A stretch of DNA of 49,592 nt from Gammaproteobacteria bacterium. Lineage in GTDB: Bacteria; Pseudomonadota; Gammaproteobacteria; UBA6429; Thiohalophilaceae. Shown in pieces: positions 1-49,592 of this stretch. The DNA lies in contig JAFLJQ010000072.1 in NCBI GenBank assembly GCA_022712915.1, forward strand, positions 1 through 49,592, written 5' to 3'. The notes beneath the pieces were generated by a model that made no database searches, had not been told where the DNA came from, and was given only the letters and a program-made list of their open reading frames with translations. The stretch's first letter is position 1. Every line of letters begins with the position of its first letter. A program made the position numbers and the translations under genes.

Positions 1-999
1 TGCATCCGTTACCGTTAAGGTAACGGTAAATACCCCTTCTGAATTAAATTGGGCGACGGGGTTTTGCAGTATCGAATCAAGGATCCCTGAACCCGCACCA
101 AAATTCCATAGGTATGTTAAAGGCAGATGATTATCGGGATCAGTGCCACTACCCATAAAACCAATACTATCGCCCGTTAAAATACTGACTGGGCCTGCTG
201 GACTATTGATTAATCCGTCGGGCGGCAAATTTCCAACCACAACAGTAAAGGTTAAACTGGCTGACTCACCTCCGCCTGGAAGTGGATTAAAAACCGTTAG
301 TGTAGATGTATCGGCGACAGAAATGTCCACCGCTAACATTGTTGCGGTTAATTGCGTAGATGATACATAGCTTGTTATCCGATCACTTCCGTTCCACCGC
401 ACCACAGACCCGTTGACAAAATTTGTGCCTGTCACCGTTAGTTGAAAGTCTGGCCCACCTTCTGAAATGGTGTTTGGATCAATCGCACTGATTGTTGGAA
501 CTGGATTGTCGAGTGGTGGGGCCAGATAATCTACCTGCACTGCATCTGCACTTACATGTCCATTCGCATTATCGCTCAAGACAATACTGAGCGTACCTGC
601 TTGCAGTGTATACTCACCCAGGCGGTTGAAAACACCACCGTTGATTTTCTGATCAACCAAGACCGTGGCAATAAATACGTCATTGTTATAGATCGTGTAT
701 GGGGCGTTCGTTGCCCGAGTGGTGTCGGTGGTCCAATGTGCGTCAATAGTGTACTGACCATCGGCACCGATTGAGATATTCCAGGTTGCGGTTTGGTTGC
801 CGACCCCAGCGGGTGAATAGGCATAATTGGCCCCATAATAACCTGCTTGCTTGGTCGAAGTTGGCCACGTTCCAACGGTAGAAAATTCCGCATCAAGATT
901 ATCGTAAATGAGTGCATGTGCAAATGCACTAAAACAACATAAAACAATGATTGCCAAAACACGGCAATAATGGCTGACACTCCCTCTCCCAAACAACAT
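1..999 (-). CDS. Secreted Golvesin/IPT/PKD-domain surface protein, 3' end outside the window
   Basis: The frame is open from an ATG at 999 to base 1 (333 codons) without a stop, so the gene continues beyond the left edge. A purine-rich GGGGGAGAG lies just before the ATG. The N-terminus is a signal peptide: a basic start, then a hydrophobic stretch around residues 13-27 ending in AFAHA. Residues about 30-155 resemble the Golvesin C-terminal/xanthan-lyase carbohydrate-binding-like domain (pattern VGTWPTST..GYYGANY..ATW..RATNAPY). Residues about 165-250 look like an IPT/TIG immunoglobulin-like domain (VTGTNFVNGSVVRWNG). Residues from about 255 form a PKD-like repeat (SGTDPD..LTYLWNFG..FTVTLTVTDA). 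The likely role is an extracellular or cell-surface binding protein. Enzymatic domains, if any, are outside the window. The function is inferred from domain type only. Confidence 0.8.
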   Translation of the reverse strand, partial: MLFGRGSVSHYCRVLAIIVLCCFSAFAHALIYDNLDAEFSTVGTWPTSTKQAGYYGANYAYSPAGVGNQTATWNISIGADGQYTIDAHWTTDTTRATNAPYTIYNNDVFIATVLVDQKINGGVFNRLGEYTLQAGTLSIVLSDNANGHVSADAVQVDYLAPPLDNPVPTISAIDPNTISEGGPDFQLTVTGTNFVNGSVVRWNGSDRITSYVSSTQLTATMLAVDISVADTSTLTVFNPLPGGGESASLTFTVVVGNLPPDGLINSPAGPVSILTGDSIGFMGSGTDPDNHLPLTYLWNFGAGSGILDSILQNPVAQFNSEGVFTVTLTVTDA

Positions 1000-1083
1000 A
1001 ACTCTCCCCCCTGTAATTTTATTCCTTTTATCAAGCGCGGCAAAGAATTGATAACTTCAACTTTTTAAAAAATCAACTCTTGC

Positions 1084-1095
1084 TTAGTCGACTAA
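1084..1095. promoter_or_regulatory. Perfect 12-bp palindrome, possible operator
   Basis: TTAGTCGACTAA reads identically on both strands. It lies 85-96 bases upstream of the surface-protein start codon, where a dimeric regulator could act. No regulator is identified, and a chance palindrome in AT-rich DNA is possible. Confidence 0.25.
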
Positions 1096-1180
1096 ACGCC
1101 ACGCCGATACATATCAGTACAAGATCCCTCCACCCTAAGAAAAGATCTCATAAATAAAGTTAGCGTATCAGTCGATACAT

Positions 1181-1240
1181 GATGTTACAAAATGGGATAT
1201 GTCTTAACTACGATAAATATCCCTATACTGTCGTAACATC
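1181..1240. promoter_or_regulatory. Nested inverted repeat upstream of the surface-protein gene
   Basis: Outer arms GATGTTAC (1181-1188) and GTAACATC (1233-1240) are perfectly complementary. They enclose inner arms GGGATAT (1194-1200) and ATATCCC (1217-1223), also perfect. A shorter dyad, GTATC-AGTC-GATAC, lies just before (1165-1178). The arrangement could be a compound operator, a cruciform or a leader RNA fold. It is roughly 180-240 bases upstream of the minus-strand ATG at 999. Confidence 0.3.
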
Positions 1241-1825
1241 TCACATATTATTCAATATGATTTTGATGTGAAGAACTTTTTTATTCAAACTACAGTTTTC
1301 ATATATAACTGTCAACATTTAGATTATTAATTTTACCGATGTGAATACTGTCTTTAAATTTTTGCACAAATAATAATCATATCAATAAATTTTACACGGT
1401 TTTGTGATTTAATATTTTTCAAGTCGCTTAATTATCCGACCATCATTAAACTTTGAAGTGTTTCGATTTATCTCATTTACTTATACATCGATAACAAGCC
1501 CTCAAACGTCTATTCGTACCCTTTAACACAGATTGAATTATGATAATTAACGTTCGCCAATACTATAAAAATATTTAGCGCCATGATCTATGTCATACAA
1601 TTTCAAACTTAAGGCACAACACATGTTCACACGTTGCTGCAAAGTACAAAATAATGTTAATGGTTAAGATATAAACAAGGAAGCAATGCGGGGATTAAGC
1701 CTGTGTCATACCCCCCTTTTAGCTATAGGGCACTTCTATAAATGCACTTTTAGAGGCACAAGTCACGCGATAGCGGCATCAGTACCGTGCTCGAACACCT
1801 GGACAGCATCTTGTCCTCGTGTATG

Positions 1826-2126
1826 TCATATCACCACTGTCCCGTTAAGTATTTAATCCATTTTAAAGTTCTAAACCGCAAAGGATGCAAAGGATCGCAA
1901 CGTTACTTTGTTTTATATTAGAGGAAAATTAGAGGTTATCCGAAGACTTCAAGCTCATTTTTTATACATTACCGAATTTATTTTTTCTTTGCGCCTCTTT
2001 GCGACCTTAGCGGTAAAATGTGTTTTATAAACAATTTTCATGTCTCATGCTCATTTCAACCTCCTCAAGCCGTCAAGTACTCGGTAGACACATGATTTTT
2101 TAGATTATTAACGGGACAGCAGTGAG
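1826..2126 (+). repeat. MITE-like dispersed repeat, copy A
   Basis: A 301-bp non-coding block that recurs in inverted orientation at 48837-49134; by eye most positions match. Its ends carry perfect 12-bp terminal inverted repeats, CTGTCCCGTTAA at 1837-1848 and TTAACGGGACAG at 2108-2119. Inside, a CGCAAAGGATGCAAAGG-type segment near 1877-1897 is roughly complementary to one near 1990-2020, so the transcript could fold back on itself. Size, terminal inverted repeats and lack of coding capacity fit a miniature inverted-repeat transposable element. No transposase with matching ends is visible in the window. Confidence 0.7.
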
Positions 2127-2515
2127 GCCATATACACTGAGGTTCTAAGGTTCTAAGGTTCTAGCTCCATGCTTCATCCAATCTCCTGCTCTGACCTCCA
2201 TGGATTAAGGAAATGCAAAAGGATTGTCTGGAACAATCCTTGCCATGCAGTCGTGCACGCGGCGCTTCCTTGCTCTCACGAAAAAATCACTATTTATAGA
2301 AGCGCCCCATATTCATTACACCATAAGCAAGTTTACACCCCTCTCCCTCTATTCCTTCACAAGGCCACAAATCCCCAAATAAAGTCATCTCAAAGCCTCC
2401 CGGTGATTGATGCCCCAAACAGAGAGCTGTATACTTCTGTGCCGTTTTACCCGGGGACGTCCGGTATTTCCATAAAACGGAGTTGGTTTAATAATCTCAG
2501 CAAAATCAAACAACT
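2127..2515. other. Non-coding gap before gltB with an 8-bp triplet repeat
   Basis: Contains three exact tandem copies of AGGTTCTA at 2140-2163, directly after the MITE-like repeat. The rest is presumably the leader and promoter region of gltB. I could not identify a confident promoter. A 116-codon open frame here lacks family resemblance and is not called. Confidence 0.4.
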
Positions 2516-5500
2516 GTGAAGACTGAAAACAAGACAATCAGCGGACTATATCGCCCCGAATTTGAACGGGATAACTGTGGCTTTGGGCTCATTGCCCATA
2601 TGGACGGTACACCCAGCCATTGGCTGGTGGATACCGCCATTGGTGCCCTGACTCGGTTGACCCATCGTGGTGCTATCGCGGCCGATGGCAAAACCGGCGA
2701 CGGTTGCGGCCTATTATTGAAAAAGCCCGACAGCTTCCTGCGTTCAGCGGCTAAAGCAAAAGGCTTCAAGCTGGCCGAACTATACGCTGTCGGCATGGTG
2801 TTCCTTAATCAGGACAAGACCCTGGCCAAGACTGCCCGCACGCAGCTTGAAAACGAACTCCAGACAGAAGGTCTGCTAACGCTCGGTTGGCGTACCGTGC
2901 CAACAGATGAGTCAGCCTGTGGTGAAGAGGCCCTCAAGAGCCTGCCTGTCATCGAACAAATTTTTGTCAATGCCCCTGAAGGCATGGATCAAACCACCTT
3001 CGAACGTCACCTATATGTAGCCCGCCGTCGCACCGAAAAAGCCATAAAACCCAAGGATGCGGTGTTTTATATCCCCAGCCTGTCATCCAGTGTGATCTCC
3101 TATAAAGGTCTGGTGATGCCCGAGTATCTGCCTGTGTTCTACAAAGATCTCGGTGACAAAAACCTGCACTCGGCCCTGGCGGTATTCCACCAGCGCTTCT
3201 CCACCAACACCTGGCCGCAGTGGCGTCTGGCCCAACCGTTCCGCTATCTAGCGCATAACGGTGAAATCAACACCATTCAGGGCAACCGCAACTGGTCGGT
3301 GGCACGGGGTCACAAATTCAAGTCACCCCATATCAAGATGGAAGATGTGTGCCCGCTGGTCTCCATGACCGGTTCCGACTCGAATAGTCTGGATAATATG
3401 CTTGAGGCCCTACTGGCCGGTGGCATGGACATCTTCCGGGCCATGCGCCTGTTGATTCCACCCGCCTGGCAGAACGTGCAAACGATGGATCCGGATTTGC
3501 ACGCCTTTTATGAATACAACTCCATGCACATGGAATCCTGGGATGGCCCCGCCGGTATCGTCATGACCGATGGCCGTCATGCCGCCTGTTCTATGGATCG
3601 CAATGGCCTGCGCCCGGCCCGTTGGGTGATTACAAAAGACCGTCACATTACCCTGGCTTCAGAAATCGGTGTCTACGAATACCAGCCCGAAGACGTGATC
3701 ATGAAAGGCCGCCTCAAACCCGGCCAGATGATCGCCGCCGATACCGAGACCGGTGAACTATTATTACCAGAAGATATCGACAACCGCCTCAAGTCCGCCC
3801 ATCCCTATCGAAAATGGATGGATGCAAAATGCTCACGCCTCGAATCCTGCCTGGATGAAACCGGCAGTGGCAAGAGCATGGATGAAGACACCTACAACAT
3901 CTATCAGAAACTGTTCCAGATCTCATTTGAAGAACGGGATCAGGTCATGCGTGTGCTGGCCGAAAGCGGTCAGGAAGCCATCGGTTCCATGGGCGACGAT
4001 ACCCCCATGCCGGTACTGTCGCGTCAGGTGCGCTCACCCTTTGATTATTTCCGCCAACAATTTGCCCAGGTCACCAATCCCCCCATCGATCCCATTCGTG
4101 AGCAGGTGGTAATGTCTCTGGAGACCTGCTTCGGTGCCGAACAAAACATGTTTGATGAGAGCGATGTACACGCCGCTCGCCTGCGCGTCGATGCCCCTAT
4201 ACTGTCAGAAGGCAAGTTCAATCAGATATTGAATCTGGATGATCCCAACTATGCCCATAGCCGCATCGACTTGCATTATTCGGACAAAGATGCCCTCAAA
4301 CCGACCATCGAAAAGATCTGTGATCAAGCCGTGGCCGCGATCAAATCCGGCAAGGTGATCCTGGTTCTGTCTGATAAAGACATCAGTGCCGACAAATTAT
4401 CGGTTCATGCCTTATTGGCCACCGGTGCCGTGCATCACCGTCTGATCCGTGAGGGACTGCGTTGTGATGCCAATATCGTCGTGGAAACCGGCACAGCCCG
4501 TGATCCTCACCACTTTGCCACCCTGATCGGCTACGGTGCCACGGCCATTTATCCCTACCTGGCCTACGAATGCCTAAATGACATGGCCCGCAAGGGTGAG
4601 GTCAATGACGGGGGCAGCCCGCGTTTGGCACAGCAATATCGCAAGGGCATCAACAAGGGTCTGTATAAAATAACCTCCAAGATGGGCATCTCGACCATCT
4701 CCAGTTACCGCGGATCGCAACTATTTGAATCCATCGGTCTCAGTCAGGACGTGGTGGATCTGTGTTTTGTTGGCACCACCAACCGCCTGCAAGGCGCGAA
4801 CTTTGATGATCTAGAGGCCGATCAACGCGCCCTGGTCAAATTGGCCTGGAACAAGCGCAAGGCCATCACTCAAGGCGGTCTGCTGAAATACGTGCACGGC
4901 GGTGAAGAACATGCCTATAACCCGGACGTGGTACACACCCTTCAAGACGCCGTTCAAACCGGCAATTATGAGACCTATAAAAAATATGCCCAACTGGTCA
5001 ATGAACGTCCACACCTGTCATTCAGAGATTTGTTAAAACTACGTGATGATGTTACGCCAATCTCCATCAATGAGGTCGAGCCATTACAGGATATCCTGAT
5101 GCGCTTCGACTCGGCCGCCATGTCTCTTGGTGCCTTGTCACCCGAGGCCCATGAGACCCTGGCCGAGGCCATGAATACCCTCGGCGGTCGTTCCAACTCT
5201 GGTGAGGGTGGTGAAGACCCGGCCCGTTATGGCACCATCAAACGTTCCAAGATCAAGCAAGTGGCCTCAGGCCGCTTCGGCGTCACCCCGGCCTATCTGG
5301 CCAGTGCCGAAGTACTTCAGATCAAGGTTGCCCAGGGTGCCAAGCCCGGTGAAGGTGGCCAGTTGCCCGGTCACAAGGTCAATGATCTGATTGCTGAGCT
5401 GCGTTTTTGCAAACCCGGTGTTGCGTTGATTTCACCGCCACCCCACCACGATATCTATTCCATCGAAGATCTGGCCCAGCTTATTTTTGACCTCAAGCAG

Positions 5501-6979
5501 GTCAATCCCGCAGCCCTGGTCTCTGTCAAACTGGTCGCTGAGGCCGGTGTTGGCACCATCGCCGCCGGTGTGGCCAAGGCCTATGCCGATCTGATCACCA
5601 TATCGGGTTATGACGGTGGCACCGGTGCCTCGCCCCTGACCTCGGTAAAATATGCCGGTAGTCCCTGGGAACTGGGCCTGACCGAAACACACCAAATCCT
5701 GCGCGCCAATAACCTGCGCGACAAAGTGCGCCTGCAAACTGACGGTGGCCTGAAGACCGGCCTCGATGTAGTCAAGGCCGCCATCCTCGGTGCAGAGAGT
5801 TTTGGTTTTGGTACCGGCCCGATGATCGCCATGGGCTGTAAGTACTTACGTATCTGCCACCTCAATAACTGCGCCACGGGTATCGCCACTCAGGACAAGG
5901 TACTGCGCATGAACCACTACATTGGCAAGGTCGAAATGGTGATGAACTATTTCCACTTTATTACCCAGGAAGTGCGTGAGCTGATGGCCCAGCTAGGTTG
6001 TCGCAAACTAACCGATCTTATCGGCCGAACCGATCTGTTACAGATCCTCGAAGGCACCACCAGCAAGACCCGCAAACTGGATCTGACACCGTTACTAAGT
6101 GATGCCGGTGTCTCCGCTGGCAAACCTCATTTCTGTACCAAACCCAAAAATGAACCCTTCGACAAAGGCGAACTGGCCGAACAAATGGTCATGGATATGC
6201 TGCCTGCCATTGAAGGCAAAAAAGGTGGAACCTTCACCTACGAGATTAAAAACATCCACCGTTCCATCGGTGCCCGCCTGTCCGGTGAAATTGCCAAGCG
6301 TCATGGCAATCTCGGCATGGAAGACCAACCGATTAAATTAAAACTCAAAGGCACCGCAGGCCAGAGTCTCGGCGTATGGAATGCCGGCGGCCTGCATATT
6401 TGCCTGGAAGGTGATGCCAATGATTATGTCGGCAAGGGTATGGCTGGCGGCAAGGTAGTGATCTATCCACCCCATGGCAGCACCTTTAAAAGCCACGAAG
6501 CGACCATTATTGGTAATACCTGCCTGTACGGCGCTACCGGTGGCCGGTTATTCGCCGCCGGTCTGGCTGGTGAACGCTTCTGCGTACGTAACTCCGGTGT
6601 CACCACCATAGTAGAAGGCATTGGCGACCACGGTTGTGAATACATGACTGGTGGCGTAGTGGCCGTGCTAGGCAAGACTGGCATCAACTTCGGGGCGGGC
6701 ATGACCGGTGGTTTTGCCTATGTGCTGGATGAAGACAACAGCTTTGTTGATTGCGTCAATGAAGACGTGGACATCCACCGTGTTGCGCCGGAAAACATGG
6801 AAGCCTATCGCCACCACCTGCGTGAACTGATTCAGGAATTTGTTAATGAAACCGGTAGTGAACACGGCCAGGCCATTCTCGACAACTTCTCCAGCCTGAT
6901 CGGCAAGTTCTGGTTGGTAAAACCAAAGGCGGCGGTACTGGAATCCCTGCTGGAAGACCTGCACACGGCGGCGGCGTAA
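2516..6979 (+). CDS. gltB: Glutamate synthase (NADPH) large subunit
   Basis: The enzyme makes two glutamates from glutamine and 2-oxoglutarate, using electrons passed from GltD; it is cytoplasmic and belongs to ammonia assimilation. The 1487 residues are full length for bacterial GltB. The GTG start is chosen because the first internal ATG lies beyond the catalytic nucleophile Cys21 (DNCGFG), which follows a short propeptide. Domains in order: class II Ntn glutaminase (about 21-430), central domain, FMN/synthase barrel (about 820-1200) with 3Fe-4S cysteines at 1108, 1114 and 1119, and a C-terminal GXGXG beta-helix. No strong Shine-Dalgarno precedes the GTG. It is followed by gltD after 144 bases, presumably as an operon. 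Confidence 0.97.
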
Positions 6980-7025
6980 AAAATAGCAAGGGACAAGGTT
7001 CTCAGGGTACGGTTCACCTTGAAAA

Positions 7026-7043
7026 CCTGTCTCTAAAGACAGG
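7026..7043 (+). terminator. Stem-loop between gltB and gltD
   Basis: CCTGTCT-CTAA-AGACAGG forms a perfect 7-bp stem with a 4-base loop, followed by ATTTGTTGTT. It is a weak intrinsic-terminator shape, or an RNA-stabilising or attenuating hairpin that could set the GltB:GltD ratio. Confidence 0.35.
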
Positions 7044-7120
7044 ATTTGTTGTTAATAAATAGTAACGGAATATAGGCATTATTCTTGCCCCTCGTTGCTC
7101 GAAACTCGAAACTGGTTTAA

Positions 7121-8530
<1,410 letters not shown>

Positions 8531-8764
8531 TTATGTTTAACCGCAAACCACACGGTAAAAAAAGTGGCAAAAGGGAATTTCAACACACATTGCATTGCAT
8601 TGCGTTACTTTGTGTAACATAGCTATTATGTTGAATATTTTGATAATTAAAATCAACCACAAAAGGACATGAAGGAAAACAAGGTTATCGATAACACATC
8701 TCCAATATACATCGTATAACGTTGCCCCTATAGGGAATAAATTAACTTCGTGATAAAAAATACA

Positions 8765-9832
8765 ATGACTGAATTAAAAAATGATCGTTTCTTACGCGCC
8801 CTGTTACGCGAACCCGTTGATATGACACCGGTATGGATGATGCGTCAGGCAGGGCGTTATCTGCCCGAGTATCGCGAAACCCGCAAACAGGCCGGTGATT
8901 TTCTCACCCTGTGCAAAACGCCAGATCTAGCTTGCGAGGTTACGTTGCAACCCCTGCGCCGCTACGAACTGGATGCCGCCATTTTATTTTCTGACATCTT
9001 GACCATCCCCGATGCCATGGGACTGGGTCTGTATTTTGAAGAAGGCGAAGGTCCCAAATTCAAAAAACCCATTGCCCGTCCGGCCGATGTAGATGGACTG
9101 GCCGTGCCCGATATCGAAGAGGAATTAGGTTATGTCATGGCCGCCGTCAGTGTCATTCGCCGTGAATTAGATGGCAAGGTTCCACTGATTGGTTTTTCCG
9201 GCAGCCCCTGGACTCTGGCAACCTATATGGTTGAAGGTGGCGGTACCAAGGACTTCGCCAAGGTAAAGGGTATGATGTTCGACCGCCCCGAACTGATGCA
9301 CAAGTTACTCGATAAACTGGCCGACACAGTGGTGTTATATCTTAATGCGCAAATTGCCAGTGGCGCTCAGGCTGTGATGATTTTTGATACCTGGGGCGGC
9401 ATCCTCACACCACGCGACTATAAAGAATTTTCCCTGCGATATATGCAGCACATTGTCGACCAACTCACCCGTGAGGCCGATGGTCGAAAGGTACCCGTGG
9501 TACTCTTTACCAAAAATGGTCACTGCTGGATTGAAGATATGGCCGATACCGGTTGCGATGCAGTAGGTCTTGACTGGACGGTTGATATCGGTGATGTGCG
9601 TAACCGTGTTGGTGACCGTGTCGCCTTGCAAGGCAATATGGACCCCACCGCGCTATATGCTTCACCCGAACGCATCCGCAAAGAAGTGGCGACCATCCTG
9701 GAAAGTTATGGCAGCGGCCCAGGCCACGTCTTTAACCTTGGTCATGGCATTCAACCCAACGTCAACCCTGATCATGCCGGTGTCTTTGTCAATGCCGTGC
9801 ACGAGCTAAGCAAACCCTATCATCGGGATTGA
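8765..9832 (+). CDS. hemE: Uroporphyrinogen decarboxylase
   Basis: Removes the four acetate carboxyls of uroporphyrinogen III to give coproporphyrinogen III, in cytoplasmic haem synthesis. Family signatures are present: [13 protein letters not shown] near the N-terminus, [14 protein letters not shown], and FDTWGG. The 355-residue length matches the family. I take ATG 8765 ([14 protein letters not shown]), the start conserved in enterobacterial HemE, rather than the in-frame GTG at 8750; neither has a strong ribosome binding site. A gltB-gltD-hemE order also occurs in pseudomonads. Confidence 0.96.
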
Positions 9833-9861
9833 TAACAAACATCATACAGACAAACATATAG

Positions 9862-9897
9862 CGGACTCACCAAATGATAGATGGGGGTGAGTTCGCC
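9862..9897. terminator. Hairpin between convergent hemE and the cyclase gene
   Basis: Arms GCGGACTCACC (9862-9872) and GGTGAGTTCGC (9887-9897) pair with one mismatch across a 14-base loop. It sits between the two stop codons, as expected for a shared terminator. It lacks a clean U-run on either strand, so the call is tentative. Confidence 0.35.
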
Positions 9898-9911
9898 GAC
9901 AATAAAAGCAA

Positions 9912-10823
9912 TTAAACTGGTACAAATACCGTACGATTTCGCCCGCTCTCTTTGGCTTCGTATAATGCATTATCCGCTTCAGCAAGCAATGAAGTGCTAT
10001 CTCCGGCACCCCCCAATGGTGCAAAAATGCTCACACCACAACTGACCGAGACCCCCAGCTTGGCCTGCCCTACAATAATGGGCGTATCCGTGACCGCACG
10101 ATGAAGACGTTCAAAGATAATACTCGCCTGATCCCTATTTGCCGTCAGTACGATAAGAAACTCTTCTCCACCATAACGGCCGATATGATCGTAGGGCCGG
10201 AGGGTAACCTCCATGCGTTTTGCAACCTCCGACAAAACTACATCACCAACAAGATGACCATAAGTATCATTAACCTGTTTAAAATGATCAATATCACACA
10301 GACCAACACACAGAGTCTGAGATTCACGCTGGGCACGAGCAAACTCTTTTGCCAGGGCATCCATCACGCCGCGGCGATTCATTAATTTAGTCAAATCATC
10401 ATAAGATGCCTGATAGATCAGCGCCTGCGCAGCAACACTCAGTTGGGTTTGCATATTCACCATCCGTCGGCCAACCTGAAGCCTTGCCTGCAACTCGGCA
10501 TTCTCAAACGGTTTAGCAACATAGTCATTCGCCCCTGATGCCAACCCGGCCACAATATCAGCCGTCTCGCGGCGCGATGTCAGCAAGATGATAAAAGGCG
10601 GCTCATCATTGTCCTGTTGACGTATTCGCTGACACAGTTCCAAGCCATTAAGCTGCGGCATCATCCAGTCAAGCAACAACAGACGCGGAGGGTCCTCTCC
10701 TTGCAAGATCTGCCAGGCCACCTCACCATCCTCAGCCACAACCGGCTCAAAACCCCATTTTCTGGCCACGGCTGCCAACATGGTACGAGAAGTGAGATCA
10801 TCATCAGCAATCAACAATTTCAT
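9912..10823 (-). CDS. Response regulator with GGDEF diguanylate cyclase output
   Basis: The 303-residue protein has a receiver domain (about 1-115) with acidic residues near 7-9 and phospho-acceptor Asp52 (LLLLDWMMP). A GGDEF domain follows (about 135-300) with GGEEF at 218-222. An intact inhibitory site RPYD (209-212) sits five residues before GGEEF. It should therefore make c-di-GMP from two GTP when phosphorylated, with product feedback. The architecture is PleD/WspR-like with one receiver. Its start overlaps the kinase gene's end by four bases, so translation is probably coupled and the kinase is the likely partner. Confidence 0.9.
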   Translation of the reverse strand: MKLLIADDDLTSRTMLAAVARKWGFEPVVAEDGEVAWQILQGEDPPRLLLLDWMMPQLNGLELCQRIRQQDNDEPPFIILLTSRRETADIVAGLASGANDYVAKPFENAELQARLQVGRRMVNMQTQLSVAAQALIYQASYDDLTKLMNRRGVMDALAKEFARAQRESQTLCVGLCDIDHFKQVNDTYGHLVGDVVLSEVAKRMEVTLRPYDHIGRYGGEEFLIVLTANRDQASIIFERLHRAVTDTPIIVGQAKLGVSVSCGVSIFAPLGGAGDSTSLLAEADNALYEAKESGRNRTVFVPV

Positions 10824-13800
10824 AATAATGCTTCCGTCATCGCCGCCTTGAGTAGTACAAAACCTTGTTCCAACTCAAGCAAGTCTTTACGCGCTATCTC
10901 AGGATCATCTGCCTGCCGCTCCATCTGAGAAGCCAGATCACTGAGCACCATACCACCGACATTAGCCGAGGCCCCCTTAATTTTATGCACGAGAAGCGCA
11001 ACTTGCTGCGCATCACTGGCCGCCGCGACTAACTTGAGTTGTTCGATCTGTTGTGCCATATCTTCCAAAAACGCCTCGGTCACAGTACGCATCAGCGTTT
11101 CATCATTCATCAAACGTGAGCTCATCGCAGCATAATCAAATACCGGAGCAGCCAATATGTGTGTTTCAATAACAGTATCCTGCACGGATGACGAGGCGTG
11201 TATCAAGACCCCATCCTTTGCATCCATTTCCGGTGTTGTGATTTGACGTGCACAACCCGGCAACCACTGCAGCAACAGTTTTTGCAGTTTCGCAGGATCA
11301 ACAGGCTTGCTAACATAATCATTCATACCCACGGCTAAACACTGCTCACGATCACGCTGTGTGGTGTTGGCCGTCATGGCAATAACGGGGATATGATGAT
11401 CCTTAACTTTCGATTGCGTATCCCGAATCTGTTTTGTCGCCTCAAGGCCATCCATTACCGGCATCTGGCAATCCATAAACACCAGATCATAATGTCGATT
11501 TTCAAGGGCTCGAAGAGCCTCCAGCCCGTTAACAGCTACATCAACAAGCACACCAAACTTTTCCAACACTCCCTTAGCCACATCCTGATTCGTCACATTA
11601 TCATCCACCACCAATACCCGGCCAAATAATAACGATGCCTCATCGGTAGCAATCTGTTGCAACATCACATCAGCAAGCTGTTTCTGAGCCGTTCCAAGTT
11701 TGAGCAAAAGTTCTCTGGCACTATCCAGCGCCCCATTTTTAGACAACGTCTCCATTTCAAGTGCAATAACATTAAGATGTGTTGCACCAAATTGGGCACT
11801 GGCAGACTTAAGGGAATGCGCAACCCTTTCCAGGGTATCAAGATCACCGAGTTGAATAGCGGCTTCCATACGCATAACATTTTCATGCGCACATTGAGTA
11901 TGGTGCTCTATAACAGAAACGAACTTGTCACCAAACAAATGCCTGAGTTCATTAAAAATATCCAAATCAAGAACATCAGAATGCTCAACTGGCATATCCA
12001 TTGCCTGTCCAACTGTTGGGGGTTGCCCCTTAGCCTCACTAAGCGCAAGAGTGACTAGTTTATGTGACAACCATGTGGCCAAGACATCTTCCAGTGCCTC
12101 CTGACTCACCGGTTTAGAGATATAATCATCCATACCGACACCCAGACATTTTTCCTGATCCGTCTTCATGGCATTTGCCGTGAAAGCAACAATGGGCACC
12201 CGTACTGTGGCCCTATTGGCCTCAAGCTTGCGAATTTCCACCGTCGCTTTAAAGCCATCCATTTCCGGCATCAAACAATCCATAAAGATCAAATCAAAAC
12301 TGCGAGCCTTTACCAGTGCCAACGCTTCCAGCCCATTACCCGCTGGCGTTACCGTACAACCATAACTCTCAAGCAGTTCAGTGGCCACCATGACATTAAT
12401 AGAGTTGTCTTCCACCAACAAAATTTGAATATGCGAGAAAACAGGTTTTTTACGCCCAGCGGTTTTTACTTCCTGGAGCATGTGGCGCGTAACCAATGGA
12501 AGAACCCTACCGTCCAGTTTTGCATCCCAAATGAGCGACAGGATTTGTGGCACCTCCGTTGGATGAGTAGGTTTAGTTAGATGACCATCAAAGCCCAATG
12601 CCTTTAAATGCGAATTCTGATTTTTACGTACCGAGGAAGTCACAAACACCATGGCACCATTAGAGAGTAAATCACGCTGAGAGATCGCCTTGGCCAAGGT
12701 CTCACCATCCATTTCCGGCATGTGATAATCGACAATAACGAGATCAAACGGATCATGATCTGCTATAGCCTTTTCCAATGCATCAATAGCCGCCGCACCT
12801 GAGGAGACACTGGTGGGCTGCACCTGTAACGCCAACAATTGCTCCGTAAAAATGGTACGTGCAATCTCGGTATCATCCACAATCAGTGCTTTGAGTCCCT
12901 TGAGTTGCTCATAATTTCCAGGCTTGATGCCGGTAGGAGGTGTCTCTTTACTCAAATTCAATTTTATGCTGAAGCTAAAGGTAGATCCCTGACCCTTATC
13001 GCTCTCAACCAGTATATCACCCTGCATCAAGCCGCAGAGTTGTTGGCATATGGCAAGCCCCAGCCCGGTGCCACCATATTTGCGTGTGGTAGAACTGTCT
13101 TCTTGATCAAACTTGTTAAAAATATGTTCCAACCGATCTTCAGCAATACCAATGCCAGTATCCTGCACCGTGACACGAAACATGGCAGCTTCATCCGTCT
13201 CATCAAAAGATTCCACAGCGAGTAAAATATACCCTTGCTCAATAAATTTAACCGCATTACTGAGTAAATTTAACAAAATTTGACGAACACGACCGGGGTC
13301 ACCAACCACAAACCGTGCCGTGCCCGGTTTATAGCGCAGTAACATTTCCACCTCTTTTTCCCGGCATTTCAATGCCATCAATTCTGCTATATCTTCAACC
13401 AGAGACTGTAAATCAAAGGGCACCTCTTCAAGCTCCATTTTTCCGGCTTCAATCTTGGAGAAATCCAGAATGTCATTAATAATCGTCAACAGGGCATCGG
13501 CTGAAGACATGGTGGCATTGGCATAACTGCGCTGTTTGGCATTCAAGCGGGTATCCAGTATCAGGCCGGTCATACCAATAACGCCATTCATAGGCGTTCT
13601 GATTTCGTGGCTCATATTGGCCAGGAAATCTGACTTTTGCCGTGTCGCCGCTTCCGCCGCCTCTTTGGCATCAAGCAATTCAAGTTCAACTTGCTTGCGC
13701 TCGGTGATGTCCAGATGGGTACCGATCATACGTTTTGGTTTGCCATCGGCTTGCCACTCTACGACCTTGCCCGTGTCTAACACCCAAACCCAGTGACCGC

Positions 13801-15703
13801 GTTTATGTCGCATGCGGGCCTCACAGACGTAGCTCTCGGTTTCACCTCGCCAGTGTTGTTCCAGCCGCTTTCCTGATTCAATAAGATCATCCGGGTGTGC
13901 AAGCTTCATCCAGGTCTCAATACCGATGGGCGCTAACTCGTCAAGGCTATAACCGGTGATCTCGGCCCAGCGTTCATTGAAGACGGCTTTACCACTTTGC
14001 ACAAACCAGTCCCAGATCCCCACATCGGTATTTTCTATCACCAGTTCTAATTGGGCCTTGTTCTCCTCCAGGGCCAACTCAGTCAGCTTACGCTCGGTGA
14101 TATCGGTGCGAATAGCGACATAGCTTTCAGGTTTTCCAACCTCACTCAGAAAAGGCACGATGGTGGTATCCACCCAATAGAAGTGACCGTCCTTGGCCTT
14201 GTTGTAGATCTCACCATGCCACACTTCACCACTGGCTATGATGCGATACATATCACGGAAAAATGACTTATCGTGATAGCCGGAATTGAGCAGGCGATGA
14301 TTCTGGCCCAACAACTCTTCACGGCTATAACCGCTAATTTCAGAGAACTTATCATTGATGAAGCTAATAGTGCCCTGTACATCGGTAATGGCTACGATGG
14401 AGTGTTGATCCAGAGCAAACTTCTGTTCGGCGAGATCCGCCAGCGCCTTTTTTGTTTCTTGGTTACTTTGTTCAATGGTTTGTTCATGGTTATGGCGCGT
14501 CAACAGCATGTGATTGAACGCGTCCGCCAAGACACCAATTTCATTATTGGCGTTAACCATCACTTGCTGATCCATCTCTCCGGCGGCCACCGCCATGCTG
14601 GCTTCTGCCAACTGAATAATAGGGCGGGTAATACGCCGTGCCAGATAGATCGACAGCGCCATGACCAGCGCACCTGTCAACAAGAACATCGCCAATGTTA
14701 ATTTACCCAGGCTATTGGCTGCCGCCAGAGCCTTGTCCCGCTGGATTTCACTAATCAACACCCAATTTGCCCCCGGCAGTGTCACCGCCTCATGTAAACC
14801 AATGACCCGTCGGCCTCCTGGGCCGAGGTACTCAAAAGCGGCTTCAGGGCCACGATTTTCATATTGACCATCATCACGCAACCAGCGTTTAAGCTGTTTC
14901 GTATCAATTGCTTTAATCAATACATCATCCGTTTTTGTCTTAGTGAGTGGGGTACGCAACAGGCCATCCTCGCCCACCAGATAATGGCTCAAAGAGGCGA
15001 TATTAGTTTGATCCAGAATCAACTCATTGATCCGCTCAAGACGCAGCTGAATGGCAAACAAGCCAATCTTATTCCCCTCCTCATCCAACACCGGTGCCGT
15101 CAAAAAACCCGCCATCAAATTATTGGAAGGAGCATAGCGCTCCAAATCAGAGAAGCGTGTCTGCCCGGTTTTCAGGCTACTTCTGGCGCTACGGGCAAAG
15201 CGTGTATCGGCATAGGGGCCATTAAAAAGATTACTGCCAAGATCTAGCTGGCCGGCAACCGTAAAGAGAATATTGCCGTCACTATCGATCAAGAACACAT
15301 CATAGATGTAATCATAACGACGAGAAAAACGAATAAGATCCTGCCGTCGAACATCCACCAACGAGACCCAGGCATAACTTTTGACAAACTCGGCCAGGCT
15401 CTTGCCACTGGTCTGTAAACTTTTGCGTAGTGCCATCAAAAACTCAACATTACGTTGGTTTTCTGCCTGACTATTGATATCCATAAGCCGGTAGTCAAAC
15501 CAGTTCTGGATAAAGCTCACCTTCAGCTTGGCTCCCTGCTCCAGTTCCTGTACCGCCGCCGTGGTCAGGCTCTCAACTGCCCGGTGGTAGCCAAGCCAGG
15601 CCGTCAGCGCCAATGGCAGTAAAGCCAGCAGCAAAAACCACAGCAACAGACTACGGCCAAGAGAGTAATGGATCTTGTTGCTAACTGATTGTTGTTCACT
15701 CAC
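10820..15703 (-). CDS. Hybrid sensor histidine kinase, 3 receiver and 2 HPT domains
   Basis: The 1627-residue inner-membrane kinase reads, in order: TM1 (about 18-38), a periplasmic CACHE-like sensor (about 40-330), TM2 (about 333-354), HAMP, PAS (about 428-540), a second PAS ending in ITERK (about 670), HisKA with His699 (NMSHEIRTP), and HATPase with DTGIGI and GGTGLGLA near 853-886. Then come receiver 1 (Asp992), receiver 2 (Asp1142), HPT 1 (His1296, AHSLKSASA), receiver 3 (Asp1411) and HPT 2 (His1573, VHKIKGASA). All phosphotransfer residues are present. The start is GTG, two bases after the stop of the upstream substrate-binding-protein gene. It probably phosphorylates the downstream cyclase. 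The sensed ligand is unknown. Confidence 0.93.
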
Positions 15704-15705
15704 GT

Positions 15706-16866
15706 TTACGGGCCTGTTGTCTGGCGGACATTCAGTGCTTGCTTTGGAACCTGACCACGGCCCGTGCCAAAACGCGTATCGGCAAAGGCATCAATATCCA
15801 CGGCCTGTTTGAGTATGCCCCCCTCCACGGCCAGATCCATGATCTGCTTCAGGCCGGCCTTATCCACGTTCAGATACTGGTAGTTGATCACCCGTAGCTC
15901 GGGGTCGAGGCTGGCAATAATGGCCTCGCGGGTATGGGACGGGATATGTTTGCGCACTATGCTAACAATCCTCTCTAGACGTTTGCCACCTTCACGTCTG
16001 GCCTGCTCAATATCCTGCCCGGCCTGGTGGATGTAGCGCATAACTTCCTTGAGCGCATTAAATTTCTTCGCAATAGCAACATCGGTCGCCAGGGCTATAC
16101 ACTCCACATGACCGTGAGGCCAGGGCATCACATCCCTGGAGTACCAGGCAACATGGCCAAAACCACCGGTTTCCACCACATCGGCCCAGGGCAGTGATTG
16201 TTCAAAGGCAGCGGCCAGTGCACGATTGCTCTTGGCTTTGATAAAGGCGGGAGATTTTGATGGTGGCACCGCGATGGCCAACACCTCTGCCGGACTATTG
16301 GGACTCAAACTAAGGCCAACACCGTGATTCTTGAGGTAGCGATACAGCACCACGCTATGCGTCGCCAACAGATGGGGCAGACCAATTTCTGTCGCACGTC
16401 CAGTTTGTCTATAGGCTTCTTTCAAGGCAATGGCGACCTTGGCATCTGGCTTGCGATCGTGACGGCGGGTTGCCAACTGCACCTTTTGATTGAGCAGGTC
16501 ATTGATGGCCAGCGCATTACCATCACGGTGCATCAGACCTACCCAGCGGAAATAGGGTTTTTCCCGGTACATATCCATGGCCAGCGGACTCATGACATAG
16601 GCCATATCCACCTCACCTGTTTGAAAAAAGGCCCGTAACAAATCCCAGTTTTTCATCTGTATGATCTGAAAATCGGCCTGTTTCATCTTGTCACGGTACA
16701 GCTCATAAGCCACCAGTGCCGCATAGTGATCCGCTAACGGGATATAGAGAGCCTTGATAGTTTGTCGTGATTGCATGGCAAAAACACTGGCACTAGTACT
16801 TGTCAGTAACACCAAGACCATCCCGATGCTGACCAGCCAACGATGCCTAGTTACAAATTTCACCAT
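15706..16866 (-). CDS. Periplasmic ABC-type substrate-binding protein (NMT1/SsuA/PhnD-like)
   Basis: The 386-residue protein has a signal peptide and resembles NrtA/SsuA-type binding proteins (LYIPLADHYAALVAYE, then GEVDMAYVMSPLAMDMYR). A TTG at 16884 is open upstream, but ATG 16866 is preceded by AGAGGA at a good distance and gives a proper signal peptide. No ABC permease or ATPase gene is nearby. Instead the gene lies two bases from the hybrid kinase, so I infer that it presents a ligand to the kinase rather than to a transporter. The ligand is not determinable from the sequence; nitrate-, bicarbonate- and sulfonate-type anions are known for the wider family. Confidence 0.82.
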   Translation of the reverse strand: MVKFVTRHRWLVSIGMVLVLLTSTSASVFAMQSRQTIKALYIPLADHYAALVAYELYRDKMKQADFQIIQMKNWDLLRAFFQTGEVDMAYVMSPLAMDMYREKPYFRWVGLMHRDGNALAINDLLNQKVQLATRRHDRKPDAKVAIALKEAYRQTGRATEIGLPHLLATHSVVLYRYLKNHGVGLSLSPNSPAEVLAIAVPPSKSPAFIKAKSNRALAAAFEQSLPWADVVETGGFGHVAWYSRDVMPWPHGHVECIALATDVAIAKKFNALKEVMRYIHQAGQDIEQARREGGKRLERIVSIVRKHIPSHTREAIIASLDPELRVINYQYLNVDKAGLKQIMDLAVEGGILKQAVDIDAFADTRFGTGRGQVPKQALNVRQTTGP

Positions 16867-16956
16867 TAAATCCTCTAACCCCAATGAAATTATGTCTGTG
16901 GAATAACATCAGCGGACTAACACCCACCCACTATTTTCACGCCTCATCATGTTCAA

Positions 16957-17082
16957 TTAACTCCCTTCACGTGTTAACGCTTTCACCAGCACATCACGCT
17001 CAGCATCCTTGAATGTGCCATTTGCTAATATGAGGCCAGACATCCAAATTCTGTCCTGAATAAACTTACCTAAATTAACGTT
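16957..17082 (-). other. Short coding-like fragment, possible gene remnant
   Basis: A 41-codon open frame ends with a stop at 16957-16959. Its composition looks protein-like (GKFIQDRIWMSGLILANGTF, then KDAERDVLVKALTREGS). The only ATG (17043) would give 28 residues, without a good ribosome binding site. I do not recognise a family. It may be the C-terminal end of a deleted gene, or chance. Confidence 0.25.
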
Positions 17083-17322
17083 TCAAACGATTTAAACGGT
17101 TATAAATTAGTAACGGCTAAGGCTCCTTTTTCTTGAGGTACATCTTGTCCAAAAAAATTCTTAACTACATAAAAATAAAGACAAATTCATCGGACTAAAA
17201 TCATCGCTCAAGCACCTGAACGATGCTCTGAAAGTGACCACCACTACCAAGATTGACTGTTTTATGATCAAAGGTGTTTATAAACTGGTACTTAGTACAA
17301 AGCTGTTATTTATTTCAACAAC

Positions 17323-17344
17323 AAAAAAGCCTGCAAAAGCAGGC
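17323..17344 (-). terminator. Rho-independent terminator of thiC
   Basis: Read on the minus strand: GCCTGC-TTTT-GCAGGC (17344-17329) followed by six T (17328-17323). This is a perfect 6-bp stem with a U-run, about 130 bases after the thiC stop and in the same direction. Confidence 0.85.
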
Positions 17345-17472
17345 CTGGGGAAGGGTTAGGATCAAAAGGCAGACTTCATGACGACAACATTGAAAAGCGG
17401 TAAATAATGTAACGTTTTTTTACGCCCTTTAGCCCAGCCCACTCCCCGCCAGAGGAGTGAGTGGGTTAAGTG

Positions 17473-19425
<1,953 letters not shown>

Positions 19426-19428
19426 TCA

Positions 19429-19520
19429 CTCGCCTTGCCTACGCCGGCATTATCCGGATCAGGTCATTTACTTAGGGTATGTCTCAGCCTGTTTTTCTTC
19501 AACAGGCACCCCCGGCGGTC
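19429..19520 (-). promoter_or_regulatory. TPP (thiamine pyrophosphate) riboswitch
   Basis: On the minus strand the conserved THI-box blocks appear in order: GGGGGTGCC (P1/P2), GGCTGAGA with TACCC, then ACCTGATCCGGATAATGCC and GGCGTAGG. This matches the known aptamer, which binds thiamine pyrophosphate and shuts down thiC. A variable stem-loop (CCTGTTGAAGAAAAACAGG) lies between the first two blocks. The aptamer ends about 70 bases before the favoured thiC start, so control is probably translational or by early termination. The leader also has nine consecutive C (plus strand G, 19410-19418). Confidence 0.95.
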
Positions 19521-19709
19521 GAGGCGTCAAGTTAATGGATAGGCCCTGTAAATGCAAGCTGACAAATATCCATTATATTTTGATGGGAAACTTTTTCAGG
19601 TCTTTCTGAGATGAGTCAATACAATACCCTTCCTACGACTTGCCTCCCCCCGCCAAACGGCTTAATCTTCGGGCACTGTAAATGGCGTGGCAGGATGAGG
19701 AAAACAATA
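19521..19709. other. Divergent promoter region between thiC and pcm
   Basis: About 190 bases separate the riboswitch from the plus-strand methyltransferase start. Promoters for both directions are expected here. I could not assign -35/-10 boxes with confidence. Confidence 0.3.
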
Positions 19710-20372
19710 ATGACCGAGATGAATTTTGAACAAGCCCGTTTCAATATGATTGAACAACAGATTCGCCCCTGGGATGTGATCGATCAACGTGTGCTGGATC
19801 TGCTAAGTGAAGTCCCACGAGAGGATTTTGTGCCGCCACAACACCATAATCTGGCCCTGGTCGATATGTTTTTGCCCATTGGTCACGAGCAGACCATGAT
19901 GAGCCCCAAACTGGAAGCCCGTATGTTACAGGCACTGGATATCCAGCCATTTGAAAACGTGCTTGAGGTCGGTACAGGCAGTGGTTATGTCACGGCCCTA
20001 TTGTCGAAACTGGCCAAACAGGTTTACAGCATTGAAATCATTCCTGAATTCATCAAGAGTGCTCAGACTAAACTGGCCGAACACCGCATCACCAATGTCA
20101 CTCTGGAAGAAGGCGATGCCGCTCAAGGCTGGCCATTAGATGCACCCTACGATGTCACCGTCATCACCGGCTCTTTACCCTTGCTGCCCGATGCCTTCAA
20201 ACAGTCCATGAATATCGGTGGCCGCCTGTTTGCTATTATTGGAGATTCACCCAGCAGGGAAGTCATGTTAATCACCCGCATCGGTGAATTTGAATGGATC
20301 AAGGAAGTACTGTTTGAGACCGACCTGCCTCCACTGAACAATGCCACTGAACCAGATCGCTTCGAATTTTAA
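19710..20372 (+). CDS. Protein-L-isoaspartate O-methyltransferase-like protein
   Basis: A 220-residue SAM-dependent methyltransferase of the PCMT family, with motif I VLEVGTGSGYV at 84-94 and the family context EQQIRPWDV, PREDFVP and IGHEQTMMSP. The family repairs isoaspartyl residues in damaged proteins. This branch, which sits next to tolC in gammaproteobacteria, is less well characterised, so activity is inferred. ATG 19710 (MTEMNFEQARFNM) follows GAGG by nine bases and is preferred over the open upstream ATG at 19611. The rhodanese gene follows after 30 bases, then tolC. Confidence 0.85.
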   Translation: MTEMNFEQARFNMIEQQIRPWDVIDQRVLDLLSEVPREDFVPPQHHNLALVDMFLPIGHEQTMMSPKLEARMLQALDIQPFENVLEVGTGSGYVTALLSKLAKQVYSIEIIPEFIKSAQTKLAEHRITNVTLEEGDAAQGWPLDAPYDVTVITGSLPLLPDAFKQSMNIGGRLFAIIGDSPSREVMLITRIGEFEWIKEVLFETDLPPLNNATEPDRFEF

Positions 20373-20402
20373 ATACCATCAGGGTAGCCCTGTATCCTGG
20401 CC

Positions 20403-20723
20403 ATGCGCCACTTCAGTCCACTGGATCTCAAACAGCACCTGGAAACAGTGGCAGAAATGCCACTACTGCTCGATGTACGGGAACCTTGGGAGTTCCAGTA
20501 TTGTCATATCGAGCATTCCAAACTGGTTCCCATGGGCCAGATCATGGATGTGATAGAGACACTGGATCCAGCGCGAGAAACCATTTTAATCTGCCACCAC
20601 GGTATTCGTAGCCGCCAGGTAGCCTACTATTTGGAACAACAGGACTTCAGTCAGATAATTAATCTTGAAGGTGGCGTTGAACAGTGGGCTCAGCAAATAG
20701 AACCAACCATGAAGAGGTATTAA
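20403..20723 (+). CDS. Single-domain rhodanese (sulfurtransferase)
   Basis: A 106-residue protein that is one rhodanese domain: LLLDVREPWEF near 22-31 and the active-site loop CHHGIRS with Cys64. The loop matches the GlpE/PspE-type length for sulfur rather than phosphate chemistry. It has no signal peptide, so it is probably cytoplasmic. It lies between pcm and tolC with an 8-base gap to tolC, implying one transcript. The physiological acceptor is unknown. Confidence 0.9.
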   Translation: MRHFSPLDLKQHLETVAEMPLLLDVREPWEFQYCHIEHSKLVPMGQIMDVIETLDPARETILICHHGIRSRQVAYYLEQQDFSQIINLEGGVEQWAQQIEPTMKRY

Positions 20724-20730
20724 TAAAAAT

Positions 20731-22056
20731 ATGCAAACATCATTTTCTTTTCTCAAGTTAGCAGGCACTGCCACCCTGCTACTGATCACCGGCAGTATCG
20801 CAGCCGAAGACCTGAATACCATTTATTCACTGGCGGAAATAAACGATCCCCAATTTCGTGCCGCCAGGGCACAGTATATGGCGGATAGCGAAGGCTCCTA
20901 TCAGGCCTGGGCCGCCGTCATGCCGCAAATCAGTGGCTCCATGCACAAGACGGACACCTCAAGCGAGGTGGTTAGAGATTCAGGCACAACAAATTTTGAC
21001 TACGATAGCGATGGCTACACTCTAAGCCTGAGTCAAACCATCTACAACCATGCCAAATTTGCCCAGATCAGCCAGGCCAGCGCCACCAGCGCCCAGGCCG
21101 AGGCCAAATTTCGCTATGCGGAGCAGGAACTCATCCTGCGTGCAGCAGAGCGCTATTTAGATGTACTGGCGGCACAGGACAATCTGGACTTCACCCGTGC
21201 AGAAAAAGAATCCATCGCCCACCAGCTCAAACAGACCCAACAACGCTTTAATGTTGGTCTAACCGCCATTACCGATGTACATGAAGCCCAGGCCCGTTAT
21301 GACCAGTCAGTCGCCCAGGATATCTCTGCCGAAAACAAGTTGGCCATCAACCGCGAAATACTACGCGAAATAACCAACAAAGATCATCCCCAGCTAAAGA
21401 GCCTACTGGAAACAACCCCGCTACTGGGACCTAACCCGGCAGATGTAACTGAATGGGTCAAATCCGCACTGATGAATAACTTTTTACTACTGGCCACAAA
21501 AGAAACAGTAGAGGCCTCTTATGCCGGTATCAGCAAGGCCAGGGCCGGCCATTACCCCAGCCTGGATATTGTGGCCAGCAAAAGCCTCAACGAGATCGGC
21601 GGTGGCTTTCAGGGTAAACGAGAACAGGAAGACACCACCATAGCACTGCAACTGAGTTTGTCGATTTTTAATGGCGGTGCCGTGATGTCTCAATCCCGGG
21701 AAGCCGCCTACCGCCATCAACAGAGCAAGGAAATTCTGGAACAGACTCGCCGCGCCACCGAGCGTCAGGCGCGCAACTCCTTTTTATCCGTATTGGCCAA
21801 TATTAGCCAGGTCAAAGCGCTAAAGCAGGCCCTGGCCTCAAGTGAGACCGCTCTCAAGGCCACCACCGCCGGTTTCAAGGTTGGAACCCGTACCACCGTC
21901 GACGTGCTTAATTCGCAACGAGATCTGTTCCGCGCCAAACTTAACTATGCCCTGGCCCGCTATGAATACATCAAGGAAACCCTGCGCCTGAAACAGGCGG
22001 CGGGCACACTGTCAAAACAGGATCTCAACGCGATTAATGACTGGCTAGGTAGCTAA
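20731..22056 (+). CDS. tolC: TolC-family outer membrane efflux channel
   Basis: A 441-residue outer-membrane protein with a signal peptide (hydrophobic stretch ending SIAAED near residue 26) and two OEP repeats rich in heptad-like helices. The first repeat starts LNTIYSLAEINDPQFRAARA, and the second ends VGTRTTVDVLNSQRDLFRAK. TolC trimers form the outer exit duct of type I secretion and multidrug pumps. The length is close to mature TolC and shorter than enterobacterial precursors. No pump partner is adjacent. The pcm-rhodanese-tolC-waaA order is typical of related gammaproteobacteria. Confidence 0.92.
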   Translation: MQTSFSFLKLAGTATLLLITGSIAAEDLNTIYSLAEINDPQFRAARAQYMADSEGSYQAWAAVMPQISGSMHKTDTSSEVVRDSGTTNFDYDSDGYTLSLSQTIYNHAKFAQISQASATSAQAEAKFRYAEQELILRAAERYLDVLAAQDNLDFTRAEKESIAHQLKQTQQRFNVGLTAITDVHEAQARYDQSVAQDISAENKLAINREILREITNKDHPQLKSLLETTPLLGPNPADVTEWVKSALMNNFLLLATKETVEASYAGISKARAGHYPSLDIVASKSLNEIGGGFQGKREQEDTTIALQLSLSIFNGGAVMSQSREAAYRHQQSKEILEQTRRATERQARNSFLSVLANISQVKALKQALASSETALKATTAGFKVGTRTTVDVLNSQRDLFRAKLNYALARYEYIKETLRLKQAAGTLSKQDLNAINDWLGS

Positions 22057-22074
22057 TAAGATTTAGGGGCCAAA

Positions 22075-22638
22075 ATGAAGATCCCTCCCCTACTATGTCA
22101 GGCCGATCAAACTGCCTTGCTGGTCATCGATATCCAGCAACGGCTGGCCAGCGCCATGCCAGACCAGGTGCTGCAATCGCTTATCAAGCACACAGGCATG
22201 TTATTAAAGGTCGCCAACCTGCTTGATATCCCGGTGATACAAACAGAACAATACCCCAAAGGATTAGGCCCTACCCTGGACGATATCCAGCAACATATCC
22301 GCCATGACCCGCTTCTGGAGAAAACCTGCTTTTCCTGTTGTGGTGCAGAAGGGTTTGAGCAAGCGCTAGAAAAAAGCGCGCGTAAACAAATTGTACTGAC
22401 CGGCATGGAGTCCCATGTCTGTGTGTTGCAAACGGCCATGGAGCTTAAGACAAAAGGTTATGAGGTTTTTGTGGTCAGTGATGCCATCTGTTCTCGAGAT
22501 AAACATCATCATAAAAACGCCCTGCAACGTATGCATCAAGCCGGTATTGTCATCAGTAACACGGAATCCGTGTTGTTTGAATGGTTGCGGGATGCCAAAC
22601 ACCCTCACTTCAAAACCATCTCACAATTTTTACGTTAA
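22075..22638 (+). CDS. Isochorismatase-family cysteine hydrolase
   Basis: A 187-residue cytoplasmic hydrolase of the YcaC/isochorismatase-like fold, with catalytic triad candidates Asp19 (LLVIDIQQR), Lys83 (LEKTCFSC) and Cys116 (ESHVCVLQTA). The substrate is not predictable. A Shine-Dalgarno AGGGG precedes the ATG by five bases. It lies 18 bases after tolC in the same direction, probably in the same operon. Confidence 0.9.
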   Translation: MKIPPLLCQADQTALLVIDIQQRLASAMPDQVLQSLIKHTGMLLKVANLLDIPVIQTEQYPKGLGPTLDDIQQHIRHDPLLEKTCFSCCGAEGFEQALEKSARKQIVLTGMESHVCVLQTAMELKTKGYEVFVVSDAICSRDKHHHKNALQRMHQAGIVISNTESVLFEWLRDAKHPHFKTISQFLR

Positions 22639-22695
22639 TCCCGCTTAAGATCAACAGGGATACCAACTCCCTACAGATTCTTCTATCATAAGCCC

Positions 22696-24897
22696 ATGGC
22701 CAATACCCCACCCCATTTTAATCCACGCGAATTTCTCCACCCAAAATACCTTCCAACCTGGATAGGTCTGGGCCTGTTGCGCATCATTGCAATGCTGCCT
22801 TACGGTGGGGTCCTCTTGCTGGGTAAACTCTTAGGCTGGTTTTCATTCTATCTTTTGCCCAGCCGCCGCCGCATCACTCGTACCAATATACGTTTATGTT
22901 TTCCTGAACGGAGTAAGAAAGAACAACAGCAACTGGTTAAACAAAATTTTTATGATGCCGCCATCGCCGTGCTGGAGTCGCCGCTGGCCTGGTGGGGCAG
23001 TGATAAAAAACTACAAGCCATTCACCAAGTAGAGGGACTAGAGCACCTGCAACAGGCCCAACAGGACGGCAAGGGCATTATTCTGTTGGGGGCTCATTAC
23101 ACGACACTGGAAATTGGGGGGCGCTTACTGGCCTATCACATCGACTGGTGCCCCACCTTCAAACGGGCCCACAATAAACTGTTCAATGCCGTAATGAAGA
23201 CCTCAAGACAGCGGGTGCATGGTCGATTACTGGCCAGCTCCGACATGCGTGGCATCATTAAATATCTCAAACAAAACGGTATTGTCTGGTTTGCCCCGGA
23301 TCAGGACTTCGGCCGACCCGGTAGTGTCTTCGCCCCCTTTATGAATGTCGCGACATCAACCCTGACCATGACCGCACGTCTGGCTAAAACCACGGGGGCA
23401 AAAATCCTGCCCATGTATTCTGAGCGCTTACCGGGGACAACAGGTTACCTGATACGCATTGGCCAACCCCTGAAAAATTTCCCTTCGGCAGATGAAGTAA
23501 AAGATGCCACAGCAATCAATCAGGCCATTGAAGATCAAGTGCGCCGTACACCGTCCCAATACCTGTGGGGTCACCGGCGTTTTAAAACCCGTCCCTTTGG
23601 TGAACCTCTAATTTATGCACCCCGTGCCGACAAATCTTTGCGCCTGTATAAACGGGTTATGCCTCTGTTATCTATGCCCATGATATTGCTTACCCTGTGG
23701 ATGGCCTTCAAGTGGCGAGACCGCCAATATCTGATACAACGCCTTGGGCTCGGATGTCCAAAACAAGCAACCGGCGGCGTTTGGCTGCATGCGGCATCCG
23801 TGGGGGAAGTTAATGCCATCATGCCTCTCATTGAACGCATCCATTGCCAATTTCCGACTTTGCCCATAACACTGACCACAGCCACGCCAAGTGGTGGTCA
23901 AACAGCACGTCATAAATTACCAACGGCTTGTGTACAACATTTTTTACCCCTTGACTGGGGCTGGGCAACACAAAAACTGATACGCCACTTGCGACCATCC
24001 TGCCTGCTGGTCATGGAAACAGAGATTTGGCCCAATCTTTACTGGAATTTTTATCGCCATAATATTCCACTCATTATCATCAATGGCCGACTCTCTGAGC
24101 GCACCCTGAATAATCGTTTTTATTGGCTAAGCCGACTCTATTTATTTATCGGCCAACTTATTCGCTTTGTACTGGCCAGGAGTGAAATCGATGCCAAACG
24201 CTTTGCCCGTTTAGGTGCCCATCCAGAATTGATTAAGGTCATGGGTAATATCAAATTTGCAGCAAACAAAACAGGCAAGGCAAGTGCCATTGAGCTTGCG
24301 CGCCCCTATATTCTGGCGGCCTCGACACGCGACGATGAAGAGTGGCGCATCGTCGAAGCCTGGCAGGCATCAGAGGCCCGTCAGACATTACTCGTCATCG
24401 TCCCCAGACATCCAGCTCGCCTTAAAAACATCCTTCAACAACTCAGATCTAAAATCGACACCATCGCCATACGCAGCAAAAATGAGTCCGTCACCGAAAA
24501 AACCCAGGTCTATATCGCAGACACCTTTGGTGAACTAAACCGATTTATAGCCGGTGCCGAGTTTGTCATCATGGGGGGATCATTTGTACCATTGGGAGGG
24601 CAAAATATTCTAGAATGTGCAAGGCAATCCCGTGCGGTCATTTTTGGGCCATACATGGACAACTTCAGTGATGAGGCGAATCTATTTCTTGAATATGGAG
24701 CAGGACTACAGGTCAAAGACACGACGGAATTAAGCGAAAAAATTAATCTATTGGCCAGTGATAAAAATAAATGTCAGCAGTTGAGCAACAATGGAAACCA
24801 TTTATTGGGACAATACAGCCACATCATTGACCACTATATGCAGGAGCTGGCCACCTTATGCCCCTGTTTCAAGAACTCATCACAGCCTGATAACTAG
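22696..24897 (+). CDS. Fused lipid A acyltransferase (LpxL-like) and KDO transferase (WaaA)
   Basis: A 733-residue two-enzyme polypeptide. Residues about 1-305 form a complete LpxL/HtrB-type late acyltransferase with an N-terminal membrane anchor, the catalytic HX4E motif (His134-Glu139) and the PDQDFG segment. Residues about 317-733 form a complete WaaA/KdtA, starting with its own hydrophobic anchor (MPLLSMPMILLTLWMAF) and carrying the acceptor-base motif ASVGEV (Glu371) and the GGSFVPLGGQNILE block. The frame is continuous through a short linker, and both halves have normal single-enzyme length. It would act at the cytoplasmic face of the inner membrane, joining two consecutive steps of Kdo2-lipid A assembly. 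The 3' end overlaps the convergent kdkA by 29 bases. Confidence 0.9.
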   Translation: MANTPPHFNPREFLHPKYLPTWIGLGLLRIIAMLPYGGVLLLGKLLGWFSFYLLPSRRRITRTNIRLCFPERSKKEQQQLVKQNFYDAAIAVLESPLAWWGSDKKLQAIHQVEGLEHLQQAQQDGKGIILLGAHYTTLEIGGRLLAYHIDWCPTFKRAHNKLFNAVMKTSRQRVHGRLLASSDMRGIIKYLKQNGIVWFAPDQDFGRPGSVFAPFMNVATSTLTMTARLAKTTGAKILPMYSERLPGTTGYLIRIGQPLKNFPSADEVKDATAINQAIEDQVRRTPSQYLWGHRRFKTRPFGEPLIYAPRADKSLRLYKRVMPLLSMPMILLTLWMAFKWRDRQYLIQRLGLGCPKQATGGVWLHAASVGEVNAIMPLIERIHCQFPTLPITLTTATPSGGQTARHKLPTACVQHFLPLDWGWATQKLIRHLRPSCLLVMETEIWPNLYWNFYRHNIPLIIINGRLSERTLNNRFYWLSRLYLFIGQLIRFVLARSEIDAKRFARLGAHPELIKVMGNIKFAANKTGKASAIELARPYILAASTRDDEEWRIVEAWQASEARQTLLVIVPRHPARLKNILQQLRSKIDTIAIRSKNESVTEKTQVYIADTFGELNRFIAGAEFVIMGGSFVPLGGQNILECARQSRAVIFGPYMDNFSDEANLFLEYGAGLQVKDTTELSEKINLLASDKNKCQQLSNNGNHLLGQYSHIIDHYMQELATLCPCFKNSSQPDN

Positions 24898-25594
24898 CCA
24901 ATAACTCCTGCCAGTTATTCTCGGCAAAATAAAATTCTTTGTAATGGCGCGTCAGCTTGGTCAAAGAATGATGCAAACGATTCAGGTTTGATTTCTGCCA
25001 TGGCCCGGCCGGACGTTGTTCGCCCCGATCAAAATCAATAAGAAAGACCGTTCCTTCATTATTAAGCATAATATTGTGTGCATTCAAATCAGCATGAAAA
25101 ATACCCGCCTGATGAAATTGCGCCAGGGTTGAACCCATCTCCTTCCAACAACGATCATCATAAGAACCACCCGACAGGCGTTGCGTCAAACTCAGGGCAT
25201 TGGGTATGCGTTGAGTAATAATGTCCGCCCCATACACAAAACCATGTTTGAAGACACGCGCAGCCACTGGTAAAGGCACAGGTAAGCCACTGTCATGCAT
25301 ACTTGCCAACAACCGCCACTCTCGCCAGGCTCGAGTACGCTCAAGGCCAAGCCACAAATAACGTTCTTCAATATAGCGGGCAATCAGACCACCGCGCCGA
25401 TAATGCCGCAAAACCCATTCTTGCCCATCCGCCTCAACAAACCAACTCGCCCCACGGCCTTGTGCCGTCTGGGTTACCTGATGCATAGCAAGCCAATAAT
25501 CAGGCGTAAATTGCTCTATCCTTATATCTTGAGAAACAGCCGGGTTATACAACACAAAATGACTGTCCGCATGATATGTTTTAGCTTCGATCAA
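24869..25594 (-). CDS. kdkA: 3-deoxy-D-manno-octulosonic acid (KDO) kinase
   Basis: A 241-residue protein-kinase-fold enzyme that phosphorylates KDO of the LPS inner core at the membrane. Key residues are catalytic Asp169 and Asn174 in HADLNAHN, and Asp187 in LIDFDRG. LRHYRRGGL and GRGASWF match the Haemophilus KdkA pattern. The start is a TTG, supported by GAGGAA six bases upstream. The end overlaps waaA on the other strand. KDO kinases usually accompany single-KDO lipid A species; here that is inference. Confidence 0.93.
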   Translation of the reverse strand: MIEAKTYHADSHFVLYNPAVSQDIRIEQFTPDYWLAMHQVTQTAQGRGASWFVEADGQEWVLRHYRRGGLIARYIEERYLWLGLERTRAWREWRLLASMHDSGLPVPLPVAARVFKHGFVYGADIITQRIPNALSLTQRLSGGSYDDRCWKEMGSTLAQFHQAGIFHADLNAHNIMLNNEGTVFLIDFDRGEQRPAGPWQKSNLNRLHHSLTKLTRHYKEFYFAENNWQELLASYQAVMSS

Positions 25595-25615
25595 TGTCTA
25601 TTCCTCAATTTTCTT

Positions 25616-26461
25616 TTAATCAATTTTTTGCGCTATCACAAAAAAGGCCACGCCTGCCGACAATTTTTCCTTTACATTCTGCCTCAGAAATTTGATAAAA
25701 ATATTTTGGTAGGGCTTGGGCTTTGAAGCATTACTTTTATAAACAAGCTTAAATCCACTCATTTGCAGAAGCTTGCTAAGGGAGGCAGGATTGTAATAAA
25801 AGATATGATGCTCACTATCATAATAGCGGCCAATCTTGTTTTTCTTCAGCCCCAATTTTTCCAGTAAAAATTTTATCCTTGAGCCCCAGGCTGAAATATT
25901 CGGCACGCCAATATACAAATAACCTTCTTCATTCATAATTGAATGAAAGCTTTTCAGTCTGGCTAGAGGGTCTTTGAGATGTTCCATAACGTGATGGGCA
26001 TAAATTAAATCGAATTTCTTATCTCCCCAATCCAACTTATCAAAATCACCACAACGTACATCCATATTCATTTTTTTTGCCAGCTCTTCCGTAGTGGCAC
26101 AATCCACATCATAACCACTCACTTGCCATCCCAGGTCTCGGGCATGTAAGGCATAAGTGCCATTACCTAAACCAAAATCCAGCATTTCGCCCTGATCAGG
26201 CATGAAACGATGGATGGCCTTAAAATTTTGCTGACACACCTCATGCTGTTCATCGAGGGTCTTCTGTGTGTATTCGGGCGTGATATAACCTGCGTAATAG
26301 TCTGTCAAATAGGCATCAGAATAGACCGGATTCATGAACTGCACACCACACTGGTCACACTTGTCGATATCATTTTCTCGATAATCTGCATGATAATGGT
26401 GAATACTCACCGAACGACAGACAGGGCAAATCTCGTACTTCTTATCAAACTTTCCCGGCAT
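25616..26461 (-). CDS. Zinc-ribbon class I SAM methyltransferase
   Basis: A 281-residue protein. An N-terminal zinc ribbon (CPVC...CDQC, residues about 12-38) is followed by a Rossmann methyltransferase with motif I MLDFGLGNGTYAL and IYAHHVMEHLKDP. Such proteins act on sugars or metabolites in surface-polysaccharide loci. ATG 26461 (MPGKFDKKYEICPVC) is preferred over the open ATG at 26527 because it follows AGAGGG and begins just before the zinc ribbon. It has a paralogue-like neighbour at 29753. The substrate is unknown. Confidence 0.85.
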   Translation of the reverse strand: MPGKFDKKYEICPVCRSVSIHHYHADYRENDIDKCDQCGVQFMNPVYSDAYLTDYYAGYITPEYTQKTLDEQHEVCQQNFKAIHRFMPDQGEMLDFGLGNGTYALHARDLGWQVSGYDVDCATTEELAKKMNMDVRCGDFDKLDWGDKKFDLIYAHHVMEHLKDPLARLKSFHSIMNEEGYLYIGVPNISAWGSRIKFLLEKLGLKKNKIGRYYDSEHHIFYYNPASLSKLLQMSGFKLVYKSNASKPKPYQNIFIKFLRQNVKEKLSAGVAFFVIAQKID

Positions 26462-26622
26462 TATAATAAAACCCTCTGAACAACTCGCAAAATATAACCA
26501 AACCTCGTATAGAAAACCAGTCAACACACAGCTAATCTGGCAAGCTTTAATCAGTAAGAAAATATAGTAGAATATTGAGATAACGTCACTACTGCCAGCA
26601 CAGCATAAATTATGCTTATCTC

Positions 26623-27696
26623 ATGAATGAAACCATAAAAAACCCAGCCAACATGATAAATTCCGGCACACTTAAAAATATTTGCCTGCTAAGACTCTCC
26701 GCCGTGGGTGATATTTGTCATACCTTGCCCATTGTCCGTACCTTACAAGCACACTTACCTGAGGTTCAAATTACCTGGATTATTGGCAAAACAGAGTATG
26801 GCCTAGTATATGACATTCCCGGTATCGAATTTATTGTTTTTGATAAATCCAAAGGTCTGGCAGCCTATCTAAATGTTAAACGATGCACCAAGGGGCAGCA
26901 CTTTGATATTTTACTCCACATGCAGATGTCGCTGCGCGCCAGTGCCCTTAGCCTGTTGATCCCGGCCGCCATCAAACTCGGTTTTGACAAACAACGGGCC
27001 AAGGACATGCAATGGCTGTTCACCCATCAGAAAATTGCCTATCAGGCCAAGCAACATGTGATTGACAGCTTGTTTGGTTTTAGTGAAGCCCTGGGGATAG
27101 AACAACACCTGTACCAATGGAATATACCCATACCGGATGAGGCAAGAGTCTTTGCACAACAAACTACTCACCACAAACCCATCCTTGTCATCAGCCCCTG
27201 CTCCAGCATGGCCTATCGTAACTGGTCCGTGGCCGGTTATGCTGCCGTGGCAGACTATGCCATTAAAAAATACAATATGCAGATCATGCTCACCGGTGGG
27301 CCGAGTGAGATAGAAAAACAGTATGGTCATGATATTACTCAAGCCATGAAATACCCCGCAACAAACCTGATCGGGCAAACCAGTTTAAAGCAGCTATTGG
27401 CTATCCTGGATCAGGCCCAGGTGGTTATTGCCCCCGATGCCGGGCCGGCCCACATGGCCACGGCCGTTAATACACCGGTCATCGGCCTATATGCCACCAC
27501 CAATCCGGATCGTGCCCGTCCCTATCTGAGTGCCGACTATACCGTCAATCATTATCCCGCAGCGGTGCAGGACAAATATGGCAAGACGGTAACTGAAATG
27601 CCCTGGGGTACACGGGTACGAGATGAAGGCACCATGGATCGCATCACCATTGGAGATGTAACCACTATGCTCGATAAAATAATGGCCGCCCGTTAA
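26623..27696 (+). CDS. LPS heptosyltransferase, family GT9 (WaaC-like)
   Basis: A 357-residue GT-B glycosyltransferase with an N-terminal ICLLRLSAVGDICHTLPIVR signature and the nucleotide-sugar site APDAGPAHMATA. It probably adds the first L-glycero-D-manno-heptose to KDO (WaaC type), judging from the RLSAVGD start and the absence of another waaC. It is peripheral at the inner membrane. It faces the previous gene divergently and overlaps the next, convergent GT9 by four bases at its end. Confidence 0.85.
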   Translation: MNETIKNPANMINSGTLKNICLLRLSAVGDICHTLPIVRTLQAHLPEVQITWIIGKTEYGLVYDIPGIEFIVFDKSKGLAAYLNVKRCTKGQHFDILLHMQMSLRASALSLLIPAAIKLGFDKQRAKDMQWLFTHQKIAYQAKQHVIDSLFGFSEALGIEQHLYQWNIPIPDEARVFAQQTTHHKPILVISPCSSMAYRNWSVAGYAAVADYAIKKYNMQIMLTGGPSEIEKQYGHDITQAMKYPATNLIGQTSLKQLLAILDQAQVVIAPDAGPAHMATAVNTPVIGLYATTNPDRARPYLSADYTVNHYPAAVQDKYGKTVTEMPWGTRVRDEGTMDRITIGDVTTMLDKIMAAR

Positions 27697-28682
27697 GGCA
27701 AAAATGTTTTACACGCCTCAAACACTTTCTCCGCAGAAATCGCTGCCAGACCTAATTCCGGCTGAGCCATCTCTTCAGCACAAAGCACCTTGAACTGGCT
27801 ATCCGGTACATACGGCCCACAATCACGTGGATCATGCCCCGCAAACAAAGCAAGTAGGTTGGTACCCACCGCTGCGGCAATATGCATTGGCCCCGTATCT
27901 GGTGAGATCAACAGGTTCATTCTCTGCAACAAAGCCTTGTAACGTTCAAAATTGAGCGGTGGAATAAACATAATCACCCGCCCGTTACTCAAACAGACAA
28001 TCCTTTCTCCTAATTGTCGGTCTTCCGGCATCAGATCCATAATTATAAATATTCTTTTAGATTTCGCTTCAGCATAGTCAGCAAACATGCTGGCCAATTC
28101 TGCAAAGTGATCTGCTGGCCACCCCTTCTCACTTCGAGTATTCCGATAGCCAAATGATAACTTGCGTAGGGCACTAAAGCTTGGATGCAGGCCAATGACA
28201 AAATCATCATTGTTAATATCATGTTGCTGGAGTTGCTCACGAGCTAACTGCATACCTTGTTTTGTAACAGGCAGGGTTAACCAACGATCATTTAATTCAT
28301 CACCCTGACAGACCATTTTAAGGCAGCGACGAGCATAATTTGTGGTTGAGTTTTCCTCAGTGATCCGATTAATTGATATAGTCTGTTGTTCAACTAATTC
28401 TAAAAAACTGCTTTTGAGTTCGAAACAGAAAACCTTATCGTAAACCGCTTTATTGATTTCCTTTTTTACCCTGCCTCGTTCCAGCAACCCCTTTATACCC
28501 TTGCGCTGGTAAATAATCAGTTGCGTCAACCGTTCATGAAATCCATTCAGCACACGCTTGCCGTCAGGACTGGTCAGGACATGCAACTCAGCCTCTGGCC
28601 ATTTATCCAGTATGGCCTTCAGCGCAGCCGTTACCATAACAATGTCCCCAGCACGCCCTACACGGATAGCCAGAATTTTCAT
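27693..28682 (-). CDS. Glycosyltransferase family 9 (heptosyltransferase-like)
   Basis: A 329-residue GT9 protein with MKILAIRVGRAGDIVMVTAA at the start and SPDTGPMHIAAA at the sugar-nucleotide site. The start is well defined by AAGGAGGTGAT immediately before the ATG. It probably transfers heptose or a related sugar to the LPS core; the acceptor is unknown. It runs in the same direction as the next two upstream genes. Confidence 0.85.
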   Translation of the reverse strand: MKILAIRVGRAGDIVMVTAALKAILDKWPEAELHVLTSPDGKRVLNGFHERLTQLIIYQRKGIKGLLERGRVKKEINKAVYDKVFCFELKSSFLELVEQQTISINRITEENSTTNYARRCLKMVCQGDELNDRWLTLPVTKQGMQLAREQLQQHDINNDDFVIGLHPSFSALRKLSFGYRNTRSEKGWPADHFAELASMFADYAEAKSKRIFIIMDLMPEDRQLGERIVCLSNGRVIMFIPPLNFERYKALLQRMNLLISPDTGPMHIAAAVGTNLLALFAGHDPRDCGPYVPDSQFKVLCAEEMAQPELGLAAISAEKVFEACKTFLP

Positions 28683-28718
28683 ATCACCTCCTTAGCATTT
28701 AACATTGCATTGCCGCAC

Positions 28719-29740
28719 TTAATCAAGCAAGGCCTGCATTGCCTGGCTGACCATATCTACCGAAGGGGGCATTCCATCGTGGCTCAATACAATATTGTGT
28801 GGCCCATAACGCGGCAAGTAACGAAATGGCAAGCAGATAAACTGTTCTGAAACGAAGAAAATGCCGACACTGGCGACACCGGCCGCAATGGATAAATGTC
28901 GAATACCCGTGTCATTAGACACCACCAGGCAGGCACCTTTAATCAGGGCAATGGTTTTATCCAGAGAATCAATATTCACCAGACCCTCAACATTTTTCTG
29001 CATATGATTGTAGGCCAATATCTCATCAATAGACTCCCACTCTTCCTTGCCTTTCAGCACAAAATGATCGAAGCCCTCATACTTACTGGCATTTTTTTGG
29101 ATCAACTCGGCAAATCGATCCACTGGCCAGCACTTTATCAGGGTTGAGGTACTGGTGAAATAAACAATATAAGGCCGTTCAGCTTTTTTTATTTCACCCG
29201 GCAAATCAAACAGTGGTGGATAAGTCGTAGCAAAACCAAACAGGTTTAACATCTCCAGTAAACAATCGGTTTCAAAATTTAAATCAGAACGAAACACCGT
29301 CACATCATAAAAAAGCTTACGTTGCAAACGATGATAAGGAAAACCCACCCGAATAGCCGAACGGTGCAACCAACAGATCCAAAAAGAGCGATGAGTGGCG
29401 GCTAAATCAAAAATGATATCCTGCTCACCCAGTTCTTTGGCCTTTTTTATTTGCTCTCGAACGGAAACATCCTTGCGATCCTTGCCATAGGCAATATGCA
29501 CACTATCCACTAAGTCTTCCGGTGTACCACGCGTATAGTTACTAACAATACTGAGCGTAATGTGGGCATTTGGAAAACAACGCCGCACTCTTCCTTCAGG
29601 AAAGGGCGCGTTAAGATCATGTCACCGAGTGCAGCATGACGTATGACGGCAACCTTACGCACTGCCTCAGGTTTAAGTGATTCGGCTCGCTGAATAGCCT
29701 TTGGTGAGGCCCATGCACCATTTCCAAACCAAAGTTTCAT
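28719..29740 (-). pseudogene. Family GT9 glycosyltransferase split by a frameshift
   Basis: The first frame (29740 down to 29510) begins MKLWFGNGAWASPKAIQRAE and reaches RHAALGDMILTRPFLKE. The homologous reading then continues in another frame as VRRCFPNAHITLSIV to a stop at 28719, including SNDTGIRHLSIA. The shift occurs in the AAGGAAGAG run near 29590-29597; gaining one base or losing two would restore a single protein of about 340 residues. The rest is uninterrupted and the SD-like CAGGT precedes the ATG. It may be a recent pseudogene, a sequencing error or, less likely, programmed frameshifting. Confidence 0.8.
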
Positions 29741-29752
29741 AAATTACCTGTA

Positions 29753-30553
29753 TTATTTTTTTAATACCGCAACAAAATTCCCATCGGCTTCTTCAAAGGC
29801 ATCATGTATGGTCACTTCACTAAAACCAGCCTGTTTGGCAAAATCAATAAAATTTTTCCCTCCAAACAAATGCAAATGCTCCAGAGGTTTTAAAGCTCCC
29901 CAGTTACAAACTAATGTTTTTGCCTGATCACAATCAACATCCGGGGTCTGGATCACAAAGACACCATCCTCTTTGAGAACGCGATGAACTTCCTTTAAAT
30001 CTGCCAGGGGATCCTCAAAGTGCTCAACCACATCAATGGCCGTAATCAAGTCAAAAAAACCGGCATTAAAACGCTGTGCCACATCACAAAATTTATCACT
30101 GTAAACCTGCTCACGGTATTTTGGATAGGTGTTACAAAAAGGTCTAACCAGAACCGTAACCAGCTCAACACCATAGACATCAAAATTTTCCTCAATACCG
30201 GCTGCCAGTAAAAAACCCTTGTTACAACCAATATCAAGATATGTTTTTGTCTGCCCTGTATGAATGTATTGCTTGGCAAACGTAAAAATACCACGAGCCC
30301 GTTGCATAAAATGAGCATAGCCTTTAATGCTGCGCATTTTTCGAAAAGGTGCAAATAATCTACGTCGCAGAGATTTAAGCCCCCCCCCTGTATAGGCTTT
30401 ATACATGTCGTCATTATTTGCAAAATTATCAACATAGATCAGACCACAGGAATGACAGCAAACATATTCCAGTTTATCAAAACTGCAATAGTGAGAAACC
30501 GGCTTTTGCTCGTGACAGATAATACAAGGGCGGGTAGCTTGATATTGGCTCAT
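29753..30553 (-). CDS. Zinc-ribbon class I SAM methyltransferase
   Basis: A 266-residue protein with N-terminal zinc-ribbon cysteines (CIICHE...CCHSCGLIY), methyltransferase motif I YLDIGCNKGFLL and ITAIDVVEHFEDPL, and HLHLFGGKNF near the end. ATG 30553 (MSQYQATRPC) is chosen; the TTG at 30568 is an alternative. Together with the 25616 gene it gives the locus two related methyltransferases, probably for sugar methylation of LPS or capsule. The substrate is unknown. Confidence 0.82.
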   Translation of the reverse strand: MSQYQATRPCIICHEQKPVSHYCSFDKLEYVCCHSCGLIYVDNFANNDDMYKAYTGGGLKSLRRRLFAPFRKMRSIKGYAHFMQRARGIFTFAKQYIHTGQTKTYLDIGCNKGFLLAAGIEENFDVYGVELVTVLVRPFCNTYPKYREQVYSDKFCDVAQRFNAGFFDLITAIDVVEHFEDPLADLKEVHRVLKEDGVFVIQTPDVDCDQAKTLVCNWGALKPLEHLHLFGGKNFIDFAKQAGFSEVTIHDAFEEADGNFVAVLKK

Positions 30554-30574
30554 GATGGGTATCGTCAATGTTAT

Positions 30575-31693
30575 TTAATGTAAGGTATGAACCGTCAGGC
30601 TCGTAAAAATCTGCATAAGTTTTGTATAGTGTTGCTGCTCCGAGAATACTTCATCAGCAAATTGTTGGCCAGCCCTGGCCAGAGATTTACAAAAGTCAGG
30701 GGCACTGACCAACTGCTTCAGGCAGGCCGCCAGGCTAACCGGATCACCTGGTTCAAAGAGCAAACCTGTTTTACCATGCTCAATAATTTCCGGCACACCT
30801 CCAGCATTCGAACCTATTACCGGGATCCCGCATTTCATACCTTCTATCAAAACCAGGCCAAAGGTCTCAGCATATGTGGTCAGGACAATGGCATCGAAGC
30901 AATTAAATATATAGACCGGTTTATCAACAAAACCAAGATAGTGAAATTGATCACGCAGGCCCCAGGCCTTAATCTTTTTCTGTAAATTAGCGAAGTAGGC
31001 CTGATCCATAATATGTCCCATCAGGGCAATCTCAACCTGCAATCCCTGTTGTTGTAACAGATTCACCGCCTCAAGCAAAAGATGCTGGCCCTTGCCATAC
31101 TCAATTCGGCCAGGCAATAGTATCCTGAATTTATCTTTCCCAAGGCCATGAGTTAATAAAAAAATATCGCAAGATATCGAATCAGCCTGTTCCAGCTCAG
31201 CCACCCCATGGTATAGCAGGTGTATTTTATCTTTCACTAGAGGTAAAAACCGCTCCGCCTCAGCATACAAACGTTTGGTAATCACCAGATAGGCATCAAT
31301 ATTCCGATAAATAAAACGGTGATAAAAATTCCGTTTATGCCTAGTCAGAGCCATGTGACGAATAAACGCCAGTTTGGGTTTGCTGCAAGACAGACACTTG
31401 GCCAACACGGCCAAAGGTAGATCTTTAGTCCAGTGAACATGCAAGAGCTCAGATTGCTGCTGATCGAGAAGACGTGCAAGCCGTCTAGCGGCAATGAAAG
31501 GGAATAACCTGAAACGAGGCCGCAAACTGGCTGTTTTAAGCTTACTATTACTCAGGCGCTCGGCAATCAAACTTCTGGATTGTATTACGAACAGACAATC
31601 ATGCCCCTGCTGCTGTAACCATTCGCTGACATTGAGAGCATAGAGTTCCAGACCACCCCAGCCTGATGAGGTACACAGTTCTACTATTTTCAT
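30575..31693 (-). CDS. Glycosyltransferase family 4
   Basis: A 372-residue GT-B enzyme. It opens MKIVELCTSSGWGGLELYAL, has RILLPGRIEYGKGQHLLLEA in the second domain, and carries the retaining E-x7-E signature ETFGLVLIEGMKCGIPV, followed by GGVPEIIEHGKTGLLFEPGD. It probably adds a hexose to the LPS core (WaaG-like position). ATG 31693 matches the usual GT4 start; the open frame begins at 31759, and no strong ribosome binding site marks either. Confidence 0.87.
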   Translation of the reverse strand: MKIVELCTSSGWGGLELYALNVSEWLQQQGHDCLFVIQSRSLIAERLSNSKLKTASLRPRFRLFPFIAARRLARLLDQQQSELLHVHWTKDLPLAVLAKCLSCSKPKLAFIRHMALTRHKRNFYHRFIYRNIDAYLVITKRLYAEAERFLPLVKDKIHLLYHGVAELEQADSISCDIFLLTHGLGKDKFRILLPGRIEYGKGQHLLLEAVNLLQQQGLQVEIALMGHIMDQAYFANLQKKIKAWGLRDQFHYLGFVDKPVYIFNCFDAIVLTTYAETFGLVLIEGMKCGIPVIGSNAGGVPEIIEHGKTGLLFEPGDPVSLAACLKQLVSAPDFCKSLARAGQQFADEVFSEQQHYTKLMQIFTSLTVHTLH

Positions 31694-31804
31694 ATAAAAG
31701 TCGGGCTGAATCCTGCTCTGACTATAGTATTTAAACCTCCATTTTTTACACAGAGGCAAAATGATTTATACTGCATTTTTATTACCTTATATTGTACCTC
31801 ATAA

Positions 31805-32839
31805 ATGGCTTCAAGCTACCCGAAAAAAATTCTCATTATCCGCAATGACAAACTGGGAGATTTTATGCTCAGTTTCCCGGCCCTGGGCTTGTTAAAGGCC
31901 AGCCTACCCGAGGCCCGCGTCTATGCCCTGATACCGGAATATACCCGTGACATGGCGGAGGCATGTAACTGGATCGATGAAGTCGTGATCGATCAATGGC
32001 AAAACAAGGGAGCATTGGCCAACCTGCAATTGCTAAAACTGTTCAGGCAACACCAATTTGATGCAGTTATCACACTCTACTCAACCACACGAATAGGTTT
32101 TTGCGCCTTTACAGCAGGGATACCTTATCGGATTGCCCCAGCCACCAAACTGGCACAGCTGTTTTACAACCATAGGCTGACACAACGACGCTCACGTTCA
32201 GAAAAACCGGAGCATGAATACAATAGTGATCTGGTGCGCCACTTCTGTCAGGATCACAAGATCTCACTCTCCACTGTCCCTCACCCACCTTTATTGCAAT
32301 TTGAACCTGCATCGATTCATAAGTTACGCTCAAAGTTTTGTAAACAGCACCAAATTTCGCCCGAGCAACAACTCATTTTTGTTCATGCCGGCAGCGGCGG
32401 TTCAGCACGTAATCTGTCAACGGAGCAATTTGCGGAACTAGCCAAACAGCTCACATCACAACAAGGACACATCATCATTATCAGTGCCGGTCCTGGTGAA
32501 TATGACACGGCCCATCGCCTGAGTGGATGGTTAACGGACACCCCACACCGAGTCTATGAATCACGCGAAGGTTTAAAAAAATTCGCCGAACATATCCAGT
32601 TTGCCGATCTCTTTATCGGCGGTTCAACCGGCCCCATCCATGTCGCCGGTGCGCTTAACAGGCCAACTGCCGCCTTTTATCCGCGCAGGCGCTCGGCCAC
32701 ATCATTGCGCTGGCAGACCCTCAATAGTCCGGAACGACGTCTGGCTTTTTCACCACCTGACGATGCCGAGGAAGAAGACATGGGCAAGATTGACATCGCC
32801 AGTGTCGCCAAAATAATTAGTCAACACTACCTTGGCTAA
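31805..32839 (+). CDS. Glycosyltransferase family 9 (heptosyltransferase-like)
   Basis: A 344-residue GT9 protein with ILIIRNDKLGDFMLSFPALG at the N-terminus, FVHAGSGGSARNLS and a sugar-nucleotide site GGSTGPIHVAGA. It is likely a core heptosyl- or hexosyltransferase. It is the second plus-strand GT9 in a mainly minus-strand cluster. Its stop codon directly abuts the stop of the next, convergent gene. Confidence 0.85.
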   Translation: MASSYPKKILIIRNDKLGDFMLSFPALGLLKASLPEARVYALIPEYTRDMAEACNWIDEVVIDQWQNKGALANLQLLKLFRQHQFDAVITLYSTTRIGFCAFTAGIPYRIAPATKLAQLFYNHRLTQRRSRSEKPEHEYNSDLVRHFCQDHKISLSTVPHPPLLQFEPASIHKLRSKFCKQHQISPEQQLIFVHAGSGGSARNLSTEQFAELAKQLTSQQGHIIIISAGPGEYDTAHRLSGWLTDTPHRVYESREGLKKFAEHIQFADLFIGGSTGPIHVAGALNRPTAAFYPRRRSATSLRWQTLNSPERRLAFSPPDDAEEEDMGKIDIASVAKIISQHYLG

Positions 32840-33601
32840 TTATTGACCCGTTTGCTGTTTCACCCACAAGTCGGCATATTTCACAAAGGTTGAATGGCCA
32901 GACAAAATAGCCAGTAACAAACCTTGTCGGCCATCCAGAAAACCCAAGCGGAAAATATACATACGTAAAAAACAGGCCACGGCATGCCAGAAGCCCTGAA
33001 ACAGGGAACTGCGTTTACCCTTTGCCTGACGTTGCTCCGCCCAGGCAGCGGCATAAGATGCCGACTTCACCAGATAATGTTGCAGATCCCGATAGGTATA
33101 ATGCAGCAAATCACCTTTTAATTTAATCACCTGCATGTCGTGACCAAAATGCAATTTCTCATGCACTTTTTCATCACCATAGTTCGCCTTACTACGTGGA
33201 TAAAGCCGATTAACATAATCAGGATACCAGCCACTATGGCGAATAAAGCGACCAAAAATCCAGGACAGACGCGGCAAAGCATAAATCTTCGACACATCAT
33301 TCTGTTTAATAACGCTCTGAATAGAAGCCCTTAATTCAGGCGTAACATGCTCGTCGGCATCGATCATCACAAGCCAGTCACCAGAGGCATAAGACTGTGC
33401 ACGTTGACGTTGAAGACCATAGCCTTGCCAGTCCGGTTCGGAAAATACCTTTTGAGTAAATTTTTTGGCTATATCGATAGTACGGTCAGAACTACCCGCA
33501 TCGACCACAATGATTTCATCTACCCAAGATAAAATATCCAGACATTCAGAAAGAGAATCTTGTTCGTTCTTGACAATAAGAACGGCAGAAAGTGTCGGCA
33601 C
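32840..33601 (-). CDS. LPS core glycosyltransferase, family GT2 (WaaE/KdtX-like)
   Basis: A 253-residue GT-A enzyme with SAVLIVKNEQDSLSECLD, the DXD-type metal site MIDADEH, and RHSGWYPDYVNRLYPR with DEKVHEKLHF. These are the hallmarks of WaaE/KdtX, which adds beta-1,4-glucose to heptose I in some bacteria. The start is GTG, three bases after the waaL stop, so translation is likely coupled. The sugar specificity is inferred. Confidence 0.85.
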   Translation of the reverse strand: MPTLSAVLIVKNEQDSLSECLDILSWVDEIIVVDAGSSDRTIDIAKKFTQKVFSEPDWQGYGLQRQRAQSYASGDWLVMIDADEHVTPELRASIQSVIKQNDVSKIYALPRLSWIFGRFIRHSGWYPDYVNRLYPRSKANYGDEKVHEKLHFGHDMQVIKLKGDLLHYTYRDLQHYLVKSASYAAAWAEQRQAKGKRSSLFQGFWHAVACFLRMYIFRLGFLDGRQGLLLAILSGHSTFVKYADLWVKQQTGQ

Positions 33602-33604
33602 TCG

Positions 33605-34891
33605 TTATTCCGAAGAGCGTTGTTGTTTTTGTTGAATATGCCAAGAAAATAATACTGCCAAAAACACGATATAAATGGCAGTGTAATTACCTTTAATCAG
33701 TGTAGCGGCATCCGTTAATGACAAAACCATATAACCTGTGATTAAAACTATACCACAGAATCCGGAAGGTGCGTGTTGCCGATAATCACGGATTAATATC
33801 AACAAGGGATAAGCAGTAATAAATAACAAAGAGATCAACCCGATCAAGCCTTTAGAAATAATGGCTTCACTGTACACATTATGCGGGTGCCCATGCATTC
33901 CAATATCAGGGTGCGCCAGACCATTGTTTATATATTGCTTGACTTCTTCTGAATAATTGCCACGACTGACACCAAACAAGGGGTTATCTTTAAAAAAGAT
34001 AGGCGTGACTCGCCACATTTCCAGCCTTGTCCCCACACTACTCAGGTGGCCCTTAAATTTGGCCTGTTCGGCATACGATACATAATCGGTAAATTCCGTA
34101 TATCCCTTATTAAGTCTATCGTTCACGGTCGGCACAAAAAGATACGACAGATAGGCTAAAAGAAAAATAGCCACGATCAAGCCCAACCTTTTTGGCCCCT
34201 TATACTGATGAAAAATAAAAAGCAGACCCAGGATAACGGCTGCAAAATAAGCATTTCTGGCCCCGGTTTGAGACACCACAAAAAAGGCCAATCCAACCAC
34301 CAGCAATAAAAAAAGTTTTAACCATATACTACTAACTTTGGCGTACAAAAATGAAACGGAAAGTGCCGCCAATAGCAGTATTATGGGGCCGGTAAACAAC
34401 GGGCTATAAACACCTTTATATGTGCCCATATTTTTAAAAAAAATAGCTTGCGCACCATCATAAGCAGTAAATACCACTCCCAGGACAGCCCCCAAAATCA
34501 GCCACTTGGTGCTGTCCGGCATCTGCCGCACAACAAGATAGATGGGGATAAACAAAAGGAACCGTATTTCAACGCCAGTATAACGCGTCTGTAAAGGCCC
34601 CCAACCATTGACCACCGACGTCAGAATAAAGACACCAAAATAAGCAGCAAAGGCCCATAACAGGATTTTTTCTTCTTTGAGCAATTCCGTTCGCTGTTTT
34701 CGTTGCAAATAAAGCAAAACCAGAGACGATAGGGATAAAACAACAAAAATATTACTCACCCAATGCCGAACCGTTACCGCAAATATGGGAAACAGAAACA
34801 GCAGAACATAAACATATTTTTCGCGGCTTATTTTTTCAAACTGAAGCAAAACTTGTCTCCACAATTTGTTTTCTACGGGTGGGTAATACAT
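33605..34891 (-). CDS. waaL: O-antigen ligase / Wzy-type polymerase family membrane protein
   Basis: A 428-residue inner-membrane protein with about ten or more hydrophobic segments and the periplasmic-loop motif HGHPHNVYSEAIISKGLIGL, whose HxHN pattern is conserved in WaaL ligases. It would join undecaprenyl-linked O-polysaccharide to lipid A-core. GAGG precedes the ATG by nine bases. The start overlaps the end of waaF by 19 bases. A polymerase of the same superfamily is the alternative, but the inner-core context favours ligase. Confidence 0.82.
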   Translation of the reverse strand: MYYPPVENKLWRQVLLQFEKISREKYVYVLLFLFPIFAVTVRHWVSNIFVVLSLSSLVLLYLQRKQRTELLKEEKILLWAFAAYFGVFILTSVVNGWGPLQTRYTGVEIRFLLFIPIYLVVRQMPDSTKWLILGAVLGVVFTAYDGAQAIFFKNMGTYKGVYSPLFTGPIILLLAALSVSFLYAKVSSIWLKLFLLLVVGLAFFVVSQTGARNAYFAAVILGLLFIFHQYKGPKRLGLIVAIFLLAYLSYLFVPTVNDRLNKGYTEFTDYVSYAEQAKFKGHLSSVGTRLEMWRVTPIFFKDNPLFGVSRGNYSEEVKQYINNGLAHPDIGMHGHPHNVYSEAIISKGLIGLISLLFITAYPLLILIRDYRQHAPSGFCGIVLITGYMVLSLTDAATLIKGNYTAIYIVFLAVLFSWHIQQKQQRSSE

Positions 34892-35865
34892 TGCAACACC
34901 TCATCCACTAAAATCCCTTCCAAACATTGCGTGTGCCCCAGTGGACAAGTACGCTCAAAGCAGGGGCTACATTCTAACGCATGATAGAGTAGTTTTGCAT
35001 TCTTTGACAAAGGAGGCGTATAGGCGGGTGTCGAGGAACCATAAAGGGCGATAACATTTCGGCCAGTCGCACAGGCTACGTGCATGAGGCCTGAATCATT
35101 GGTCACAACCCATTCCGACATAGCAACTAGATCCACCGCATCAACCAGGCGGGTTTTACCACACAAATTTTTTATTCCATTCTCTCGTTGCATCATCACT
35201 TTTTCACCTAATGCAGCTTCTTTTGCCGAACCAACAATACAAACCTGAAAACCTTTATCCACCAATACAGTGGCTAGATCAGCAAATTTCTTAATCGGCC
35301 ATTGTTTGGCGGGGCCATATTCTGCTCCCGGTATAAAACAAATAATCGGTTTGTCAGGTGATAACTTGAACTTTTGAACAAGTTCCTGCTGATTTTTTTT
35401 ATCGACATCAAGTTTTGGATACGCTATGTGTGGTGCACTAACAACATCGTATCTTAAACCCAACGCAACATAACGCTGTACCGTTTGAATCAAGATAGAT
35501 TTATCCAACGGACGAATATCATTGATGACACCATAGCGCATTTCACCACGATACCCCGTACGTTTTGGGATAGAAGCAAAAAAAGGAATAAGTGCAGACT
35601 TGTACGAACGCGATAAAACAATAGCCTGGGTATAATGTCTGCTGCGCAAACTCAGACCCATTTTCAAACGCGTGAAAAGGCCAAACTGACCATGGCCCAC
35701 AGGCACTTCAATCGCCTGGTTAATTTCCGGCATACGCGCCAGCATAGGCAGAGACCAGGAGGGCGCCAGCACATCGATATCCACATCAGGGCGAGTAGAC
35801 TTCAGACTGATGAACAGGCTCTGAGCCATGACCATGTCACCCACCCAGGCCGGACCAACAACCAA
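34873..35865 (-). CDS. waaF: LPS heptosyltransferase II
   Basis: A 330-residue GT9 protein with GPAWVGDMVMAQSLF, MPEINQAIEVPVGHGQFGL and CFIPGAEYGPAKQWP, which match WaaF closely, plus TNDSGLMHVACA and CSPCFERTCPLGHTQCL near the end. It adds the second heptose to the inner core from ADP-heptose. There is no ATG or GTG start. The frame has TTG at 35865, with AAGGA seven bases upstream, or an ATT ten codons earlier. The TTG is used here, although it cuts the first beta-strand short. Confidence 0.92.
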   Translation of the reverse strand: MVVGPAWVGDMVMAQSLFISLKSTRPDVDIDVLAPSWSLPMLARMPEINQAIEVPVGHGQFGLFTRLKMGLSLRSRHYTQAIVLSRSYKSALIPFFASIPKRTGYRGEMRYGVINDIRPLDKSILIQTVQRYVALGLRYDVVSAPHIAYPKLDVDKKNQQELVQKFKLSPDKPIICFIPGAEYGPAKQWPIKKFADLATVLVDKGFQVCIVGSAKEAALGEKVMMQRENGIKNLCGKTRLVDAVDLVAMSEWVVTNDSGLMHVACATGRNVIALYGSSTPAYTPPLSKNAKLLYHALECSPCFERTCPLGHTQCLEGILVDEVLQCITHP

Positions 35866-35919
35866 AATACGTTCCTTTTCAGGAATAGGAAATTCTCCCT
35901 TTTATGATATAAATTTAGA

Positions 35920-36864
35920 TTACAGGTTAAGCCAGGCCATATATTCCGTCACACCCTCTTCAACCGTTTTAAAAGGGGCATTATAACCCACTGCACGCAG
36001 TGCATTAATATCGGCCTCAGTGAAACTCTGGTAACAGCCCTTCAAGTGATCAGGGAAAGGAATGTATTCAATATGTCCCTTTTCATGATAAGCAATCACC
36101 GCTTCGGCCACATCGTTGAAGGTCTGACTATGCCCCGTCCCCAAATTAAAAATACCGGACTGATCCGGGTTGTCCAGGAACCAAAGGTTAACCGCCACGG
36201 CATCTCCCACATAGACAAAATCACGGCGTTGCTCACCATTGCCGTAGCCATCACAGCCCTCAAACAATTTCACCTTAGCAACATCATGAATCTGAGTGTT
36301 CACATGAAAAGCAACGCTGGACATACTGCCTTTATGCTGCTCGCGCGGGCCATAGACATTAAAATAGCGAAAACCCACCACCTGACTTTTAAACTCTGAC
36401 TGATGACGCCGAACGTATTGGTCAAATTGAAACTTAGAGTACGCGTACATATTTAATGGTTTTTCAAACTCACGGCTTTCCTTAAATACTGAGCCACTGC
36501 CATAAACTGAGGCCGAAGAGGCATACAAGAAGGAAATATTACCCTCCTGGCAATAGTGCAGCAGTGACTTGGTGTAATCATAGTTATTTTGCATCATGAA
36601 CTTGCCATCCCACTCAGTGGTGGCAGAACAGGCCCCTTCATGAAATATGGCGTCGACCTTTTTGGCAAAGGTCTGTCCCTGTTTGACCCGTTCTATGAAC
36701 TCATCCTTGTCCATGTAATCGGCAATTTCACAGTCGGCGATATTTCTAAATTTGACACCATTTTTCAAATTGTCGACCACCAGAATATCCGTCTCACCCC
36801 GGTCATTCAGAGCCTTGACGATATTGCTTCCAATAAAACCGGCACCACCTGTGACAATAATCAT
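35920..36864 (-). CDS. hldD: ADP-L-glycero-D-manno-heptose 6-epimerase
   Basis: A 314-residue short-chain dehydrogenase-type epimerase of the cytoplasm that makes the final ADP-L,D-heptose. It has the NADP fold [22 protein letters not shown], and the catalytic YAYSK motif with [23 protein letters not shown] precedes the ATG by about 12 bases. The length equals the family norm. It supplies donor sugar to the heptosyltransferases in this cluster. Confidence 0.97.
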
Positions 36865-37156
36865 TTATCTTATTACCTTTCGAAATTAAAAATTTAATAA
36901 ACCAAAATCATGACATGAACTGGTTTTTTCTCTAAGAAAAAAATCAACGACAAAATAGTCAGAGACAAATTTGGACATGCTCCCTCATCCCCCGTGAAGC
37001 AATTGTCACGGAGGGATAAATAAAAAAACATTTAGACAGGAATGTTCTTATTGCATAAAACCGACAGAAGGACAGAAATGATTTACATATAGCAAACAAG
37101 CATTTTAAACCAATATTTAACTCTGCATTAAGAGAAAAAACAGCCATAAAAAATGC

Positions 37157-38581
37157 TCAAGTCGCCTGAATAGCCCGAATAATATCCGTGGTCGAGTGGC
37201 CATCTACATAATCCAGTACCTTGACTTCCCCGCCTCGCGCCATCACACACTGACCTCCCGCAATATCCTCTATACGGTAATCTCCTCCCTTGACCAGAAT
37301 ATCCGGGCCAAGCTCACAAATCAGCTGTTCAGGCGTATCTTCCGCAAAGGGCACCACCCAATCAACACATTCCAGCGCAGCCAGTACGGCCATACGTTGA
37401 TTAACATTATTAATCGGGCGAGAGGAGCCTTTCAAACGCTTTACAGAAGCGTCATCATTGACCGCAAGAATCAAACGCTCACCGAGTTTTTTTGCCTGTT
37501 GCAAATAGGTTACGTGACCCGGATGAAGAATATCAAAACAGCCATTCGTCATGACCACCTTCTCGCCATGGGCCTGGGCCTCTTTGATCAATTGCGCCAA
37601 TTGTTCTTTTGTAACACAACCGCGTTCCACATATTGTTCCGCGCGAATGGCCGCCTTTAATTCACTCACCGTTGTGGTGGCGGTGCCCAGTTTACTCACA
37701 ACTACACCGGCCGCCAGATTAGCCAGGGCCGTTGCATCCTCCAGCGAGTCCCCTGCCGCCAGTGCCGCCGCCAACATGGAAATCACCGTGTCCCCCGCAC
37801 CGGTAACATCGAAGACTTCTCTGGCCCGCGTCGGTAAATGGAAGGGAGGTTTGTCGGCCTGTAACAGGGTCATACCCTTTTCACTACGTGTCACCAGCAG
37901 TGCCGTCAACTCCTTGTCCTGAATCAGAGCCTCGCCTTTGCTGACCAGCTCATCATCCGTTCGAGCCGGCCCCACGACGGCCTCAAATTCTGACAGGTTA
38001 GGGGTAATCACCGTCACCCCCCGGTAAATCTCAAAATCTTGGCCTTTGGGATCCACCAAAATCGGGATACCGGTGGCACGGGCCGGTTGAATAAACTGCT
38101 GGATATCGCTCAGAGTGCCCTTACCATAATCAGACAAAATAACGGCTTTGGTATCACTCAATTGAGCCTTGAAACAACCCAGCAGACCGGTTTGATCTTG
38201 GGCACTAAAACCATCTTCAAAATCAAGTCGGATCAATTGTTGATGACGGCTCAACACACGCAACTTCGTCACAGTCGGTTTATCCGCCAGGTGCTGAAAA
38301 TGACACACGACACCCGCCTTCCGCATAATAGATTCCAGGCTTTGACAGGCTTCATCACTCCCGGCCAGTCCAAGCAAGGTGGCGTGAGCCCCCAGAGAAG
38401 AAATATTCAGCGCGACGTTACCCGCTCCACCGGGACGTTCCTCTGAAAGACCGACCAAAACCACCGGTACCGGGGCTTCGGGTGAAATTCGTGAGGTATC
38501 CCCATGCCAATAGCGATCCAGCATCAAATCGCCCAGCACCAGAATTTTAGCGGTATTGAAGTCAGGTAATTCTGTTTTCAT
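37157..38581 (-). CDS. hldE: Bifunctional D-beta-heptose 7-phosphate kinase / ADP transferase
   Basis: A 474-residue fused enzyme of ADP-heptose synthesis. Residues about 1-320 are a PfkB/ribokinase domain with [28 protein letters not shown] and the catalytic VTGAGDT. Residues about 340-474 are a nucleotidyltransferase with [20 protein letters not shown], whose HPGH is the HxGH motif, and KGSSRP. Both halves are intact and of normal length. It stands about 290 bases from hldD in the same direction, with no gene seen in that gap. Confidence 0.97.
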
Positions 38582-38669
38582 GTGATTTTAATAAGATTTG
38601 TGTCACGGTTAATGGCAAAATACGGCCAGTAACGAGACGAAACGCATCTTGTTATCAAGGCTTGTTATT

Positions 38670-38879
38670 TTAGTCATTCCTTAACATAAAATGTGCACCA
38701 CAATAGGGACACTTCGCCTCCCCCTTGTCTTCAATCGGCAAATAAACCCGGGGATGAGAGTTCCACAAACTCATATCATCCATGGGGCAATGCAAGGGCA
38801 AATCCTTTCTAGCGACGACATAGCGTTTCGCCGCATTCGGTTCTCTGAGTTTTTTTACCTTGAAATCTGCAGTCTTCAC
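38670..38879 (-). CDS. zf-CHCC zinc-finger domain protein
   Basis: A 69-residue protein with LHCPM...HPRVYLPIE...CPYCGAHF, the CHCC zinc-finger arrangement also found in NDUFS6-type proteins. It is commonly located next to ilvE or hld genes in proteobacteria. The molecular role is not established. It lies about 60 bases downstream of ilvE on the same strand. Confidence 0.88.
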   Translation of the reverse strand: MKTADFKVKKLREPNAAKRYVVARKDLPLHCPMDDMSLWNSHPRVYLPIEDKGEAKCPYCGAHFMLRND

Positions 38880-38937
38880 AACATTTCCCTTATTTTTATG
38901 GTCAGATCTTTGTCAAAACGTTCAACAAAAATCCCAA

Positions 38938-39861
38938 TTATTTCACCAGCGTCAACCAATCATCATAGCCGCTTAAGCGGCCATGTACCAAGTCAAAATA
39001 GCGAGACTGCAATTTTTCCGTGATAACGCCCCGCTGGCCCGTACCGATTTTACGCCCATCTAGTTCACGAATAGGGGTCACCTCAGCAGCAGAACCGGTA
39101 AAAAAGGCCTCATCAGCAACATACACCTCATCGCGGGTAATACGCTTTTCTTTCACTTCAATACCCATCTCATTGGCCAATTTCATGATAGTTTTACGGG
39201 TAATACCATCCAGGGCCGAGGTCAGTTCTGGCGTATAAATCACCCCATCAATGATCATAAAAAAGTTTTCACCACTGCCTTCGGCAACAAAGCCATCGAC
39301 ATCCAGCAACAAGGCTTCATCATAACCATCGCGCATGGCCTCCTGCAGGGCCAACATGGAATTGATGTAGTGTCCATTGGCTTTGGCCTTACACATAGTA
39401 ATATTTACGTGGTGACGGGTAAATGATGACGTTCGAATACGAATACCTTTGTCCAGCGCATCCGCACCAAGATAGGCACCCCATTCCCAGGCGGCCACGA
39501 TAGTGTGAACCTTAAGGTTATCCGCCCGCAGGCCCATCCCTTCCGCACCATAAAAACACATGGGACGTATATAGGCGGATTGCAGATTATTTTCTCGCAC
39601 CGCCAGGCGCTGCGCTTCATTCAGCACCGATTTATCATACGGAATCTGCATCCCCATAATATGGGCCGAACGAAACAAACGATCGGTATGGGCCTCAAGG
39701 CGAAAAATAGCCGCACCCTTATCCGTTTTATAGGCTCGCACGCCCTCAAACACCCCCATGCCATAATGCAGGGTATGGGTTAATACATGTACCTTGGCTT
39801 CACGCCAGGGAACCAACTCACCATCAAACCAGATCACACCATCCCGATCCGACATCAACAT
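38938..39861 (-). CDS. ilvE: Branched-chain amino acid aminotransferase
   Basis: A 307-residue class IV PLP aminotransferase that interconverts leucine, isoleucine or valine with their 2-oxo acids. It shows HTLHYGMGVFEGVRAY, CKAKANGHYINSMLALQEA with the PLP lysine in the usual region, DGFVAEGSGENFF, and the C-terminal EAFFTGSAAEVTPI phosphate-binding block. AGAGGAAG lies six bases before ATG 39861, so this start is secure. It is located between glnE and the zf-CHCC gene, as in many gammaproteobacteria. Confidence 0.97.
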   Translation of the reverse strand: MLMSDRDGVIWFDGELVPWREAKVHVLTHTLHYGMGVFEGVRAYKTDKGAAIFRLEAHTDRLFRSAHIMGMQIPYDKSVLNEAQRLAVRENNLQSAYIRPMCFYGAEGMGLRADNLKVHTIVAAWEWGAYLGADALDKGIRIRTSSFTRHHVNITMCKAKANGHYINSMLALQEAMRDGYDEALLLDVDGFVAEGSGENFFMIIDGVIYTPELTSALDGITRKTIMKLANEMGIEVKEKRITRDEVYVADEAFFTGSAAEVTPIRELDGRKIGTGQRGVITEKLQSRYFDLVHGRLSGYDDWLTLVK

Positions 39862-39965
39862 CTTGCACTTCCTCTCATAATTTACTATTTTTCAAACTGC
39901 CAAACGACTTACACATAAAAAGAACCTCTGATTAAGTCATTGAGCCAATGATGGCACGGTAGCTT

Positions 39966-42884
39966 TTAATCAGAGGTTCCTGCCAGCATCCACTCTTGCC
40001 AGACCGTTGTAACCGCAATACGCAGCTCAGCATATTCCTCTGCCGAAACCATGCCCGCTTGTTCGTCCAGGGTCAAACGATGCAAACGACCGCGATATGT
40101 TTTGTAAGCCTCGACCAGAATATCAACCTGTTCCGCCTGCATCACACCTATCGCCGCCATCACCATCAAGAGGCGTATATTATCAGTCCAGGCTTGTAAC
40201 TCAGGATAATCACAGGCAAAAGCCAGAACGCCATATTGCACCATAAATTCAATATCAACGATACCACCCTGGCCCTGTTTTAGGTCAAACTGGCCGGTTT
40301 TACCCTTGTCCAGATCCTTACGCATCCTATCACGCATCTCCAGCACTTCATTTTTGAGTACAGATCTATCGCGTTTGCTACCTAATGCCTCACCTCTCAC
40401 GATCAAAAACTGCTCACCAATCGCGGCATCACCTGCCACAAAACGGGCCCTGACCAACGCCTGATGTTCCCACGTCCAGGCTTTATCCTGCTGGTATTGC
40501 ACAAAAGACTTAAGACTGCTGACCAACATTCCGGATGCGCCATCAGGCCGCAAGCGCATATCCACTTCATAAAGAACACCTGCGCGAGTCATGGCAGAAA
40601 GCAAATGAATCAGGCGCTGACCAAGACGGGCAAAAAAGACAGATGCGGTAATAGATTGCTTGCCATCAGTCATTTGATCGGCCTTATCCGCACCGTGAAT
40701 AAAGACCAAATCCAGATCTGAACCATAACCCAGCTCCAGACCTCCCAGTTTTCCGTAGCCGATAATAGCAAAACCTTTATCACAAACCTGCCCATCTGCC
40801 ATGCACACCGGCCGACCGTGTCGCCTAATCATGTGCTGCCAGGCAAGCTCCAGTGTTTCATCCAGGCAGACCTCAGCGATCCAACTTAAGTGATCGCTCA
40901 CTTTCATCAAAGGTAAGGCACCCATAATATCAGCCGCCGCTACCCGCAAGACATTCAGATGATGAAAATGCCGCAAAGTATCCATCAACTGTTCTGCATC
41001 TTCTGCATCGACATTGGCCAAACGACCACGAATCTCGCTCGCCAACTGCTGCTTATCTGGTGACGCATACAAACTGCGGGTGTCCATCAGTTCATCCAGC
41101 AACATGGGGTGCTGAGTGAGATAACGCGCAATCCACGGACTGGCGGCACATAGACGTACCAACTGTGACAGGGCAAGGGGGTTTTCAGTCAACAGAACCA
41201 GATAAACTGAGCGGCGCAGAATAGCCTCTATCAATTCCAGTACCCGATTGAATGTAATATCCGGGTGTTGCACCTGACCAACGGCACCGATTAACAAGGG
41301 AATGAGTTTGTCCAGTCGCCCCTGCCCCTGAGCACTCATCGCGTTATACAATCGGCCATCATGCAATGTCACCAACCTGGATAAAATCTGTTTAACATCC
41401 TGATAACCCAGATCCATCAAAATTGTCTCTGCCAACTCAAGCTCGACCCGACCAAACCAGAGACGAGTCAAATCCAGCTCATCATGCTCGGCATGTTCCG
41501 TCTGGGGGGCCTCAAACACCTGCTCAAAATGACTTTGCACATTTCGCCGGTGTCCACTTAGTACCTTATGGAAACTATCCCAATCAGAAAAGCCCATGCC
41601 ATAGGCAATACGCAACTGGCCTAAGGCATCCGTATCAACCGGTAGATTATGGCTTTGTTGCTCAGCAAACGCCTGAATCCGGTGTTCGACCATACGCAAA
41701 AAACAATAGGCCTGATGCAGCTCATCCACCACATACTCGGGCAAAATATCCTTTTCTTTCAATTGAGCCAAAATCATCAGGATTCGTCGTTCCTGTAATT
41801 CAGGATCATGACCGCCACGAATCAACTGAAAGACCTGCCCAATAAATTCGACCTCCCTAATCCCGCCAGGCCCCAACTTTATATTCTTACCGATACCCTT
41901 GCGTTTCACTTCCCGGTTAACGATAGCCTTCATTTCTCGCAAAGATTCATAGGCGCCATAATCCAGGTAACGCCGATAAATAAACGGCTTGAGCATAGCC
42001 ATCAGTTCCTTGCCCGCCTCAAGATCACCGGCAACAACCCGCGCCTTGATCATGGCATAACGTTCCCACTCACGGCCGTGGGCCTGATAGTAAGCTTCCA
42101 TGGCATCAAAACTGGCCACTAACACGCCGCCCTCACCAAAAGGACGTAAGCGCATATCAACTCGAAAGACAAAGCCATCAACCGTAGTATTATCCAGTGA
42201 CTGGATCAGTTTTTTACCCAGGCGAACAAAAAACTCCGAATTACTCAAAGATTTATTCGCACCCATTGTCTCCCCTGTCTCAGGATAGGTAAAAATCAAA
42301 TCAATATCCGATGAGATATTTAACTCCCAGGCCCCCAGTTTACCCATGCCAATGACCACCATTCTTTGCTGTTCACCGGAAGAATTACAGGGGGTACCCC
42401 ATTCCTTACAAGCCCACGAATAGAGGGTATCAAGGGCAAGATCGACACAAGTCTCCGCCAGCCAACTCAACTCCTGCGTGGTTTGTTGCAGTTCTGCCCA
42501 GCCGGCAATATCACGCCAGACAATACGCATCCACTCTCGTTGACGAAACTCACGCAGGACTTGATACAAGACATCCTGAGAATCAACCTTGTTTAAGGCA
42601 GCCGACAACCTGGCAACATAATCGGCAAGTTGATAACCGGTCAACAAATCACCACTTGTCAGTAACTCAGCCACGATAGTTGGTTTGCGGAGACTGTATC
42701 GGGCGATATACTCACTACAGGAAAAAACTTTTGCTAAAGACGATTTAACAAGGTCAGGCAAGCCATCAATATCAAACTCTGGGGAGGAGTCTAGTTGCTG
42801 ACAATAATCCGCAACCGATTGAGCCAATGGTTCTGGCAAATCAGCCAACAAATCAAATGAGGTCTGTGACATGGTGATATGCAT
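39966..42884 (-). CDS. glnE: Bifunctional glutamine synthetase adenylyltransferase/deadenylase
   Basis: A 972-residue cytoplasmic regulator of GlnA. It has two nucleotidyltransferase domains: GMGKLGAWELNISSDIDLIF in the N-terminal deadenylase half and GYGKLGGLELGYGSDLDLVF in the C-terminal adenylylating half. Both carry the paired acidic metal ligands. Their balance is set by PII proteins and glutamine. The length is close to the E. coli protein. ATG 42884 is used; a second ATG three codons later is equally possible. Confidence 0.96.
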   Translation of the reverse strand: MHITMSQTSFDLLADLPEPLAQSVADYCQQLDSSPEFDIDGLPDLVKSSLAKVFSCSEYIARYSLRKPTIVAELLTSGDLLTGYQLADYVARLSAALNKVDSQDVLYQVLREFRQREWMRIVWRDIAGWAELQQTTQELSWLAETCVDLALDTLYSWACKEWGTPCNSSGEQQRMVVIGMGKLGAWELNISSDIDLIFTYPETGETMGANKSLSNSEFFVRLGKKLIQSLDNTTVDGFVFRVDMRLRPFGEGGVLVASFDAMEAYYQAHGREWERYAMIKARVVAGDLEAGKELMAMLKPFIYRRYLDYGAYESLREMKAIVNREVKRKGIGKNIKLGPGGIREVEFIGQVFQLIRGGHDPELQERRILMILAQLKEKDILPEYVVDELHQAYCFLRMVEHRIQAFAEQQSHNLPVDTDALGQLRIAYGMGFSDWDSFHKVLSGHRRNVQSHFEQVFEAPQTEHAEHDELDLTRLWFGRVELELAETILMDLGYQDVKQILSRLVTLHDGRLYNAMSAQGQGRLDKLIPLLIGAVGQVQHPDITFNRVLELIEAILRRSVYLVLLTENPLALSQLVRLCAASPWIARYLTQHPMLLDELMDTRSLYASPDKQQLASEIRGRLANVDAEDAEQLMDTLRHFHHLNVLRVAAADIMGALPLMKVSDHLSWIAEVCLDETLELAWQHMIRRHGRPVCMADGQVCDKGFAIIGYGKLGGLELGYGSDLDLVFIHGADKADQMTDGKQSITASVFFARLGQRLIHLLSAMTRAGVLYEVDMRLRPDGASGMLVSSLKSFVQYQQDKAWTWEHQALVRARFVAGDAAIGEQFLIVRGEALGSKRDRSVLKNEVLEMRDRMRKDLDKGKTGQFDLKQGQGGIVDIEFMVQYGVLAFACDYPELQAWTDNIRLLMVMAAIGVMQAEQVDILVEAYKTYRGRLHRLTLDEQAGMVSAEEYAELRIAVTTVWQEWMLAGTSD

Positions 42885-43091
42885 TCATTAATAAGAGCTT
42901 CAGTTTGCAGCTAAACCTGACAGGAATCAATCACAGGCCCACAGATAAGCCTTCGTCAGGCACACCAAGCGAAAATTTGTCCATAAAACACCATGCCAGT
43001 GGCCGTCTCAGCATGAATCATTCGCTGCTTCCGTGGGCTTTTAAAAGTGCCCTCAGGCAATATCAAACAAATAATAAAGCCAGGCCATGAA

Positions 43092-43928
43092 TTAATATTT
43101 TTTAATGCCATTTTTACACACATAGGCCTTCACCTTTCTGGCCTCATTGATAACAGAAAGGTTGTAGTCATAATCATGCCGTTTATGCTCATGAAACAGG
43201 TGATAAACCGGAATCAAAAATTTAACGCTCTTGGTCACCATACCCAGACCCTCAAAGCGCCATTGCAGGTCACTGTCTTCCGCTCCCACACCGGTCAAAT
43301 CCTCGTTATATCCATTGATAGCCAACATGTCTTTTTTGTAACAAGAAAAATTACAACCCACGATGCCTACCGGCTTCTTGCCACGTAACCACTGCATAAA
43401 GCGAGATGACAACCCCACCTCATAGCTTCGGACTTTATCAAAGTGCATGGGGATCAACAGGGCAAGAAAGATCAAACGGTTTTGTATATAACGAATGGTT
43501 TGCGGTTTTTTGCGTAATATTTTTGAAAAAAAAGGCCCAAGATACACCCGCCGCCCCGTCAAAAATTTGCCCGACTCTGCGCTGGCCAGATGAAGAGCAA
43601 CAAAATTTCTGTCTGGAATACAGTCACCATCCAGAAACATCAGGTAATCCGCACGGGCACTGTCAATAGCCCGGTTCTCAGCCAGAGTCTTGCGCCAACC
43701 ATCATCCGGCTGAGTCAGATGATAAAAATTGGGCCGTTTTTTATACTCCTCCAGAAACGAAACCATTTCCTCACTCTCACAATCCTCTGTGATAATGGTC
43801 TCAAAATCTTTTTCCGTCTGATAATCGAGGGCTTGCAACATAGCGCTCAATGCCTCGGTATCTTTATAGACAGAGATGATGACACTGGCCTTGGGGGGGC
43901 TTTTTTCAGATGAAACCGCTTCATTCAT
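43092..43928 (-). CDS. Glycosyltransferase family 2
   Basis: A 278-residue GT-A enzyme with SVIISVYKDTEALSAMLQAL, the metal site MFLDGDCIPD, and GCNFSCYKKDMLAINGYNED with GAEDSDLQWR near the acceptor side. It probably extends LPS or another surface glycan, given the nearby core locus. The exact sugar is unknown. It starts just after a strong hairpin terminator and precedes glnE with a gap of about 200 bases. Confidence 0.87.
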   Translation of the reverse strand: MNEAVSSEKSPPKASVIISVYKDTEALSAMLQALDYQTEKDFETIITEDCESEEMVSFLEEYKKRPNFYHLTQPDDGWRKTLAENRAIDSARADYLMFLDGDCIPDRNFVALHLASAESGKFLTGRRVYLGPFFSKILRKKPQTIRYIQNRLIFLALLIPMHFDKVRSYEVGLSSRFMQWLRGKKPVGIVGCNFSCYKKDMLAINGYNEDLTGVGAEDSDLQWRFEGLGMVTKSVKFLIPVYHLFHEHKRHDYDYNLSVINEARKVKAYVCKNGIKKY

Positions 43929-43973
43929 AATGCTGACTTAACCGCTTGCTGAGTAACAAAACAGAATCATAGC

Positions 43974-44013
43974 AAAAAAAAGCCCCTGCATTGCTAACAG
44001 GGCTTTTTATTTT
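43974..44013. terminator. Bidirectional intrinsic terminator
   Basis: GCCCCTG (43982-43988) pairs with CAGGGC (43998-44003) across a 9-base loop, extended by A-run/T-run pairing. It has a U-run on both strands (TTTTT at 44004-44008 on plus; A-rich 43974-43981 gives U on minus). It isolates the GT2 gene from the decayed region to its right. Confidence 0.8.
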
Positions 44014-44423
44014 GCTCAAATTAAACGATAGATTAATACTCAGGCTTACTTACAACAGATCGGATAACTCCGGTTCGGCCCCGCGTTATGTCCATCGTCT
44101 TTTTAAAACCCACCAAACGTATACTGCCTGTAAATTATTTTCTCAAGTCCGGCCTGAACCTCAATTTGAGGTTCTAGCTGTTTTTTTCTAGCCGGGCATT
44201 ATTGTTTCATCTTTGTTGCCCGTTATTTATTTTTAAATTTTGATATTGTCTGTTGTGTTATAACCAGCCTGGGATAATTTGGAGCAATACAGCTGGCATT
44301 TCGCACCTAAGCATCAACGATATAAAAATTGGATTTTTTGATCTTGTTCACCACGAGCGCAAGATATTTTTCAGCCACACGATCGACACCCTTCTTTGCC
44401 ATTTCATTATTGGCATCTATTTC
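44014..44423. other. Gap holding decayed sequence and a second hairpin
   Basis: Contains the perfect dyad GAACCTCAA-T-TTGAGGTTC (44156-44174), followed six bases later by seven T; this is terminator-like on the plus strand. A minus-strand open frame (44402-44307) of 31 codons, MAKKGVDRVAEKYLALVVNK onward, looks protein-like but matches no family I know. Because the neighbouring sequence is pseudogenised, it may be another fragment. Confidence 0.35.
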
Positions 44424-44621
44424 CTAGACTTGTTGATAAGAACCGTAAGCGCCCTTTAAGGGTACGTCTAAAAATTCAGTCAAGCAGATGATAGCAAGGC
44501 AAAAACAAGCGACAAAATCATCAGGGATGTTGGCAACGATGGCTTCAGCAACAATCATCAGACCGACAACGGAGGCCACGTTCTGCAGGGCAGTACAGGT
44601 TACCTTGGTGGGGTAGAGGAT
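44424..44621 (-). pseudogene. groEL: groEL C-terminal remnant
   Basis: The minus-strand frame reads ILYPTKVTCTALQNVASVVG and continues LMIVAEAIVANIPDD (44621-44517). This aligns with the conserved GroEL C-terminal segment DPTKVTRTALQNAASVAGL...TTEAMVAEIP. Several conserved residues are changed (D to Y, R to C). No upstream GroEL sequence is present, and past IPDD the frame runs into unrelated sequence up to a stop at 44424. It is a non-functional fragment of a chaperonin gene, probably left by duplication or rearrangement. Confidence 0.8.
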
Positions 44622-44643
44622 ACTGAAGCGGCGCCTGTTACTT

Positions 44644-45223
44644 TTAAAATGCGTGCTTATAACCTATAGAGTAACCAGGAATGAACAAACCAAGGCCAGA
44701 ATATTCATCATTATAAAAAACCTGATAGTTGACAATTACAGATGACTCCCCATCAACTTTAAACTCTCCCCCAAACCCATAGGTAATGGCTGTTTCACTA
44801 TCCGAGGTGGTATCAGACCACCCATAACCATAACAGGATGCTGCACCACCAATGGTACAAGTTGCCTCAACAAGGTTAAGTCCCAAAACGCCATGAATAC
44901 TGACTCTTGACGTAATGTCGGCAAACGCTCTCGCTCGAGCACCAATAATGGAGTCCGTCGAGACCTCCTCACTCTCCCATTTTTCACTGGCCACACCCAA
45001 AGCAACAAAACCCTCCACATCAAGATTCGGGACAACGATTTTGCCCACTTTAGCCATAATAGCCATAATCATCACTGCCATCAATTTGAGGATTAAGATA
45101 CATATACTCGGCTGAATAAATAAGGATTCATAGCAGGTTTTAATTTTTCTTAGCTACCACGACTGGAACACTAACCATAAATGCCGACAGCATTATTAAT
45201 GGTAACGATTTCAAATAATTCAT
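44644..45223 (-). pseudogene. Broken outer-membrane beta-barrel protein gene
   Basis: ATG 45223 follows GGGAGA by seven bases and starts a clear signal peptide (MNYLKSLPLIMLSAFMVSVP, then VVVAKKN). In-frame TAA (45142-45140) and TGA follow at once. The same frame then resumes as AEYMYLNPQIDGSDDYGYYG and meets another stop. The remaining barrel reads in a different frame (VEGFVALGVASEKWESEE onward) to a typical aromatic C-terminus, YSIGYKHAF. The whole resembles an OmpA-like/opacity beta-barrel porin of about 190 residues. At least two nonsense changes and one frameshift make it a pseudogene. Confidence 0.78.
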
Positions 45224-45664
45224 TAGTGCATCTCCCATTATTTTTTAATAAACAGACAAAACATTAAATAAATGTTCCATCATATAAACAAACCTCGTCT
45301 CCCCCCACTGTTTAATTTATACATCACAGGGAATTACAAATAGCTTACATATGGTAAGAATAGTATTTTACTTATACATTTACCCAAAATATCAGCTACA
45401 TCTGTGCACTAAAATTTAACAAGGAAAATAAACGAGACACTAACTTTTAATGCGAGGTAGAAAAAACAGAATGCTGCGTCACATTACAAAAGTCATACAA
45501 CCAGACAAACAGGCAACGACATCCAGGCTAATAACCATCTCGCTTATTTTTACAAAACTGGTAATTTTAACTAACTGATAATATCGGCAACCAATAAAAA
45601 TCCCCCAGAAACATGGAGTACTCTGCTATCATCCTGACCCCGTTCTTATTTCTCATGCCACACT
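45224..45664. other. AT-rich gap between the broken porin gene and baiN-like gene
   Basis: About 440 bases with no coding potential that I can support. It should contain divergent promoters for the former porin gene and the plus-strand flavoprotein gene. I see no strong structured element. Confidence 0.4.
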
Positions 45665-46846
45665 ATGAATACGCCCGACGTAATAATTATTGGTGCCAGC
45701 GCCTCAGGCTTGATGTGTGCAATCGAAGCAGGCAAGCGGGGGCGTCAGGTTACAGTACTGGACCATGCCAATATGGCCGGTAAGAAAATCCTGATGTCAG
45801 GCGGTGGGCGCTGTAATTTCACCAATTACGATGTCCGCGCCAATCACTATCTCTCACATAACCCACACTTTTGTAAATCAGCCTTAAGCCAGTTTACACA
45901 ATGGGATTTTATTGCCATGGTGGAACAATACAAAATTGCCTATCACGAACGTGAACATGGCCAGTTATTTTGTGATGTCAGTGCGAAACAAATTTTGACC
46001 ATGCTACTTGACGAGTGTAAACAAGCCGGGGTAACTATAAAATTAAACTGCTCGATTCAGAAAATTAAAAAACAGGATATCCGGGGTTTCGTGATTAACA
46101 GCAGCCGGGGTGAATTTAGTTGTCAATCACTGGTCATGGCCACAGGAGGCCTGTCCATCCCAAAGATGGGCGCAAGCCCCTTTGGTTATAAAATTGCCGA
46201 GCAGTTTGGCCTTAAACTCTGGCCAACCCGTGCCGGACTGGTGCCATTTACCTTGCACATTAAAGACAAGCAACGCTTCGCACCACTTTCCGGCATAGCT
46301 ATAGAAAGCGTTATACAAACAGAAAATATAGCCTTTCAAGAAAATATTCTGTTTACCCATCGCGGCTTAAGTGGCCCGGCCATTTTACAGATTTCCTCCT
46401 ATTGGCAGGCAGGTAAGCCTGTACATATCAATATGTTGCCCAATATCGATCTGGTGGAAAAATTACAACTCGCCAAACAAAGCCACCCGAAACAACAAAT
46501 CAAAACCATCATTACTCCCCATTTACCAAAAAGGCTGGTTGCCGCCCTGCTGGATGAAAAGCTTGCATGCCAAACCCTGCATGACACATCACATAAACAG
46601 ATCGAGCTGATTGCCAGGCAATTTCATGACCTCACGATCAAACCCAATGGCACGGAAGGCTATCGCACCGCCGAGGTCACGGTTGGTGGTGTGGACTGTG
46701 ACGAACTATCATCGAAGACCATGGAAAGTCATAAAGTAGCGGGACTGTACTTCATCGGTGAAGTGGTCGATCTGACCGGCTGGCTGGGAGGGTACAATTT
46801 TCAGTGGGCCTGGTCATCCGGTTGGTGTGCCGGTCAGGTGACATAA
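45665..46846 (+). CDS. BaiN/YhiN/HI0933-type FAD-dependent oxidoreductase
   Basis: A 393-residue flavoprotein with an N-terminal FAD-binding fold (VIIIGASASGLMCAIEAG), the family signature KKILMSGGGRCNFTN, and a C-terminal EVTVGGVDCDEL...GLYFIGEVVDLTGWLGGYNF block. These are the diagnostic motifs of the YhiN/BaiN family, whose biological substrates are mostly unknown. The length is normal. It is followed by the glutaredoxin-like gene after about 50 bases. Confidence 0.92.
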   Translation: MNTPDVIIIGASASGLMCAIEAGKRGRQVTVLDHANMAGKKILMSGGGRCNFTNYDVRANHYLSHNPHFCKSALSQFTQWDFIAMVEQYKIAYHEREHGQLFCDVSAKQILTMLLDECKQAGVTIKLNCSIQKIKKQDIRGFVINSSRGEFSCQSLVMATGGLSIPKMGASPFGYKIAEQFGLKLWPTRAGLVPFTLHIKDKQRFAPLSGIAIESVIQTENIAFQENILFTHRGLSGPAILQISSYWQAGKPVHINMLPNIDLVEKLQLAKQSHPKQQIKTIITPHLPKRLVAALLDEKLACQTLHDTSHKQIELIARQFHDLTIKPNGTEGYRTAEVTVGGVDCDELSSKTMESHKVAGLYFIGEVVDLTGWLGGYNFQWAWSSGWCAGQVT

Positions 46847-46895
46847 TAGGGTATAATGTAACGCATATTCTACTACATACTTCATGGGCATTATT

Positions 46896-47321
46896 ATGAA
46901 ACCAGCTATCCGATTCTTTTTTCGTTCCCTGCGCCAAATCATTGGCCCTATTATATTATTTATTGACTGGCTAACCACACCCAGAGGGGTCAAACGCCCA
47001 GCCACTCAACAGGAAAAGATCGACCAGAATACCCAGAGCATGGCCCTTTATCACTACAAAACCTGCCCGTTTTGTATCAAGGTACGCCGTCATACCAAAC
47101 GCCTGTCACTCAATATCGAAACACGTGATGCCCAGCACGATCCCACCAACCGCACCCAATTATTAACAGGTGGGGGTGCACTCAAGGTGCCTTGCCTGAA
47201 GGTCACCAATGAAGCAGGTGAAGATCACTGGATGTATGAATCAAGCGATATCATTCATTACCTGAATGCCCAATTTGGCCAGGAGCAGTTCAGCGATCAG
47301 CAACATGCCACCCGCCATTGA
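46896..47321 (+). CDS. Membrane-anchored glutaredoxin-like protein
   Basis: A 141-residue protein with an N-terminal hydrophobic segment (about residues 5-25, FFFRSLRQIIGPIILFIDWL), then a thioredoxin-fold domain with the redox motif CPFC (Cys57, Cys60) in LYHYKTCPFCIKVRRHTKRL. A cis-proline-type LKVPCLKV and YESSDIIHYL follow, as in GST N-terminal/glutaredoxin domains. It is likely anchored in the inner membrane with a cytoplasmic redox domain. ATG 46896 fits family members beginning MK; ATG 46884 is possible. The 3' end overlaps the next gene by 17 bases. Confidence 0.85.
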   Translation: MKPAIRFFFRSLRQIIGPIILFIDWLTTPRGVKRPATQQEKIDQNTQSMALYHYKTCPFCIKVRRHTKRLSLNIETRDAQHDPTNRTQLLTGGGALKVPCLKVTNEAGEDHWMYESSDIIHYLNAQFGQEQFSDQQHATRH

Positions 47322-47538
47322 ACAACCGGTATTTGACCAGCAACTATTACTAAAGCTGGCCAAATACCGTATGCCTTTTGGCAAATATGCCAATCGTTTG
47401 TTAATTGATTTACCAGAACCTTATGTGGTCTGGTTTGCCCAACAAGGATTCCCCAAAGGCGAACTGGGCCACATGCTGGCGATGGTTCATGAAATCAAGC
47501 TCAACGGCCTGGAGTATTTATTCAAACCCTTGCGCTAA
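47305..47538 (+). CDS. DUF3820 family small protein
   Basis: A 77-residue protein with MPFGKYANRLLIDLPEPYVV and GFPKGELGHMLAMVHEIKLN, the conserved pattern of DUF3820 (sometimes called putative quorum-sensing-regulated virulence factor). The function is not established. ATG 47305 begins just before the conserved part; ATG 47266 is also open. It overlaps the glutaredoxin-like gene, so they are probably cotranscribed. Confidence 0.85.
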   Translation: MPPAIEQPVFDQQLLLKLAKYRMPFGKYANRLLIDLPEPYVVWFAQQGFPKGELGHMLAMVHEIKLNGLEYLFKPLR

Positions 47539-47560
47539 GTGCGTATGTTCCCCGATATAA

Positions 47561-48382
47561 TCATTTGACAAGTTTTATTTTTGGTTTATTTTCTTTCATA
47601 GTCACAGACAACTTGCCTGGCACAGAATAATGCTGCTTGGTTAACAGATCGACACCACACGGCAATTTATCAAGCCAGTCAAGAAAATCCTTAATCATCT
47701 TTTTGCCTTTAAAAGGACGGCCATGTTGAGGAACCATCATCTCCACGTCCAATGTCCGAATCATATTCACCCACAAACGGCAAGCCCGGTTAGACGCCAT
47801 GTAACGTGAATGGAAGCCGTGCATTTTACTTATATGTTGCTCAAAATCCTGCACAGGTTTGTCATGATCGCTCTCATTTACTGACGCACCAACATCACCA
47901 CTAAAGAGTATTTTGCTGACCGGATCGTAAAAATTAAAATTACCCGCAGAATGCAAAAAGTGGGCAGGTAAAGCAATAATCTCACTATCACCAAAAGGCA
48001 GGCGCATTCCCTGATCGGGGATGGACATGAGACGACCTACACCCATCTCAACCATATAGCCTGGTACCAAGTGAGGAAGAAAACGATCCCAGAGCTTGGA
48101 TACCACGATCTTGGCTTTGGTATACATTAGCCACTTGTCAAGAGAGGCAATGATATCCGGATCCTGGTGCGAGGCGAAAACATAATCCAACTTCTTGATC
48201 GAGGTAATCTGTGAAATTGCCGAGAACAAAGGCTGATAGGTCAGGTTACCGCCCGGATCAAACAGCGCAGAGTGCTGACCTCTCATGATAAAAAGTTGGT
48301 TGGACTGAATACCATCCCCTCGTACCAGGTCAGTAAACACTCGAACAACATGATCACCTTTCTCAAAAAGAATAACGGCCAT
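47561..48382 (-). CDS. Metallo-beta-lactamase-fold diiron protein (ODP-like)
   Basis: A 273-residue protein of the MBL fold, closest in pattern to the oxygen-binding diiron (ODP)/flavodiiron branch. It has metal-site pieces HQDPD (His72, Asp74, Asp76), ALPAHFLHSAGN, SGDVGAS and PQHG. The first motif is HxDxD in place of the usual HxExD. It lacks a flavodoxin domain, so it is not a complete flavodiiron NO/O2 reductase; an oxygen- or NO-sensing role is inferred only. The start is firm: GGGAGG lies six bases before the ATG. It converges with the DUF3820 gene. Confidence 0.85.
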   Translation of the reverse strand: MAVILFEKGDHVVRVFTDLVRGDGIQSNQLFIMRGQHSALFDPGGNLTYQPLFSAISQITSIKKLDYVFASHQDPDIIASLDKWLMYTKAKIVVSKLWDRFLPHLVPGYMVEMGVGRLMSIPDQGMRLPFGDSEIIALPAHFLHSAGNFNFYDPVSKILFSGDVGASVNESDHDKPVQDFEQHISKMHGFHSRYMASNRACRLWVNMIRTLDVEMMVPQHGRPFKGKKMIKDFLDWLDKLPCGVDLLTKQHYSVPGKLSVTMKENKPKIKLVK

Positions 48383-48836
48383 TTATACCTCCCGTAACAA
48401 TATTAGAACAATCCAATATTTATACATTAATATTTCAGTAGTCAAAAATAGAGATGAAATGGTTCCAAATCATTTTTTTCCACCAATGAATCTATCTATG
48501 AAAAAACTTCTACAGTATTCGTCGATGGAACCAACTCCGTTACCAAATACTTTTCTTACACTATAAAACCTACCGTGATTTTATTTTTTAATACGCCAGC
48601 CTTATTTTTGCGCTATTCTTTCCCAAGCATATCGACATCATATGAGCCATTTACCTATTTGTATAAGCCATACATACAATAATTTATGTTAAATAAACAG
48701 TCCTAATTTTAAAAGATTGAACTATTTTGGCATGAATATATTATTTATCACTTTAGATTTTCACACAATAATAAACCAATAACAACTTTATTAAATGATC
48801 ATAAACGCGCTAAAACTCAAGACCATGGGAATAATA
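48383..48836. other. AT-rich gap upstream of the diiron-protein gene
   Basis: About 450 bases. It should hold the promoter of the minus-strand metallo-beta-lactamase-fold gene. I see no ORF, RNA gene or strong dyad here. Confidence 0.4.
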
Positions 48837-49134
48837 CTCAGTGCTATTCCGTTAATAATCTAAAAAGTCATGTATCTGCCGGATACTTAACGACTTAAAA
48901 AGTTGAAATGGGCATGAGATATGAAAATTGATTATAAAACACACTTTACCTCAAAGGTCGCAAAGCGGCGAAAAGAAAAATAAATTAGGTAACTCATAAA
49001 AAATGAGCTTGAATACTTCAGGTAACCTCTAATTTCCCTATAATGTAAAACAAAATAACATTACGATCCTTTGTGCCCTTGCAGTTTAGATCTTTAAAAT
49101 GGATTAAATATTTAACGGAAAAACAGTGATATGA
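48837..49134 (-). repeat. MITE-like dispersed repeat, copy B
   Basis: 298 bases matching the block at 1826-2126 when reverse-complemented. Shared landmarks include TTTAATCCATTTTAAAG, TTCAAGCTCATTTTTTAT and TTTTTAGATTATTAACGG. The terminal inverted repeats are shorter here: TTCCGTTAA near the left and TTAACGGAA near the right. Both ends keep the same outer bases (TCATATCAC on one side). It directly precedes an IS3 left end at about 49140. No coding potential. Confidence 0.7.
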
Positions 49135-49139
49135 TATAT

Positions 49140-49431
49140 TGTAGTGGTCTAATAAACCTGGAAGGTATTATAGCTTATAATACAAAAAAACTAAGGATTC
49201 ATCATGACCCAATCGAAGACACGTAAAGCAAGAGTCAGTTTTAGCCCAGAACAAAAGTTGGAATATGCAAAATTAATGGTCGTTGAAGGCTTCAGCATAA
49301 AACAAATAATGGACGTATCGGGTGCAGGTGCCACAGCGGCTGGGCGCTGGAAAAAACAATATGAAGAAGAGCTTAAAGGACAGACCCTGAGGGATCCCCA
49401 CAAAATTGACCCTGTAAATAATTCTGTGTAA
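49140..49431 (+). mobile_element. IS3-family fragment with truncated orfA
   Basis: The sequence TGTAGTGGTCTAAT at 49140 resembles an IS3-family left end. It is followed by orfA from ATG 49204, which encodes the helix-turn-helix transposase subunit (YAKLMVVEGFSIKQIMDVSG, RWKKQYEEELKGQT). Similarity to IS3 OrfA stops near Thr61 (about 49386), far short of the usual length. The frame then runs 14 more codons into other sequence, to a stop at 49431. No orfB follows. It is a remnant, apparently cut by the IS256-type element to its right. Confidence 0.75.
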
Positions 49432-49449
49432 CTGCCCGGTTGGTCAATG

Positions 49450-49592
49450 CTAGAAACCTCTCGGTAACCGGCCCTGATATTCAAGCATAAACTGATTCAG
49501 TGCAACATTCCAATGATGAAGTGGCATCGTCCATTTTTTTGATGCTGATTGAATGGCCAACCAAACCACCTTCAATGCTGAATTGTCATGAG
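49450..49592 (-). CDS. IS256-family (mutator-type) transposase, C-terminal end only
   Basis: The minus-strand frame is open from the right edge to a TAG at 49452-49450. It reads NSALKVVWLAIQSASKKWTM, then PLHHWNVALNQFM...GRLPRGF, which fits the conserved C-terminus of IS256-family transposases (ALKLLYLA..SKKWTMPI..WN..LNQ). The 5' part is outside the window. The TTACACAGAATTATTTACAG segment just beyond the stop resembles an IS256-type end, so the element border is probably between 49386 and 49430. Confidence 0.8.
   Translation of the reverse strand, partial: HDNSALKVVWLAIQSASKKWTMPLHHWNVALNQFMLEYQGRLPRGF

Follow-up and report, generated by a model that had tools for sequence, protein, structure and literature searches.

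A single gene in the 49,592-nucleotide stretch of DNA analyzed here (the window) joins a late lipid A acyltransferase of the LpxL type to the Kdo transferase WaaA. Its product is probably a bifunctional inner-membrane enzyme, with the WaaA half adding Kdo and the LpxL half acylating, that traces back to one likely fusion event. In model bacteria, these two late endotoxin steps reside on separate genes; here, two consecutive steps are physically linked. Both halves are known enzymes; the novelty lies in their pairing, in the conservation of that pairing across the family, and in an origin that can be traced. The open literature searched contained no description of an LpxL-WaaA fusion.

Two enzymes in one polypeptide

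On inspection, the ORF (Table 1) runs from ATG to TAG with no internal stops. A Pfam search of the 733-aa protein recovered Lip_A_acyltrans at residues 11-298 (E 1.8e-69) and Glycos_transf_N (Kdo transferase) at residues 348-522 (E 1.7e-52), and PF04413 scored 178 bits on the fusion relative to a gathering score of 23.9, which places the protein within WaaA by the Pfam standard. The NCBIfam model TIGR02207, for the LpxL/LpxP subfamily, exceeds its cut-off at residues 11-307, and gives 311.7 bits on the N-terminal half alone vs. a cut-off of 297.8. The NCBIfam WaaA models span residues 317-720, nearly their full length, yet score below the strict equivalog cut-offs; NF004388, for example, reaches 305 bits on the WaaA half vs. 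a cut-off of 438 in a near full-length alignment, and the strict WaaA equivalog cut-off was passed by none of five lineage-like WaaA models. A reading made from the sequence alone (hereafter, the sequence-only reading) had proposed that full-length LpxL-type and WaaA-type enzymes are fused in frame, and the single ORF and its Pfam and NCBIfam domains bear this out.

Table 1. Features of the fusion gene and its neighborhood in the window.
Feature	Position	Strand	Basis or remark
tolC-like outer membrane efflux protein, upstream	20731..22056	+	Pfam OEP; conserved synteny
Isochorismatase-family hydrolase, immediately upstream	22075..22638	+	Pfam Isochorismatase; synteny
lpxL-waaA fusion gene, 733 aa	22696..24897	+	Single ORF; two complete domains; 24 genomes
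LpxL-type late acyltransferase half, residues ~8-309	22717..23622	+	TIGR02207; LpxM 5kn7 fold match
HX4E catalytic dyad, His134-Glu139	23095..23112	+	Spacing matches E. coli H132/E137
Fusion junction/linker, residues 307-318 (YAPRADKSLRLY)	23614..23649	+	Alignments; pLDDT about 85-94
WaaA N-terminal membrane-associating helix, residues 313-339	23632..23712	+	Continuous helix in model
WaaA Kdo transferase half, residues ~314-721	23635..24858	+	NF004388; Aquifex WaaA 2xci fold match
WaaA catalytic base Glu371 (= Aquifex Glu31)	23806..23808	+	Alignment to 2xci
kdkA, Kdo kinase	24869..25594	-	NF002475 282 bits vs. cut-off 142
Heptosyltransferase-family (GT9) gene, past kdkA and a methyltransferase gene	26623..27696	+	Pfam Glyco_transf_9; synteny

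The active sites of both halves are intact, with the HX4E motif (residues 134-139) and Glu371 lying exactly where they had been placed beforehand. E. coli LpxL works through H132/E137, R169, and D200 (PMC6286764), and H134, E139, R171, and D202 of the fusion reproduce that spacing. In the WaaA half, G30, E31, E98, K162, R212, N273, and E276 of the Aquifex enzyme correspond to G370, E371, E441, K520, R571, N637, and E640, such that equivalents of the catalytic Glu31, Glu98, and Lys162 and of the CMP-binding Arg212, Asn273, and Glu276 are all present. Among the 23 fused proteins compared, S368, G370, E371, E441, W445, K520, R571, N637, and E640 are invariant. In an AlphaFold2 model of the fusion (pLDDT 92.3, pTM 0.85), the top structural match of the LpxL half is Acinetobacter LpxM 5kn7 (Z 27.9, rmsd 2.5, 255 residues aligned), and that of the WaaA half is Aquifex aeolicus WaaA 2xci (Z 33.9, rmsd 5.5, 349 residues aligned), a best match that identifies the GT-B fold of WaaA.

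Compared with LpxL/LpxP (HtrB), therefore, the protein shares the full domain, the HX4E dyad, Arg and Asp at the E. coli spacing, and a TIGR02207 score above cut-off, but continues into WaaA at the C terminus, where LpxL ends. It resembles WaaA (KdtA), e.g., that of A. aeolicus (2XCI), in its GT-B fold and all of the catalytic and CMP-binding residues tested, and differs, apart from its scores below the strict equivalog cut-offs, in having no free N terminus; the membrane helix instead follows another catalytic domain.

It is very unlikely that only the WaaA half is needed, the acyltransferase half decaying or acting as a structural membrane anchor while an enzyme encoded on contig C261 acylates. 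That contig does carry a second full-length LpxL/LpxM-type gene in the source genome, and one fused homologue has HX4L in place of the dyad. However, mean pairwise identity is greater for the LpxL half than for the WaaA half (54% vs. 47%), which indicates that the former is not decaying; its H, R, and D are invariant, with E or D at the dyad in 22 of 23 fused proteins, and the C261 enzyme has its best scores to LpxM-type models. The sequence-only reading had named a separate lpxL and waaA elsewhere, together with an inactive fused copy, as a finding that would count against it. No separate waaA was found in the 97.8%-complete source genome, where the fusion is the sole WaaA, and the extra acyltransferase is the LpxM-like one. 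G000 also encodes, on contig C245:5399-5962 (L003), a 365-aa protein that belongs distantly to the lipid A acyltransferase superfamily and weakly resembles phosphatidylinositol mannoside acyltransferase.

In the LpxL proteins L109 (G005), L023, L024, L027, and L029, Leu or Ile stands where HX4E/D has its catalytic Glu/Asp; the G005 protein is the fused homologue with HX4L, and HX4L or HX4I is also present in several split homologues. The E137A change in the E. coli enzyme carries an activity cost of ~3000-fold (PMC6286764). Judged from these residues, either the dyad has been rearranged in HX4L/I copies or the copies are weak, and the acyltransferase half may therefore be weakened in some lineages.

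Distribution and origin of the fusion

Forty genomes of the source’s order were surveyed, all from one GTDB family that includes Thiohalophilus thiocyanatoxydans. ORF inspection and the match table place the fusion, as a single ORF across the junction, in 24 genomes of 16 genera, the source genome included, with protein identities of 44-66% between the source fusion and the others. In genera g14 and g15 (11 genomes), lpxL and waaA are split, while G002, G023, G040, G046, and G051, incomplete or unclear genomes, were left undecided. The source is a draft assembly of 274 contigs, and an assembly or sequencing artefact, under which a stop or frameshift would separate the domains, might be suspected. 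Its chance is negligible; the in-frame fusion, with the same domain order, recurs in the 24 genomes and 16 genera, among them T. thiocyanatoxydans DSM 16326 (L015), and an assembly error is thereby ruled out.

Several apparent fusions were rejected. Long WaaA frames of 592-855 aa in other families (G296, G391, G185, G304, G251, G128, G340, and G311) are high-GC open frames (GC 0.67-0.77) with no fused LpxL domain, and not independent fusions. A seeming fusion at model positions 4-714 in G125, from another order, resolves into two tandem genes with an intervening TAA, and that of G015 is a split pair. Loci L020 and L023-L028, each returned as one long match in the related-loci search, likewise proved split on ORF inspection. 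No further fusion was found among the matches listed in a phylum sample of 120 genomes; beyond those matches, a rare independent fusion outside the family is possible.

The split genes of relatives point to how the fusion arose. In genus g14, the waaA ATG lies 2-5 bases past the lpxL stop, in or out of frame, as in the G015 junction, TTATAAATTATG. Same-strand lpxL and waaA genes also stand in tandem in Thiohalomonas denitrificans (L025, L028), whose genus belongs to the same family, and at L020, L023, L024, L026, L027, and L031, as well as in a separate order, f87 (G125, G248, G508, and G509; L145-L152), where the G248 and G509 junctions are TAATG stop-start overlaps. Overlaps of this type are typical of translational coupling. 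The pairs of Thiohalomonas, g14, and f87 match the fusion in gene order and strand, and those of Thiohalomonas and g14 in their neighbors as well, but they comprise two genes whose ends overlap or almost meet. The occurrence of such pairs in a second gammaproteobacterial order suggests that lpxL/waaA coupling is older and more widespread than the fusion itself. Among families farther removed, lpxL and waaA are frequently neighbors but divergent or convergent. In genus g15, they are no longer adjacent: waaA has kept its place between tolC and kdkA, and lpxL is on a different contig.

A tree was built from the two halves jointly (710 columns, 45 rows, 23 fused proteins). All of the fused proteins group in a single clade (UFBoot 86, SH-aLRT 95) with the tandem lineages outside it, so the fusion most likely happened once. 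Support for a single event is moderate, in that 85% of bootstrap trees have one fused/split change; the one fused clade was unchanged when the order f87 sequences were added. The simplest history, and the most likely one, leads from adjacency to a coupled operon and then to one fusion in the family of Thiohalophilus. The alternative, an older fusion that was undone in the g14/g15 line, is possible but less parsimonious, because tandem genes also sit on deeper branches. The sequence-only reading took separate genes to be the rule, and this holds overall; in relatives, however, lpxL and waaA commonly stand in tandem with their ends almost in contact, and such pairs are the likely precursor. Since relatives keep this likely intermediate, the steps that led to the fusion can be followed.

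The main rival to a cooperating enzyme is a neutral fusion, in which the stop between coupled genes was lost and the enzymes stayed unchanged, bifunctional but free of kinetic coupling or channeling. It has a little short of an even chance and differs from the preferred explanation only on whether tethering matters. The precursor, with its overlapping or nearly touching ends, is such that few mutations could have joined lpxL and waaA, and close relatives live with split genes, those of g15 on different contigs. On the other hand, the frame is continuous and the linker nearly constant in length across 16 genera despite 44-66% identity, and the best tree needs no reversion to split genes within the fused clade. 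A comparable case is the LpxC-FabZ fusion of Bacteroidetes, Chlorobi, and Verrucomicrobia, in which neighboring genes of lipid A and fatty acid synthesis are also fused (PMC3087551); the enzymes are different, however, and LpxL and WaaA act consecutively on the same glycolipid at the membrane.

The Kdo kinase gene, its neighborhood, and the proposed function

The fusion was expected to form a tight module with the Kdo kinase gene overlapping its end. The gene and its overlap are real: kdkA is the only copy above the NF002475 cut-off in the source genome, it shares a 29-bp 3′ overlap with the fusion, and its side and orientation are the same in relatives. It lies on the opposite strand, however, and the two genes converge; a shared transcript is therefore unsupported, and kdkA is a neighbor only. 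A scan for promoters and terminators gave nothing usable above chance. The Kdo-phosphate inner core that had also been proposed is likely, given that a Kdo kinase gene adjoins the fusion.

The conserved gene order, seen at 17473-27696 of the window and at L015-L028, is thiC (minus strand), pcm, rhodanese, tolC, isochorismatase, lpxL-waaA, kdkA (minus strand), and heptosyltransferase; pcm and the tolC-like gene lie upstream of lpxL even in the outgroups L029 and L032. Beyond kdkA, at 25616-30568, three heptosyltransferase-like genes on both strands are interspersed with two Methyltransf_23 genes. The former score below the cut-offs for heptosyltransferases I, II, and III, and core assembly may therefore be unusual.

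What follows for the source organism is inference, covering the two activities, how many Kdo residues are added, the order of the reactions, and any channeling. The C-terminal WaaA half would transfer Kdo to lipid IVA, a single Kdo probably being added and then phosphorylated by the neighboring KdkA. The N-terminal LpxL half would next add the Kdo-dependent secondary acyl chain. Tethering would fix a 1:1 ratio of the two enzymes and could hold the Kdo-lipid product close to where the next reaction takes place. That WaaA should act just before LpxL follows from the ~6000-fold selectivity of E. coli LpxL for Kdo-bearing substrate and from the acceptance by WaaA of lipid A precursors with 3-6 acyl chains (PMC6286764). 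The adjoining kdkA, above its NF002475 cut-off, is a likeness to systems that pair a monofunctional WaaA with KdkA, and suggests that one Kdo is added and subsequently phosphorylated. This is the arrangement in Haemophilus influenzae, where KdkA partners a monofunctional WaaA (PMC12856342 and its reference 20). Channeling between the halves is plausible, although the domains, with LpxL at the N terminus, run opposite to the sequence of reactions, an arrangement that offers no argument for it. Should the halves cooperate, the fusion would be a ready-made, single-chain system for studying hand-over of the Kdo-lipid intermediate.

The junction and its seating on the membrane

The junction aligns without gaps in a 9-member alignment and is nearly constant in length in the remaining fused proteins, with the consensus HRRFKTRPxGEPxxY-xPRRDKxLRRY-SxLLxLLxLPAxxYTxW. 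This region bears on whether the ORF is expressed as two separate proteins, either from an internal start or by cleavage close to the junction, much like the ancestral operon. Relatives do have the operon, and the source gene has in-frame ATGs where the WaaA helix starts; nonetheless, the idea is unlikely. A conserved internal start for WaaA is rejected, as no start-codon position is shared by the 24 fused genes; three of them have no ATG, GTG, or TTG in the WaaA start region at all, the only candidate with a Shine-Dalgarno-like sequence upstream is a TTG in one relative, and the linker is well ordered in the AlphaFold2 model.

Both catalytic domains draw on cytoplasmic substrates, acyl-ACP and CMP-Kdo, and the fusion joins them via the WaaA membrane helix, thereby constraining how WaaA is seated on the membrane. 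Hydrophobicity at the junction is confined to a single stretch of ~18 residues (peak centre 329-330). With one such stretch between two cytoplasm-facing domains, the helix cannot simply span the membrane, since a single crossing would leave the WaaA domain on the periplasmic side. Each half had been credited with its own membrane anchor; the WaaA helix is indeed hydrophobic, but one stretch between the domains does not allow two independent spanning anchors in the same orientation. As judged from sequence, the WaaA helix in the fusion should lie in the plane of the inner leaflet or dip into it. A bolder view, possible but doubtful, holds that the fusion is a true channeling bienzyme of the membrane surface and a natural topology experiment, the WaaA helix being non-spanning in WaaA generally. 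A similar sequence (Y-x-LL-x-LP-x-YT-x-W) starts the stand-alone WaaA proteins of relatives, and the topology point may therefore apply more widely.
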